A model generated the notes under the pieces. That model did no database searches. It worked only from the letters and a program-made list of their open reading frames with translations, and was not told the DNA's origin. From positions 5,146,001-5,210,000 of the forward strand of contig NZ_CP109327.1 in assembly GCF_035918155.1 (NCBI RefSeq): a stretch of DNA of 64,000 nucleotides, written 5' to 3'. The DNA is from Streptomyces sp. NBC_01591 (GTDB lineage: Bacteria; Actinomycetota; Actinomycetes; Streptomycetales; Streptomycetaceae). Made by a program: the position numbers and the translations under genes. Each line of letters opens with the position of its first letter. The first letter of the stretch is position 1. Below, one piece after another: positions 1 to 64,000 of the stretch.

Positions 1-1
1 T

Positions 2-361
2 ACCCGGGCCACGCTGGTGCAGTACGCGGGCGCCTCCGGCGACTTCAACCCGATCCACTGGAACGAGAAGTTCGCCCGTGAGGTCGGACTGCCGGATGTG
101 ATCGCGCACGGCATGTTCACCATGGCCGAGGCGATCCGGGTGGTCACGGACTGGGCCGGCGACCCGGGTGCGGTCGTCGAGTACGGGGTGCGGTTCACCA
201 AGCCGGTCGTCGTGCCGAACGACGACAAGGGCGCCCTGATCGAGGTCAGTGCCAAGGTGGCCGCCCTGCTGGACGACAAGCAGGTGCGGGTGGATCTGAC
301 GGCCATGAGCGAGGGCAAGAAGGTGCTGGGCATGTCCCGCGCCGTGGTGCGACTCGGCTGA
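2..361 (+). CDS. MaoC-family dehydratase, C-terminal part (5' end outside window)
   Basis: The reading frame enters from the left edge and ends at TGA 359-361, so only about 119 C-terminal residues are visible. They carry the hot-dog fold hydratase signature: an Asp in SGDFNPIHW followed by the conserved His, then GLPDVIAHGMFTMA. These are the catalytic Asp and His region of MaoC/R-specific enoyl hydratases, which add water to enoyl-CoA or enoyl-ACP thioesters. In Streptomyces a MaoC pair normally sits just after rpmG on this side of murB, and the position here fits that. A strong hairpin follows the stop. The physiological substrate cannot be told from this fragment. Confidence 0.85.
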   Translation, partial: TRATLVQYAGASGDFNPIHWNEKFAREVGLPDVIAHGMFTMAEAIRVVTDWAGDPGAVVEYGVRFTKPVVVPNDDKGALIEVSAKVAALLDDKQVRVDLTAMSEGKKVLGMSRAVVRLG

Positions 362-381
362 GGCCGTATCGCGCGACACAA

Positions 382-416
382 GTGAGGGGCACGGTCCGCG
401 GGGCCGTGCCCCTCAC
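382..416 (+). terminator. Hairpin terminator after the MaoC gene
   Basis: A perfect 13-bp inverted repeat (382-394 with 404-416, 9-base loop) lies 20 bases after the MaoC stop. There is no U-tract, as is common for Streptomyces terminators. It separates the MaoC gene from the tetR promoter. Confidence 0.8.
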
Positions 417-435
417 CTGTGTCGGGGCATACCGC

Positions 436-465
436 TTGACCAGGTTAGTGATTGAGTACTAACTT
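436..465 (+). promoter_or_regulatory. Promoter and operator of the tetR gene, probably leaderless
   Basis: TTGACC (436-441) and TAACTT (460-465) are spaced 18 bases apart. The -10 box ends 6 bases before the ATG at 472 and there is no ribosome binding site, so transcription probably begins at or next to the start codon. The box is overlapped by GTTAGTGATTGA and ACTAAC (444-463). The first 12 bases match the palindrome in front of the MFS gene except for one base, which suggests binding by the same repressor. Confidence 0.65.
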
Positions 466-471
466 TCTTGC

Positions 472-1029
472 ATGGCGAGGATGAGTGCAGATGAACGGCG
501 CGAGAGCGTCATCCTGGCGGCGATCACCGAGTTCGCCCGCGGCGGGTACAGCGCCACCTCCACCGAGGCGATCGCCAAGCGTGTGGGTGTCTCGCAGCCG
601 TACCTCTTCCGTCTCTTCCCCAACAAGCAGGCCATGTTCCTCGCGGCCGTCGAGCGGTGCCTCGCGGACACCCGCAAGGTCTTCGCCGAGGCCGCCGAGG
701 GGCTCGAGGGCGACGAGGCGGTGAAGGCGATGGCTGTCGCGTACCAGCGGCTCATCGTCGACGACCCCGACAAGCTCCAGATGCAGATGCAGACCTATGC
801 GGCCGTCGCGAGTGCCGAGGCGTCCGGGGGCCACGAACTCGGTGATGCGGTGCGTGCCGCCTGGCTGAAGATGTGGGACGACGTCCATCTCGCCCTGGGC
901 GCCGACGTCAAGGAAACGACGACGTTCTGGGCGTTCGGCATGCTCATCAATACGTTGGCCTCGCTCGGCTTCCCGGCCGGGCACCGGGTCTGGTCGGGGT
1001 TCTACGACGAGGCCAGGCCGATCGCCTGA
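472..1029 (+). CDS. TetR-family transcriptional repressor
   Basis: A 185-residue protein with an N-terminal TetR DNA-binding domain (about residues 12-58; the helix-turn-helix is in TEAIAKRVGVSQPYLFRLF) and a helical ligand-binding C-terminal domain. It is followed on the same strand by a drug-efflux MFS gene. Both genes have similar GTTAGT-type operators directly upstream. The simplest reading is a drug-responsive autorepressor that also controls the efflux gene. No Shine-Dalgarno sequence precedes the ATG, consistent with a leaderless mRNA. The ligand is unknown. Confidence 0.9.
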   Translation: MARMSADERRESVILAAITEFARGGYSATSTEAIAKRVGVSQPYLFRLFPNKQAMFLAAVERCLADTRKVFAEAAEGLEGDEAVKAMAVAYQRLIVDDPDKLQMQMQTYAAVASAEASGGHELGDAVRAAWLKMWDDVHLALGADVKETTTFWAFGMLINTLASLGFPAGHRVWSGFYDEARPIA

Positions 1030-1036
1030 ACAGTGC

Positions 1037-1078
1037 GACCCGGGTTCCGCCCGGTGTGTGACCCGGGTTCCGCCCGGT
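1037..1078. repeat. Tandem 19-base repeat (two copies, period 23)
   Basis: GACCCGGGTTCCGCCCGGT occurs at 1037-1055 and again at 1060-1078, followed by four T. Each copy can form only a short CGGG/CCCG stem. It may act as the tetR terminator or be a replication-slippage duplication in the tetR-MFS spacer. Confidence 0.7.
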
Positions 1079-1093
1079 TTTCTGCCCAGAGAA

Positions 1094-1110
1094 GTTAGTC
1101 ATTGACTAAC
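1094..1110 (+). promoter_or_regulatory. Palindromic operator of the MFS gene
   Basis: GTTAGTCATTGACTAAC is a perfect 7-3-7 palindrome 14 bases upstream of the MFS start codon. It resembles the element over the tetR promoter and is the likely binding site of the TetR protein encoded at 472. Confidence 0.75.
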
Positions 1111-1124
1111 CCCCAGGGGGAGCA

Positions 1125-2555
1125 GTGAACCAGCACACAACGGGCCGCTCAGGAGCGGTCTGGGCCCTCGTCATCACCAGCGTCGCCGGATTCATGGCGG
1201 CCCTCGACAACCTCGTCGTCACCACCGCCCTGCCCTCCATCCGCAAGAGCCTCGGTGGCGAGCTGGCCGAGCTGGAATGGACGGTGAACGCCTACACCCT
1301 CACCTTCGCCGTCCTGCTGATGCTCGGGGCGGCCCTCGGTGACAGGTTCGGCCGCCGCCGGCTGTTCCTCGCCGGGCTCACCGTCTTCACCGGCGCCTCC
1401 GCCGCGGCCGCCCTCTCACCCGGGATCAACGAGCTGATCGCCTTCCGGGCGGTCCAGGGCGTGGGCGCCGCGATCATGATGCCGCTGACGCTCACCCTGC
1501 TCACGGCCGCCGTGCCGCCCGCCCGCCGAGGCGCCGCGCTCGGCGTCTTCGGCGCCGTCACCGGACTGGCCGTGGCCAGCGGACCCCTGATCGGCGGCAG
1601 CCTCACCGAGCACCTGTCCTGGCAGTGGATCTTCTGGCTGAACGTCCCGGTCGGACTGGCCCTGCTGCCGCTGGCACGGCTGCGCCTGACCGAGTCGTAC
1701 GCGCCGGACGCACGGCTGGACATACCCGGCACGCTCCTGGTCAGCGGCGGGCTGTTCGGCATCGTCTACGGCCTGGTCAGCGCCAACTCCGAGGGCTGGA
1801 CCAGCCCCACCGTCCTCACCGCGCTGATCGTGGGCGCCGCGCTCGTCGCGGGCTTCATCCGCCACGGTTTCCGTGCGAAGCGCCCCATGCTGCCCATGCG
1901 GCTCTTCCGCGACCGCGCGTTCTTCGGGATCAACATGGCGAGCATGCTGATGTTCCTGGGCATGTTCGGGGCGATCTTCCTGCTCAGCCAGTACTTCCAG
2001 GGCGTGCTGGGGTACTCGCCCACCGAGGCCGGCCTGCGGATGCTGCCCTGGACCGGGATGCCGATGCTGGTCGCCCCCGTCGCGGGGATACTCTCCGACC
2101 GGTTCGGCGGCCGCCCGGTGGTCGTGGCCGGACTCGTCCTCCAGGCGGTCGGCCTCGCGCTCTTCGCGATGACCATCGCGCCCGATGCCTCGTACGCCTC
2201 GCAGCTGCCCGCCCTGATCGTCGGCGGGGTCGGTATGGCCCTGTACTTCGCACCCGCCGCCAGTCTCGTGATGTCCAGCGTCCGCCCCGCGGAGCAGGGC
2301 ATCGCCTCCGGCGCCAACAACGCCCTGCGCGAGGTCGGCGGAGCACTCGGGGTCGCCGTGCTCGCCACGGTCTTCTCCTCGCAGGGCGGCTACGACTCCG
2401 CGCGGTCCTTCACGGACGGGACCGTTCCGGCGGTGTGGATCGGTGCCTCGGTGGTGGCTCTGGCCGCCCTCGCCGCCCTGCTGATCCCGGGCCGCCGCAG
2501 TACCCCGGCCCCGGAGCCCGCGACTGCCGGGAAGCGCGCTCCCGTCGCCGTCTGA
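1125..2555 (+). CDS. MFS drug transporter, DHA2 (14-TMS) family
   Basis: A 476-residue integral membrane protein with 14 predicted hydrophobic segments. It has the DHA2/EmrB-QacA features: an Asp in the first helix (MAALDNLVVTTALP), motif A (LGDRFGRRRLFLAG) in loop 2-3, and the antiporter-type motif C region in TMS 5 (GAVTGLAVASGPLIGG). The family expels hydrophobic drugs or natural products using the proton gradient. The GTG start is preceded by AGGGGGAG. Paired operators suggest induction through the adjacent TetR protein. The substrate is unknown. Confidence 0.92.
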   Translation: MNQHTTGRSGAVWALVITSVAGFMAALDNLVVTTALPSIRKSLGGELAELEWTVNAYTLTFAVLLMLGAALGDRFGRRRLFLAGLTVFTGASAAAALSPGINELIAFRAVQGVGAAIMMPLTLTLLTAAVPPARRGAALGVFGAVTGLAVASGPLIGGSLTEHLSWQWIFWLNVPVGLALLPLARLRLTESYAPDARLDIPGTLLVSGGLFGIVYGLVSANSEGWTSPTVLTALIVGAALVAGFIRHGFRAKRPMLPMRLFRDRAFFGINMASMLMFLGMFGAIFLLSQYFQGVLGYSPTEAGLRMLPWTGMPMLVAPVAGILSDRFGGRPVVVAGLVLQAVGLALFAMTIAPDASYASQLPALIVGGVGMALYFAPAASLVMSSVRPAEQGIASGANNALREVGGALGVAVLATVFSSQGGYDSARSFTDGTVPAVWIGASVVALAALAALLIPGRRSTPAPEPATAGKRAPVAV

Positions 2556-2570
2556 ACCGCGGTTCCGTGC

Positions 2571-2614
2571 GTACGGTCCGTGCCCCGCCCGAGCGGTGGG
2601 GGCACGGACCGTAC
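2571..2614 (+). terminator. Strong hairpin terminator between MFS gene and murB
   Basis: A perfect 16-bp inverted repeat (2571-2586 with 2599-2614, 12-base loop) starts 15 bases after the MFS stop. Its right arm runs into the -10 region of murB, so terminator and promoter share sequence. Confidence 0.85.
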
Positions 2615-2617
2615 CCT
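2612..2617 (+). promoter_or_regulatory. -10 box of murB (leaderless transcript predicted)
   Basis: TACCCT ends 7 bases before the GTG at 2625, there is no Shine-Dalgarno sequence, and the box overlaps the end of the upstream terminator stem. A leaderless start is inferred. No good -35 is visible because the hairpin occupies that position. Confidence 0.5.
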
Positions 2618-2624
2618 TGTCCCC

Positions 2625-3680
2625 GTGCAGGAACTCCATGACGCCCCCCTCGCCCCCCTGACCACCTTCCGGCTGGGCGGCCCCGCCTCCCGGCTCCTCA
2701 CGGCGACGACCGACGCCGAGGTGATCGAAGCCGTGCGCGAGGCCGACGGGAGCGGCACCCCGCTCCTCGTCATCGGCGGCGGCAGCAACCTGGTCATCGG
2801 CGACAAGGGCTTCGAGGGAACCGCCCTGCGCATCGCGACCAAGGGCTTCGTGCTGGACGGCACGACGCTGGAACTCGCCGCCGGTGAGATCTGGACGGAC
2901 GCCGTGGCCCGCACCGTCGAAGCCGGCCTCGCGGGCATCGAGTGCCTGGCCGGAATCCCGGGCTCCGCGGGTGCGACGCCGATCCAGAACGTCGGCGCGT
3001 ACGGCCAGGAGGTCTCCGCCACCATCACGGAGGTCGTCGCCTACGACCGGCACACCGAGGAAACGGTCACCATCCCGAACGCCGACTGCGCGTTCTCGTA
3101 CCGGCACAGTCGCTTCAAGGCCGACCCCGACCGTTTCGTGGTGCTGCGTGTCCGCTTCGAGCTGGAGGACGCGGGCGGTCTGTCCGCGCCGCTGAGGTAC
3201 GCCGAGACGGCCCGCACCATGGGCGTCGAACAGGGCGAGCGCGTCCCCGCGGCGGCCGCCCGCGAAACGGTGCTCAGGCTCCGCGCGGGCAAGGGCATGG
3301 TGCTGGACCCGGAGGACCACGACTCCTGGTCGGCGGGCTCCTTCTTCACCAACCCGGTCCTGGAGGAGGCGGAGTACGAGGCGTTCCTCGCCCGCGCCAA
3401 GGACCGGCTCGGCCCCGAGGTGACGCCCCCCGCCTTTCCCGCGGACGGGGGGCGCGTCAAGACCTCGGCGGCCTGGCTCATCGACAAGGCCGGTTTCACC
3501 AAGGGATACGGCACGGGGCCGGCCCGTATCTCCACGAAGCACACCCTCGCCCTCACCAACCGCGGCGAGGCGACCACCGAGGACCTCCTCGCACTCGCCC
3601 GCGAGGTCGTCGCCGGGGTCCGCGAGGCATTCGGCGTCACGCTCGTCAACGAACCGGTGACGGTCGGCGTGAGCCTGTAG
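2625..3680 (+). CDS. murB: UDP-N-acetylmuramate dehydrogenase MurB
   Basis: A 351-residue cytoplasmic flavoenzyme that reduces UDP-GlcNAc-enolpyruvate to UDP-MurNAc with NADPH, the second committed step of peptidoglycan synthesis. Visible signatures are the FAD-binding GGGSNLVIGD, the GIPGSAGATPIQNVGAYGQE block, and the SAGSFFTNP segment with the catalytic Ser proton donor; it is the type I form. The in-frame GTG at 2580 lies inside the upstream terminator hairpin. The GTG at 2625, giving MQELHDAPLAPLTTFRLGG, is the start expected in this family. It converges with the oxidoreductase gene 21 bases downstream. Confidence 0.95.
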   Translation: MQELHDAPLAPLTTFRLGGPASRLLTATTDAEVIEAVREADGSGTPLLVIGGGSNLVIGDKGFEGTALRIATKGFVLDGTTLELAAGEIWTDAVARTVEAGLAGIECLAGIPGSAGATPIQNVGAYGQEVSATITEVVAYDRHTEETVTIPNADCAFSYRHSRFKADPDRFVVLRVRFELEDAGGLSAPLRYAETARTMGVEQGERVPAAAARETVLRLRAGKGMVLDPEDHDSWSAGSFFTNPVLEEAEYEAFLARAKDRLGPEVTPPAFPADGGRVKTSAAWLIDKAGFTKGYGTGPARISTKHTLALTNRGEATTEDLLALAREVVAGVREAFGVTLVNEPVTVGVSL

Positions 3681-3701
3681 GGCCTCTTGCGGCCGCCGGG
3701 C

Positions 3702-4337
3702 TCAGTACGCCACGCCCACGCCCTGCTTCACCGACGCCGGATCGTCGACCAGCGCCAGCATCGCGTGCGCCACATCGGCGCGCGAGATGGTCCGCCCGCT
3801 GCGCGGGGTGCTGCCGACGGCCGTCCGGTACTTCCCCACCAGCGGCCCGTTGGTGAGCTTCGGCGGCCGTACGGACGTCCAGTCCGTCGCGCTCCGGGCC
3901 AGCGCGGCCTCCATCTGCGTCAGGTCCGCGTAGACCTCCTTGAGGATCGCCCCGACCACCTTGCGGACCAGCCGGTCCAGCAGCGGGTCGTCGGCCGGTC
4001 GCGGGCCGACCGGGGCCGCGCTGACCACCAGCAGCCGCCGCACTCCCTCCGCCTCCATCGCCGCCAGCACCGACCCGGTGAGCCGCTCGGCGACCCCGTC
4101 CGCCTTCCGGCCGCGCGAGCCGAGCGCGGAGAGCACCGCGTCCCGGCCCGCGACCGCCTCGCGCAGCGCCTCCGGCTCGTCCATGCGCCCGACCGTGTGG
4201 ACCTGTACGTCGGAGAGCGGGACGGGCAGTCGCGCCGGGTCGCGGACCACCGCCGTCACCTCGTGGCCCGCCGCCACCGCCTGGCGGACGATCTCCTGAC
4301 CGACGCCGCCCGTGGCGCCGAACACCGTGATCCTCAT
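3702..4337 (-). CDS. NAD(P)-binding oxidoreductase, NmrA/atypical SDR family
   Basis: A 211-residue protein starting MRITVFGATGGVGQ, a Rossmann GxxGxxG dinucleotide-binding motif at the very N-terminus. Further on are VTAVVRDPARL and a C-terminal RADVAHAMLALVDDP segment, typical of the NmrA-like/NAD(P)H-binding group. The ATG at 4337 is chosen because GGGAGGG precedes it. It is divergent from a tetR gene, with a double inverted operator between them, so its expression is probably repressed by that regulator. The substrate is unknown; members include quinone reductases and redox sensors. Confidence 0.88.
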   Translation of the reverse strand: MRITVFGATGGVGQEIVRQAVAAGHEVTAVVRDPARLPVPLSDVQVHTVGRMDEPEALREAVAGRDAVLSALGSRGRKADGVAERLTGSVLAAMEAEGVRRLLVVSAAPVGPRPADDPLLDRLVRKVVGAILKEVYADLTQMEAALARSATDWTSVRPPKLTNGPLVGKYRTAVGSTPRSGRTISRADVAHAMLALVDDPASVKQGVGVAY

Positions 4338-4357
4338 TGCGCACCCTCCCAGGGTGG

Positions 4358-4396
4358 GTAAGTATTCACTCACCCGTAGAGTGAGTGAATACTCAC
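4358..4396. promoter_or_regulatory. Double operator in the divergent oxidoreductase/tetR region
   Basis: GTGAGTGAATACTCAC (4381-4396) is a 6-4-6 palindrome. Its inverted near-copy GTAAGTATTCACTCAC lies at 4358-4373. Together they form a perfect 13-bp inverted repeat (4361-4373 with 4381-4393), with centres 23 bp apart, about two helical turns. This arrangement could bind two TetR dimers on one face of the DNA and control both divergent genes. Confidence 0.8.
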
Positions 4397-4424
4397 CACC
4401 TCGTCAAGCTTCGTTGGAGTGCAC

Positions 4425-5030
4425 ATGGAGCAGAAGCCGGCCCGCGTCCGCATCATCGACGCCGCCCACCAGCTGATGCTCACCATCGGCCTGGCCCGCG
4501 CCACCACCAAGGAGATCGCCAGAGCCGCAGGCTGCTCGGAGGCTGCGCTCTACAAGCACTTCGCGAGCAAGGAAGAGCTGTTCGTGGCCGTGCTCAAGGA
4601 ACGGCTGCCGAAGGTCGACCCGCTGCTGAAGCGGCTCATCGCGTCCCCGGGGGCGGGGGAGCGGACCGTCGAGCAGAACCTCACCGAGATCGCCCGCCAG
4701 GCGGCGCTCTTCTACGAGCAGAGCTTCCCGATCGCCGCCTCGCTGTACGCCGAGCCCAGGCTCAAGGAACGCCACAACGAGGCGATGAGGGAACTCGGCA
4801 CCGGCCCGCACATGCCCATCCGCGGCCTGGACGCCTATCTGCGCTCCGAGCAGGCAGCCGGCCGGGTGCGGGCCGACGCGGACACCTACGCGGCCGCGTC
4901 GCTGCTGCTGGGAGCCTGCGCGCAGCGGGCGTTCGCCTACGAGGCCACGGCGGGCGGGGAGCCGCCGCAGCCCCTCGACGAGTTCGCCGCGTCCGTGGCG
5001 AGAACGCTGATGCGGGGCGTCGGGGCGTAG
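4425..5030 (+). CDS. TetR-family transcriptional regulator
   Basis: A 201-residue TetR protein with the helix-turn-helix at about residues 26-48 (TTKEIARAAGCSEAALYKHF), followed by an all-helical effector domain. The ATG at 4425 is favoured over the GTG six bases upstream because GGAG lies 5 bases before it. It is divergent from an NmrA-like oxidoreductase across a double palindromic operator. It probably autoregulates and represses that oxidoreductase until a small molecule, possibly a quinone or electrophile, binds. The ligand is inference only. Confidence 0.9.
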   Translation: MEQKPARVRIIDAAHQLMLTIGLARATTKEIARAAGCSEAALYKHFASKEELFVAVLKERLPKVDPLLKRLIASPGAGERTVEQNLTEIARQAALFYEQSFPIAASLYAEPRLKERHNEAMRELGTGPHMPIRGLDAYLRSEQAAGRVRADADTYAAASLLLGACAQRAFAYEATAGGEPPQPLDEFAASVARTLMRGVGA

Positions 5031-5060
5031 ACCTGTCCCGCAGGCCGAGGGAAGCGACCT

Positions 5061-6083
5061 CTAGCCCGCCGGCTTCGCCAGCCAGTCGTCGACGCCCGCC
5101 AGGAGCTCCGCCCGCACCGGGGCCGGCGCGGCGGAGCCCCGTACCGACTGCCGGGCCAGTTCGGCCAGCTCCTCGTCCGTGAACGCGTGATGGCGCCGCA
5201 CGAGGTCGTACTGCGCGGCCAGCCGGGAACCGAAGAGCAGCGGATCGTCCGCGCCCAGCGCCATCGGCACCCCGGCCTCGAACAGTTTGCGCAGGGGTAC
5301 GTCGGCGGGCTTCTCGTAGACGCCCAGCGCCACGTTCGACGCCGGGCAGACCTCACAGGTCACTTGGCGCTCCGCCAGCGTGCGCAGCAGCCGCGGGTCC
5401 TCGGCGGCCCGGACGCCGTGCCCGATCCGGGCCGCGTCGAGATCGTCCAGGCAGTCCCGCACGCTGGAGGGGCCGGACAGCTCACCGCCGTGCGGCGCCG
5501 CCAGCAGGCCGCCCTCGCGGGCGATGGCGAAGGCCCGGTCGAAGTCCCGGGCCATCCCGCGGCGCTCGTCGTTGGAGAGCCCGAACCCGACCACGCCCCG
5601 GTCCACGTACCGCACCGCGAGCCGGGCGAGCGTCCGGGCGTCCAGCGGATGCTTCATCCGGTTCGCCGCGATCACCACCCGGATCGGCAGCCCCGTCTCG
5701 CGCGACGCGCTGTCCACCGCGTCCAGGATGATCTCGATCGCCGGGATCAGCCCGCCGAGCAGCGGGGCGTACGAGGTGGGGTCGACCTGGATCTCCAGCC
5801 AGCCGGAGCCGTCCGCGACGTCCTCCTGGGCCGTCTCGCGCACCAGCCGCTGGATGTCCTCGGGGGCCCTGAGGCAGGACCGGGCGATGTCGTAGAGCCG
5901 CTGGAAGCGGAACCATCCGCGCTCGTCCGTGGCCCGCAGCCTGGGCGGTTCGCCGCTGGTCAGGGCATCCGGCAGCCGCACGCCGTACTTGTCGGCGAGT
6001 TCGAGCAGGGTCGTTGGCCGCATCGACCCGGTGAAATGCAGGTGCAGGTGGGCCTTGGGCAACAGCCGTACATCACGCTCCAT
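5061..6083 (-). CDS. Adenosine deaminase-family amidohydrolase
   Basis: A 340-residue metal-dependent hydrolase of the adenosine/adenine/AMP deaminase superfamily. It has the N-terminal HxH zinc pair (H14 and H16 in KAHLHLHFTGS), the APHGGE block with catalytic Glu, GHGV, and the C-terminal GADDP that replaces the usual GTDDP. The Asp that follows HxH in classical adenosine deaminases is Thr here, so the true substrate may not be adenosine. The ATG at 6083 is chosen over a GTG at 6101, which has no ribosome binding site. It lies downstream of the aminotransferase gene but after a strong terminator. Confidence 0.85.
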   Translation of the reverse strand: MERDVRLLPKAHLHLHFTGSMRPTTLLELADKYGVRLPDALTSGEPPRLRATDERGWFRFQRLYDIARSCLRAPEDIQRLVRETAQEDVADGSGWLEIQVDPTSYAPLLGGLIPAIEIILDAVDSASRETGLPIRVVIAANRMKHPLDARTLARLAVRYVDRGVVGFGLSNDERRGMARDFDRAFAIAREGGLLAAPHGGELSGPSSVRDCLDDLDAARIGHGVRAAEDPRLLRTLAERQVTCEVCPASNVALGVYEKPADVPLRKLFEAGVPMALGADDPLLFGSRLAAQYDLVRRHHAFTDEELAELARQSVRGSAAPAPVRAELLAGVDDWLAKPAG

Positions 6084-6156
6084 TCCAAGATCCTGCCGCA
6101 CACGTGGGGTCGAGCGGTAGCCGCTTTCCCCATCGAGTTGACCCCCGAACAGAGAA

Positions 6157-6184
6157 GCGACCCCCGGCCGGAGCCGGGGGTCGC
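6157..6184 (-). terminator. Terminator of the aminotransferase gene
   Basis: A perfect 12-bp G+C-rich inverted repeat with a 4-base loop lies 20 bases beyond the aminotransferase stop on the minus strand, between it and the deaminase gene. Confidence 0.85.
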
Positions 6185-6204
6185 CACCGAATGTGCGCGA
6201 CGCG

Positions 6205-7431
6205 CTACGCCTTGGCCTCGCCCAGCAGCTTCTGGAGCCGCGAGACGCCCTCGACGAGGTCGTCGTCGCCCAGGGCGTACGAGAGCCGCAGGTAGCCCGG
6301 CGTACCGAAGGCCTCGCCCGGTACGACCGCGACCTCGGCCTCGTCCAGGATCAGGGCCGCCAGCTCGACCGAGGTGGCCGGGCGCTTGCCGCGGATCTCC
6401 TTGCCGAGCAGCTCCTTCACCGAGGGGTACGCGTAGAACGCGCCCTCGGGCTCCGGGCACAGCACCCCGTCGATCTCGTTGAGCATCCGGACGATGGTCT
6501 GCCGGCGCCGGTCGAAGGCGGTACGCATCTCGGCGACCGCGTCCAGGCTCCCGGAGACGGCGGCCAGCGCGGCGACCTGGGCCACGTTGGAGACGTTGGA
6601 CGTGGCGTGCGACTGGAGGTTGGTCGCGGCCTTGACGACGTCCTTCGGGCCGACGATCCAGCCCACCCGCCAGCCGGTCATCGCGTACGTCTTGGCGACA
6701 CCGTTGACCACGATGCACTTGTCACGCAGCTCGGGCACGATCGCGGGCAACGAGGTGAACTTCGCGTCGCCGTAGACCAGGTGCTCGTAGATCTCGTCGG
6801 TCAGCACCCACAGGCCGTGCTCGACGGCCCAGCGGCCGATCGCCTCGGCGTCGGCCTCGCTGTACACGGCGCCGGTCGGGTTCGACGGCGAGACGAACAG
6901 GACAACCTTCGTGCGCTCGGTGCGTGCCGCCTCCAGCTGCTCGACGGAGACCCGGTAGCCGGTGGTCTCGTCGGCCACGACCTCCACCGGGACACCGCCG
7001 GCCAGCCGGATCGACTCGGGGTAGGTGGTCCAGTACGGAGCGGGGACGATGACCTCGTCGCCCGGGTCGAGGATCGCGGCGAACGCCTCGTAGATGGCCT
7101 GCTTGCCGCCGTTGGTCACCAGGATCTGCGAGGCGTCGACCTCGTAGCCGGAGTCGCGCAGCGTCTTCTCCGCAATGGCGGCCTTGAGCTCCGGGAGCCC
7201 TCCTGCCGGGGTGTAGCGGTGGTACTTCGGGTTGCGGCAGGCCTCGATCGCGGCGTCGACGATGTAGCCGGGGGTCGGGAAGTCGGGCTCACCGGCGCCG
7301 AAACCGATCACCGGGCGGCCGGCGGCCTTGAGGGCCTTGGCCTTGGCGTCGACGGCGAGAGTGGCGGATTCGGAGATCGCACCGATGCGGGCGGAGACCC
7401 GGCGCTCGGAGGGGGAAGTTGCAGCGCTCAT
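6205..7431 (-). CDS. aspC: Class I/II PLP-dependent aminotransferase (aspartate aminotransferase type)
   Basis: A 408-residue fold-type I aminotransferase. Visible are the N-terminal [12 protein letters not shown] segment that contacts substrate, [13 protein letters not shown] for phosphate binding, SPSNPTG, the PLP Schiff-base lysine in [13 protein letters not shown], and the C-terminal RLSYA with the carboxylate-binding Arg. The family moves the amino group of aspartate or related acids to 2-oxoglutarate in the cytoplasm. The start is placed at ATG 7431 behind a GGGGG sequence; upstream in-frame codons are low-complexity. Its position beside tRNA-Trp and secE matches Streptomyces chromosomes. 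Confidence 0.9.
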
Positions 7432-7636
7432 GGCCCCCATGGTCCCAGACCGTGATCCCAGTCGGCGCAGGGGTTTCAGGGACCGGACACGACTCGGACA
7501 GCATGCGGACAACATGCGACCAGGAGTTGTCGGGAGCTATCTGTTCGACGCCGGGCCGTTGAACACGTACACTCACCTGTCGTTGGCCTTCACCAGCCGC
7601 ACTGTTCCTGCACCCGGGTCATCCGGGGAGATGCGG

Positions 7637-7642
7637 TAGGTT
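7637..7642 (+). promoter_or_regulatory. Probable -10 box of tRNA-Trp
   Basis: TAGGTT fits the Streptomyces TAGRRT -10 consensus and ends 14 bases before the mature tRNA. No convincing -35 is seen. Confidence 0.5.
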
Positions 7643-7656
7643 GGTGGAAACCACAA

Positions 7657-7729
7657 AGGGTCGTAGCTCAATTGGTAGAGCACTGGTCTCCAAAACCAGC
7701 GGTTGGGGGTTCAAGTCCCTCCGGCCCTG
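7657..7729 (+). tRNA. tRNA-Trp (anticodon CCA)
   Basis: 73 bases fold as a cloverleaf. The acceptor stem is AGGGTCG (7657-7663) paired with CGGCCCT (7722-7728), one G-U. The anticodon stem is CTGGT/ACCAG around loop CTCCAAA, so the anticodon is CCA at 7690-7692. The T-arm contains GGTTCAAGTCC. G73 is the discriminator base expected for tRNA-Trp. The 3' CCA is not encoded. Its place just before secE is conserved in Streptomyces. Confidence 0.97.
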
Positions 7730-7835
7730 CTACACACTCCTTCGCCAGGATGTGTGCGCATGTACGTACTTCTATGCACCGCCGTGCGGCTCCACCGGGC
7801 GCGGCACGGCCATGACCCGGAATCAGGTGAGAAGC

Positions 7836-8123
7836 GTGACGGACGCCGTGGGCTCCATCGACATGCCTGATGCCGAGGATGAAGTACCCGAGTCGAAGAA
7901 GAAGACCCGGAAGGGCGGCAAGCGCGGAAAGAAGGGCCCTCTGGGCCGCCTCGCGCTGTTCTACCGCCAGATCGTCGCCGAGCTGCGCAAGGTCGTCTGG
8001 CCGACTCGTAGTCAGCTGACGACATACACCACAGTGGTGATTGTCTTCGTCGTCGTCATGATCGGTCTGGTTACCGTGATTGACTTCGGATTCCAGCGGG
8101 TCATCAAGTACGTCTTCGGCTGA
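7836..8123 (+). CDS. secE: Preprotein translocase subunit SecE
   Basis: A 95-residue single-span subunit of the SecYEG channel. A charged, Lys-rich cytoplasmic N-terminus ([14 protein letters not shown]) leads into the conserved amphipathic helix [17 protein letters not shown]. One transmembrane helix follows (about residues 66-86). GTG 7836 is preferred to ATG 7812 because AGGTGAGAAG precedes it and the length matches other Streptomyces SecE proteins. It is followed directly by nusG, the usual secE-nusG pairing, with which it is probably co-transcribed. Confidence 0.93.
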
Positions 8124-8196
8124 TCCCGCGGAGGGCGCCTCATGGGCGCCCCTTTCGCATGTTCCACCCATTTGTATCCAGGAAGAAGCAGCCACC

Positions 8197-9099
8197 GTGT
8201 CTGACCCGAACCTGAACGACGCCGTCGAGCCGACGGCGGGCGCCTTCGAGTCCGCCGAGGACGAGCTCGACATCGTCGAGGCGGCGGACGCCGAGGAGCC
8301 GGACCAGGCCGAAGCTGCCGACGACGCCGCAGGTGAGCCCGCCGAGCAGGCCGCCCTGCACGTCGAGGACGAGGACGAGGAAGAGGCCGCGGAGGCCGAC
8401 GCCGACCCCGACCCCGAGAGCGACGAGGACGCCGAGGAGCCCGCCGAGGCCGACGAGGAGGAGGCCGAGCCGGCCGCCCCCGTCGACGCCGTCACGGCCC
8501 TGCGCGACGAGCTGCGCGGCCTTCCCGGCGAGTGGTACGTCATCCACACGTACGCCGGTTACGAGAAGCGCGTGAAGGCCAACCTGGAGCAGCGCGCCGT
8601 CTCGCTCAATGTCGAGGACTTCATCTACCAGGCCGAAGTGCCCGAGGAAGAGATCGTCCAGATCAAGAACGGCGAGCGCAAGAACGTCCGCCAGAACAAG
8701 CTCCCGGGCTACGTCCTGGTGCGCATGGACCTGACGAACGAGTCCTGGGGCGTCGTCCGCAACACCCCCGGCGTCACCGGCTTCGTGGGCAACGCCTACG
8801 ACCCGTACCCGCTGACCCTGGACGAGATCGTCAAGATGCTCGCCCCGGAGGCCGAGGAGAAGGCCGCCCGCGAGGCCGCCGAGGCCGAGGGCAAGCCGGC
8901 TCCGGCCCGCAAGGTCGAGGTCCAGGTGCTCGACTTCGAGGTCGGCGACTCGGTCACCGTCACCGACGGCCCGTTCGCGACGCTGCAGGCGACGATCAAC
9001 GAGATCAACGCCGACTCGAAGAAGGTCAAGGGCCTCGTCGAGATCTTCGGCCGCGAGACCCCGGTGGAGCTCAGCTTCGACCAGATCCAGAAGAACTAG
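8197..9099 (+). CDS. nusG: Transcription termination/antitermination protein NusG
   Basis: A 300-residue NusG. Residues 1 to about 105 form an extremely acidic Glu/Asp/Ala tail typical of actinobacterial NusG. The NGN domain follows ([21 protein letters not shown] onward, with PGYVLVRM and [12 protein letters not shown]), then a C-terminal KOW domain ([19 protein letters not shown]). NusG binds the RNA polymerase clamp helices and links polymerase to Rho or to the ribosome. The GTG start has AGGAAG 11 bases upstream. A classical terminator follows. Confidence 0.95.
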
Positions 9100-9131
9100 C
9101 GGCTTCCCGCCAGTTTCTGGACACATGCCTA

Positions 9132-9180
9132 CCGAGCAGGTCAGACCGGCTGTGAAGCCCGTCTGACCTGCTCGGTTTTT
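9132..9180 (+). terminator. Rho-independent terminator after nusG
   Basis: A perfect 15-bp stem (9132-9146 with 9161-9175) is followed by TTTTT, the only textbook U-tract terminator noted in the window. It closes the secE-nusG unit. Confidence 0.92.
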
Positions 9181-9206
9181 GGTCGCGCAGCTATACCCGT
9201 TATCGT
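9179..9206 (+). promoter_or_regulatory. Candidate rplK promoter
   Basis: TTGGTC (9179-9184) and TATCGT (9201-9206) are 16 bases apart, directly after the nusG terminator and about 70 bases before rplK. The boxes are moderate matches only. Confidence 0.4.
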
Positions 9207-9276
9207 TGTGCGGTATGCCTCCATCCGGATGATCCGGACGGCGGCGAAACACTCTCACTAGGACCCGGAGAGAGCA

Positions 9277-9711
9277 ATGCCTCCCAAGAAGAAGAAGGTC
9301 ACGGGGCTTATCAAGCTCCAGATCAACGCTGGTGCGGCCAACCCGGCCCCGCCGGTCGGCCCCGCGCTCGGCCAGCACGGCGTCAACATCATGGAATTCT
9401 GCAAGGCCTACAACGCCGCGACCGAGTCGCAGCGTGGCATGGTCGTGCCGGTGGAGATCACGGTCTACGAGGACCGTTCCTTCACCTTCGTCACCAAGAC
9501 TCCGCCGGCCGCGAAGCTGATCCTCAAGGCCGCGGGCGTGGAGAAGGGCTCCGGCGAGCCGCACAAGACCAAGGTCGCCAAGCTGACGGCTGCCCAGGTC
9601 CGTGAGATCGCCACGACGAAGCTCCCCGACCTGAACGCCAACGACCTCGACGCCGCGTCGAAGATCATCGCTGGCACCGCCCGTTCCATGGGCATCACGG
9701 TCGAAGGCTGA
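9277..9711 (+). CDS. rplK: 50S ribosomal protein L11
   Basis: 144 residues, the normal length. The N-terminal [23 protein letters not shown] block (shown here as the L11 signature) and the C-terminal rRNA-binding domain are intact. L11 sits at the GTPase-associated centre on 23S rRNA, is the site of thiostrepton action, and is needed for RelA activation. GGAGAG precedes the ATG. It forms the L11-L1 unit with rplA, 82 bases downstream. Confidence 0.97.
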
Positions 9712-9793
9712 TTCAGCCCCTCACATCCTCAGTGGTAGGGCCAAGCGCTGGCCCGCACCACGACTCCACACCCTGAAACCAACAGGAGTAGAA

Positions 9794-10516
9794 GTGAAGC
9801 GCAGCAAGAACCTCCGCGCTGCGGACGCCAAGGTCGACCGGTCGCGCAACTACGCGCCGCTCGAAGCCGTCCGTCTCGCCAAGGACACCGCCTCCACCAA
9901 GTTCGACGGCACCGTCGAGGTCGCGTTCTGCCTGGGTGTCGACCCGCGCAAGGCCGACCAGATGGTCCGTGGCACCGTGAACCTCCCGCACGGCACCGGC
10001 AAGACCGCCCGGGTCCTGGTCTTCGCGACCGGTGACCGTGCTGCGGCCGCGGAAGCCGCGGGCGCCGACATCGTCGGCGCCGACGAGCTCATCGACGAGG
10101 TGGCGAAGGGCCGTCTGGACTTCGACGCCGTCGTCGCCACCCCGGACCTCATGGGCAAGGTCGGCCGCCTCGGCCGGGTGCTCGGTCCGCGTGGTCTGAT
10201 GCCGAACCCGAAGACCGGCACCGTCACCCCCGATGTCGTGAAGGCTGTCAACGACATCAAGGGCGGCAAGATCGAGTTCCGCGTCGACAAGCACTCGAAC
10301 CTGCACTTCATCATCGGCAAGGTCTCGTTCGACGACACCAAGCTGGTGGAGAACTACGCAGCGGCGCTGGAGGAGATCCTCCGTCTGAAGCCGTCCGCCG
10401 CCAAGGGCCGCTACATCAAGAAGGCCACCCTGGCCACCACGATGGGCCCCGGCATCCCGCTGGACGCCAACCGCACCCGTAACCTCCTCGTCGAGGAGGA
10501 CCCGGCCGCCGTCTGA
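9794..10516 (+). CDS. rplA: 50S ribosomal protein L1
   Basis: 240 residues, normal length. It has the L1 signature around [20 protein letters not shown] with [11 protein letters not shown] following. L1 forms the mobile stalk beside the E site and in many bacteria autoregulates the L11-L1 mRNA. The GTG start is preceded by AGGAG. A strong hairpin follows, so the lipoprotein gene downstream is a separate unit. Confidence 0.97.
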
Positions 10517-10556
10517 GCCCTCGCGCTCGGCAGCAAGCCGCGTCACGTGTGACATT

Positions 10557-10593
10557 GACGGGCCCCGCAACCTTTCGAGGTGCGGGGCCCGTC
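10557..10593 (+). terminator. Terminator of the rplK-rplA unit
   Basis: A perfect 13-bp inverted repeat (10557-10569 with 10581-10593, 11-base loop) lies 40 bases after rplA. Confidence 0.85.
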
Positions 10594-10678
10594 CTTGTAT
10601 CCGTATTGCCAGAGGCTGTGTCGGACCCGTGCGTTAGCGTGAGGCCCCGACAGAGCCGAACGAGGGGTGGAAGCTGAC

Positions 10679-11581
10679 ATGAGGACCAATACCGTGCGAC
10701 GCGTGTGTCTGTCGGTGGCAGCGGCAGCGGCGCTGACGTCGGTCGCGGCCTGCAGCGGATCGGACAGCGGCAAGAGCGACAGCAACGGCAGCGGCGTCGT
10801 GAAGGCCGACCCGATCGCCGCGCTGCTCGACGTACAGAAGAAGACCGGTGGGGAGAGCTCGGCCAAGGTCGAGGGCACCACGCAGATGGGCACCACCATG
10901 TCCATGAAGCAGACCGGCACCATCGACTGGACCGACGGTCTCACCGGCACCATGGAGATCACGTACACCGGCGGCAGCATGGCGGACGCCATGAAGCAGA
11001 CCGGTGGCACCGGCACGATGCAGGCCCGCTACTTCAAGGACGGCTACGTCGTCAACATGGGCGACGGCTTCGCGAAGCAGACCGGCGGCAAGCACTGGAT
11101 CAACTACGGCTACGCCGACCTCGCCAAGATTGCGGGCGCCTCCGGCGAGGCGATGAAGCAGCAGATGCAGAACACCACCCCCGACCAGGGCGTGAAGTCG
11201 CTGCTGGCCTCCGGCGACGTGAAGAAGGTCGGCAAGGAGGATGTGCGCGGCGTCTCCACCACGCACTACTCCGGCACCGTCGACGTCGCCGCTCTCACCG
11301 CGAAGAACTCCGAGCTCGACGCCGACCAGCTGGAGCAGCTGAAGAAGCAGCTGAGCGACGCCGGCATCACCACGGAGACGGTCGACATCTGGGTCGACGA
11401 CAACGACCTGCTGGTCAAGAAGACCGAGCGCGGCCAGATGAAGACCGGTGAGCTCAATTCCACGGTGTACTACAGCGACTACGGGACGAAGGTCTCGGTC
11501 GAGCAGCCCCCGGCCGCCGACACGGTCGACTTCGCCGAGCTCCTGAAGCAGCAGCAGGCAGCGGGTTCGGGCGCGTCCTGA
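10679..11581 (+). CDS. Secreted lipoprotein, LppX/LprG-like (hypothetical)
   Basis: A 300-residue protein with a lipoprotein signal peptide: two Arg at residues 7-8, a hydrophobic stretch 11-20, and the lipobox VAAC with the lipidated Cys at 25. The mature part is polar and beta-rich in appearance (KVEGTTQMGTTMSMKQTGTI, later VDIWVDDNDLLVKK), reminiscent of the LolA/LppX-like fold of mycobacterial lipoproteins that bind lipids. A similar lipoprotein gene lies between rplA and rplJ in other Streptomyces. ATG 10679 is preferred over GTG 10667. The function is unknown; it is probably anchored outside the membrane. Confidence 0.8.
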   Translation: MRTNTVRRVCLSVAAAAALTSVAACSGSDSGKSDSNGSGVVKADPIAALLDVQKKTGGESSAKVEGTTQMGTTMSMKQTGTIDWTDGLTGTMEITYTGGSMADAMKQTGGTGTMQARYFKDGYVVNMGDGFAKQTGGKHWINYGYADLAKIAGASGEAMKQQMQNTTPDQGVKSLLASGDVKKVGKEDVRGVSTTHYSGTVDVAALTAKNSELDADQLEQLKKQLSDAGITTETVDIWVDDNDLLVKKTERGQMKTGELNSTVYYSDYGTKVSVEQPPAADTVDFAELLKQQQAAGSGAS

Positions 11582-11612
11582 ACCTCCCTCGCCGCCCCTG
11601 AGCGGGACGGAT

Positions 11613-11642
11613 TTGCTCGGCGCGACCCCGGTCGCGTACTCT
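11613..11642 (+). promoter_or_regulatory. Candidate promoter of the L10 leader
   Basis: TTGCTC (11613-11618) and TACTCT (11637-11642) are spaced 18 bases apart and would start transcription near 11649, giving a leader of about 210 bases before rplJ. The match is moderate. Confidence 0.4.
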
Positions 11643-11648
11643 CCTACA

Positions 11649-11855
11649 GAAGCCAAAGACCGCTGGTCGTTGCTGTGCTCTCGCAAGAGGGAACAGTGAC
11701 CGAAGGATCCGTTGAGTACGGGCGACCTGCGCAGGTGACTGTGGAAAGCTCCCGGATTCGTTCGGTCGAGCTACGCCCTGGCGCCTGCGCCGGGGCGTTT
11801 CGTCTTTCCCGGCCCCTTCTGAGCGGTCCTCATCACCCGGAAGGAGGCCGACGCT
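11649..11855 (+). promoter_or_regulatory. Ribosomal protein L10 leader (autoregulatory 5' UTR of rplJ-rplL)
   Basis: A long, structured untranslated region precedes rplJ and ends in a terminator-like hairpin about 60 bases before the gene. In many bacteria the L10-(L12)4 complex binds such a leader and represses its own synthesis. The assignment rests on position, length and the attenuator hairpin; I did not verify the consensus secondary structure. Confidence 0.65.
11774..11806 (+). terminator. Attenuator hairpin in the L10 leader
   Basis: CGCCC-T-GGCGC pairs with GCGCC-G-GGGCG (11774-11797) and is followed by TTTCGTCTTT. It resembles a rho-independent terminator placed inside the leader, suggesting premature termination when L10 is in excess. 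Confidence 0.6.
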
Positions 11856-11856
11856 C

Positions 11857-12387
11857 ATGGCAAGGCCCGACAAGGCTGCCGCGGTAGCCGAGCTGACGGA
11901 CCAGTTCCGCAGCTCGAACGCCGCCGTGCTGACCGAGTACCGGGGTCTCACCGTGGCACAGCTCAAGGAGCTGCGCCGTTCGCTCGGTGAGAACGCCCAG
12001 TACGCCGTGGTGAAGAACACGCTGACCAAGATTGCGGCCAACGAGGCCGGGATCACTTCGCTGGACGACCAGTTCACTGGTCCGACGGCGGTTGCCTTCA
12101 TCACCGGTGACCCGGTGGAGTCGGCGAAGGGTCTTCGTGACTTCGCCAAGGACAACCCGAACCTGATCATCAAGGGCGGTGTCCTTGATGGCAAGGCGCT
12201 GTCCGCCGATGAGATCAAGAAGCTTGCGGACCTCGAGTCCCGCGAGGTTCTGCTCAGCAAGCTGGCCGGTGCCTTCAAGGGCAAGCAGTCTCAGGCTGCT
12301 TCGCTCTTCCAGGCGCTGCCGTCGAAGTTCGTCCGCACCGCGGAGGCGCTTCGCGTCAAGCTCGAAGAGCAGGGCGGTGCCGAGTAA
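11857..12387 (+). CDS. rplJ: 50S ribosomal protein L10
   Basis: 176 residues. The N-terminal rRNA-binding domain ([17 protein letters not shown] onward, with [15 protein letters not shown]) and a C-terminal helix that binds L7/L12 dimers are both present. L10 is the base of the L12 stalk. GGAAGGAGG directly upstream is a strong ribosome binding site. It is co-transcribed with rplL, 111 bases downstream, and probably controls its own mRNA through the leader. Confidence 0.96.
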
Positions 12388-12498
12388 CTCGGCTCGCGCA
12401 ATGATCGTCGCCCACTAGGGAGACGGTCGCAGCGGGCCGAACGTACGCCCGCCTACATGTACATCCGGCACCTGCCGAATTAGTGGAAGGACGCCATC

Positions 12499-12882
12499 AT
12501 GGCGAAGCTGTCCCAGGACGACCTGCTCGCGCAGTTCGAAGAGATGACCCTCATCGAGCTCTCCGAGTTCGTGAAGGCCTTCGAGGAGAAGTTCGACGTC
12601 ACCGCCGCCGCGGCCGTCGCCGTCGCCGGTCCGGCCGGCCCGGGCGCCGTTGCCGAGGCCGTCGAGGAGAAGGACGAGTTCGACGTCATCCTCACCGGCG
12701 CCGGCGAGAAGAAGATCCAGGTCATCAAGGTCGTGCGTGAGCTGACCTCGCTGGGTCTGAAGGAGGCCAAGGACCTCGTCGACGGCACCCCGAAGCCGGT
12801 CCTCGAGAAGGTCGCCAAGGAGGCCGCCGAGAAGGCTGCCGAGTCCCTCAAGGCCGCCGGCGCTTCCGTCGAGGTCAAGTGA
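12499..12882 (+). CDS. rplL: 50S ribosomal protein L7/L12
   Basis: 127 residues: an N-terminal dimerisation helix ([20 protein letters not shown]), an Ala/Pro/Gly-rich hinge, and the conserved C-terminal domain ([20 protein letters not shown]) that recruits translation factors. It is acidic and present in multiple copies per ribosome. AGTGGAAGGA precedes the ATG. A stable hairpin follows, separating it at least partly from rpoB. Confidence 0.97.
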
Positions 12883-12944
12883 CTCAGGGAGTCTGCTGAC
12901 TCCTTCTGGCGCCCCGTGCCGCACGGCACGGACGTCATCTGACG

Positions 12945-12976
12945 AAGGGCGATCACCCATCCGGGTGGTCGCCCTT
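12945..12976 (+). terminator. Hairpin after rplL
   Basis: A 14-bp stem (12945-12958 with 12963-12976, one G-U pair, 4-base loop) lies 63 bases after rplL. It probably lowers read-through from the ribosomal operon into rpoBC. Confidence 0.8.
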
Positions 12977-13289
12977 CGGCGTACCCGAGGCGGCTGCCTT
13001 GCTCTTCCGGCGGCGACGAGTATGGTGATCTTCGCCGTTGCCTCTCCGGAGCGGCCGACCGGCGCCGGGAGGCGGTCGGGTGCGGACCTCGGGGCGTTGT
13101 CCCCGCAGGGGGGCCTTGACGAACCGCACGCGGCGCGCAATTCTCAGGACGCGTCGTCACATCGATCCGAATCCGAGGCATGGATCGTGGGCGAAGCGGG
13201 CAGTAAAGAAGAGCGCAGCACGCGCAAGGGCTAGCCATAGGTGTTGAGAACAGCTGTTGAGAGCAACGTGGGTCTCTGAGAACCCCGAC
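12977..13289. other. rplL-rpoB intergenic region, upstream part
   Basis: The rplL-rpoB gap (12883-13501) is over 600 bases. Apart from the rplL terminator and the rpoB promoter, I see no supported coding sequence here; short open frames lack ribosome binding sites and family similarity. Confidence 0.6.
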
Positions 13290-13318
13290 TGGACATCAGT
13301 GTGCCGTTTGGCTACACT
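13290..13318 (+). promoter_or_regulatory. rpoBC promoter
   Basis: TGGACA (13290-13295) and TACACT (13313-13318) are spaced exactly 17 bases apart. The predicted start near 13325 leaves a leader of about 175 bases before rpoB. This is a good match to the principal sigma (HrdB) consensus. Confidence 0.75.
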
Positions 13319-13501
13319 GACCCTTTGCGCTGCCTGTTAGCTGCCTCCTGCCCGTCACCAGGGGCATGCCCTCGCTTGAGCACCGATGACTGATCGTCTC
13401 TGACCTGGCCTTATTCGGCTGAATCAGGAACAGACTGTCACCGTGTCCGGCTTGGGACCGGTACGCGCGTAGTGAGTCCGAGCCCTCGGAAGGACCCCCT
13501 C

Positions 13502-16500
13502 TTGGCCGCCTCGCGCAACGCCTCGACCGCGAATACGAACAACGGTGCCAGCACCGCCCCGCTGCGCATCTCCTTTGCAAAGATCAAGGAGCCCCTCGAG
13601 GTTCCGAACCTCCTCGCGCTGCAGACCGAGAGCTTTGACTGGCTCCTCGGCAATGCCGCATGGAAGGCTCGCGTCGAGGCTGCTCTGGACAGTGGACAGA
13701 ACGTCCCGACCAAGTCCGGCCTGGAAGAGATCTTCGAGGAGATCTCGCCGATCGAGGACTTCTCCGGGTCGATGTCGCTGACTTTCCGCGACCACCGCTT
13801 CGAGCCCCCGAAGAACTCGATCGACGAGTGCAAGGAGCGCGACTTCACGTTCGCCGCCCCGCTCTTCGTCACCGCCGAGTTCACCAACAACGAGACCGGC
13901 GAGATCAAGTCCCAGACGGTCTTCATGGGCGACTTCCCGCTCATGACCAACAAGGGCACCTTCGTCATCAACGGCACCGAGCGTGTCGTCGTGTCGCAGC
14001 TGGTCCGCTCGCCGGGTGTCTACTTCGACTCCTCGATCGACAAGACGTCCGACAAGGACATCTTCTCCGCCAAGATCATCCCGTCCCGGGGTGCCTGGCT
14101 GGAGATGGAGATCGACAAGCGCGACATGGTCGGTGTCCGCATCGACCGCAAGCGCAAGCAGTCCGTCACCGTTCTCCTGAAGGCTCTCGGTTGGACGACC
14201 GAGCAGATCCTGGAGGAGTTCGGCGAGTACGAGTCGATGCGCGCCACCCTGGAGAAGGACCACACCCAGGGCCAGGACGACGCGCTGCTCGACATCTACC
14301 GCAAGCTGCGTCCGGGCGAGCCGCCCACCCGTGAGGCCGCTCAGACGCTGCTCGAGAACCTCTACTTCAACCCGAAGCGCTACGACCTCGCGAAGGTCGG
14401 CCGCTACAAGGTGAACAAGAAGCTCGGCGCCGACGAGCCGCTCGACGCCGGTGTGCTCACCAGCGACGACGTCATCGCGACGATCAAGTACCTGGTCAAG
14501 CTGCACGCCGGTGAGACCGAGACGGTCGGCGAGTCCGGTCGCTCGATCATGGTCGAGACCGACGACATCGACCACTTCGGCAACCGTCGTATCCGTAACG
14601 TCGGCGAGCTGATCCAGAACCAGGTCCGTACGGGTCTCGCCCGTATGGAGCGCGTCGTGCGCGAGCGCATGACCACCCAGGACGTCGAGGCGATCACGCC
14701 GCAGACCCTGATCAACATCCGGCCGGTCGTCGCCTCCATCAAGGAGTTCTTCGGCACCAGCCAGCTGTCCCAGTTCATGGACCAGAACAACCCGCTGTCG
14801 GGCCTGACGCACAAGCGTCGTCTCAACGCCCTCGGCCCGGGTGGTCTCTCCCGTGAGCGGGCCGGCTTCGAAGTCCGTGACGTGCACCCCTCGCACTACG
14901 GCCGCATGTGCCCGATCGAGACGCCCGAAGGCCCGAACATCGGTCTGATCGGCTCGCTGGCCTCCTACGGCCGGATCAACGCGTTCGGCTTCATCGAGAC
15001 GCCGTACCGCAAGGTCGTCGAGGGCCAGGTCACCGACGAGGTCGACTACCTGACCGCCGACGAGGAGGACCGCTTCGTCATCGCGCAGGCCAACGCGCCG
15101 CTGACCGACGAGCTCCGGTTCGCCGAGTCCCGCGTGCTGGTCCGCCGCCGTGGCGGCGAGGTCGACTACGTGCCCGGCACGGACGTCGACTACATGGACG
15201 TCTCGCCGCGCCAGATGGTGTCCGTCGCGACCGCGATGATCCCCTTCCTGGAGCACGACGACGCCAACCGTGCCCTCATGGGCGCGAACATGATGCGTCA
15301 GGCGGTGCCGCTGATTAAGTCGGAGGCCCCGCTCGTCGGCACCGGCATGGAGTACCGCTGCGCCACCGACGCCGGTGACGTGCTCAAGGCCGAGAAGGAC
15401 GGTGTGGTCCAGGAGGTCTCCGCGGACTACATCACCGTGACCAACGACGACGGCACGTACACCACGTACCGCATCGCCAAGTTCATGCGCTCCAACCAGG
15501 GCACCTCGGTCAACCAGAAGGTTGTCGTCTCCGAGGGCGACCGGGTCGTCGCCGACCAGGTCCTCGCCGACGGTCCGGCCACCGAGAACGGTGAGATGGC
15601 CCTCGGCAAGAACCTGCTCGTGGCGTTCATGCCGTGGGAGGGTCACAACTACGAGGACGCGATCATCCTGTCGCAGCGCCTCGTGCAGGACGACGTCCTC
15701 TCCTCGATCCACATCGAGGAGCACGAGGTCGACGCCCGTGACACCAAGCTCGGCCCGGAGGAGATCACCCGGGACATCCCGAACGTCTCCGAAGAGGTCC
15801 TCGCCGACCTCGACGAGCGCGGCATCATCCGTATCGGTGCCGAGGTCGTCGCCGGTGACATCCTCGTCGGCAAGGTCACGCCCAAGGGTGAGACCGAGCT
15901 GACCCCCGAGGAGCGCCTGCTCCGCGCGATCTTCGGTGAGAAGGCGCGCGAGGTGCGCGACACCTCGCTGAAGGTGCCGCACGGCGAGATCGGCAAGGTC
16001 ATCGGCGTCCGCGTCTTCGACCGCGAAGAGGGCGACGAGCTGCCGCCGGGCGTGAACCAGCTGGTCCGCGTCTACGTCGCGCAGAAGCGCAAGATCACCG
16101 ACGGTGACAAGCTCGCCGGCCGTCACGGCAACAAGGGCGTCATCTCGAAGATCCTGCCGATCGAGGACATGCCGTTCCTGGAGGACGGCACCCCGGTCGA
16201 CATCATCCTCAACCCGCTGGGTGTCCCGTCCCGAATGAACCCGGGACAGGTCCTGGAGATCCACCTCGGCTGGCTCGCCAGCCGCGGCTGGGACGTCTCC
16301 GGCCTCGGTGACGAGTGGGCCAAGCGCCTGCAGGCCATCGGCGCCGACCAGGTCGCCCCCGGCACCAACGTCGCCACCCCCGTCTTCGACGGTGCGCGCG
16401 AGGACGAGATCTCCGGTCTCTTCGAGGCCACGATCCCGAACCGCGACGGCGACCGCCTGGTGCAGCCCTCCGGCAAGGCCAATCTGTTCGACGGCCGCTC

Positions 16501-16987
16501 CGGCGAGCCGTTCCCGGACCCGGTCTCGGTCGGCTACATGTACATCCTGAAGCTGCACCACCTCGTCGACGACAAGCTGCACGCTCGTTCGACGGGTCCG
16601 TACTCCATGATCACCCAGCAGCCGCTGGGTGGTAAGGCTCAGTTCGGTGGTCAGCGATTCGGTGAGATGGAGGTGTGGGCCCTTGAGGCTTATGGCGCCG
16701 CATACGCCCTCCAGGAGCTCCTGACGATCAAGTCCGACGACGTGACCGGCCGCGTGAAGGTCTACGAGGCCATCGTCAAGGGCGAGAACATCCCCGAGCC
16801 GGGCATCCCTGAGTCCTTCAAGGTGCTCATCAAGGAAATGCAGTCGCTCTGCCTCAACGTGGAGGTGCTGTCCTCGGACGGCATGTCCATCGAGATGCGC
16901 GACACGGACGAGGACGTCTTCCGCGCGGCGGAGGAGCTCGGTATCGACCTGTCCCGGCGCGAGCCGAGCAGCGTCGAAGAGGTCTGA
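13502..16987 (+). CDS. rpoB: DNA-directed RNA polymerase beta subunit
   Basis: A 1161-residue beta subunit. It has the complete rifamycin region ([28 protein letters not shown]), the [13 protein letters not shown] region, and the C-terminal [20 protein letters not shown] clamp segment. The TTG at 13502 has GGAAGGA 8 bases upstream and gives the usual Streptomyces length; the GTG at 13472 has no clear ribosome binding site. Odd: codon 442 (AAC, 14825-14827) is Asn where Ser is usual, the position equivalent to E. coli 531 that is a classic rifampicin-resistance site. The neighbouring Asp and His contacts are unchanged. Transcribed from its own promoter, with rpoC following. Confidence 0.98.
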
Positions 16988-16996
16988 CGGGTTGGT

Positions 16997-17021
16997 CGGC
17001 CGGATCCCAGTGATCCGGCCG
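16997..17021 (+). other. Hairpin in the rpoB-rpoC spacer
   Basis: A 10-bp stem (16997-17006 with 17012-17021, 5-base loop) lies 10 bases after the rpoB stop. The genes are expected to be co-transcribed, so this is more likely an mRNA processing or pausing structure than a full terminator. Confidence 0.65.
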
Positions 17022-17116
17022 GCTCTCCCCGGACCCGTTCAGACCATTGCTGAAGTGCCCCGATTTCTCGCCTGACGCGAGGGGGCTCGAACCCCCGAAA
17101 GAGGGATTGACGACAA

Positions 17117-21016
<3,900 letters not shown>

Positions 21017-21033
21017 GCGAGTCGCTTGACCGA

Positions 21034-21078
21034 CCGGAGGGCGGTCACCCCGTTTCGTACGGGGTGGCCGCCCTCCGG
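21034..21078. terminator. Bidirectional terminator between rpoC and the M48 protease gene
   Basis: A 20-bp stem (21034-21053 with 21059-21078, one G-U pair) with loop TTCGT lies between the two convergent stop codons. It can serve either strand. Confidence 0.9.
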
Positions 21079-21110
21079 CGTGTCCCGATGTGCCGCACCG
21101 GCGGCCGTGG

Positions 21111-22154
21111 CTACAGGTAGTGCCGCAGATGGTGCAGCCGGGTCGGGACGTCGGGGTGGGTGGAGAGCAGTCGGGCAGGCGTCGACCCGCGCTCCATCCG
21201 TTCTCCTGTGACGGGGAGCGCCTTCTGCCGCGCCCGGATCTCGTTCGCGTGCATCGTCTCCAGCACCTCGGCCAGTTTCGGTGCGAATCCGAGTGCAGCG
21301 GCATGGCGGTCGGCACGCAGTTCGGCACGGCGTCCCACCGCCGCCGACAGATACGGAAGTACGAGAAGCATCGGAATCCCGTACAGGACCGCGGCGGCGG
21401 TGGAGGCGAGCCCGCCGATCGCGAGGAGCAGGACGCCGACGGCGAGGTAGACGGCACACCTGGCAGGCGTGACGAGGGAGCGGGCCATCGCGCGGAGGGC
21501 GCGCCAGGCCGCCCGGCCCGGCAGCCCGTACCAGTGGCCCAGCAGCGACGACCACGCATGACCGCCGGTGTGGTGGCCCAGCTCATGGGCGAGCACGGCG
21601 GCCAGCTGGCCGCTCGACAGCTGTTCCAGGGCGAACCGGGTGACCCCCACGATGTGGCCCGCGGCGGCGTACGCGTTGAGGTCGTCGCTCTCCTCGATCC
21701 AGAGCTGATACGACGCTCCGTCGACCCCGGCGATGGCTGTCACCTCGTGCCAGACCGGCTCCAGCCGTGCGGCCTCCTTGGGCATCGGGCGCCGGAGCCC
21801 CAGCAGGTAGCGGGCGAGCAGTTCCTCCGTGGGCCGGTGGAAGACCAGGGCGCCGGATGCCAGCCAGAGCGCGGCCGGTATCCAGAACGGAAGCCCGAGG
21901 CAGCCGTCCAGGACCGCGCCGACGAGCAGCACCACCAGCGTGTTCGTCAGGAAGGCAGGCAGTGCCAATGTCAGCCGTCCGAGTACGGTGATGTCCACAC
22001 GCCGCTGGTGCGCCGTGTAGTACACACGTCGGCCCGGCCCGTGCTCGTAGATCAAGTCATCGGGCGCGGGTGGGGCGGTGGCGGTCAGGTACGGGTCCGG
22101 GGGTGGTACGAACCCGTCGCCCGGGTCATGGGACTGAGGTTTCGGTGGATTCAT
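21111..22154 (-). CDS. M48-family membrane zinc metalloprotease
   Basis: A 347-residue integral membrane peptidase. It has two transmembrane segments near residues 56-105, the catalytic motif HELGH at 190-194, two more hydrophobic segments near 232-272, and the third zinc ligand Glu in RRAELRADRHA (E278). This is the HtpX/Ste24 (M48) plan, with the active site facing the cytoplasm. ATG 22154 is chosen because AAAGGA precedes it; ATG 22160 is possible. It is the last gene of the leftward block, 24 bases after the DUF5706 gene, so it is probably co-transcribed. Here it may process or remove the neighbouring membrane proteins (inference). Confidence 0.82.
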   Translation of the reverse strand: MNPPKPQSHDPGDGFVPPPDPYLTATAPPAPDDLIYEHGPGRRVYYTAHQRRVDITVLGRLTLALPAFLTNTLVVLLVGAVLDGCLGLPFWIPAALWLASGALVFHRPTEELLARYLLGLRRPMPKEAARLEPVWHEVTAIAGVDGASYQLWIEESDDLNAYAAAGHIVGVTRFALEQLSSGQLAAVLAHELGHHTGGHAWSSLLGHWYGLPGRAAWRALRAMARSLVTPARCAVYLAVGVLLLAIGGLASTAAAVLYGIPMLLVLPYLSAAVGRRAELRADRHAAALGFAPKLAEVLETMHANEIRARQKALPVTGERMERGSTPARLLSTHPDVPTRLHHLRHYL

Positions 22155-22178
22155 GGTCATCCTTTGGCGGGAGGAACA

Positions 22179-22688
22179 TCAGCCGAGGAGTAGCGAGGCG
22201 GGGAGCAGGACGGTGCCGACGGAGTAGGCGAGCAGCCCCACGCGTATCCACTGGTGCTTGCATACGGCGATCCGGCTGGTTTCGGTCAGGGCCGTGACGA
22301 GTGCCGTGGCCTGGGCGCTCTCAGTGGCGTCGAGCGCTTCCGGCAACCGGTTCTGTCGGGCGGCGCGCCGGATGTCCGCGAAGTAGGTGAGCGGGGCTCC
22401 GGGGACCCAGGTACTGCCGCGGTAGCGCGGGAGTATGGCCATCAGCATGGAGAGCAGCGCCGTCGCCAGCCCGCCGGTGCCCGCCCACCACAGGGCCGTG
22501 CCGGGGGAGGAGAGCGCGTTCGGTCGCCACTCGCTCCCAGCCAGCCAGCCGCTGATCACGCCTGCGGTCATGCCGAGCGCGGCAACCAGTACGGATGCCT
22601 TGCTGTCGGCTCGTGCGATCTCGGACCGCAGATCGAGGAGTAGCCGCGCCCCGGCATCGGTGTTCTGGATCGGTGGGCTGTCGGTCAT
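22179..22688 (-). CDS. DUF5706 / Pycsar-effector-like small membrane protein
   Basis: A 169-residue protein. LRSEIARADSKASVLVAALG near residues 20-39 matches the hallmark ADxKAS-LL of DUF5706, the transmembrane effector family (PycTM) of Pycsar cyclic-pyrimidine defence. Hydrophobic segments lie near 33-51, 66-88 and 149-168, with a cytoplasmic amphipathic stretch (YFADIRRAARQN) between. In Pycsar such proteins disrupt the membrane when cCMP or cUMP is made. The ATG overlaps the stop of the SPFH-like gene (ATGA), indicating translational coupling. A cyclase-like gene sits three genes upstream, which supports the assignment. Family assignment is from memory of the motif. Confidence 0.72.
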   Translation of the reverse strand: MTDSPPIQNTDAGARLLLDLRSEIARADSKASVLVAALGMTAGVISGWLAGSEWRPNALSSPGTALWWAGTGGLATALLSMLMAILPRYRGSTWVPGAPLTYFADIRRAARQNRLPEALDATESAQATALVTALTETSRIAVCKHQWIRVGLLAYSVGTVLLPASLLLG

Positions 22689-24310
22689 GTGCTGTGGTCC
22701 TCCTGGCCCGGCGCTCCTGCCACGTCCGTGGCCCGGGGCGTGTCCGATGTCCTCGGCGGGTTCGCAGCCCCGGGAGCGTCCGCAGGCTCGGCTGCGTCGG
22801 TCGCCCCACTCCGGCCGGCCGCTCCGGCGGCGTCCGCCGTCATGTCCTCGGCGGAGGCGGAGGCGGGCCGGGGGTCGGGAGATGCCGCGGCAGTCACAGT
22901 CCGTGCCTTCGGCACGCCGGTCCCGCCGGGTGCTCTGCGCACGTCTTCCGCACCGGCCGATGGCGTGGCGGTGCCCGTCGGCCTCAGAGGCGCGCTGCCA
23001 TAGCCCGGCGGCGGCTGCCAGCCCGGGAAGGGACTCGACGGGTCGCCCGTCTCCGGATCGGCCTTGCGGAGGGGCGTCCCATCGAGCCGGTGCACCTCCC
23101 GGCTGTTTGCCTCAATGCCGTCGGTCAGGTCGAAGTCCGGCCGGGACATGCTCCGCATGACCGCTTCCGGCGCCGCTCTCAGTGCGTCCTGCGGCATCGA
23201 CACGGTCAGCCGGCCTTCGGCCGTGCTCTGCGCGGTGACGCCGGGAAGATGCTGGTTCAGTACGTCGATCAACGCCTGGAGAGCCCTCTTCTTCGGTGCC
23301 TCCAACTCGTGGTTCTCCGCGCTGTCGCCCTGCAGCAGCTCGCCCGCCAGCTCCATCTGCGCCTGGATCATGTGTAGTTGGTCCTGGCGCAGGCTTGTCA
23401 CCACGAGCTTGGTGTCCTCGGGATGGTCGGCCAGATGGAGCGCCCATGCGCGGACCCCGCCCTGTTCCAAGTGCTTTTCGTAGAAGGCGATCTTTTCCGC
23501 GTTCACCTGCTGCAGCTCCATCTGCCGACGGGCCCGGTCGACCGCCTCCGTGTGCTGCCACTTCTGCTGCCGCAACCTCAGTTCGTGCTGCTGCTCATCG
23601 AATTCGGCCGCGCGCCCCCACTGCAGTGCGTCCTGCTCCCTGACGCGCCGGTCGATCGCAGCATCGTGCTCCCGGCCCCGCCGCTCGGTGTGGACCTGCT
23701 CGGTGGCCGCATGGTCGATGGACCTCATTCGCCGTACATGGTCGATGGCTTCCTGGTCCCCGCGCAGCCGTACGGTCCAGGCCACGGCGAGACCCGCTCG
23801 CGTGCCGAGTGAACCCTGTGCGCGTACTTCCCGCAGCAGTGCCTCCTCGGCCTCCGCACTCCGGGAGGCGGGGTAGCGGCGGGTGACGGCCCGGGCCGAC
23901 TGTTCCAGCTCGCCGATCAGCAGTCGTGGTACGTCACGGTGTCGGCTCGCCACGAACAGCGCGGGATCGACGACCTGCCACGACAGTTCGACGACCACTC
24001 CGAACTCGAAGGCGTCATCGTTGCTCGGCAGGCCGATCTCCTCGCGTACGGGATGGACCCCCATGTCGACCTCGTACACCGAGGTGTATCGCTTCGCGGC
24101 GGCTCCGGCCCTGGTGGGGCGGACCGGCGGGAGGTAGGTTTCGTACGAGCCGTCCCGGGCCGAGAAGACCAGGGCGTGGTCGATGCGGGTGAGCGGGCGG
24201 CGGGCGAATCCGAAGCGGGACAGTTGCCGGACCGTGACCACCGGGTCGGACAACCGCGTTCCGCGGTCGGCCCGTTGGTCCCAGTCGGGTGCTCGTCGGA
24301 ATTCGGGCAT
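22685..24310 (-). CDS. SPFH/Band 7-like coiled-coil protein (function unknown)
   Basis: 541 residues starting at ATG 24310 behind AGGAGAG. Residues about 30-200 look like an SPFH/prohibitin-type domain (DAFEFGVVVELSWQVVDPAL and a following helix ELEQSARAVTRRYP). Residues about 205-300 are a charged Gln/Arg/Glu-rich coiled coil, then EKIAFYEKHLEQGGVRAWAL and a helical region. The last 110 residues are a low-complexity Ala/Pro/Ser/Thr tail. There is no clear transmembrane helix. SPFH proteins oligomerise into membrane-associated rings, so this may scaffold the adjoining DUF5706 protein and M48 protease. It lies 35 bases after the P-loop gene. Confidence 0.6.
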   Translation of the reverse strand: MPEFRRAPDWDQRADRGTRLSDPVVTVRQLSRFGFARRPLTRIDHALVFSARDGSYETYLPPVRPTRAGAAAKRYTSVYEVDMGVHPVREEIGLPSNDDAFEFGVVVELSWQVVDPALFVASRHRDVPRLLIGELEQSARAVTRRYPASRSAEAEEALLREVRAQGSLGTRAGLAVAWTVRLRGDQEAIDHVRRMRSIDHAATEQVHTERRGREHDAAIDRRVREQDALQWGRAAEFDEQQHELRLRQQKWQHTEAVDRARRQMELQQVNAEKIAFYEKHLEQGGVRAWALHLADHPEDTKLVVTSLRQDQLHMIQAQMELAGELLQGDSAENHELEAPKKRALQALIDVLNQHLPGVTAQSTAEGRLTVSMPQDALRAAPEAVMRSMSRPDFDLTDGIEANSREVHRLDGTPLRKADPETGDPSSPFPGWQPPPGYGSAPLRPTGTATPSAGAEDVRRAPGGTGVPKARTVTAAASPDPRPASASAEDMTADAAGAAGRSGATDAAEPADAPGAANPPRTSDTPRATDVAGAPGQEDHST

Positions 24311-24345
24311 GGGCACTCTCCTGTTGCTGTGGACGAGATCGCAGG

Positions 24346-26517
24346 TCAGGGATGAGTCAGGACGGCCAGTAGCCGGCCTGTCACGGGCGGGGGGTCGGTG
24401 CCGTCCTCGCCGGGCATCGTCCGCAGGAGATGGCTGAGCCGCTGGTGCTCCGACGGCGTGGTGACGAGTGAGGGCAGCAGCGCGGCGAGCGCCCACTCCG
24501 TGCCGGGATCGTGGTCCGCCGACAGCACCCAGCGGCGCAGCACGTCGAGGGCGTCCCGGGTGTGGCCGCGGCTCCCCAGGGCGGTGCGCCACAGCTCGAC
24601 GATGCCGGTGGCGGCCGGTGTCCGCGCGGCCGACGCTCGCGCGTACCAGGACAGAACGAGCGGCTGCCCATGGCGCTCGTCCTGCTCGGTCCGACGGCAG
24701 GCGCTGATGAAGCCGCCGAGCGCGAGGTCGGTCGCCGGACGGTCGTCGTGCAGCGTCCTGAGCAGCCCCGCGAGCACGTCCTCGCCCGCTGGTGACAACA
24801 GCAACAGCTCTACGGACTCGGCGAGTTGCCCCGAAAGATCCGTGTCGGGCTCCGGCTGTCCTGCCTGGTGCCGGGCCGCCGAGCGCAGCGCTGCCAGGGT
24901 CTCGGAGGGGCGTTCCGGCCCGATCAGCCCATGGGCGCGGATGGCGACCCAGCGCAGCGGCGACTCGTCGCTCTCGCACCAGGCGTCGAGGATGCGCGGC
25001 ACGTTGGGAGTGCCCAGCACGTGGGTGAGTGTGAGCGCGTTGACGGCGACGAGGCGGTGCCGGTAGAGGTGTGAGGAGGCCCATGGCTCGATGACCAGCG
25101 CCATGGCGGACGGCAGATCGGTATGGGCGAGCACGGCGACGGTGGAGGCGGCGCGGGTACGCACGAACGGCCGTCCGTCCCCGGCCAGCCGTTGCAGCCA
25201 GTGCACGAGTGCGGGCCGTGCCGAGGGGTGCCCGGTCCATATCTCGCGCAGCAACACGAGTGGGGCCCGCTCGTCCCGGTAGGCGGCCTTCACCTGTCGG
25301 ACCGGACCCCACTCGGTGGGCTCCTCGGCCTCGAACCGCCGGGCACGGGCGAGCTGGAGCCGCTTGCCGATGTGCGTGCCGAAGACCGGGACGGTGGCGG
25401 ACCGCAGCCCGCTCTCGATTTCGTGGAGGAAGACGTAGAGCAGATCGCTCAGCTCCGCCGTCAGGGCGTACGGGCCCTCGTCGAAGGCGGCCAGGGCGAC
25501 GAGGAATGCCTTGTCCCGCAGGTGCAGCACGGTCCCGTCGTCCTCGAACCACTCCTGGACCTGGTTCTCCAACGCGATCAGGGAGAAGTCCCCGAGCTCA
25601 GCGGTGTCGGCCTCCCCGGTCGCGTACCTCGCCAGGAGCCGGGCGAACTCGGCGGCCTCGCGCGGCTGATGGTTGCGTTCGAGGAACGCGGTCACGGCCG
25701 GCAGGGAAAGCAGCTCCGGCACATGGTCCTCGCCCACCAGCACCCCCAGGTGCGCGGCGAGGACATCGCCCGGCGGGGGAGCCTGCCAGCTCACCACCGG
25801 TACATCCTCCAGCAGGGCCGTCGGCCCCACGGTGATCACCAGATACGCGTCCTCGCCCAGTTCCTTGCGGGCAGCCAGCAGATCCGCCTCCCGCAGCGGT
25901 CGGCCCGGCTCGGTGATCAGATCGCAGAGGACATGGCCGGTTCGGCCGTCGCGTGTCTCGCCGCCACCGAGACCGGCTGTGAGCTGTCCGGGGGTGGTGT
26001 CCCGGCCGATCGCCTGGACCGGATCTGCGCGGAGCCGGTGCAGCAGCATGAGTGCGGCGGTCCGCCGACCCGCGAAATACGGGCCCGAGACCACCAGGAC
26101 ATGCTCTTCGCGCAGCCGGTCGACCAACGCCTCGAAGTCGGCGCACGCAGGCACGAAACAGGCCGACAGCTCCTCCAGGGTGGACTGTGCGATCTCGCCC
26201 GAGGTGTGGAGTGCGGAGGAGGCGCCGAACTGGTAGATGATCTCGGTCCTGTCGAGCAGGATGTCCCCGTAGAAGGTGCCGCCGCCGATGCCGTGGTTGA
26301 TCCCGCCGAAGACGCCCCCGCCGACCTGGGCGCCGTCCCCGAATCCCATGGTCCGTGGGGTGTGGTTCTCCAGGTCCCGCCGGGCTGCCCAGGCGGGCTG
26401 CGGCTGGTCGGTCTCCTCGGTTGTCTCCCCGTCGGCCTGGCGGCCGTCCTGCGCCTCGGAAGACTGGTCGCCCCCTGTCGAGGGCTGGGAGCCGTGCGGT
26501 TGTTCCTCGGCGCTCAC
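24346..26517 (-). CDS. Large protein with N-terminal glycine-rich motif, degenerate P-loop and helical repeats (STAND-like)
   Basis: 723 residues. After a disordered acidic N-terminus, G67-I86 carries GGVFGG-I-NHGIGGGTF-Y-GDI. The C-terminus of the upstream cyclase-like protein repeats it. Then LVVSGPYFAGRRTAALMLLH (142-161) resembles a Walker A with the Lys replaced by Arg (R151), followed by HVLCDL as a Walker B-like strand. Residues about 350-720 are Leu/Ala-rich helices (e.g. VRTRAASTVAVLAHTD) like HEAT or ARM repeats. The plan (short motif, degenerate NTPase, repeat sensor) recalls STAND/NLR proteins. The GTG start overlaps the cyclase stop by 4 bases. Function inferred; no catalytic domain is seen. 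Confidence 0.65.
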   Translation of the reverse strand: MSAEEQPHGSQPSTGGDQSSEAQDGRQADGETTEETDQPQPAWAARRDLENHTPRTMGFGDGAQVGGGVFGGINHGIGGGTFYGDILLDRTEIIYQFGASSALHTSGEIAQSTLEELSACFVPACADFEALVDRLREEHVLVVSGPYFAGRRTAALMLLHRLRADPVQAIGRDTTPGQLTAGLGGGETRDGRTGHVLCDLITEPGRPLREADLLAARKELGEDAYLVITVGPTALLEDVPVVSWQAPPPGDVLAAHLGVLVGEDHVPELLSLPAVTAFLERNHQPREAAEFARLLARYATGEADTAELGDFSLIALENQVQEWFEDDGTVLHLRDKAFLVALAAFDEGPYALTAELSDLLYVFLHEIESGLRSATVPVFGTHIGKRLQLARARRFEAEEPTEWGPVRQVKAAYRDERAPLVLLREIWTGHPSARPALVHWLQRLAGDGRPFVRTRAASTVAVLAHTDLPSAMALVIEPWASSHLYRHRLVAVNALTLTHVLGTPNVPRILDAWCESDESPLRWVAIRAHGLIGPERPSETLAALRSAARHQAGQPEPDTDLSGQLAESVELLLLSPAGEDVLAGLLRTLHDDRPATDLALGGFISACRRTEQDERHGQPLVLSWYARASAARTPAATGIVELWRTALGSRGHTRDALDVLRRWVLSADHDPGTEWALAALLPSLVTTPSEHQRLSHLLRTMPGEDGTDPPPVTGRLLAVLTHP
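26271..26313. repeat. Copy 1 of a 43-base repeat encoding the shared glycine-rich peptide
   Basis: Within the P-loop gene. It is identical to 26561-26603 except at one base (26300 A versus 26590 G). The two copies are 290 bases apart and encode most of the motif NHGIGGGTF and flanks on the minus strand. Confidence 0.9.
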
Positions 26518-27296
26518 CGGCGGTCTCCCCGGCCTCCGTCGCCGAGATGGATGTCTCCGGAGAAGGTGCCGCCGCCGATGCCGTGGTTGGTCCCGCCGAA
26601 GACACCTCCGTTGACTGTGGCGCCGCCGAAGTCGAAGGCCTGGGCCGGTTCCTGCGGGGTGGGCGGGGCAATGCCGGAGACCGACGGGGCGTCCCCCTTC
26701 CCGCTCGCGGGGTGCGGGCGCTCACTCGGAAGCGGACCGTGCAGCCACGCAGCGAGCGGACCGTTCTTGCTGTCCACCGTGACGGAGCGGAACTCCTCGG
26801 CCGGAACGCCGGCGTGGCTGTGCCGTACAACGCCCCGGTAGACCGGATCGGACACGCACAGCGCGAAGTCGTCCGGGCGCTCCCGCAGCGCCGTCCGCAG
26901 CAACTCCGTGTCCAGCAGTCTGCACGCGTGGTTGAGATCGCTGCCGACCCATCCGTCGAGCCGGTCCACGGCGACGTACCCCGAAGCGACCACTCCGCGA
27001 AGCCGCATCTGAGCCGAGGCGGAGGCTCGCCGGTTCTGGCTGCGCAACTGGGCCGGCACCTCGGTCAGCAGCGCCCGCAGCAGGGCGATCACCGAGCAGT
27101 TGGCGTCGATCAACTCCATCACGGAGTCGCCGCGGTCCGCCCGCCTGCGCCGGGTCTCGTCGATCCCGGCGGCGAGCAGTGCCCGGTCGGTGAGGTCATA
27201 GAGCATGCGGCGCAGATACGCCTGCTCGACATCGTCCCGCTCGCTGTACTTCTCGATGTCGAGCAGCAGGATCGTGCTGTTCACGGGATCGTTCAT
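26514..27296 (-). CDS. Class III nucleotidyl cyclase-like protein with C-terminal glycine-rich motif
   Basis: 260 residues, no signal or membrane segment. ILLLDIEKYS (metal Asp D13), RADRGDSVMELI (second metal Asp D57) and GSDLNHACRLLD (N122 and R126, the Asn-x3-Arg that stabilises the transition state) occur in the order and spacing of class III cyclase domains, so it could be active. The nucleotide made is unknown; Pycsar cyclases of this superfamily make cCMP or cUMP. A Pro/Ala linker leads to GGVFGG-T-NHGIGGGTF-S-GDI (230-249), the same peptide as in the next gene. It is first of a five-gene overlapping series, with a Crp/Fnr gene upstream. Confidence 0.72.
   Translation of the reverse strand: MNDPVNSTILLLDIEKYSERDDVEQAYLRRMLYDLTDRALLAAGIDETRRRRADRGDSVMELIDANCSVIALLRALLTEVPAQLRSQNRRASASAQMRLRGVVASGYVAVDRLDGWVGSDLNHACRLLDTELLRTALRERPDDFALCVSDPVYRGVVRHSHAGVPAEEFRSVTVDSKNGPLAAWLHGPLPSERPHPASGKGDAPSVSGIAPPTPQEPAQAFDFGGATVNGGVFGGTNHGIGGGTFSGDIHLGDGGRGDRR
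26561..26603. repeat. Copy 2 of the 43-base repeat
   Basis: At the 3' end of the cyclase-like gene; it differs from 26271-26313 by one base. It encodes the C-terminal copy of the shared glycine-rich peptide. Confidence 0.9.
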
Positions 27297-27389
27297 GGGG
27301 GTGCCTCTCGCTCGGGTCTCCGCGGGCCGAAGACACGAGCGTGGGGCTGATGGGACTGCGGTGGTGAGGGCGGATGACTCACTTCGAGT

Positions 27390-27405
27390 GTGACCGTGTG
27401 CACAG
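27390..27405. promoter_or_regulatory. Candidate Crp/Fnr operator upstream of the cyclase-like gene
   Basis: TGTGACCGTGTGCACA matches the Crp-type consensus TGTGA-N6-TCACA at 9 of 10 positions. It lies between the Crp/Fnr-type gene and the cyclase-like gene, about 94 bases from the cyclase start. It may let the regulator control the operon. Confidence 0.5.
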
Positions 27406-27451
27406 AGTCGTCTGCGGCCGCGCTTCCTCCGCAGAGCGCGCGGAACCTGCT

Positions 27452-28201
27452 CTACGGAGGGAGCGGGGCTTCGTGGCGGACGACCGGTCGGGCAGAGTCC
27501 TGCGCCCGGGCGATCCGGCGGAGCGCGTCCGGCCGCACGATCACCATCGCCCGCCGCCCTGTCAGTACGATGCCCCGTTCGCGCAGGTCCTTCAGCAGCC
27601 GCTGGACCATTTCCCTGGAGGCACCGACCGCCCCGGCCAGCTCCTGTTTGCTGAGCGGTATGTCGAGTTCGATGCCTTCATCCGTACGGCCGCCGTGGGT
27701 GTGCGCCAGATCCAGCAGCAGAACGGCGAAGCGCTCCCGTACCGTCATCGCCGCGAACTCCAGGCTGCGCCGATCCGCAGCGCGCGTACGGTCGGCGGTC
27801 AATGCCAGGAGCGTGAGCGAGACCTTGGCGGAGCCTGCCACGAACGCGCGGAACTTCTCGTGCGCCACGACCACGGCCCGCACGGGGGAGAGCGCGGTCA
27901 CCGTCGCCGAGCGTGGCCGGCCGGTCAGCGCGGCCGACTCGCCCACGATGTCGCCGGGGCCGCGCAGGGCGTGCAACGCCTCGTAACCGTTCGGCGCGGA
28001 CGTGGTGACCTTCGTCCAGCCGTTGACGATCAACAGGACGTACGCGGACGGTTCGTCCTGCCTGAGCAGCGGGGCCCGGGAGGCGAAACTCAGCTCGCGG
28101 CCCAGTCCGAGGAGGGACACCCGGTCCTCGCGCTCCAGGCGGGCGAGAAAGGGCACCCGGTCGTCGAGCCCGTCGCCATCGGGTATGTACGCCGCCGCCA
28201 T
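27452..28201 (-). CDS. Crp/Fnr-family transcriptional regulator
   Basis: 249 residues: an N-terminal cyclic-nucleotide-binding fold (about 15-135) and a C-terminal winged helix (SKQELAGAVGASREMVQRLLKDL, about 185-207). The phosphate-binding cassette is recognisable as GESAALTGRPRSATVTAL, with the Glu and Arg that contact the cyclic phosphate in Crp, so a cyclic nucleotide is a plausible ligand. There are no Fe-S cysteines of the Fnr type. It is encoded 155 bases upstream of a cyclase-like gene on the same strand, with a Crp-like operator in between, so it may sense the product of that cyclase (inference). Confidence 0.88.
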   Translation of the reverse strand: MAAAYIPDGDGLDDRVPFLARLEREDRVSLLGLGRELSFASRAPLLRQDEPSAYVLLIVNGWTKVTTSAPNGYEALHALRGPGDIVGESAALTGRPRSATVTALSPVRAVVVAHEKFRAFVAGSAKVSLTLLALTADRTRAADRRSLEFAAMTVRERFAVLLLDLAHTHGGRTDEGIELDIPLSKQELAGAVGASREMVQRLLKDLRERGIVLTGRRAMVIVRPDALRRIARAQDSARPVVRHEAPLPP

Positions 28202-28360
28202 CCCGTCCCCCGATCGTCCACCGCGCGGTTCAATGTACTGAGGACGCGTATGACCGGACCGACAAGGTTGTTTTCCTGCCGTGCGTCCGCGGCCGGCTGT
28301 CTCAATTCCGTTGGCCGTGAGCTGCGGAAGTCCGGCGTGTCGTGGCGGACAGCATTTGTT
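28202..28360. other. Divergent intergenic region between the Crp/Fnr gene and rpsL
   Basis: This stretch must hold the leftward Crp/Fnr promoter. I see no convincing boxes for it and no coding sequence. The rightward rpsL promoter follows at 28361. Confidence 0.5.
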
Positions 28361-28389
28361 TTGACCGGAGTCGACGAGGTAGGTACGCT
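28361..28389 (+). promoter_or_regulatory. str operon (rpsL) promoter
   Basis: TTGACC (28361-28366) and TACGCT (28384-28389) are spaced 17 bases apart, an excellent principal-sigma promoter. Transcription would begin near 28396, giving a leader of about 187 bases. Confidence 0.8.
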
Positions 28390-28508
28390 CAGACCTTGTG
28401 CCTGGGGTGTGCCTGGGCTCGTGTGCGTGTCCTCAACCGCATGGCGAGTCCGTCAGTGGCTACCGCAATCTGCGCTCCTTCTGCCTTGCGGCAGGAGCTT
28501 GCAGTATT

Positions 28509-28533
28509 CGACACACCCGACCGCGTGGGTCGG
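28509..28533 (+). promoter_or_regulatory. Leader element shared with the rpsJ leader
   Basis: 25 bases ending CCCGACCGCGTGGGTCGG, with a CCGACC/GGTCGG hairpin (5-base loop). They recur with one mismatch at 44340-44364. The element lies 49 bases before rpsL, inside the predicted transcript. A common regulator of the two ribosomal operons is possible. Confidence 0.75.
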
Positions 28534-28582
28534 TGACGTTCCAGGTTAGTTTCACGAACGGCACACAGAAACCGGAGAAGTA

Positions 28583-28954
28583 GTGCCTACGATCCAGCAG
28601 CTGGTCCGGAAGGGCCGGCAGGACAAGGTCGAGAAGAACAAGACGCCCGCGCTCGAGGGTTCGCCCCAGCGCCGCGGCGTCTGCACGCGTGTGTTCACGA
28701 CCACCCCGAAGAAGCCGAACTCGGCACTCCGTAAGGTCGCGCGTGTGCGTCTGACCTCCGGTATCGAGGTCACGGCCTACATCCCGGGTGAGGGACACAA
28801 CCTGCAGGAGCACTCCATCGTGCTCGTGCGTGGTGGCCGTGTGAAGGACCTGCCGGGTGTTCGTTACAAGATCATCCGTGGTTCGCTCGACACCCAGGGT
28901 GTCAAGAACCGCAAGCAGGCCCGCAGCCGCTACGGCGCCAAGAAGGAGAAGTAA
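28583..28954 (+). CDS. rpsL: 30S ribosomal protein S12
   Basis: 123 residues, highly conserved. It contains [11 protein letters not shown] with the wild-type Lys (position 43 type) and LPGVRYKI with the second wild-type Lys (position 88 type), so no known streptomycin-resistance substitution is present. S12 monitors decoding in the A site. The GTG start has GGAGAAG 5 bases upstream. First gene of the str operon, 2 bases from rpsG. Confidence 0.98.
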
Positions 28955-28956
28955 GA

Positions 28957-29427
28957 ATGCCTCGTAAGGGCCCCGCCCCGAAGCGCCCGGTCATCATCGA
29001 CCCGGTCTACAACTCTCCTCTTGTCACCTCGCTGATCAACAAGATCCTGCTGGACGGCAAGCGTTCCACCGCCGAGCGGATCGTGTACGGCGCCATGGAG
29101 GGCCTCCGCGAGAAGACCGGCAACGACCCGGTCATCACGCTGAAGCGCGCGCTTGAGAACGTCAAGCCCTCGCTCGAGGTCAAGTCCCGCCGTGTCGGTG
29201 GCGCCACCTACCAGGTGCCGATCGAGGTCAAGCCCGGTCGCGCCTCCACCCTCGCGCTGCGCTGGCTCGTGGGTTACTCCCGCGCCCGCCGCGAGAAGAC
29301 CATGACCGAGCGCCTCATGAACGAGCTGCTCGACGCCTCCAACGGTCTTGGCGCTGCCGTCAAGAAGCGCGAGGACACCCACAAGATGGCCGAGTCCAAC
29401 AAGGCCTTCGCGCACTACCGCTGGTAG
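28957..29427 (+). CDS. rpsG: 30S ribosomal protein S7
   Basis: 156 residues, the normal length. The N-terminal [12 protein letters not shown] and the [14 protein letters not shown] signature are present. S7 starts assembly of the 30S head, contacts the E site, and in other bacteria is the translational repressor of the str operon. AAGGAGAAG of the rpsL tail serves as its ribosome binding site, consistent with coupling. Confidence 0.98.
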
Positions 29428-29465
29428 TCGCTACCCACATCGAGACCGAGAGAAGATTGAGCCTT

Positions 29466-31592
<2,127 letters not shown>

Positions 31593-31622
31593 CTCTCCCG
31601 AGCTCACGCTTTAGGCTTGTCA

Positions 31623-31685
31623 CCGGAGCCTGGTGGGGCATTCGTCGCAGAGCGGAAGTTTTGCGCCGAATGCCCCCGGCTCCGG
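31623..31685 (+). other. Large two-part hairpin in the fusA-tuf spacer
   Basis: 8 bp (31623-31630 with 31678-31685) and an inner 10 bp (31635-31644 with 31667-31676) are separated by a small internal loop, with a 22-base apical loop. It lies inside the expected fusA-tuf transcript and may partly terminate it or mark an RNA processing site. Confidence 0.65.
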
Positions 31686-31752
31686 CATCCCAGCAAAGAT
31701 CACCTGGCGCCGATGAAGCAAGGCGTACAGAACCACTCCACAGGAGGACCCA

Positions 31753-32946
<1,194 letters not shown>

Positions 32947-32988
32947 TTACCTGACTGTCTGACCTGGTTGCTCCGCACAGAGCACCGA

Positions 32989-33032
32989 GAAGGGCCCCGG
33001 CCCGCCGCGCGAGCGGTGGACCGGGGCCCTTC
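32989..33032 (+). terminator. Terminator of the str operon
   Basis: A 12-bp outer stem (32989-33000 with 33021-33032) encloses a second short stem (CCGC/GCGG), followed by a T-rich tract. It lies 42 bases after tuf and can also serve the convergent deacetylase gene. Confidence 0.88.
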
Positions 33033-33068
33033 TTCATGTCCGGGCGCAATGCCTGGGCAGGTTCTCGT

Positions 33069-35177
33069 TCAGGGGCGCCAGAGCCAGGGCAGGGCGTCCG
33101 GCCCCAGGGCCACCACCGTCGGCCGTCCGTCCTTCCCGACGTGCAGGGCCGGCCCGTCCAGCGCCACCGGTCCGTGCCGCCGTACGAAGAGCCCGCCGGG
33201 CGTACGGAGCTGGACGAGGCCCTCGGCGGTGCGGCCGAGCAGCACCGGGGCGCCCGGCGGCCCGGCGGCGGCCACCGGCCCGTACCCGTCGAAGCCCGTC
33301 CGGTCGCGGACCGGGCGCCCGTATCCGTCGATCCCGGTCTCGTCCGCCGTCTCCCCGGTCCGTACGGTCGTCAGGGCGGCCTTCGCCGCCGCGCGGTAGA
33401 ACAGCCCGATGCTCCCGTCCGCCCCCGGCAGCGCGGCCGGCCCGTCACCGGGCACCGGCACCCCGGTGATCTGGGTGCGCGCGGTCAGCGCGTCGCCGGG
33501 CGCGTCCTGCGTCCAGTGGTGCACCGCGAAACGGCCCGCCGCGAAGACATGGACCCGGCCCTCGGCGTCCACCACGGCACTCAGCCCGTCCTGGATCTCG
33601 CCGCCGCCCATGTCCAGCCACCCGCTCCACCGGCCGGCCGTGTCCCGTACCCGGGTACTGACACCCTTCTCCGCGTTCCGTACGAAGAGATGCACCCGCC
33701 CGTCGGGCGCGGCGACCGCGACCGGGACACCGATCCGGCGCCCGCCGTCGTGCCCGCGCACCGGGTTCCCCAGCCCCTGCCAGGCTCGGAAGGCACCGCC
33801 GGGGGAGCGCTGCTCCAGCGCGACGATCTCGCGCTCGTTGTCCGCACCGTGCCCGCCGATCGCCGAGAACCGCAGCCCGAAGAGCAGATGGCGCCCGTCC
33901 GGCAGCGTCGCGCTGCCCAGGACCGGTGCGAGCGGGCCGCCGCCGAGGTCGTCCGGCGCGTCCCACACCCCGCTGCCCGGTGCGCTCTCGCGCCGGCGCA
34001 CCGCCCGCAGGCCCAGCACCCCGTACGTGACGAGCCGGCCGTCCGGTTCGGTGGCGAGGGCGGGCCGGGGGCCCGGGTAGCGGTAGTGGGTGGACCGTAC
34101 CCAGCCCTTCCGGTTGGTCAGCGGCCGGTCGCCGCCCACGTTGTAGTCCCCGCAGCCCGCCGGGTTGCCGCACTGCCAGTCGGCCGAGCCGCCGTACGGC
34201 ACCAGGTGCGAGGCCTTCTCGGCGAGCACGGCGGGCGGCAGGTTCTTCGGCCAGTGCCGGTTGTAGTAGGCCCGGAACGCCGTGGTGGCGAAGCTCGGCA
34301 CCTCACCGCCGCCCCGGGTGGCCCCTGCCACCCACCGGATCAGCGACGCCCAGGTGAACAGCGCGGCGGCGGTGTGGTCGGGGTGGTCGGAGTAGCCGTG
34401 CTGCTCGCTGTCCCGGCGCCGGACGGCCTCGCTGCTGTGCTGGATGTCGGGGTCCGGGTCCAGGGTGTGCAGGATGCTCGGCCGGTACCGGTCGAAGAGC
34501 CCGACCAGGACATCGATCAGCCCGTCGTAGGTGTACGAACCCGCCTTCTCCAGCGGGGAGCCGTCGGCGACGACGGTCGGCAGGACCAGGCGCCGGTCCT
34601 GCCAGAGGCTGGGCAGTCCGAGACGCCCGTACGAGGTGTGCATGGCGGTGTTGATGAAGATCAGCTCGACCCTGCGGCCGCGGTTGCCGAGGGTGTTGAG
34701 CTCGGCGCGGTGGCCGCCGTGCAGCTCGATGACGGACTTCTGCCACGGGGTGAACCTGCCGAGGCCGAGCAGTGTCGCGTACGCCTGGCGGAGCCCCTGG
34801 TGACGCGAGGAGGAGTACGCGGCCTTGTCGGGTGCGGGCAGCGGTCGGCCGGGTATTCGATTTATGCCGGTGGCCTCACCGCCGGTCAGATAGACGCAGA
34901 CCAGCGGGGTCCCGGAGTCGAGGGCCTGCTGGGTGTCCGGGTTCATGAAGTACAGGTCGTCGTCCGGGTGGGCGAGGATCTGCATCATCAGGGCCGGGTG
35001 CGAGGTACTGATCGGCATTCCGGGCATCGGGTCCGCGGCGGGATCGCGGCGGCGGGGCGGTGAGGGCGCCGTGCAGGCGGTGAGGGCCGCCAAGCCGGTC
35101 GCGCCGGCCGCCGCCGTCATCAGAGTGCGCCGCGGCAATCCCGTGCGGGATGCGCGCGGCGCGGGTCGATCCGTCAC
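33069..35177 (-). CDS. Tat-exported PIG-L family deacetylase lipoprotein with C-terminal beta-propeller-like domain
   Basis: 702 residues. The N-terminus has a twin-arginine signal (R16-R17, PRRTLMTAAAG) and a lipobox LTAC with Cys at 35. The PIG-L/LmbE domain follows, with the zinc motif AHPDDD (H70, D72, D73) and a later HSDHPDHTAAAL-like segment. This superfamily removes acetyl groups from GlcNAc-type sugars. The C-terminal 370 residues are repeated short Asp/Gly blades (e.g. PDGRVHLFVRNAEKG), like PLL/lectin beta-propellers, perhaps for binding cell-wall glycans. GTG 35177 has GGAG upstream and gives a correct signal peptide. Substrate unknown. Confidence 0.85.
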   Translation of the reverse strand: MTDRPAPRASRTGLPRRTLMTAAAGATGLAALTACTAPSPPRRRDPAADPMPGMPISTSHPALMMQILAHPDDDLYFMNPDTQQALDSGTPLVCVYLTGGEATGINRIPGRPLPAPDKAAYSSSRHQGLRQAYATLLGLGRFTPWQKSVIELHGGHRAELNTLGNRGRRVELIFINTAMHTSYGRLGLPSLWQDRRLVLPTVVADGSPLEKAGSYTYDGLIDVLVGLFDRYRPSILHTLDPDPDIQHSSEAVRRRDSEQHGYSDHPDHTAAALFTWASLIRWVAGATRGGGEVPSFATTAFRAYYNRHWPKNLPPAVLAEKASHLVPYGGSADWQCGNPAGCGDYNVGGDRPLTNRKGWVRSTHYRYPGPRPALATEPDGRLVTYGVLGLRAVRRRESAPGSGVWDAPDDLGGGPLAPVLGSATLPDGRHLLFGLRFSAIGGHGADNEREIVALEQRSPGGAFRAWQGLGNPVRGHDGGRRIGVPVAVAAPDGRVHLFVRNAEKGVSTRVRDTAGRWSGWLDMGGGEIQDGLSAVVDAEGRVHVFAAGRFAVHHWTQDAPGDALTARTQITGVPVPGDGPAALPGADGSIGLFYRAAAKAALTTVRTGETADETGIDGYGRPVRDRTGFDGYGPVAAAGPPGAPVLLGRTAEGLVQLRTPGGLFVRRHGPVALDGPALHVGKDGRPTVVALGPDALPWLWRP

Positions 35178-35369
35178 ACCGTGCTCCGTCCGTTCCCCCG
35201 CAGCGGGCGGCTGGGCGGCCCTGTGCTGCGTGCTGATCGCGTGCAGGCCGCGGCGGAAGGGGCGCGAGCCGCTGCTGCGGGGGGATAGACGGGGATTCCC
35301 GGGGGCGGGTTGCCTGGGTGTGCCCGGGTGTGACCAGGGACGGTTCAACGCGAGGGTGCCCGGGACGGT

Positions 35370-35828
35370 TCAACTCGCCGGTGTACGCACCATGAACACA
35401 TCGATCGGGTCCTGCCGCTCCTCGGTGAACCCGTGCCGTTCGTAGAGCGCGCGGGCGGCGCTGCCCTGCAGCACGTCCAGCCGCACGGTCACGCCTTCCT
35501 TGTCGGCCCGCGCGAGCAGCGTACGGAGCACCGCGGTGCCGATCCCGCGCCCCTGGAGGGCGGGGGAGAGGTAGAAGTTCTCCAGCCACAACCCGTCCTC
35601 GACCGGGCGCAGCGTGACGCAGCCCGCGAACTCCCCGTCCACGACCACGAGCGAGGAGTGCTCCGGCGCGTAGACGTCGCGCAGCCTCTGGCGTACGCGG
35701 TGCTCGTCGTAACGCCCGAGCCGCTCCAGGTCGGGACGCATCACGGTGGCCCTGAGCTCGGCTATGGCCTCGACGTCCTCGGGGCGGGCCGGGCGCAGGG
35801 CCCAGGTCGTGGTGGTGTTCGTTGTCAT
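35370..35828 (-). CDS. GNAT-family N-acetyltransferase
   Basis: 152 residues with the acetyl-CoA-binding motif A in YLSPALQGRGIGTAVLRTLLARA (Q/R-x-x-G-x-G/A). The strand-helix end ARALYERHGFTEERQDPIDVFM is typical of GNAT enzymes. ATG 35828 gives MTTNTTTTWALRPARPEDV, a natural GNAT N-terminus; the upstream ATG at 35873 adds a non-conserved extension. Acceptor unknown. Transcribed alone, leftward. Confidence 0.88.
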   Translation of the reverse strand: MTTNTTTTWALRPARPEDVEAIAELRATVMRPDLERLGRYDEHRVRQRLRDVYAPEHSSLVVVDGEFAGCVTLRPVEDGLWLENFYLSPALQGRGIGTAVLRTLLARADKEGVTVRLDVLQGSAARALYERHGFTEERQDPIDVFMVRTPAS

Positions 35829-35972
35829 GGTCGGATTCTCGCAGGGCCGGTGGCGCGGGTTCTCGGCGGTCACCGCAGCTCAGGCGCCCACGAAGGTGGG
35901 CTTGTACCTGTGGGGGAGCCGGTGAACGGGTTGCGGGCCTGTGGGTAGGCGGGGCGCAGCCACCGGGATGAG

Positions 35973-36857
35973 CTACTCCTCGGTGAAGATCTCCTCGGCA
36001 GAGGTGGCGGTGACGGCTCGCATGAGCCACCGGCGCAGAGTCTCGGGGTCGCCGCAATCGGTGATCCGCTCGCGAACCTTGTCGGGAACGGCGATGCGGC
36101 GCTGTTCCAGTACGAGCAGGATGTCCTCGGCGCGGCCTTGCGCCCGGCCTTGCGCGCGGCCTTCGTCCCGGATTTCTTCCGACATGAAGGACTTGTAGAA
36201 GGAGAGGTCCACGGCCACCAGGTTCCTCCAGTGCTGTGCGGCCGGGCGGTTGCCCAGGCCCTGTGCGGTGAGTTCGACGATGGGGTCGGCGATTGCTTCC
36301 GGTGTGTCCCGCAGTGCGGCGGACAGGGTTTTCAGTATGGCACCGACGTCCGGATTGTCGGCGTGTGTGATGGCGGCCAGGGTGGCGAGCGCGAGGTCCT
36401 TGCGAGCCTCGGCCACATCGGTGATGACCGGCATGTTGTGCGGTCCCGCGACGAGGGGGTGCAGGGTGAGTGTCTGCCATTGCCGGACGCCGATGGAGAT
36501 GGGGCGTGCGGCCCAATCGGCGGTGGCGCGGTCCTGGCAGACGACCAGTAACAGGACGGGCAGCCCGTATCTGTTGTGGAGATAGCTGACGTAGTACGGC
36601 CAGCTGGCGGTCTTGCGCGGGTCCTTCTTGCCCTGGGCCTCGATGGCGAGGACGAAGGGCCCGTCGTGCTCTGTTTCGATGCGCAGGAGGGTGTCCACCC
36701 GGCGTTCGACGGGACGGGCTTCGGTGAGGTCGGTGGGCAGCGCGGTGGCCGAGGTGGGTGGCGGGATGTCGACTCCGAGCACTTCGGAGACGCGGGAGAA
36801 GAGGCCGGGGTACTCCTGGAAGATGCGGTGCATTGCCTCGTGGGGCGAGCTGACCAT
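35973..36857 (-). CDS. Rpn-type PD-(D/E)xK nuclease / transposase-like protein
   Basis: 294 residues. The N-terminal region contains the PD-(D/E)xK elements of the Rpn (PDDEXK_2 transposase-like) family: D55 in RRVDTLLRIE and E73-x-Q75 in LAIEAQGKKD. The tail includes tandem RAQGRAQGRAE, the Gly/Arg-Ala repeat seen in this family. Rpn proteins promote RecA-independent recombination through endonuclease activity, and many copies occur in Streptomyces. There are no terminal inverted repeats around it, so it is not an obvious insertion sequence. Confidence 0.75.
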   Translation of the reverse strand: MVSSPHEAMHRIFQEYPGLFSRVSEVLGVDIPPPTSATALPTDLTEARPVERRVDTLLRIETEHDGPFVLAIEAQGKKDPRKTASWPYYVSYLHNRYGLPVLLLVVCQDRATADWAARPISIGVRQWQTLTLHPLVAGPHNMPVITDVAEARKDLALATLAAITHADNPDVGAILKTLSAALRDTPEAIADPIVELTAQGLGNRPAAQHWRNLVAVDLSFYKSFMSEEIRDEGRAQGRAQGRAEDILLVLEQRRIAVPDKVRERITDCGDPETLRRWLMRAVTATSAEEIFTEE

Positions 36858-36890
36858 TCAGATCCGTTCGGGTTGTGGGTGATGTTCCAG

Positions 36891-37859
36891 TCAGGCGGCT
36901 GTGTGGAGGTCTGACCGGCAGTCGCGGCAGTGGCCTGGGTGGCGGGAGCGGAAGGCGCGGTCGCAGCGGTCGCAGTTCTGGAGCGGGATGACGATGACGC
37001 CGGGGCGTGTGAGTGCGATGTCCTGGGCTCCCGGTAGCGGTGGTGGCAGGAGTGCCGTGATCCGGTGGCGCAGGAGCTTGGCCGGGTGTTTCAGGGGGTT
37101 CGGGAGGTCGGTGGTGAGGGCGTGGCGGATGGTGTCGGGGTGGGCGTCGTGTTCGAGCCAGGTGGCGACGCCGGGGGCGAGGGCGTGGATGTCGCTCTCG
37201 GAGAGGACGAGTTGAGGTGCGTGGCGGCGCAGGTCGGCGAGGAGTGCGGTGGCCGCGCGCTGGAGCCCCGGTGTGAGCTCCTGTGGCTGGGGGAGCGGCG
37301 GAGGCGGCGTCGTGCGCGCGGTGGGGGCCGGTACCAGGACGGGGGCGGGCTGTGGCAGCGGCTGCGGTTGCGGTTGCGGTGTGAGCGCCGGGGCGGGGCG
37401 CGGTTCGGGGGCGGCCTCGCGTGGTGGCTGTGGGGCTGCCGGTTTGCTGCGCCTGGTCCGGGGCTGAGGGGCTGCGACGGCGGACGCGTCGGTGCTCGGC
37501 TGGTTGTACGAGACGGTGCGGGTGATGATGCGGCCGTCGGGGAGGCGTACGCGGCTGCGGTGGAGGTAGCCGTGGGCTTCGAGTTCGCGCAGGGCGGCGG
37601 CGATGCGGGTTTCGCTCTCGGGGAAGCGTTCGGCGAGGTGTTTGATGCTGATCCTGGCTCCGGCGGGGAGCGACTGGATGTGGGCGGCCAGTCCGATCGC
37701 GGCGAGGGAGAGTCCGCGGTGCTGGGCGAGGTGGTTGCCGATGACGGTGAAGCCAGCGGCATGCCGGAAGTTGATGTGGATGACACCGGATGACGGTGTG
37801 GCGTCTCCGGGTACGGGGGATGGACCGCGCGAGGGCGCGGTAATCTGCGAGGTACCCAT
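36891..37859 (-). CDS. Helix-turn-helix protein with Pro/Gln-rich linker and C-terminal zinc ribbon
   Basis: 322 residues. The N-terminal winged HTH (about 25-105) has IHINFRHAAGFTVIGNHLAQ, then HLAERFPESETRIAAALRELEAHGYL. A long Pro/Gln/Ala linker (about 130-200) follows, then a helical domain. The end CDRCDRAFRSRHPGHCRDC has two CxxC pairs for zinc. Streptomyces carry many such HTH proteins, often beside Rpn-type or plasmid-derived genes. The start ATG 37859 has TAGGAG upstream. It ends 33 bases before the Rpn-like gene, so they are probably co-transcribed. Target unknown. Confidence 0.75.
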   Translation of the reverse strand: MGTSQITAPSRGPSPVPGDATPSSGVIHINFRHAAGFTVIGNHLAQHRGLSLAAIGLAAHIQSLPAGARISIKHLAERFPESETRIAAALRELEAHGYLHRSRVRLPDGRIITRTVSYNQPSTDASAVAAPQPRTRRSKPAAPQPPREAAPEPRPAPALTPQPQPQPLPQPAPVLVPAPTARTTPPPPLPQPQELTPGLQRAATALLADLRRHAPQLVLSESDIHALAPGVATWLEHDAHPDTIRHALTTDLPNPLKHPAKLLRHRITALLPPPLPGAQDIALTRPGVIVIPLQNCDRCDRAFRSRHPGHCRDCRSDLHTAA

Positions 37860-38063
37860 CGGGAAGCTCCTACTTCCTCGGTGGTCAGGCCCCCGGTTGA
37901 GAGTGCGAATCTCGGTCGGGGGCCGTCGCATGTCTGGAGTTGTCGCGGCGAGCATATGCCAGCCAACCCGTATGAAATCCAGCTCAGTTGCCCCATGTCA
38001 CCCGCGTGAGTGACGGGGTCGGGTTTGGGTGGGGAGGGTAATTTCCCCAGGTTCTTTAAGGCT

Positions 38064-38555
38064 TTATGCGTCGTGGAACGCGGGGACGTGGTGCACCGGG
38101 TCGTGGGTTTCCGCGACCCGGTGGAGCGGTCGCGGTACGAGGTCGAGTTCGGCCCAGACGGTCATGTGCGGGACGGGTCCCACGTCGATGCCCCAGCGGT
38201 CGGCGAGTGCCTCGACGATCAGCAGGCCGCGCCCGCTCTCCGCGTGCTGGTCGGGGGTGGATGCGACGGGTAGTTGCTCGCCCCGGGTGTCGGTCACCTT
38301 GATCCGCAGGAGCCCGTCGCGGTGGGCGGTGAGGCTGAGTTGGAAGTCCCGTCCGGATGCGCGGCCGTGGACGGCGGCGTTGGCGGCCAGCTCGGCGACG
38401 ATGTGCGCAGCGGACTCAGGAGGAAGCCCCCAGTCGCCCAGATGCGCCATGGTGAGCAGACGGGCGAGCCGCGCGCCCCGGCGGGTGGGGGAGAGCAGCA
38501 CGGTGAACTGCCGGGTGGGAGCGGAATGTTCGGTTCGGGTGATGTGTTGGTTCAC
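38064..38555 (-). CDS. ATP-binding protein, RsbW/SpoIIAB-type histidine kinase-like ATPase (anti-sigma-factor family)
   Basis: 163 residues with GHKL ATPase motifs: N-box ELAANAAVHG, then KVTDTRGE and the G-box SGRGLLIVEALAD. This small HATPase_c_2 form acts as a serine kinase/anti-sigma or anti-anti-sigma partner in Streptomyces. It is divergent from an XRE/DUF5753 gene followed by a DUF397 gene, the three-part arrangement of whiJ-like loci that influence development. The GTG start at 38555 is inferred; no good ribosome binding site is seen. Confidence 0.8.
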   Translation of the reverse strand: MNQHITRTEHSAPTRQFTVLLSPTRRGARLARLLTMAHLGDWGLPPESAAHIVAELAANAAVHGRASGRDFQLSLTAHRDGLLRIKVTDTRGEQLPVASTPDQHAESGRGLLIVEALADRWGIDVGPVPHMTVWAELDLVPRPLHRVAETHDPVHHVPAFHDA

Positions 38556-38696
38556 GTCGCTCAGCGTGGCCGTGGCGTGCGTACCGTGAACAGCGGCGAG
38601 CCGCTTGCGTACGGCGATTGTCCAGGGCTTGTCCAGTGCTGTCCCGGCTGTCCGGGGTGACGTGCTGGGGACGACCAGGGTTGGGCCAGGAACGGC

Positions 38697-39599
38697 ATGC
38701 ACATCGGAAGTGGGGCACGGAAGAGCGTGGATGAGACCGGTACGGAACGTGGCGACGCCGGGGCGGACGAGCCGGGCTGGGACGTCGACCCGGACGACGA
38801 GTCGGGCGTGGCAGTGCTCGCCGCGGTGGGCCGCCAGATCAAGGCATGGCGGGAGGCGGCCGGGCTGCGGGCCGGCGAGTTCGGGGCCGCGATCGGGTAC
38901 GGGGAAGACCTGGTCTACAAGGTGGAGGGCGGGCGGCGCATCCCCCGGCCGGAGCTTCTGGACAGGGCGGACGAGGTGCTCGGGGCGGGCGGGAAGCTCG
39001 CGGCGATGAAGCAGGACGTGGCGGAGGTCCGGTACCCGAAGAAGATCCGGGATCTGGCGAAGCTGGAGGCCAAGGTCGTCGAGCTGGAGGCGTATCACCA
39101 CCACAACATCAACGGCCTGTTGCAGACCGAGGAGCATATGCGGGCCCTGTTCGCGTCGTGGTTGCCCGCCTACACGCTGGATGAGATGGACCGCGTGGTG
39201 GCCGCTCGCATGGCTCGACGATCCATCTTCGATCGAGATCCCCTTCCGTCGCTGAGTTTTGTCCAGGAGGAGGTGACGCTTCGCCGTCCGGTCGGAGGCA
39301 CAATGGTGTTGCGCCGACAACTCGAACACCTCTTGGAAGTAGGGCGGTTGCGGAATGTGGCGATCCAGGTGATGCCGACCAACCGCGAGGAACATCCTGG
39401 GACGGGTGGACTGATCGAGGTGCTGAAGTTCCCCGACGGCAGTGCGGTGGGGCGTTCCGAGGGCGCGTTCGGTGGCCGTCCGGTCTCCGACCCGAAGCAG
39501 CTCAGGATCCTTGGGTTGCGCTATGGGATGATCCGGGCCCAGGCTCTTACGCCACGGGAGTCGCTGGCCTTCATCGAGCAAGTGCTGGGAGAGACATGA
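38697..39599 (+). CDS. XRE-family HTH regulator with DUF5753 domain (WhiJ/AbaA-like)
   Basis: 300 residues. The HTH of the XRE family lies near residues 45-95 (VGRQIKAWREAAGLRAGEFG and GEDLVYKVEGGRRIPRPELL), followed by a DUF5753 domain (YHHHNINGLLQTEEHMRALF and the MVLRRQLEHLLEV segment). Members such as WhiJ control differentiation together with small DUF397 proteins; in WhiJ the DUF397 partner is thought to relieve repression. The ATG has AGGA 6 bases upstream. The stop overlaps the next start (ATGA), coupling it to the DUF397 gene. Confidence 0.88.
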   Translation: MHIGSGARKSVDETGTERGDAGADEPGWDVDPDDESGVAVLAAVGRQIKAWREAAGLRAGEFGAAIGYGEDLVYKVEGGRRIPRPELLDRADEVLGAGGKLAAMKQDVAEVRYPKKIRDLAKLEAKVVELEAYHHHNINGLLQTEEHMRALFASWLPAYTLDEMDRVVAARMARRSIFDRDPLPSLSFVQEEVTLRRPVGGTMVLRRQLEHLLEVGRLRNVAIQVMPTNREEHPGTGGLIEVLKFPDGSAVGRSEGAFGGRPVSDPKQLRILGLRYGMIRAQALTPRESLAFIEQVLGET

Positions 39600-39805
39600 T
39601 CGACAAGCCCTCTGCCGGGGACGCTTCCGAGCTGGAGTGGTTCAAGAGCAGTTACAGCAGCAGTGGCGACGGCAACGACTGCGTCGAGGTCGCGTCCACC
39701 CCGGGCGCGGTGCTCGTGCGCGACTCCAAGAACGTGCAGGGGGCCCGGCTCGCTTTCGCCTCAGGCGCTTGGGCGGGCTTTGTCTCGTACGCCGCCGGGC
39801 ACTGA
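39596..39805 (+). CDS. DUF397 small protein
   Basis: 69 residues with the DUF397 core: WFKSSYSSSGDGNDCVEVA, then VRDSK and the terminal FVSYAAG-type strand. DUF397 proteins (BldB-related neighbourhood partners) work with the adjacent XRE/DUF5753 regulator, with which this gene overlaps by 4 bases. They are thought to bind that regulator. They occur in many copies in Streptomyces. Confidence 0.9.
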   Translation: MIDKPSAGDASELEWFKSSYSSSGDGNDCVEVASTPGAVLVRDSKNVQGARLAFASGAWAGFVSYAAGH

Positions 39806-39818
39806 ACCCACACGCACT

Positions 39819-39857
39819 CGCGCCCCCGAGCCCGGTTGATGCCGGACCGGGGGCGCG
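39819..39857. terminator. Bidirectional terminator between DUF397 and RNA-repair genes
   Basis: A 10-bp outer stem (39819-39828 with 39848-39857) with an inner CCGG/CCGG stem lies between two convergent stop codons. Confidence 0.8.
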
Positions 39858-39899
39858 CTGCTGTCGGGAGATCCCGTCCTGGGGGCGTCGTCCAGTCCG

Positions 39900-42188
39900 T
39901 CAGAGGGCGAAAGCCGGGTCTCCGGTCGGCCGGAGATCGGACAGTTCCACCCGGGCCAGCGAGGCGTCCGGGATGCCGCGCAGGAGCTCCGCCCCGATCT
40001 TCGCCAGCCGGTGCCCGTCGGGCGGCGTAGCGCCCAGGCCGATCGCGTATCCCGCCAGACCGTCGGCGGTGAGCGGGCGCGGCCAGATACGGGAGTCCGG
40101 GGCGCCCGCCCCGGCGAGGGCGGCGGCTGTGGCGAGGAGACGGCCGCGCAGCCGCCCCTCGTCGGGGCCGGGCCGCACGGAGGCGAGGGCCCAGGCGGTG
40201 TGCTGCGCGTGCAGCGGCGGTGGGGCGCAGAGCAGGGCGTGCGGTACGGGGTCGGAGTCGTCGGCGGACTCCAGGATCTCCCAGGCGCGGAAGAGTTCCT
40301 CGGCGACGAGGTCGCGGCCGGCGGGGGAGACCTGCGGGGTGCAGGAGCGGACGGGGGCGGTCGGGGTCAGCACGGTGAGGGGGAGTCCGCCGGTCCCGGC
40401 GGTCGCGCCTGAGCCGCCGGTGCCGCCCGTCCCGCCGGAGCCGACCGCGCGGTCCCAGTCCCAGGTGGCCCAGGCCGCGAAGAAGTGCCTGAGCAGGGGG
40501 AGCGGCGGCAGGTCGCCAGACTCGTGGGCGGTACGGGCCGCCAGCACGGACCAGGCGAGGCCCGGCAGTCCACCGCACGGGGCGGAGTCCAGCCCGCGCG
40601 CCCGCGCCCAGGCCTTCACCGCGCGGGCGAGCCGGGTGAACGCCGCCCGGTGCGGGTCCGCCGCCGCGAGCACGGCCTCCGCGTCGCTCACCGCGCTGAG
40701 CGCCGTGGCCGCCGCCTCGCCCAGCTCGGCGCGCCGGGCCACCGCCTCGGCCGGGGGCAGGCCGCCCGTCGCCACGGTCACCAGGTCCACCCGCAGGCCG
40801 CCGAGGGCGAAGCGCAGGCCCGGTACGCGGGCACCGGTCACCTCGCGCAGGCCGACCGCGTCCGGCAGGGCGGCGGCCAGTCGCTCCCGCACCCCCGGCA
40901 GATCCACGGCGCCGGGCAGCGCCGCGACCAGGTCCACATCCGCGCCGGGCAGCGCACAGCCCATCCGCCGGGAGCCGACCAGGTGGACGCACCCTTCGTG
41001 CAGGGCGGCGGCCACCCGGCGCACGGCATCGGCCGCGCACGCCTCCTCCGCCTCGTCTTCCGCGGCGAGCGCCGCCGACACCGCGTCGGCGGCCAGCTCC
41101 ACGCGTACCCCGAAGTGGTCCGAGACGTACAGCCCGTCCGGCGCCGGCACGTCGCCCAGCAGCACCGCCGAGGCGGGCCGCAGCCGCTCCGAGCGGACCA
41201 GCACCCGGTCCAGCCGGGACACCCGCCCGGTCAGCGAGGAGACGGCGGCCAGCGGGTTGACCGACGGGTCGAAGGTGGGCGTCCGGTCGTCCGCGCCGTG
41301 CACCTGGCTCCAGGCGTCCGCCATCCCCAGCCGGTCCTGCGGCGTGTCCCCGCCGTCGTTGAAGTCGCCGAGCAGCGTCACATCGCCCTCGACCGCCGCC
41401 AACCCCGGTGCCAGATCGGCCAGTTCGGCATCGCGCCGAAGGGCGCCGTCGGCCGAGTGGTCACTGCTGAGATGGGTCACCGCGACCGTGACCGGTCCCT
41501 CCGGGCCGTCCACGACGACCGCCGCGACCGCCTTGTGCGGGCCGAGGGCATGCAGGCCCGCCTCGCGCACGGGGACCCTGCTGAGCAGCAGCAGCCCGCA
41601 GTCGGTGACGTCCCGGCCCGCCGGGTCGGCCCAGAGCGTGTAGCCCTCGCGGACCCAGGGCGCCGCCAACAGCAGGGCGAGCAGGGCGGGTTCGGCCTCC
41701 TGGAGGGCGATGACGTCGGCGTCCGCGGCGCGCAGGGCGTCGAGCAGGAGCGGCCGGCGCCGGGCGGTGTCGATGCGGTCGCTGTCGTAGCGGTCCCAGA
41801 GGGTGTTCCAGGTCAGCAGCGTGAGCGAGGCGGGCGGCTCGGGCGTCGGCGCGTCCTCGGGCATGGGCGTCCAGGCCGCCTCCGGTGCGGAGTACGCGTG
41901 CGGCGTGCGGGAGATGAAGTACGGGGACGGCAGCCGGCGCGGGGCACGTACCCGCCCGGCGTCCGTCGCGTCGATCCGGTCCATGCCCGAGGACCGGTCC
42001 CAGACCAGCTCACCGTCCGCCTCGAAGAACAGCACCCGGTGCCAGGGGATGTCCCCGCCGGGCGTGAAGCGGGGCAGCGGCACCCGCTTGGGCACGGTCC
42101 CGCGCTGCGCCACGCCCATCACGAAGCGCGCCGGGTCGAACCGGGTGTCCCAGCGGACACGGTGGTAGATCTCCTCGCTGGTACGCAT
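39900..42188 (-). CDS. RNA-repair fusion: MJ1316/DUF504 domain, EEP phosphatase/nuclease, nucleotidyltransferase
   Basis: 762 residues in three parts. About 1-85 is an MJ1316 (DUF504) RNA-end recognition domain (EEIYHRVRWDTRFDPARFVMG, IPWHRVLFF, ELVWDR). About 118-375 is an endonuclease/exonuclease/phosphatase fold (LLTWNTLWDRYD, IALQEAEP, LLGDFND, SDHFGV). About 395-500 is a polymerase-beta-type nucleotidyltransferase (LVGSRRMGCALPGADVDLV with the DxD metal pair), then a helical poly(A)/CCA polymerase-like end. It begins directly at the stop of the ligase-kinase gene. Together they could heal and reseal cleaved RNA, e.g. toxin-cut tRNA (inference). Confidence 0.82.
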   Translation of the reverse strand: MRTSEEIYHRVRWDTRFDPARFVMGVAQRGTVPKRVPLPRFTPGGDIPWHRVLFFEADGELVWDRSSGMDRIDATDAGRVRAPRRLPSPYFISRTPHAYSAPEAAWTPMPEDAPTPEPPASLTLLTWNTLWDRYDSDRIDTARRRPLLLDALRAADADVIALQEAEPALLALLLAAPWVREGYTLWADPAGRDVTDCGLLLLSRVPVREAGLHALGPHKAVAAVVVDGPEGPVTVAVTHLSSDHSADGALRRDAELADLAPGLAAVEGDVTLLGDFNDGGDTPQDRLGMADAWSQVHGADDRTPTFDPSVNPLAAVSSLTGRVSRLDRVLVRSERLRPASAVLLGDVPAPDGLYVSDHFGVRVELAADAVSAALAAEDEAEEACAADAVRRVAAALHEGCVHLVGSRRMGCALPGADVDLVAALPGAVDLPGVRERLAAALPDAVGLREVTGARVPGLRFALGGLRVDLVTVATGGLPPAEAVARRAELGEAAATALSAVSDAEAVLAAADPHRAAFTRLARAVKAWARARGLDSAPCGGLPGLAWSVLAARTAHESGDLPPLPLLRHFFAAWATWDWDRAVGSGGTGGTGGSGATAGTGGLPLTVLTPTAPVRSCTPQVSPAGRDLVAEELFRAWEILESADDSDPVPHALLCAPPPLHAQHTAWALASVRPGPDEGRLRGRLLATAAALAGAGAPDSRIWPRPLTADGLAGYAIGLGATPPDGHRLAKIGAELLRGIPDASLARVELSDLRPTGDPAFAL

Positions 42189-43859
42189 CTACGCACTGTC
42201 CTCCACGGTTCCGCTCGCGCCGATGTACCAGGTGCGGTGTGCCTGGCCGGGGTACGGGGGAACGAATCTGTGCAGCTGCGAGGTCAGCACCTCGGGCGGT
42301 ACGGGGTGGCTGCGGCGTTCGTTGCGGCGGATCAGCTCCGCCTCGTCGACCAGGGCCACGGCGTGGGTGAGCAGCGCGTCCCTGCGCCGGGCGACCCCGT
42401 GCACCAGGGAGCGCTGGTGCGCGTTGAGGGAGGTGGCGTCCCAGACGACCGTGGAGCCCGGGGTGAGTGCGGCGTCCAGCCGGTCGAGCCCCTCGCGCAG
42501 CACGTCCACGTTGGCCTTCTGGTCGGCGCGCGAACCCCGGGCCTGGCGCAGATCGTCGAGCGAGAGGTACGTGTCGACGCCGGGCAGCGCTCGCGCGAAG
42601 GTGCTCTTGCCGCTGCCGGACGGGCCGACCAGATGGACAAGGCGCGGGAAGTCCCCGGACCGCCAGCGCCAGGTCGCGGCAACCGCCTCCTCGGCGGTGG
42701 TGACCCGGCCCAGGGCGTACGCCTCGCGGGCCTGCGCCAGGCAGCGGTCGGCGGCGTCCGGTTCCAGATCCGTGAACGCCTCCCGCAGCCCGGCCGGTTC
42801 CGCCAGGTCCTCCGCGTGCAGCGCCGACCACTCCACCTGCTCGCGCGCCTCGGCGGTGTCCGCCACCGTGGCGGCCAGCGCGTGCAGCAGCGGCAGATCG
42901 GCGGCGAACGACATCCGGACCAGTCCGGTGCGACGCTCCTCGTCCGGGTACGGGCGGTGCAGCCCGGGGTGCAGTCCGACGAGGTCCGCGACGCGGCGGG
43001 CGAGCGGCATCCCCAGCGCCGGTGCCAGCGCGGGCGCGAGTCCGGTGCGGCGGGAACCGTGCAGCAGCGCGGCCAGCACCCCGGTCAGCCGGTCCTCGCC
43101 CGTCCGGCCCAGCGCGTCGAGGGCGTCTCCCATCGCGGCGGCGGCCCCGGCGTCCCCCGCCTCCGTGCCCGTGGCGGCGGCCAGTGCCGCCGCGTCGACC
43201 GGAGCTCCGGACCGTACGGCCCACAGGGCGGCGGCCGGGCCGAGCCCGTTCTCCACGACGGCGGCGTGCATCCAGTGCGTATCGGTCTGTACGTGACCGG
43301 GCCGCACCCACTTGGCCACCAGGCGCCCGAAGTCCGGTGCGCCGAAGCCGTCCACGGGCCGTACGACGTACCCCTCCTGGCGCCCGGTGTCCGGCTTCAG
43401 CGCCCGCAGCGCCTTCTCGGCGCGGGCGTCGAAGGTGCCGCGCCACAGCACGGGCGGCACCGGTATCCCCAGATCCCGCAGGAACGCCACGGTCCGGTCC
43501 CAGCCCAGGCAGCGCTCCCCGTCCCAGACGGAGAAGCCGTAGAAGAAGCTCTCCAGGCCGTCGTACGGGATCGAGTGGCGCGCGAACATGTTCTCGCCGC
43601 ACACCCGCCACCCGTCGGGGATCCGCGCCCCGATCCGGCCCTGGAGCGCCTTCACCCAGCCCCGCGAGGGATGGTGCGCGGAGTCGAGGGAGCGGGCGTG
43701 GAGCCCGTCCGCGTAGAGCGTGGTGTTCTCGCCGTCCAGCTTCTCGGTGACGACGACCTCGCGGCCGGTCAGCGCGGAGAGATCCGCGATCCGTACGTCG
43801 TCCGAGGTGGCTCCGGGGGACCAGGGCAGATGCGCGGTGCGCGGATAGTGCGTACGCAT
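42189..43859 (-). CDS. RNA ligase fused to polynucleotide kinase-like P-loop domain
   Basis: 556 residues. The N-terminal half is a covalent nucleotidyltransferase of the Rnl family: motif I EKLDGEN with adenylated K40, CGENMFA, FYGFSVWD, EGYVVRP (motif IV) and AKWVRP (motif V). The C-terminal part is a P-loop kinase with Walker A GPSGSGKST (412-420) and LSLDDLRQ, as in T4 Pnkp 5'-kinases. It probably phosphorylates 5'-OH ends and seals RNA. Followed without a gap by the MJ1316-EEP-nucleotidyltransferase gene, forming a two-gene repair operon. ATG start with AGGGGC upstream. Confidence 0.87.
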   Translation of the reverse strand: MRTHYPRTAHLPWSPGATSDDVRIADLSALTGREVVVTEKLDGENTTLYADGLHARSLDSAHHPSRGWVKALQGRIGARIPDGWRVCGENMFARHSIPYDGLESFFYGFSVWDGERCLGWDRTVAFLRDLGIPVPPVLWRGTFDARAEKALRALKPDTGRQEGYVVRPVDGFGAPDFGRLVAKWVRPGHVQTDTHWMHAAVVENGLGPAAALWAVRSGAPVDAAALAAATGTEAGDAGAAAAMGDALDALGRTGEDRLTGVLAALLHGSRRTGLAPALAPALGMPLARRVADLVGLHPGLHRPYPDEERRTGLVRMSFAADLPLLHALAATVADTAEAREQVEWSALHAEDLAEPAGLREAFTDLEPDAADRCLAQAREAYALGRVTTAEEAVAATWRWRSGDFPRLVHLVGPSGSGKSTFARALPGVDTYLSLDDLRQARGSRADQKANVDVLREGLDRLDAALTPGSTVVWDATSLNAHQRSLVHGVARRRDALLTHAVALVDEAELIRRNERRSHPVPPEVLTSQLHRFVPPYPGQAHRTWYIGASGTVEDSA

Positions 43860-43901
43860 GATCGATGCCCCTGGAGACGACGGTTTGCCCGGCCGGTCAC
43901 T

Positions 43902-43941
43902 CTAGGGCCTGTCCGGCGGATCAGGGTCGGACAGGCCCTAG
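43902..43941. repeat. Dispersed Streptomyces-type palindromic repeat
   Basis: A perfect 14-bp inverted repeat (43902-43915 with 43928-43941) containing AGGGCCTGTCCGGCGGATCA. This resembles a palindromic unit I recall as common in Streptomyces intergenic DNA. It may also terminate leftward or rightward transcription. Confidence 0.7.
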
Positions 43942-43950
43942 GCACGGGGG

Positions 43951-43996
43951 TGCGCACCGCTCGACCCAATTACTGCGCACCGCTCGACCCGATTAC
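43951..43996. repeat. Tandem 23-base direct repeat upstream of the S10 operon promoter
   Basis: TGCGCACCGCTCGACCC-(A/G)ATTAC occurs twice head to tail (43951-43973 and 43974-43996) with one mismatch. It lies about 40 bases upstream of the TTGACC box and could be an upstream activator site. Confidence 0.85.
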
Positions 43997-44036
43997 GATG
44001 AGCGCGCCCGGCACGGCTCCCGCTGAGCGCCCGCGT

Positions 44037-44064
44037 TTGACCGAGCGACCACGCGGGGTAAGAT
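44037..44064 (+). promoter_or_regulatory. Candidate S10 operon (rpsJ) promoter
   Basis: TTGACC (44037-44042) and TAAGAT (44059-44064) are spaced 16 bases apart. A second, weaker candidate (TTGGCC at 44076-44081 with CACACT at 44101-44106) lies downstream. The leader would be about 350 bases and contains several small hairpins (e.g. CGACCC/GGGTCG at 44184-44200). Confidence 0.6.
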
Positions 44065-44339
44065 CCTCCGCCCGATTGGCCAGGCTCACGCCCCGTATGG
44101 CACACTGACCAGGTTGCTCGGTTGAGTGTCAATGCTGCGCGCCTCCCGCCGGGAGGACCGGAAGCGAGTCCCACAGTACTCGTCGACCCCTTGCGGGTCG
44201 GACGTACGGGAATCTTCCGGGAAGCGTCAGTGGGGCACCGGCCAGGCACCCGGTGGGTGTTTCGCCCCCGGTCCTGCGGTCCTCGGGCCCGCACCCCCTT
44301 GGTTGGGAAATCCTTCGGGAGATCTGCGTAGAGGGGATG

Positions 44340-44364
44340 CGACACGCCCGACCGCGTGGGTCGG
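44340..44364 (+). promoter_or_regulatory. Leader element shared with the rpsL leader
   Basis: Matches 28509-28533 at 24 of 25 positions, including the CCGACC/GGTCGG hairpin. It lies 62 bases before rpsJ, in the predicted untranslated leader. Confidence 0.75.
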
Positions 44365-44426
44365 AGGTGGAGTCGTTAGAACTCCCGGGTTCCAGAGCGT
44401 TATGAGAGACAGGACTACTAGTAGCC

Positions 44427-44735
44427 ATGGCGGGACAGAAGATCCGCATCCGGCTCAAGGCCTACGACCACGAGGTCATCGACTCCTCGGCGAAGAAGAT
44501 CGTCGAGACGGTGACCCGCACTGGTGCGTCGGTCGCGGGCCCGGTGCCGCTGCCCACTGAGAAGAACGTGTACTGCGTCATCAAGTCGCCGCACAAGTAC
44601 AAGGACTCGCGCGAGCACTTCGAGATGCGCACGCACAAGCGCCTCATCGACATCCTCGACCCCACGCCGAAGACGGTTGACTCGCTGATGCGTCTCGACC
44701 TGCCGGCCGGCGTCGACATCGAGATCAAGCTCTGA
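44427..44735 (+). CDS. rpsJ: 30S ribosomal protein S10
   Basis: 102 residues, normal length, with the [20 protein letters not shown] and [12 protein letters not shown] signatures. S10 is in the 30S head and also acts with NusB in antitermination. Lead gene of the S10 operon after a long leader. The next gene, rplC, starts 13 bases on, indicating one transcript. Confidence 0.98.
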
Positions 44736-44748
44736 GGTGACGCGCGAG

Positions 44749-45393
44749 ATGGCTAAGAACATTAAGGGCGTCCTGGGCGAGAAGCTCGGCATGACCCAGG
44801 TCTGGGACGAGAACAACCGGGTCGTCCCGGTGACCGTCGTCAAGGCCGGGCCCTGCGTCGTCACCCAGGTCCGCACCAACGACAACGACGGCTACGAGGC
44901 AGTCCAGATCGCCTTCGGCGAGATCGACCCCCGCAAGGTGAACAAGCCCCTCAAGGGCCACTTCGCCAAGGCCGACGTGACCCCGCGCCGCCACCTGGTG
45001 GAGCTCCGCACCCCTGACGCCAGCGAGTACACGCTGGGCCAGGAAGTCACTGCCGAGGTGTTCGAGTCCGGCGTCAAGGTTGACGTCACGGGCAAGAGCA
45101 AGGGCAAGGGCTTCGCCGGTGTGATGAAGCGTCACAACTTCAAGGGTGGCAAGGCGTCCCACGGTGCCCACCGTGTGCACCGTATGCCTGGCTCCATCGG
45201 TGGCTGTGCCACCCCCGGCCGTGTCTTCAAGGGCATGCGCATGGCGGGTCGCATGGGCAACGAGCGTGTCACCACCCAGAACCTGACCATCCACGCGGTT
45301 GACGCGGAGAAGGGTCTGCTCCTCATCAAGGGCGCAGTCCCCGGTCCGAACGGCGGCCTCGTCCTGGTCCGTACCGCGGCCAAGGGGGCTTGA
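44749..45393 (+). CDS. rplC: 50S ribosomal protein L3
   Basis: 214 residues when started at ATG 44749 ([19 protein letters not shown]), the usual N-terminus; a GTG 12 bases upstream adds only VTRE. GAGGTGA precedes it. [20 protein letters not shown] is the conserved core loop that reaches the peptidyl transferase centre. Co-transcribed with rpsJ and rplD. Confidence 0.97.
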
Positions 45394-45397
45394 GGTA

Positions 45398-46048
45398 ATG
45401 AGCACCATTGACATCCTTTCGCCGGCAGGCGACAAGGCCGGTACCGTCGAGCTCCCCGCGGAGATCTTCGACGCGAAGACCAGCGTTCCGCTGATCCACC
45501 AGGTCGTCGTCGCACAGCTGGCAGCTGCCCGTCAGGGCACGCACAAGACCAAGACCCGCGGCGAAGTCCGTGGTGGTGGCCGCAAGCCGTACCGCCAGAA
45601 GGGCACCGGCCGCGCGCGCCAGGGTTCGACCCGTGCGCCGCAGTTCGCCGGCGGTGGCGTCGTCCACGGCCCGCAGCCGCGTGACTACTCGCAGCGGACC
45701 CCGAAGAAGATGAAGGCCGCCGCCCTGCGCGGTGCCCTCTCCGACCGGGCCCGTCACTCCCGCATCCACGTCGTCACCGGCGTGGTCGACGGTGCAGTCT
45801 CCACCAAGGCCGCCAAGACGCTGTTCGGCAAGATCTCGGAGCGCAAGAACCTGCTCCTGGTCGTCGACCGTGCCGACGAGGCCGCGTGGCTGTCCGCCCG
45901 CAACCTGCCCCAGGTGCACATCCTGGAGCCGGGCCAGCTGAACACGTACGACGTGATCGTCTCTGACGACGTGGTCTTCACCCAGGCCGCCCTCGAGTCC
46001 TTCGTGTCTGGCCCCCAGACCGCTGAGACCGAAGGGAGCGACGCCTGA
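45398..46048 (+). CDS. rplD: 50S ribosomal protein L4
   Basis: 216 residues starting [15 protein letters not shown] at ATG 45398. The extended loop [20 protein letters not shown] lines the exit tunnel near the macrolide site. In enterobacteria L4 autoregulates the S10 operon. The stop overlaps the rplW start (TGATG). Confidence 0.97.
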
Positions 46049-46371
46049 TGAGCGAGGCGACCGTTACCAGCAAGACCTACTCGGACCCGCGCGACGTTCT
46101 CGTCAAGCCGGTCGTGTCCGAGAAGAGCTACGCGCTGCTCGACGAGAACAAGTACACGTTCATCGTCGCGCCCGGCTCCAACAAGACCCAGATCAAGCAG
46201 GCCGTGGAAGCGGTCTTCTCGGTCAAGGTCACCGGGGTCAACACGATCAACCGGCAGGGTAAGCGCAAGCGCACCAAGACCGGTTTCGGCAAGCGCGCTG
46301 ACACCAAGCGCGCCATCGTGACCCTCGCCGAGGGCGACCGTATCGACATCTTCGGCGGCCCGACCTCCTGA
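46048..46371 (+). CDS. rplW: 50S ribosomal protein L23
   Basis: 107 residues, with [20 protein letters not shown] and [13 protein letters not shown]. It forms the docking site for trigger factor and SRP at the tunnel exit. Start overlaps the rplD stop by one base, so translation is coupled. Confidence 0.97.
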
Positions 46372-46410
46372 CGGAGGTCGAGTCGTCCGGAATCGGACGA
46401 GGACTGAGAA

Positions 46411-47247
46411 ATGGGTATCCGCAAGTACAAGCCGACGACCCCGGGCCGTCGTGGCTCCAGCGTCGCCGACTTTGTCGAGATCACGCGGTCCACGCCGGAG
46501 AAGTCGCTGGTCCGCCCCCTGCACAGCAAGGGCGGCCGTAACAACGCCGGTCGTGTGACCGTTCGCCACCAGGGCGGTGGCCACAAGCGCGCCTACCGAG
46601 TGATCGACTTCCGTCGTCACGACAAGGACGGCGTGCCGGCCAAGGTCGCGCACATCGAGTACGACCCCAACCGCACCGCGCGCATCGCGCTCCTGCACTA
46701 CGCGGACGGCGAGAAGCGCTACATCATCGCGCCGCGTGGCCTGACGCAGGGCGACCGTGTCGAGAACGGCCCGGCCGCCGACATCAAGCCCGGCAACAAC
46801 CTGGCGCTGCGCAACATCCCGGTCGGTACGACCATCCACGCCATCGAGCTGCGGCCCGGCGGCGGCGCGAAGTTCGCCCGTTCCGCGGGTGCCTCCGTGC
46901 AGCTGCTGGCGAAGGAGGGCACCATGGCCCACCTTCGTATGCCGTCGGGTGAGATCCGCCTGGTCGACGCCCGCTGCCGCGCCACCATCGGTGAGGTCGG
47001 CAACGCCGAGCAGTCGAACATCAACTGGGGCAAGGCCGGCCGCATGCGCTGGAAGGGCGTTCGCCCGACCGTCCGCGGTGTCGCGATGAACCCGGTTGAC
47101 CACCCGCACGGTGGTGGTGAGGGCAAGACCTCCGGTGGTCGCCACCCGGTCTCGCCGTGGGGTCAGAAGGAGGGTCGTACTCGTTCGCCGAAGAAGGCAT
47201 CGAACAAGTACATCGTCCGCCGCCGCAAGACGAACAAGAAGCGCTAG
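46411..47247 (+). CDS. rplB: 50S ribosomal protein L2
   Basis: 278 residues. [15 protein letters not shown] at the start and [15 protein letters not shown] near the C-terminus, with the functionally critical His of the GGGEG region. L2 is needed for subunit joining and peptidyl transfer. 39 bases after rplW, with its own ribosome binding site (GAGGACTGAG). Confidence 0.98.
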
Positions 47248-47259
47248 GAGCGGGTTTAG

Positions 47260-47541
47260 ATGCCGCGCAGTCTCAAGAAGGGGCCCTTCGTCGACGGCCA
47301 CCTCATCAAGAAGGTGGACGTACAGAACGAGGCAGGCACCAAGAACGTCATCAAGACCTGGTCCCGTCGCTCGATGATCGTCCCGGCCATGCTGGGTCAC
47401 ACCATCGCGGTGCACAACGGCAAGATCCACGTCCCGGTGTTCGTCACCGAGTCGATGGTCGGCCACAAGCTCGGCGAGTTCTCGCCGACTCGCACCTTCC
47501 GCGGCCACGTCAAGGACGACCGGAAGTCGAAGCGCCGCTAA
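47260..47541 (+). CDS. rpsS: 30S ribosomal protein S19
   Basis: 93 residues with [15 protein letters not shown] and the [16 protein letters not shown] signature. It forms a complex with S13 in the 30S head. 12 bases after rplB. Confidence 0.98.
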
Positions 47542-47584
47542 CCGCGGGGTGGAAACGACTATGACTTACACCGAAGGGACAACC

Positions 47585-47932
47585 ATGGAAGCCAGGGCCC
47601 AGGCGCGGTACATCCGCGTCACGCCCATGAAGGCCCGCCGCGTGGTGGACCTCATCCGTGGCATGGATGCCACGGAGGCTCAGGCGGTCCTGCGTTTCGC
47701 CCCGCAGGCCGCGAGCGTGCCGGTTGGCAAGGTGCTGGACAGCGCCATCGCCAACGCCGCACACAACTACGACCACACCGACGCCTCTTCGCTGGTCATC
47801 AGCGAGGCGTACGTGGACGAGGGCCCGACCCTGAAGCGGTTCCGTCCGCGTGCTCAGGGCCGTGCCTACCGGATCCGTAAGCGGACCAGCCACATCACCG
47901 TGGTCGTCAGCAGCAAGGAAGGAACCCGGTAA
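47585..47932 (+). CDS. rplV: 50S ribosomal protein L22
   Basis: 115 residues from ATG 47585 ([20 protein letters not shown]), preceded by GAAGGGA. An upstream in-frame ATG at 47561 would add about 8 residues with weaker support. Its beta-hairpin lines the exit tunnel. The stop overlaps the rpsC start (TAATG). Confidence 0.96.
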
Positions 47933-48774
47933 TGGGCCAGAAGGTAAACCCGCACGGGTTCCGGCTCGGCATTACCACGGACTTCAAGTCCCGTTGGTAC
48001 GCCGACAAGCTGTACAAGGACTACGTCAAGGAAGACGTCGCCATTCGTCGCATGATGACGAAGGGCATGGAGCGGGCCGGCATCTCGAAGGTCGAGATCG
48101 AGCGCACCCGCGACCGCGTCCGCGTTGACATCCACACCGCCCGCCCGGGCATCGTCATCGGTCGCCGTGGCGCCGAGGCCGACCGCATCCGTGGCGAGCT
48201 GGAGAAGCTGACCGGCAAGCAGGTCCAGCTGAACATCCTCGAGGTCAAGAACCCCGAGGTGGACGCTCAGCTGGTGGCCCAGGCCGTCGCCGAGCAGCTC
48301 TCCTCCCGCGTCTCCTTCCGTCGTGCCATGCGCAAGAGCATGCAGAGCTCGATGAAGGCCGGCGCCAAGGGCATCAAGATCCAGTGCGGTGGCCGCCTCG
48401 GCGGCGCCGAGATGTCCCGCTCGGAGTTCTACCGCGAGGGCCGTGTGCCCCTGCACACGCTCCGCGCGAACGTCGACTACGGCTTCTTCGAGGCCAAGAC
48501 GACCTTCGGCCGCATCGGTGTGAAGGTCTGGATCTACAAGGGCGACGTCAAGAACATCGCTGAGGTCCGCGCCGAGAACGCCGCTGCCCGCGCCGGTAAC
48601 CGCCCGGCCCGTGGCGGCGCTGACCGCCCGGCCGGCCGTGGTGGCCGCGGTGGCGAGCGTGGCGGTCGCGGTCGCAAGCCGCAGCAGCAGTCGGCTCCGG
48701 CTGCCGAGGCCCCCAAGGCCGAGGCTCCCGCCGCTGCCGCTCCGGCTGCCGAGAGCACCGGAACGGAGGCCTGA
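47932..48774 (+). CDS. rpsC: 30S ribosomal protein S3
   Basis: 280 residues. The KH domain ([21 protein letters not shown]) and the C-terminal RNA-binding domain are followed by a low-complexity tail from about 225 (Gly/Arg-rich [15 protein letters not shown], then Ala/Pro/Glu), longer than the E. coli protein but normal for Streptomyces. S3 is at the mRNA entry and has helicase activity with S4 and S5. Start overlaps the rplV stop. Confidence 0.97.
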
Positions 48775-48779
48775 CCGAA

Positions 48780-49199
48780 ATGCTGATCCCCCGTAGGGTC
48801 AAGCACCGCAAGCAGCACCACCCGAAGCGCAGCGGTATGTCCAAGGGTGGCACGCAGGTTGCGTTCGGCGAGTACGGCATCCAGGCGCTGACCCCGGCGT
48901 ACGTGACGAACCGCCAGATCGAGGCTGCTCGTATCGCGATGACCCGCCACATCAAGCGTGGCGGCAAGGTCTGGATCAACATCTACCCGGACCGTCCCCT
49001 GACGAAGAAGCCGGCCGAGACCCGCATGGGTTCCGGTAAGGGTTCTCCCGAGTGGTGGATCGCGAACGTCAAGCCGGGTCGGGTGATGTTCGAGCTGTCC
49101 TACCCGAACGAGAAGATTGCTCGTGAGGCGCTTACCCGCGCTGCTCACAAGCTTCCGATGAAGTGCCGGATCGTTCGGCGCGAGGCAGGTGAGTCGTGA
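48780..49199 (+). CDS. rplP: 50S ribosomal protein L16
   Basis: 139 residues, [20 protein letters not shown] at the start and [19 protein letters not shown] in the middle. L16 organises the A-site tRNA elbow. The stop TGA shares its last base with the rpmC ATG. Confidence 0.98.
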
Positions 49200-49423
49200 T
49201 GTCGGCCGGTACCAAGGCGTCCGAGCTGCGCGAGCTGGGCAACGAGGAGCTCCTCAACAAGCTCCGCGAGGCCAAGGAAGAGCTGTTCAACCTCCGCTTC
49301 CAGGCGGCGACCGGGCAGCTCGAGAACCACGGCCGGCTCAAGTCCGTCCGTAAGGACATCGCCCGGATCTACACCCTGATGCGCGAGCGCGAGCTGGGCA
49401 TCGAGACGGTGGAGAGCGCCTGA
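49199..49423 (+). CDS. rpmC: 50S ribosomal protein L29
   Basis: 74 residues, two helices ([20 protein letters not shown] and [16 protein letters not shown]). ATG 49199 is chosen over the adjacent GTG because it gives the family N-terminus [10 protein letters not shown]. Translationally coupled on both sides. Confidence 0.96.
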
Positions 49424-49707
49424 TGAGCGAGAAGACTGTGACTGAGACCAACACTGACCGCGGTTTCCGCAAGACCCGTGAGGGTCTGGTCGTCAGCGAC
49501 AAGATGGACAAGACCGTCGTCGTCGCTGTCGAGGACCGTGTCAAGCACGCGCTGTACGGCAAGGTCATCCGCCGTACGAACAAGCTCAAGGCGCACGACG
49601 AGCAGAACGCCGCCGGCGTCGGCGACCGCGTCCTCCTGATGGAGACCCGGCCGCTGTCCGCCACGAAGCGGTGGCGCATCGTCGAGATCCTCGAGAAGGC
49701 CAAGTAA
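49423..49707 (+). CDS. rpsQ: 30S ribosomal protein S17
   Basis: 94 residues, with [20 protein letters not shown] and the [19 protein letters not shown] signature. An early 30S assembly protein. It ends the S10 part; a 107-base gap precedes rplN, the start of the spc part. Confidence 0.98.
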
Positions 49708-49814
49708 TTCCTGAGGGGCACTCCCCTCAGGCAAGTTCCGCCAGGCTCGGTGGGGGCCCGCTCCGGTGACGGAGTGGCCCCCGCCGGGAACCGGCAGACG
49801 ATCAGGAGATAGAC

Positions 49815-50183
49815 GTGATCCAGCAGGAGTCGCGACTTCGCGTCGCCGACAACACGGGTGCGAAGGAAATCCTCACCATCCGTGTTCTCGGTGGTTCGGG
49901 TCGCCGCTACGCGGGCATCGGTGACGTCATCGTCGCCACCGTCAAGGACGCGATCCCCGGTGGCAACGTGAAGAAGGGTGACGTCGTCAAGGCCGTCATC
50001 GTTCGCACCGTCAAGGAGCGTCGCCGTCAGGATGGCTCGTACATCCGCTTCGACGAGAACGCCGCCGTCATTCTGAAGAACGACGGTGACCCCCGCGGCA
50101 CCCGCATCTTCGGCCCGGTGGGCCGGGAACTGCGCGAGAAGAAGTTCATGAAGATCATCTCGCTCGCGCCGGAGGTGCTGTAA
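49815..50183 (+). CDS. rplN: 50S ribosomal protein L14
   Basis: 122 residues beginning with GTG ([19 protein letters not shown]) behind AGGAGA. L14 bridges to 16S rRNA helix 14 and binds RsfS. Two bases before rplX. Confidence 0.98.
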
Positions 50184-50185
50184 GC

Positions 50186-50509
50186 ATGAAGATCAAGAAG
50201 GGCGACCTGGTTCAGGTCATCACCGGTAAGGACAAGGGCAAGCAGGGCAAGGTCATCGTGGCCTACCCCGCTCAGGACCGCGTCCTCGTCGAGGGTGTCA
50301 ACCGGGTCAAGAAGCACACCAAGGCCGGTCAGACCGCTCGCGGTTCGCAGACCGGTGGCATCGTCACGACCGAGGCCCCCATCCACGTGAGCAACGTTCA
50401 GCTCGTCGTGGAGAAGGACGGCAACAAGGTCGTCACGCGCGTCGGTTACCGCTTCGACGACGAAGGCAACAAGATCCGCGTTGCCAAGCGGACGGGTGAG
50501 GACATCTGA
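50186..50509 (+). CDS. rplX: 50S ribosomal protein L24
   Basis: 107 residues with the KOW motif ([19 protein letters not shown]). An assembly initiator of the 50S subunit. The stop overlaps the rplE start (TGATG). Confidence 0.98.
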
Positions 50510-51066
50510 TGGCTACCACCACCACTCCGCGTCTGAAGACGAAGTACCGCGAGGAAATCGCCGGCAAGCTGCGTGAGGACTTCTCGTACGAGAACGTCAT
50601 GCAGGTCCCCGGTCTGGTCAAGATCGTGGTCAACATGGGTGTGGGCGACGCCGCCCGCGACTCCAAGCTGATCGACGGCGCCGTGCGCGACCTCACCACG
50701 ATCACCGGTCAGAAGCCGGCCGTCACCAAGGCCCGCAAGTCCATCGCGCAGTTCAAGCTGCGCGAGGGTCAGCCGATCGGCTGCCACGTCACCCTCCGTG
50801 GTGACCGGATGTGGGAGTTCCTGGACCGTACGCTGTCGCTCGCGCTGCCGCGTATCCGTGACTTCCGTGGTCTGTCGCCGAAGCAGTTCGACGGCCGTGG
50901 CAACTACACCTTCGGTCTCACGGAGCAGGTCATGTTCCACGAGATCGACCAGGACAAGATCGACCGGGTCCGGGGCATGGACATCACCGTGGTCACCACG
51001 GCGACCAATGACGACGAGGGTCGTGCCCTCCTTCGTCACCTCGGCTTCCCGTTCAAGGAGAACTGA
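50509..51066 (+). CDS. rplE: 50S ribosomal protein L5
   Basis: 185 residues. [20 protein letters not shown] and [17 protein letters not shown] are the family signatures. It binds 5S rRNA in the central protuberance. Coupled to rplX and rpsZ. Confidence 0.98.
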
Positions 51067-51068
51067 CC

Positions 51069-51254
51069 GTGGCGAAGAAGGCTCTGATCGCTAAGGCCGC
51101 CCGTAAGCCGAAGTTCGGCGTTCGCGGGTACACCCGCTGCCAGCGCTGCGGCCGGCCCCACTCCGTCTACCGCAAGTTCGGCCTGTGCCGCGTGTGCCTT
51201 CGTGAGATGGCTCACCGTGGCGAGCTGCCGGGCGTGACCAAGAGCTCCTGGTAA
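51069..51254 (+). CDS. rpsZ: 30S ribosomal protein S14, type Z (zinc-binding)
   Basis: 61 residues, the short zinc form: C24 and C27 (TRCQRCG) with C40 and C43 (CRVC). In Streptomyces a longer, cysteine-free S14 is usually encoded elsewhere and induced by zinc shortage through Zur; that gene is not in this window. GTG start 2 bases after rplE. Confidence 0.97.
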
Positions 51255-51478
51255 ATCTCCTTCGCCCTTTGGGCGTTGGGATTACCCGGAGACTCTCGGT
51301 AAGCATCTGGTCGGCAGGAGCCCCTCCTTTCATGCCGTAGGCTTGAAGGGTTGGGCGCCTGCCGCCCAAGACCGACTTACTACGCCGTAGGTCCCCGCAC
51401 CGCACCCGTCCTGCCTCTGAGTGGGGAGAGGGATGGCGCATACAGGAAACCCCGGCGAGAGAGGCCGAAGGCCAACTC

Positions 51479-51877
51479 ATGACCATGACTGATCCCATCG
51501 CAGACATGCTCACGCGTCTGCGTAACGCGAACTCGGCGTACCACGACGATGTCGCGATGCCGCACAGCAAGATCAAGTCGCACATCGCGGAGATCCTCCA
51601 GCAGGAGGGCTTCATCACCGGCTGGAAGGTCGAGGACGCCGAGGTTGGTAAGAACCTCATCCTCGAGCTGAAGTTCGGCCCGAACCGCGAGCGCTCGATC
51701 GCCGGCATCAAGCGAATCTCGAAGCCGGGTCTGCGTGTATACGCAAAGTCCACCAACCTGCCGAAGGTTCTCGGCGGCCTGGGCGTGGCGATCATCTCCA
51801 CGTCCCACGGTCTCCTGACCGGCCAGCAGGCCAGCAAGAAGGGCGTAGGTGGGGAAGTCCTCGCCTACGTCTGGTAG
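51479..51877 (+). CDS. rpsH: 30S ribosomal protein S8
   Basis: 132 residues, [20 protein letters not shown] at the start and the [16 protein letters not shown] signature at the end. S8 is the autorepressor of the spc operon in E. coli. A 224-base spacer after rpsZ holds inverted GC-rich segments but no gene, and could contain a regulatory target or processing site. Confidence 0.97.
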
Positions 51878-51898
51878 TCGGGAACGGAGGAATAGCTC

Positions 51899-52438
51899 AT
51901 GTCGCGAATCGGCAAGCTCCCCATCCAGGTTCCCGCCGGTGTGGACGTCACCATCGATGGCCGCACGGTCGCGGTGAAGGGGCCCAAGGGCACCCTCTCG
52001 CACACCGTCGCGTCGCCGATCGAGGTCACCAAGGGTGAGGACGGCGTTCTCAGCGTCACCCGCCCGAACGACGAGCGTCAGAACAAGGCCCTTCACGGCC
52101 TGTCCCGCACGCTGGTGGCGAACATGATCACCGGTGTGACCCAGGGATACACCAAGGCGCTCGAGATCAGTGGTGTCGGTTACCGAGTCCAGGCGAAGGG
52201 CTCCAACCTGGAGTTCGCCCTGGGCTACAGCCACCCGATCCTGATCGAGGCCCCGGAGGGCATCACCTTCAAGGTGGAGTCCCCCACGAAGTTCTCCGTC
52301 GAGGGCATCGACAAGCAGAAGGTCGGCGAGACCGCGGCCAAGATCCGCAAGCTGCGGAAGCCTGACCCGTACAAGGCCAAGGGCGTCAAGTACGCCGGCG
52401 AGGTCATCCGCCGCAAGGTCGGAAAGGCTGGTAAGTAG
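51899..52438 (+). CDS. rplF: 50S ribosomal protein L6
   Basis: 179 residues ([19 protein letters not shown]; the C-terminal [19 protein letters not shown]). It lies near the factor-binding site with L11. GGAACGGAGG precedes the ATG. Two bases before rplR. Confidence 0.98.
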
Positions 52439-52440
52439 CC

Positions 52441-52824
52441 ATGGCATACGGCGTGAAGATCGCCAAGGGCGACGCCTACAAGCGTGCCGCCCTCAAGCGT
52501 CGCCACATCCGTGTCCGCAAGCACATCTCCGGTTCGCCGGAGCGTCCGCGCTTGGTCGTGACGCGGTCCAACCGCCACATGGTCGCTCAGGTCATCGACG
52601 ACATCGCGGGCCACACGCTCGCGTCGGCGTCGACCCTGGACGTCTCCATCCGTGGTGGCGAGGGCGACAAGAGCACCCAGGCCAAGCAGGTCGGCGCCCT
52701 GGTCGCTGAGCGCGCCAAGGCCGCAGGCGTCGAGGCCGTCGTGTTTGACCGCGGTGGTAACCAGTACGCCGGGCGGATTGCCGCTCTGGCTGACGCCGCC
52801 CGTGAAGCCGGTCTGAAGTTCTGA
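52441..52824 (+). CDS. rplR: 50S ribosomal protein L18
   Basis: 127 residues, with [20 protein letters not shown] and [20 protein letters not shown]. It binds 5S rRNA. 46 bases before rpsE. Confidence 0.98.
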
Positions 52825-52870
52825 GCCCGGTTCCTACGCACAGCGGACGTAACAGAGAGAGGTAAATCCA

Positions 52871-53476
52871 ATGGCTGGACCCCAGCGCCGCGGAAGCGGT
52901 GCCGGTGGCGGCGAGCGGCGGGACCGGAAGGGCCGTGACGGCGGCGCAGCTGCCGCCGAGAAGACCGCGTACGTTGAGCGCGTTGTCGCGATCAACCGCG
53001 TCGCCAAGGTTGTGAAGGGTGGTCGTCGCTTCAGCTTCACCGCGCTGGTCGTGGTGGGCGATGGTGACGGCACCGTCGGTGTCGGCTACGGCAAGGCCAA
53101 GGAAGTTCCCGCGGCCATCGCCAAGGGCGTGGAAGAAGCCAAGAAGAACTTCTTCAAGGTTCCGCGCATCCAGGGCACCATTCCTCACCCGATCCAGGGC
53201 GAGAAGGCTGCGGGCGTCGTCCTGCTGAAGCCTGCTTCCCCCGGTACCGGTGTTATCGCCGGTGGCCCGGTGCGCGCCGTTCTGGAGTGCGCCGGCGTTC
53301 ACGACATCCTGTCGAAGTCGCTCGGCTCCGACAACGCGATCAACATCGTGCACGCGACCGTGGCGGCCCTCAAGGGCCTGCAGCGTCCCGAGGAGATCGC
53401 GGCCCGCCGCGGTCTGCCGCTCGAGGACGTCGCCCCTGCGGCTCTGCTTCGTGCACGTGCGGGAGCGGGTGCGTAA
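52871..53476 (+). CDS. rpsE: 30S ribosomal protein S5
   Basis: 201 residues. A glycine/arginine-rich N-terminal extension (about 35 residues), then [20 protein letters not shown] and the spectinomycin-site loop. It maintains fidelity. AGAGAGG ribosome binding site. The stop TAA shares its last base with rpmD's ATG. Confidence 0.97.
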
Positions 53477-53658
53477 TGGCTCGCCTCAAGATCACGCAGA
53501 CGAAGTCGTACATCGGCAGCAAGCAGAACCACCGCGACACCCTTCGTTCGCTCGGGCTCAAGCGCCTGCACGACGTGGTTGTCAAGGAGGACCGCCCCGA
53601 GTTCCGCGGAATGGTGCACACCGTCCGCCACCTCGTGACGGTTGAGGAGGTCGACTGA
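53476..53658 (+). CDS. rpmD: 50S ribosomal protein L30
   Basis: 60 residues ([30 protein letters not shown]). The start overlaps the rpsE stop, and the stop lies 1 base before the rplO ATG, so the three are coupled. Confidence 0.97.
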
Positions 53659-53659
53659 C

Positions 53660-54115
53660 ATGGCGGAGAACAAGCCGCTGAAGGCCCATGACCTCCGGCC
53701 CGCCCCGGGCGCCAAGACCGCCAAGACCCGTGTGGGTCGTGGTGAGGCGTCCAAGGGTAAGACCGCCGGTCGTGGCACCAAGGGCACCAAGGCCCGTTAC
53801 CAGGTTCCGGAGCGCTTCGAGGGTGGGCAGATGCCCCTCCACATGCGCCTCCCGAAGCTCAAGGGCTTCAAGAACCCGTTCCGCACCGAGTACCAGGTCG
53901 TGAACCTGGACAAGCTCGCGACGCTCTACCCCGAGGGTGGAGAGGTCACCGTGGCCGACCTGGTCGCCAAGGGTGCGGTGCGCAACAACCACCTCGTCAA
54001 GGTCCTCGGACAGGGCGAGATCTCCGTGGCACTGCAGGTTTCGGTTGACGCCGTCTCCGGCTCCGCCAAGGAGAAGATTGCCGCCGCCGGCGGCACCGTC
54101 ACCGAGCTCGTCTGA
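53660..54115 (+). CDS. rplO: 50S ribosomal protein L15
   Basis: 151 residues from ATG 53660. It has the N-terminal [12 protein letters not shown] and glycine-rich [17 protein letters not shown], and [19 protein letters not shown] late 50S assembly protein. A strong hairpin follows before secY. Confidence 0.98.
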
Positions 54116-54140
54116 GACAACTCGATGGCTTGAACATCCG

Positions 54141-54174
54141 ACCGGGGATGCCTCTCATATGGGGCATCCCCGGT
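54141..54174 (+). terminator. Hairpin between rplO and secY
   Basis: A perfect 12-bp stem (54141-54152 with 54163-54174, 10-base loop) lies 25 bases after rplO. It probably gives partial termination, so secY-adk may have extra promoter input. Confidence 0.8.
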
Positions 54175-54330
54175 TGGTCGTTCCTAGGGGGGCATGGTCG
54201 CCGGTAAGGTGGCGTGCGTTGTTGTGTGGTACCCCTCTGGGCACCCGCCCCGGGGACTTTGACTTTTACGTATTCGTCGATCCTCAAGACCGTCACCTCT
54301 ACGCATTGCGCGGGGGTCGCAGGAGGCACC

Positions 54331-55650
54331 GTGCTCACCGCGTTCGCCCGGGCGTTCAAGACGCCCGACCTGCGCAAGAAGCTGCTCTTCACGCTCGGCA
54401 TCATCGTGCTCTACCGGCTCGGGGCGCACATCCCGGTACCGGGAGTGAGCTACGAGAACGTCCAGACCTGTGTTGATCAGGCCAGCAAGGGCAACAACAG
54501 CCTCTTCGGCCTGGTGAACATGTTCAGCGGTGGTGCACTGCTGCAGATCACGATCTTCGCGCTCGGCATCATGCCGTACATCACGGCCAGCATCATTCTT
54601 CAGTTGCTGACCGTGGTGATTCCCCGACTCGAGGCACTCAAGAAGGAGGGGCAGTCCGGCCAGGCGAAGATCACGCAGTACACGCGTTATCTGACCGTCG
54701 CGCTCGCCATCCTCCAGGGCACCGGCCTGGTGGCCACCGCCACCAGCGGCGCCCTCTTCAGCGGCTGCCCGGTCGCCGACCAGATCGTGCCGAACCAGTC
54801 GATCTTCACGACCATCGTGATGGTCATCACGATGACCGCGGGTACCGCGGCCGTCATGTGGCTCGGTGAGCTCATCACCGACCGCGGCATCGGCAACGGT
54901 ATGTCGATCCTGATGTTCATCTCGATCGCCGCCAGCTTCCCCGGCGCCCTGTGGGCCATCAAGACCAGCGGCAAGCTGGCCGACGGCTGGATCGAGTTCG
55001 GCACCGTCATCCTGATCGGCTTCGTGATGGTGGGCCTCGTCGTCTTCGTCGAGCAGGCCCAGCGCCGTATCCCGGTGCAGTACGCGAAGCGCATGATCGG
55101 CCGCAGGTCGTACGGCGGTACCTCGACGTACATTCCGCTGAAGGTCAATCAGGCGGGTGTGATTCCCGTCATCTTCGCTTCTTCGCTGCTCTACATCCCT
55201 GCCCTGATCGTCCAGTTCTCCAACTCCACTGCGGGCTGGGCGACCTGGATCAAGGACAACTTCGTGACGGGCGACCACCCGTACTACATCACGGCGTACT
55301 TCCTGTTGATCGTCTTCTTCGCCTTCTTCTATGTGGCGATTTCGTTCAACCCCGAGGAAGTCGCCGACAACATGAAGAAGTATGGTGGGTTCATCCCGGG
55401 TATCCGGGCTGGTCGACCTACTGCCGAGTACCTGAGCTACGTGCTCAACAGGATCACTTGGCCGGGCTCGCTGTACCTGGGTCTGATCGCTCTTGTGCCG
55501 ACGATGGCGTTGGCAGGCTTCGGTGGAGCCAACCAGAACTTCCCGTTCGGCGGGACGAGCATCCTCATCATCGTGGGTGTGGGTCTGGAGACCGTGAAGC
55601 AGATCGAGAGTCAGCTCCAGCAGCGCAATTACGAAGGGTTCCTCCGCTGA
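54331..55650 (+). CDS. secY: Preprotein translocase subunit SecY
   Basis: 439 residues, ten transmembrane helices. It has GAHIPVPGV, the plug region after TM1, [16 protein letters not shown], and the cytoplasmic loop [11 protein letters not shown] that contacts the ribosome and SecA. It is the channel of the Sec translocon with SecE (7836) and SecG. GTG 54331 has AGGAGG upstream, so the in-frame upstream start at 54214 is not used. The stop overlaps the adk start (TGATG). Confidence 0.97.
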
Positions 55651-56306
55651 TGCGAATCGTCCTCGTCGGGCCGCCCGGTGCCGGCAAGGGAACGCAGGCT
55701 GCGTACCTTGCCAAGAACCTGTCGATTCCGCAGATCTCCACGGGCGATCTCTTCCGTGCCAACATCAGCCAGGGCACCGACCTTGGCAAGCAGGCCCGTG
55801 CCTTCATGGATGCAGGGCAGTTGGTGCCGGACGAGGTCACCATCGGGATGGCCAAGGACCGCATGTCCCAGCCGGACGCCGAGAACGGTTTCCTGCTGGA
55901 CGGCTTCCCGCGCAACGTGGGTCAGGCCGAGGCTCTTGACGCCATGCTCAAGGACGAGGGCACCAAGCTCGACGCGGTCCTGGACCTGGAAGTCCCCGAG
56001 GACGAGGTGGTCAAGCGCATCGCCGGCCGCCGGATCTGCCGGAACGACGGCTCCCACGTCTTCCACGTGACGTACAACCCGCCGAAGACCGAGGGCGTCT
56101 GTGACGCCTGCGGCGGCGAGCTGTACCAGCGCGACGACGACACCGAGGACACGGTTCGTACCCGGCTGGAGGTCTACCACTCGCAGACCGAGCCGATCAT
56201 CGACTACTACCGGGCCCAGAACCTGGTGGTCACCATCTCCGCGCTCGGCAAGGTCACCGATGTGACCGAGCGCGCGATGGAGGCTCTCAAGTCCGACAAG
56301 GGCTGA
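55650..56306 (+). CDS. adk: Adenylate kinase
   Basis: 218 residues. The P-loop GPPGAGKGT is at the N-terminus, then STGDLFRA, and LLDGFPRN with the AMP-binding Arg. The long LID (about 127-164) has Cys/His residues ([16 protein letters not shown]) suggesting zinc or a structural remnant. It interconverts ATP, ADP and AMP. Translationally coupled to secY. Confidence 0.97.
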
Positions 56307-56328
56307 ACGAAACACCCGCAGTACTTGT

Positions 56329-56368
56329 GCAGTCGGCCGCGGCGTCCATGGGCGCCGCGGCCGACTGC
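56329..56368 (+). terminator. Terminator between adk and map
   Basis: A perfect 16-bp inverted repeat (56329-56344 with 56353-56368, 8-base loop) lies 22 bases after adk. Confidence 0.88.
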
Positions 56369-56443
56369 TTGCGCCGTATCGTTGTGTGAGTACGCCGCAG
56401 ACATCACCGTTCGATGCAGTCCGATGCAGAGAGGCGCCACGCA

Positions 56444-57280
56444 ATGGTGCAGATCAAGACCCCCGAGCAGATCGCGAAGATGCGTGAGGCGGGGCTGGTG
56501 GTCGCTGCCATTCACGCGGCCACCCGCGAGGCGGCGGTGCCCGGCGCCACCACGCTGGACCTGGACCGGGTCGCACGCAAGGTGATCGCCGATCACGGTG
56601 CGAAGTCGAACTTCCTCGGGTACGGCGGGTTCCCCGCGACCATCTGCACCTCGGTCAACGAGGTCGTCGTCCACGGCATCCCGGACGACAAGACCGTCCT
56701 CAAGGACGGCGACATCATCTCCATCGACGCCGGCGCGATCGTCGACGGCTGGCACGGCGACGCCGCGTACACGGCCTTCGTCGGCACGGGTCACGCTCCG
56801 GAGCTGGTCGAGCTCTCCCGGGTGACCGAGGAGTCCATGTGGGCCGGTATCGCCGCGATGAAGGTGAACAACCGCCTCGTCGACATCTCGAAGGCGATCG
56901 AGTCCTACATCCGGCGCCAGCCCCGTCCCGCCACCGGCAAGTACGGGATCATCGAGGACTACGGCGGCCACGGCATCGGCACCGAGATGCACATGGACCC
57001 GCACCTGCTGAACTATGTCGCCCGCAAGCGCGGCAAGGGCATCAAGCTCGTCCCCGGCGTCTGCCTGGCCATCGAGCCGATGGTCTCGCTCGGTACGGCG
57101 CAGACCGAGGTGCTCCAGGACGACTGGACCGTCATCACGACGGACGGCACCTGGTCCTCCCACTGGGAGCACTCGATCGCCCTCACCGAGCAGGGCCCCC
57201 TGGTCCTGACCGCCCCCGACTGCGGCAAGGCGAAGCTGGCGCAGTACGGGATCGAGGTGGCGCCGGATCCTCTGGGGTGA
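56444..57280 (+). CDS. map: Methionine aminopeptidase
   Basis: 278 residues, type I MetAP without the N-terminal SH3 or zinc extension. The five metal ligands are visible in order: IDAG (Asp), GDAAYT (Asp), GHGIGTEMH (His), AIEPM (Glu) and WEHSIALTE (Glu). It removes N-terminal Met from new proteins, a step performed on ribosome-bound chains. GAGAGG precedes the ATG. It lies after a terminator, so it likely has its own promoter. Confidence 0.96.
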   Translation: MVQIKTPEQIAKMREAGLVVAAIHAATREAAVPGATTLDLDRVARKVIADHGAKSNFLGYGGFPATICTSVNEVVVHGIPDDKTVLKDGDIISIDAGAIVDGWHGDAAYTAFVGTGHAPELVELSRVTEESMWAGIAAMKVNNRLVDISKAIESYIRRQPRPATGKYGIIEDYGGHGIGTEMHMDPHLLNYVARKRGKGIKLVPGVCLAIEPMVSLGTAQTEVLQDDWTVITTDGTWSSHWEHSIALTEQGPLVLTAPDCGKAKLAQYGIEVAPDPLG

Positions 57281-57372
57281 CGATGCCCGGGGGATTTGAC
57301 CCGCTTGTCGAGGTCTAAGGATCTCCTCCGGTGGGCAAACTTGACGGATTCGTCTTTTGGGGTCCGCTGACG

Positions 57373-57378
57373 TAGACT
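57373..57378 (+). promoter_or_regulatory. Probable -10 box of infA
   Basis: TAGACT, preceded by TGACG, lies 80 bases upstream of the infA start. A TTGACG at 57341-57346 is too far (26 bases) to be its -35 box. Only the -10 is persuasive. Confidence 0.45.
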
Positions 57379-57458
57379 GACTCGTCGGCTCTCGTGCATC
57401 AGTGTGTCCACATGCGATGCCGAAAGTCGATCAAGGTAGCCGATTCGAAAGGCGAAGC

Positions 57459-57680
57459 GTGGCCAAGAAGCAAGGTGCCATCGAAATTGAGGGCACCGTG
57501 ATCGAGTCCCTCCCGAACGCCATGTTCAAGGTGGAACTCCAGAACGGTCACAAAGTCCTCGCGCACATCAGCGGCAAGATGCGGATGCACTACATCCGAA
57601 TCCTCCCGGATGACCGGGTCGTCGTGGAGCTCTCCCCGTACGACCTGACGCGTGGTCGGATCGTCTACCGCTACAAGTAG
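57459..57680 (+). CDS. infA: Translation initiation factor IF-1
   Basis: 73 residues, a single OB-fold ([36 protein letters not shown]). It blocks the A site during initiation. GTG start behind AAAGG. First of the alpha-operon set infA-rpmJ-rpsM-rpsK-rpoA-rplQ. Confidence 0.98.
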
Positions 57681-57740
57681 ATCTTGCCTCCACCACGCTT
57701 TCGCGCGGTGACGGCACTGACCCGGAGAACCTGACATCCC

Positions 57741-57854
57741 ATGAAGGTCAAGCCGAGCGTCAAGAAGATCTGCGACAAGTGCAAGGTGATCCGCCGTCAC
57801 GGTCGGGTCATGGTCATCTGCGACAACCTGCGCCACAAGCAGCGCCAGGGCTGA
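57741..57854 (+). CDS. rpmJ: 50S ribosomal protein L36
   Basis: 37 residues ([20 protein letters not shown] at the start). It is the zinc form: C11, C14, C27 and H32 are all present. CCGGAGAA lies about 12 bases before the ATG. A short gene that is easily missed; it is flanked by infA and rpsM as in other Streptomyces. Confidence 0.97.
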
Positions 57855-58048
57855 CGCACGACCCCCTGCATCTCGCAGCACTTCGCGCGACGCACGTAAA
57901 ACGTACATACGCAGAGTCCGTCCAAGCTTCGGCTGACGACACCTCCGGTGGGGGCCGGGGACCCGGGCGTACCACCTCTCGTCACGAGAGGTCGGCGATC
58001 GGGAGCGGCACTGTGGAAGACCCCCGAATTAACAACTGGAGCCATTGA

Positions 58049-58429
58049 ATGGCACGCGTTTCAGGTGTTGACATCCCGCGCGAAAAGCGCGTGGAGGTTG
58101 CCCTCACCTACGTCTTCGGTATCGGGCGCACCCGGTCCAAGGAGATTCTCGCCACCACTGGCGTGAACCCCAACACCCGCGTTCGCGACCTGGCCGAAGA
58201 GGACCTGGTCAAGATCCGCGAGTACGTGGACGCCAACCTCCGCACCGAGGGTGACCTCCGTCGCGAGATCCAGGCCGACATCCGCCGCAAGGTCGAGATC
58301 GGCTGCTACCAGGGTCTGCGTCACCGCCGCGGCCTGCCGGTCCACGGCCAGCGCACCAGCACGAACGCTCGTACCCGCAAGGGCCCGCGTCGCGCGATCG
58401 CCGGCAAGAAGAAGCCGGGCAAGAAGTAG
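58049..58429 (+). CDS. rpsM: 30S ribosomal protein S13
   Basis: 126 residues ([20 protein letters not shown]; the [19 protein letters not shown] tail). It contacts P-site tRNA and the B1 bridge. The rpmJ-rpsM gap of 194 bases contains a CTCGTCACGAG-type palindrome (57980 region) but no gene. Confidence 0.98.
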
Positions 58430-58534
58430 TCCTCAGCGGACGCACTGCGGGCGTCCGGGCCACCGGTCATCCGCAGCAACCAGCGGTCTTCGCTGTAGGA
58501 CCGATCACCTCCCCTCTCCATCTGGAGTCAAGAC

Positions 58535-58939
58535 ATGCCCCCCAAGGGTCGTCAGGGCGCAGCCAAGAAGGTGCGTCGCAAGGAAAAGAAGAACGTCGCT
58601 CACGGCCACGCGCACATCAAGAGCACGTTCAACAACACGATCGTCTCGATCACGGACCCCTCGGGCAACGTGATCTCCTGGGCCTCCGCCGGCCACGTCG
58701 GCTTCAAGGGCTCGCGCAAGTCCACCCCCTTCGCCGCGCAGATGGCCGCCGAGTCGGCCGCCCGCCGCGCGCAGGAGCACGGCATGCGCAAGGTTGACGT
58801 CTTCGTCAAGGGTCCGGGCTCCGGCCGCGAGACCGCGATCCGTTCGCTCCAGGCCACCGGCCTGGAGGTCGGTTCGATCCAGGACGTCACCCCCACCCCG
58901 CACAACGGATGCCGGCCGCCCAAGCGTCGCCGCGTCTGA
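58535..58939 (+). CDS. rpsK: 30S ribosomal protein S11
   Basis: 134 residues ([37 protein letters not shown]-terminus). It forms the platform with S18. It lies about 105 bases after rpsM. Confidence 0.98.
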
Positions 58940-59073
58940 TTTCGTGCTCTGCTCCGAGCAGTAGCTCGTGAGTGGGTCCGGGCGGTACGGCCTCTTCGAG
59001 GTCGTGCCGCCCGTACCCTTGTCAGTATCTGGGGGCGTCAAATAGTGGGCGCCCACGACTGAAGGAACGCAAC

Positions 59074-60096
59074 ATGCTTATCGCTCAGCGTCCGTCGCTG
59101 ACCGAAGAGGTCGTTGACGAGTTCCGCTCCCGGTTCGTCATCGAGCCGCTGGAGCCGGGCTTCGGCTACACCCTCGGCAACTCTCTCCGCCGTACGCTCC
59201 TCTCCTCGATCCCCGGCGCTGCTGTCACCAGCATCCGGATCGACGGTGTCCTGCACGAGTTCACCACCGTGCCGGGCGTCAAGGAGGACGTCACCGACCT
59301 CATCCTCAACATCAAGCAGCTGGTCGTCTCCTCGGAGCACGACGAGCCGGTCGTGATGTACCTGCGCAAGCAGGGCCCCGGCCTGGTCACCGCTGCTGAC
59401 ATCGCCCCGCCGGCCGGTGTCGAGGTCCACAACCCGGACCTGGTCCTGGCCACGCTGAACGGCAAGGGCAAGCTGGAGATGGAGCTGACCGTCGAGCGCG
59501 GTCGCGGCTACGTCTCCGCCGTCCAGAACAAGCAGGCGGGCCAGGAGATCGGCCGTATCCCGGTCGACTCCATCTACTCGCCGGTGCTCAAGGTCACGTA
59601 CAAGGTCGAGGCGACCCGTGTCGAGCAGCGCACCGACTTCGACAAGCTGATCGTCGACGTCGAGACCAAGCAGGCCATGCGTCCCCGTGACGCCATGGCT
59701 TCGGCCGGTAAGACCCTGGTCGAGCTGTTCGGTCTGGCGCGCGAGCTCAACATCGACGCCGAGGGCATCGACATGGGCCCGTCCCCGACGGACGCCGCGC
59801 TCGCCGCCGATCTGGCGCTGCCGATCGAGGAGCTGGAGCTCACGGTCCGTTCGTACAACTGCCTCAAGCGCGAGGGCATCCACTCCGTGGGTGAGCTCGT
59901 GGCTCGTTCCGAGGCCGACCTGCTCGACATCCGCAACTTCGGTGCGAAGTCGATCGACGAGGTCAAGGCGAAGCTGGCCGGCATGGGCCTGGCGCTCAAG
60001 GACAGCCCGCCCGGATTCGACCCGACGGCCGCGGCGGACGCGTTCGGCGCGGACGACGACGCGGATGCCGGTTTCGCGGAGACCGAGCAGTACTAG
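59074..60096 (+). CDS. rpoA: DNA-directed RNA polymerase alpha subunit
   Basis: 340 residues. The N-terminal assembly domain ([20 protein letters not shown]), a linker, and the C-terminal domain (about 255-310; [19 protein letters not shown]) that binds UP elements and activators. The acidic tail [14 protein letters not shown] is Streptomyces-like. ATG 59074 has GAAGGA upstream. Confidence 0.98.
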
Positions 60097-60149
60097 TACG
60101 CCTCCGGCTGGGGTGCCCGTCTTTCTGGTGGGTGCCCCGGACCGGGCGA

Positions 60150-60190
60150 GGGCTTTGTCCTCAATCGCCGGACGGGCTTGATTTTCGGGC
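60150..60190. repeat. Streptomyces dispersed intergenic repeat in the rpoA-rplQ spacer
   Basis: TCAATCGCCGGACGGGCTTG and its flanks (TTGTCC upstream, ATTTT downstream) resemble a short repeat I recall from many Streptomyces intergenic regions. It fills part of the 207-base rpoA-rplQ gap. Confidence 0.6.
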
Positions 60191-60303
60191 TGAGGCTCGA
60201 TGTTGGGTGCGTCCGGCGGACGAAGACTTCCGTGTGGCGTCCGCCGCGCGGGAACTGACACCGGTACCTGATACGGCCGGTGCAGCACACAAGGAGAAAA
60301 ACC

Positions 60304-60804
60304 ATGCCGAAGCCCGCCAAGGGTGCCCGTCTGGGCGGCAGCGCCGCGCACGAGAAGCTGCTTCTCAACAACCTCGCGAAGTCGCTGTTCGAGCACGGCC
60401 GCATCACCACGACCGAGGCCAAGGCCCGTCGCCTGCGTCCGGTCGCCGAGCGTTTCATCACCAAGGCGAAGAAGGGCGACATCCACAACCGTCGCCTGGT
60501 GCTGCAGTCGATCACGGACAAGGGCGTCGTTCACACGCTCTTCACCGAGATCGCCCCGCGGTACGAGAACCGCCCCGGTGGTTACACCCGCATCACCAAG
60601 ATCGGCAACCGTCGTGGCGACAACGCCCCGATGGCGGTCATCGAGCTGGTCGAGGCGCTGACCGTGGCCCAGCAGGCCACCGGTGAGGCCGAGGCCGCCA
60701 CGAAGCGTGCGGTCAAGGAAGACGCCCTCAAGAAGGACGAGGCTCCGGCCGAGGCCGTCGAGGACGCCAAGCCGGCCGACGACGCCGAGTCCAAGGACGC
60801 CTGA
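60304..60804 (+). CDS. rplQ: 50S ribosomal protein L17
   Basis: 166 residues. The conserved core ([37 protein letters not shown]) is followed by a C-terminal Ala/Lys/Glu/Asp-rich extension of about 45 residues, as in other actinomycetes. AAGGAGAA precedes the ATG. Last gene of the alpha operon; a terminator follows. Confidence 0.97.
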
Positions 60805-60822
60805 GCGTTCTGAGACCACTGG

Positions 60823-60860
60823 ACGGGCCCGCATCACCCTTCGGGGCGGTGCGGGCCCGT
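60823..60860 (+). terminator. Terminator after rplQ
   Basis: An 11-bp outer stem (60823-60833 with 60850-60860) with an inner CCC-TTCG-GGG hairpin, 18 bases after rplQ, closes the alpha operon. Confidence 0.88.
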
Positions 60861-60901
60861 TCTGTATGTACCTGCGAGTAGCTGCGGAAAAGGATCCCTG
60901 G

Positions 60902-61756
60902 GTGAGTGACGAAGTGGAGCCCGGCTTCGTACGGGTGCGGCTGGACCTGGCGTACGACGGCAAGGATTTCTCGGGCTGGGCCAAGCAGACCTCCAGGCGG
61001 ACCGTCCAGGGGGAGATCGAGGGCGCGCTGCGGACCGTGACGCGGTCCTCGCGGACGTACGACCTCACCGTCGCCGGGCGGACCGATGCCGGGGTGCACG
61101 CCCGGGGCCAGGTCGCGCATGTCGATCTGCCGGACGAGGTGTGGGCCGAGCACGCGGACAAGCTGCTGCGGCGGATGGCCGGGCGGATGGCGCCCGATGT
61201 ACGGATCTGGCGGATCGCGCCGGCGCCCGTGGGGTTCAACGCGCGGTTCTCGGCGCTGTGGCGGCGTTACGCGTATCGCGTGGCCGATCGTCCCGGTGGG
61301 GTGGATCCGCTGTTGCGCGGTCATGTGCTGTGGCACGACCGGCCGTTGGACGTGGACGCCATGAACGAGGCGGCCGGCCGGATGGTCGGGGAGCACGACT
61401 TCGCCGCGTACTGCAAGAAGCGCGAGGGCGCGACGACCATCCGTACGCTGCAGAAGCTGAGTTGGGTACGGGACGGGGCGACCGGGATCCTGACGGCGAC
61501 CGTGCAGGCGGACGCGTTCTGCCACAACATGGTCCGCGCGCTGATCGGTGCGGCGCTCTTCGTCGGGGACGGGCGCCGTCCTGCCGAGTGGCCGGCCCAG
61601 GTGCTCGCGGCCCGGGTGCGCGACCCCGGGGTGCACGTAGTGCGCCCGCATGGGCTGACCTTGGAGGAAGTGGCCTACCCGGCCGACGAGTTGCTGGCCG
61701 CCCGCGCCGTGGAGGCGCGCAATGTGCGCACGCTCCCCGGGGGCGGTTGCTGCTGA
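60902..61756 (+). CDS. truA: tRNA pseudouridine synthase A
   Basis: 284 residues. The catalytic Asp is in the motif GRTDAGVHA, with [20 protein letters not shown] at the N-terminus and [17 protein letters not shown] and [11 protein letters not shown] later. It makes pseudouridine at positions 38-40 of tRNA anticodon stems. GTG 60902 gives [18 protein letters not shown] is upstream. The in-frame start at 60683 lies inside rplQ and is rejected. It is 97 bases after rplQ, behind a terminator. Confidence 0.95.
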
Positions 61757-61761
61757 CGCGC

Positions 61762-63654
61762 TTACTTCCGGGCCGCTGTCGCGGTTGCCGCGTGTGCCCG
61801 GCGCCGGCGCCAGGCACGCGTCAGCCCGGCCGCCAGGGACAGGGCCGCGAGCGTGTACGCCGTCGCGAGGGCCGGGGTGATGTCGGGGGCCGCCCAGCCG
61901 TGCACCGCGGCCGCCGAGAACAGCAGCAGGCCCAGCACGCGCAGCAGCCACCAGCGCGGCCGGCGGGGCCGGTACGCGTCCGGGGGCGCGGGGTGTTCGC
62001 CGTCCTGGGTGGTCATCGCGGAGCGCATGCCCGCCAGCAGTCCCCGGCGGGTGAGTACCCGGGCGCCCGGCAGGGTGTCCAGGACGTCCGGGCGGTCACC
62101 GAAGCCCGGGGGGAGCGGGGGCAGGGCCAGGGCCGCCAGGAGGTCCGACTGGTGGCGGGGTGGGTTGCCGGTGGAGCGGAGTATGTGCGTCAGCGGGCGG
62201 GGGTCCGCGAGGGCGAAGGCACGGGCCAGGGCCTCGGCCGTGGCGGTGACCGCGGAGTGGTCGGGGGCCGGGGACGTGGCGTTCCACTCGTGGGCGGCCA
62301 GGGGCCTGCCCTTGAGGAACAGCGTGAGTCCGCAGCGTTCGGGGGTGCGGCGCAGGACCAGCGTGGGCCACTTCTCGCCCGTGGTGAAGTTGTCGGCCGC
62401 CGTGGTCAGCGGGTCCTCCGTGGACAGGACCGAGCGCTTGGCGGGGCGGGCCTCGGCGACGGCCTCGATATAGGTGTGCGTGTCGGTCGCGGGGGCGGTG
62501 CGGAGCGAGACGCCGCACATCAGCGCCGCCTGCGCCACGTCCGCCGGGCGGGCCGCCGCTATCGCGACCGCGCAGGGGGCGCCGGGTGCACGGACGAGTG
62601 CGGGGGCCGGTGCGGTGCGGGGCTGTGGGGGACGGCCGAAGAAGGGGGTCAGGGAGGCCAGTTGGATACGGGTGCCGGAACGGGTCTCGAGGAACTCCTG
62701 GCGCGGGTCGTCGCCGAAGTACGCCCAGGGGAACCTGGTGGCATGGGTGCCGATGCCGCGGAAGGCGTCGAGCGCCTCCTCCCAGCGCTCCGCGCGCAGC
62801 AGCATCAGGGCCAGGCAGTTGCGGAAGCCGGCCGCCTCCTGGCTGCCCGGTCCGTATGCCGCCGAGAGGTCCAGGGCGCGGGTGAGCGCGGCTGCGACGC
62901 GGGACGTGTACGGGGCGTCGGGGCCGGGGGAGAGGACCACGTACTCCAGCGCCGCGAACAGGGGCAGCGCGTGCAGCTTCGAACCGGGCGGGGCCGTGTC
63001 GGCTGCCCGCTCGGCGAAGTCGAACATCTCCGCGTGCGAGCCGTGCCACTTCGCGCTGAGGTATTTGAGGGCGGCGGTGTGGCATCCGTAGTGGTGCGGG
63101 TCGCGGGCCAGGGCCTGCGACCAGTAGCCGTCGAAGACCTCGCGGGGCGCCTGGCTGCCCAGCGCGTGGGTCAGGGCGATGCGCCAGGGCACGGGGTCGG
63201 CGGGGTTGAGTCCGGCCGCCCTGCCGACCACCGGCACGGCGTCCTCCAGGAGCGCGAAGAAGGCCCGGAACCGGTCGGGCGGGACCTGCCCGGCGCCTTC
63301 CGCGGTGCGTAGCTCCCATGCCTGGTGGATACGGAGGTCCGCCCTGGTCAGGGCCGCGTCCGGATCCTCGGGGTGTTCGGCCTGCCAGGCGTCCAGCCAG
63401 CCGGGGTTGTGCAGGGCGGCCTCGGCGAGCCGTGACACGTAGCCGTCCCTCAGCTCCCACTGCGTGTGCTCGCGGGTCCCGGCGAGCAGTTCCCGGGCGG
63501 GGCCGTGGTCGCCGTCGGCGGCCGAGGCCAGGGCGGCCCGCAGCGCGGGGTCCGGCGCGTCGACGGACACGGCCTCGTCCGGCGGCAGGTCGGCGCCGAT
63601 GGCCGCGCTGTGGCGCAGCACGCGGGGAACGGTGAGCAGGAACGGCAGGCGCAC
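61762..63654 (-). CDS. Hypothetical protein with helical repeats and C-terminal membrane helices
   Basis: 630 residues, GTG start. Residues about 30-330 are Ala/Leu-rich helices that resemble TPR-like repeats (e.g. WLDAWQAEHPEDPDAALTRADL). A middle domain (about 345-500) has no family I recognise. The C-terminus has two hydrophobic segments (WWLLRVLGLLLFSAAAVHGW and ATAYTLAALSLAAGL) followed by a basic tail, so it is probably membrane anchored. It converges with truA, 5 bases apart. No signal peptide. Function unknown; conserved near truA in Streptomyces is my impression, not verified. Confidence 0.7.
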   Translation of the reverse strand: MRLPFLLTVPRVLRHSAAIGADLPPDEAVSVDAPDPALRAALASAADGDHGPARELLAGTREHTQWELRDGYVSRLAEAALHNPGWLDAWQAEHPEDPDAALTRADLRIHQAWELRTAEGAGQVPPDRFRAFFALLEDAVPVVGRAAGLNPADPVPWRIALTHALGSQAPREVFDGYWSQALARDPHHYGCHTAALKYLSAKWHGSHAEMFDFAERAADTAPPGSKLHALPLFAALEYVVLSPGPDAPYTSRVAAALTRALDLSAAYGPGSQEAAGFRNCLALMLLRAERWEEALDAFRGIGTHATRFPWAYFGDDPRQEFLETRSGTRIQLASLTPFFGRPPQPRTAPAPALVRAPGAPCAVAIAAARPADVAQAALMCGVSLRTAPATDTHTYIEAVAEARPAKRSVLSTEDPLTTAADNFTTGEKWPTLVLRRTPERCGLTLFLKGRPLAAHEWNATSPAPDHSAVTATAEALARAFALADPRPLTHILRSTGNPPRHQSDLLAALALPPLPPGFGDRPDVLDTLPGARVLTRRGLLAGMRSAMTTQDGEHPAPPDAYRPRRPRWWLLRVLGLLLFSAAAVHGWAAPDITPALATAYTLAALSLAAGLTRAWRRRRAHAATATAARK

Positions 63655-63670
63655 GGGACCCCGTTGCCCG

Positions 63671-64000
63671 TCAGCCGGTCTGCGCGGTGGCCGCGGCCGA
63701 GGCCTGGAGCTCGCCGCGGTGGTGGATCTGACGGAACGTGAAGTTCGTCAGGTCGTCACCGGTGGCGTAGACGTTCTTGTGGGCCGTGGTGACGCTCTTG
63801 CCGTTGGTGAACCCGCTGATGGCGAAGTAGGCGTATCGGCCGTAGGAGTTGGCGGTACGGCGGCAGACCGATCCTGGTGTACAGAAGGCCGGTACACCGT
63901 TGCCGCTCAGCGTGGCGATGCTGCCGCTGGCCTGGCGGGCCGCCTTCTTGGCCTGTGCTTCCGTCCGGAAGACCGCGAGGCCGACGGTGACGGCGACGCC
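63671..64000 (-). CDS. Hypothetical protein, C-terminal part (5' end outside window)
   Basis: An open frame runs from the right edge to TGA at 63671-63673, giving 109 residues. They include ASGSIATLSGNGVPAFCTPG, SVCRRTANSYGRYAYFAISG and VYATGDDLTNFTFRQIHHRG. Two Cys (in FCTPGSVC) could form a disulfide, consistent with an extracellular protein, and the N-terminal end visible (GVAVTVGLAVFRTEAQ) looks like the tail of a membrane helix. I do not recognise the family. It lies 16 bases upstream of the 630-residue hypothetical gene on the same strand, suggesting one operon. Confidence 0.6.
   Translation of the reverse strand, partial: GVAVTVGLAVFRTEAQAKKAARQASGSIATLSGNGVPAFCTPGSVCRRTANSYGRYAYFAISGFTNGKSVTTAHKNVYATGDDLTNFTFRQIHHRGELQASAAATAQTG

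Follow-up and report, generated by a model that had tools for sequence, protein, structure and literature searches.

In a 64,000-nucleotide stretch of the Streptomyces sp. NBC_01591 chromosome (hereafter, the window), a nucleotide cyclase and the protein encoded beside it carry nearly the same short glycine-rich peptide. Why two otherwise different proteins should share it, and whether it could link a sensor to an alarm enzyme, are the questions addressed here.

A peptide shared by two adjoining proteins

The cyclase gene (26514..27296, minus strand) encodes a class III nucleotide cyclase of 260 aa, which consists of a core (residues 1-190), a disordered linker and a C-terminal motif, GGVFGGTNHGIGGGTFSGDI (residues 230-249; 26550-26609, minus strand). 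The adjoining reading frame (24346..26517, minus strand), which overlaps the cyclase stop by 4 nt, encodes a STAND-like protein of 723 aa, in which GGVFGGINHGIGGGTFYGDI (residues 67-86; 26260-26319, minus strand) is accompanied by a degenerate P-loop region and HEAT-like repeats. The effector-side and sensor-side copies are identical at 18 of 20 residues and 55 of 60 nt, confirming the statement of the first-pass annotation that one peptide ends the cyclase and begins its neighbour. Sequence comparison placed the motif in an 83-nt direct repeat, whose first (26253..26335, holding the motif) and second (26543..26625) copies are 86% identical and lie 290 bp apart, start to start.

When each protein was searched against the whole 10.25-Mb genome, the motif of the other was recovered as a match of its own (E 3.6e-5 and 4.4e-5). 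Moreover, a degenerate pattern for GGxNHGIGG occurred without mismatch in the genome at exactly the two motif sites, and allowing two mismatches added three further sites. The likeness is therefore not due to chance, which was ruled out by these reciprocal matches and the rarity of the pattern together with shuffle tests and a motif search of 26 genomes. In that search, 28 of 29 matches fell within the cyclase or STAND-like gene, so that the motif is nearly restricted to these two genes; the sole outside match (G040:C1:2346664, E 0.0023) is a frame in a locus without a match to any of the six operon profiles. A genome-wide repeat was likewise ruled out by the whole-genome pattern search and the 26-genome search. 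After the motif block was masked in 41 loci, proteins scored 23.0 against their own partners versus 23.7 against shifted partners, indicating that the likeness of the two proteins ends at this block; the Wilcoxon tests on own and shifted partners count related loci as independent, which makes their p values too small.

Conservation and joint change of the motif pair

The window-clade comparison drew on 40 of the 44 best matches elsewhere; the remaining four lay on contigs that were short or cut at an end and were set aside. The first-pass annotation had made its proposal depend on retention of the motif in orthologues, and this retention was borne out: a matched pair is present in 75 of 76 Streptomyces loci (73 by score and 2 by reading), and the remaining locus (L268) is without both copies. 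The motif is kept among orthologues while the linker between core and motif is not, and its position at the two termini is constant across loci. Its sequence varies strongly between species, with the cyclase and STAND copies varying in step and swapping together.

From the weaker matches, a manual choice was made of 20 cyclase places and 20 STAND places, so the rates found there are not those of a random sample. Distant operons had quite different peptides, yet the cyclase tail usually resembled the head of its own STAND protein. Of 32 divergent representatives (excluding L145 and L159, which duplicate L057 and L116, and with L137 lacking a cyclase), 22 showed a tail-head match that beat shuffles at p<=0.01. 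No pairing at this level was found in the other ten (L110, L114, L117, L118, L120, L122, L123, L126, L130 and L154), and 12 of the 32 did not outscore unrelated heads at p<=0.05. A STAND gene is also present in L293, where a motif match was not visible.

What, then, do cyclases without a STAND gene carry? Four such cyclases on plasmids have no motif tail. However, absence of a STAND gene does not always mean absence of the tail: among 21 cyclases with no detected STAND gene, seven have motif tails resembling another neighbour. Five of these tails (L103, L104, L106, L107 and L108) are similar to a large protein encoded nearby, although for L103 the similarity is weak, with a score of 50 that ranked third best, and two (L109 and L115) weakly resemble small neighbouring frames; scans of four of the five large partners gave no Pfam family and one sub-threshold match. 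Motif-like tails were also found in two of the 21 (L163 and L166), with no partner found in their short loci.

We also considered whether gene conversion alone keeps the two copies alike, the peptide itself having no function. At identical residues, cognate copies share 76.3% of codons (1555/2039), which is above both baselines at 80-90% core identity (69.5% for non-cognate pairs and 66.8% for orthologous cyclase copies), so that copying at the DNA level probably occurs. Part of this excess reflects shared codon use, since non-cognate sharing reaches 75.1% with relatives at least 90% identical. As a full explanation, gene conversion is exceedingly improbable in view of that rate, the constant terminal placement, the retention of the motif but not of the linker, the tailless STAND-less plasmid cyclases and the lack of both copies in L268.

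The pairing evidence is matched equally well by a homotypic docking tag, in which ordinary beta-strand or beta-solenoid contact would give a 1:1 or small complex with no open-ended amyloid, the biology being otherwise the same. The spacing of glycine turns may suit a short solenoid, and in the PDB the cyclase alignment found a single sequence match (profile positions 200-262), a bactofilin, although its E value of 0.92 is at chance level and kinship of the tail with bactofilins was rejected. On the other side, a short, terminal, homotypic motif that sits on a disordered linker and changes in concert is the pattern published for amyloid motifs in the consulted parts of PMC4518210 and PMC7889193, and we regard the docking tag as rather unlikely.

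We somewhat favour the reading in which the peptides form an amyloid-signalling motif pair and thereby wire the STAND-like sensor to the cyclase. Our confidence in it is lowered by the STAND-less cyclases with tails and by the incomplete distant operons. The first-pass proposal is partly supported, by the placement at an effector C-terminus and a sensor N-terminus, by conservation and by in-step change; the effector is not of the published Bell/CHAT/TIR type. That the peptide varies in parallel in the two proteins is suggestive of a prion-like switch by which a cellular alarm may be turned on.

The two partners, their operon and a possible mechanism

The effector had earlier been called cyclase-like, and this was upheld by a class III cyclase fold with both metal aspartates present; the fold lists used are such that absence of a family from them excludes no family. 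No PADLOC family matched the window cyclase at E<=0.1, and the PADLOC PycC models matched one of 30 relatives (best E 0.013). Pfam scans at E<=1, one with 28 cyclases and one with 30, had no amyloid-motif family among their matches, which is a weak test for so short a motif. At E<1e-40, window-type cyclases occupy at least 57 places in at least 56 genomes (its own included) among 295 Streptomyces genomes, with eight candidates scored per genome, and their distribution in the genus is patchy. Ten plasmid records match the cyclase, of which four were examined, and phage records gave no cyclase match. Two scanned relatives bear EAD1 and TIR domains in place of the motif tail, EAD1 being found in the related cyclases L152 and L164. 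Furthermore, the reading frame of a CATRA-N/C protein beside PycTM also contains a cyclase match.

In the partner protein, both nSTAND3 (E 0.044) and HEAT_2 (E 4.9e-5) are under the Pfam cut-off. Among ten homologues scanned, nSTAND3 exceeded the cut-off in L129 only (29.7 bits vs 27.2); eight of the other nine gave weaker matches and L119 gave none. The STAND assignment of the window protein is weak. In its P-loop-like segment GPYFAGRRT (26059..26085, minus strand), the Walker A lysine is replaced by arginine, R151 being found in 41 of 41 aligned proteins; over 114 pattern matches, this position is arginine in 113 and lysine in one. Such a replacement argues against ordinary ATP-driven switching. 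The first-pass annotation had called this partner a P-loop protein and STAND-like; the name STAND-like is used here in view of the nSTAND3 match above the cut-off in L129 and the sub-threshold match in the window protein.

The neighbourhood opens with a Crp/Fnr-family regulator bearing a cNMP-binding domain (27452..28201, minus strand; PF00027 E 9.3e-18, HTH_Crp_2 E 5.6e-17), which was found in all 40 of the orthologous loci fetched, with G87, E88, R97 and S98 unchanged in 41 of 41 sequences. Beyond the STAND-like gene lies an SPFH/Band-7-like protein (22685..24310, minus strand; likely start MPEF at 24310), also in 40 of 40 loci. A Pfam scan of this window protein gave no match, and the assignment was made via homologues, Band_7 being above the cut-off in L122, L124, L125 and L127 and not in L117. 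The operon also encodes, three genes after the cyclase, the Pycsar-type membrane effector PycTM (22179..22688, minus strand; PF18967 E 3.7e-17, 63.1 bits vs a cut-off of 27.2; PADLOC PycTM E 3e-9). It was matched in 33 of 40 orthologous loci and undetected in the other seven, as well as in 10 of 32 distant cyclase-STAND loci. An M48 metallopeptidase (21111..22160, minus strand; PF01435 E 3.1e-22) is present in 39 of 40 orthologous and 0 of 40 distant loci. These genes, which the first-pass annotation did not mention, are likely to give the motif pair an output.

With such conserved third genes, both motifs might bind a third protein, Band-7 or another membrane partner, and not each other. We hold this to be very improbable: the third partner would need to change along with every motif type, homotypic pairing accounts for one sequence common to both sides, and in the search of 26 genomes the one match outside the two genes is in a locus without operon genes.

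The window-clade operon lies at rpoC-rpsL, with either marker in 74 of 80 Streptomyces loci, a set that overlaps partly with the other genome set and is not independent of it. A fixed site of this kind is not what a typical mobile defence island would show. Together with the Crp regulator at the head and the lack of a cyclase match in phage records, it speaks for a motif-coupled cyclase that serves normal Streptomyces development or stress signalling, and not phage defence or cell death. This is unlikely in our judgement, though a serious candidate, given that PycTM, the EAD1-cyclase-TIR fusions and the CATRA-N/C-cyclase frame beside PycTM are conflict-system modules, and that the cyclase is patchy and the motif so variable between species.

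Under the amyloid-pair reading, the tail of the resting cyclase would be an unstructured linker with the motif at its end. Upon a presumed trigger, the STAND-like protein would oligomerise, aligning its N-terminal motifs to seed a cross-beta assembly into which cyclase tails may be recruited by homotypic templating. Active sites of class III cyclases lie at the dimer interface, and the crowding of cyclase cores gathered in this way could therefore switch synthesis on. The product, a putative cyclic nucleotide, would be read by the co-encoded PycTM, leading to a Pycsar-like abortive response possibly directed at phages, and probably also by the Crp-type regulator; the Band-7 and M48 proteins may act at the membrane. 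Taken together, the findings fit an amyloid-signalling pair with a second messenger, not a direct killer, as its output. We put forward only tentatively the wider model of prion-gated second-messenger immunity, in which amyloid templating by the STAND-like sensor would activate the cyclase, and the peptides would be interchangeable, insulated addresses kept matched partly by DNA-level homogenisation. Several such circuits could then run in one cell.

To our knowledge, accounts of immunity usually keep amyloid signalling apart from cyclic-nucleotide alarm systems, as two different branches. The operon described here appears to unite them, combining a self-assembling peptide relay with a diffusible messenger output; if so, the messenger would amplify an all-or-none switch. 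It would also bear on a question left open in the passages of PMC7889193 that we consulted, namely what processes lie downstream of amyloid pairs in filamentous bacteria. For studies of the specificity of amyloid templating, the swapped and matched peptide types, of which there are many, are natural candidate orthogonal pairs.

Relation to known systems

The comparisons that follow draw on portions of the cited papers. BASS motif pairs were reportedly described by Dyrka et al. 2020. In BASS, short motifs are common to NLR N-termini and Bell/CHAT/TIR effectors (PMC7889193, PMC8086366, PMC12261475), and generic amyloid predictors perform poorly on such signalling motifs (PMC8086366). The present pair resembles BASS in its short motif at an effector C-terminus and an adjoining sensor N-terminus, its many sequence types and its occurrence in filamentous actinobacteria. 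It differs in effector type, the effector being a second-messenger cyclase, and in its nSTAND3/HEAT-like sensor, whose P-loop is degenerate. Among the titles, abstract openings and passages covered, which did not include the effector lists of Dyrka et al. 2020, no work linked amyloid motifs with a bacterial cyclase.

The pair is also similar to HET-S/NWD2 of Podospora and its HRAM relatives, where a neighbouring effector and STAND receptor have matching motifs that evolve in concert; however, that system is fungal, with a pore-forming HeLo effector, a duplicated effector-side motif and a proven amyloid (PMC4518210). As in Pycsar (PycC with PycTM or PycTIR), a class III cyclase and a PycTM effector are co-encoded, but Pycsar is described as consisting of cyclase and receptor (PMC11224242), whereas a motif-bearing sensor and Band-7, M48 and Crp genes are added here, and the cyclase is too divergent for the PycC profiles used. 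Finally, EADs (Kaur et al. 2020) and bacterial Death-like domains (2021) likewise place adaptor copies on an NTPase-system protein and a neighbouring enzyme, cNMP cyclases being among the enzymes so paired (PMC7159879, PMC8195603). An EAD search of the window proteins at E<=0.1 gave no match on either partner; unlike EADs, which are described as small domains (PMC7159879, PMC8195603), a motif of about 20-30 residues seems to serve here.

Operon architecture and conservation

In the window (host genome, 10.25 Mb), the operon lies on the minus strand in the order Crp-like regulator, cyclase, STAND-like protein, Band-7-like protein, PycTM and M48 peptidase. The Crp and cyclase genes are 155 nt apart, the cyclase and STAND genes overlap by 4 nt, as do the Band-7 stop and the PycTM start, and the M48 gene lies 18 nt from PycTM. 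A shared peptide is encoded in the cyclase tail (26550-26609, minus strand) and in the N-terminus of the STAND-like protein (26260-26319, minus strand). In protein and locus comparisons the nearest named relatives came from Streptomyces (cyclases at 92% and 94% identity), which makes the host almost surely a member of that genus. The Crp regulator retains, in alignment, the G-E and R-S residues that we take to belong to the cNMP pocket.

The Crp, cyclase, STAND and Band-7 genes were present in all 40 orthologous loci, M48 in 39 and PycTM in 33; another effector may take the place of PycTM in the seven operons where it was not recognisable (L042, L047, L051, L058, L060, L061 and L062). Among 80 named Streptomyces loci, some truncated by contig ends, Crp was found in 76, STAND in 76, Band-7 in 75, M48 in 64 and PycTM in 63, and the four without STAND all stop at or near contig ends. 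Either marker of the clade's rpoC-rpsL location was seen in 74/80 named and 38/40 fetched loci, and in none of 40 distant loci, which were chosen by hand. Cyclase and STAND are adjacent in 32 of these distant loci, whose cyclases share about 20-40% identity with that of the window; Band-7 accompanies them in 28, Crp in 25 and PycTM in 22, and M48 was found in none of the 32. The Crp gene is on the opposite strand in some distant loci, and PycTM lies between Crp and the cyclase in L122 and L124-L127. Across a class-wide sample, a cyclase match occurred in 56/296 genomes (21/114 genera).

The Pfam profile search gave two weak matches for the window partner, nSTAND3 (E 0.044) and HEAT (E 4.9e-5); nSTAND3 reached E<=0.1 in nine of ten distant homologues, with L129 alone above the cut-off. 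Of the 114 P-loop pattern matches from the window clade and named loci, 113 have Arg instead of the Walker A Lys; six distant loci (L102, L105, L110, L112, L113 and L121) retain the Lys. The sole Lys among the 114 belongs to L268 (Streptomyces cylindrosporus, 6501-8300), which is also the sole one of 76 operons to have neither motif.

Covariation of the shared peptide

The first-pass annotation had taken the two copies for a candidate amyloid-signalling pair, and the locus comparison is consistent with this proposal. Judged from the aligned sequences, the motif pair covaries between the partners: GGGTVSGDQNNVTGNQ is present in both proteins of L039, one additional Gly in both copies of L035, and FRGxNxGVxAQHV in both partners of L069. 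The mean score was 98.4 for own partners vs 69.8 otherwise (41 loci, not independent of each other). The own score exceeded the relatives' mean in 33/33 cases at 50-60% core identity, 40/41 in each of the next two classes, 31/39 at 80-90% and just 8/18 at 90% or more. Among the 76 named loci having a STAND gene, 73 reached shuffle p<=0.01; of the remaining three, inspected by eye, the pair is present in L208, where bases are masked, and in L236, where the frame is shifted, and L268 has neither copy. When one motif type was searched in 26 of the 41 window-clade genomes, 28 of 29 matches fell inside the two operon genes; ten genomes, whose motif types differ from the query, gave no match.

Distant loci carry unlike peptides that are matched inside each locus: VKGAQVSGGHVGTLTN in L101 and L128, a GDxVxGDKxV type in L105, FxGPxSFGGHAAGRDV in L121, FGSGDAAxT in L138, YGGDHxE in L148, GKGxNANVSGxDQTINQ in L158 and GGASHRAxxxGxVNAxGRDQ in L162. 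Shuffle p<=0.01 was reached by 67/84 loci and 22/32 representatives (missed by 10/32), and 20/32 representatives scored above unrelated heads at p<=0.05; no tail-head match was seen in L293. The window's own genome contains a second cyclase-STAND system near 4.597 Mb (L291, G000:C1:4592500-4601500), whose matched pair (score 80) differs from that of the window. Three two-system genomes (G019, G044 and G192) likewise have differing pairs in each, and in the two-system comparison the L110 pair scored no better than its non-cognate counterpart.

Cyclases without a STAND partner

Four plasmid cyclases extend no more than about a dozen residues beyond the core and have no STAND, Band-7 or PycTM within 7 kb. 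Since the midpoint-rooted cyclase tree makes these four the sister group of the window clade (100/97) and puts L101, which bears the motif, on the next branch (96/97), loss of the tail together with the partner is the simpler reading. The plasmid-borne solo cyclases L141-L144 (Streptomyces virginiae, S. globisporus and strain ADI95-16) have an extra N-terminal extension and lie near toxin-antitoxin or transfer genes.

No STAND gene was detected beside 21 cyclases, and where the flanks span 1.5 kb a partner may fall beyond them: six belong to an EAD1-TIR clade, one has another C-terminal domain, two have short tails, three have tails matching nothing, seven have motif tails resembling another neighbour and two have motif-like tails for which no partner was found. 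In L103, L104, L106, L107 and L108, the motif is followed by a longer C-terminal extension and a similar motif (weak in L103) occurs in a large adjoining protein without known families. The two scanned members of the EAD1-TIR clade, L152 and L164, are EAD1-cyclase-TIR fusions, and four further cyclases of the clade have a similar C-terminus. In L294, CATRA-N/C domains lie in a frame that also gives the cyclase match (L294:323-2769), with PycTM in an adjoining 395-aa frame; neither a STAND gene nor a tail motif was found there. The motif thus occupies a position taken in some relatives by a known adaptor. Two other cyclase relatives (L171 and L292) have at their ends long repeats rich in His, Pro and Asp (HPDPHHPD), which may bind metal.

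Proposed mechanism and known systems

According to PMC11224242, two PycC cyclases form head-to-tail homodimers whose interface holds the active sites, and PycTM disrupts membranes; PMC7889193 reports amyloid pairs in bacteria, the effectors being Bell, CHAT or TIR, and leaves their outcome open. Templated tails would cluster the cyclase, uniting amyloid pairing with interface-located cyclase sites.

The score limit was reached by 93/102 loci. Identical residues of cognate copies use the same codon in 76.3% of cases (1555/2039); at 80-90% core identity the rate is 69.5% for non-cognate pairs and 66.8% for orthologous cyclase copies, and non-cognate pairs from relatives of at least 90% identity reach 75.1%. 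This fits occasional gene conversion between copies 290 bp apart, and shared codon use explains part of the agreement. For fungal HET-S/NLR pairs, PMC4518210 describes concerted motif evolution.
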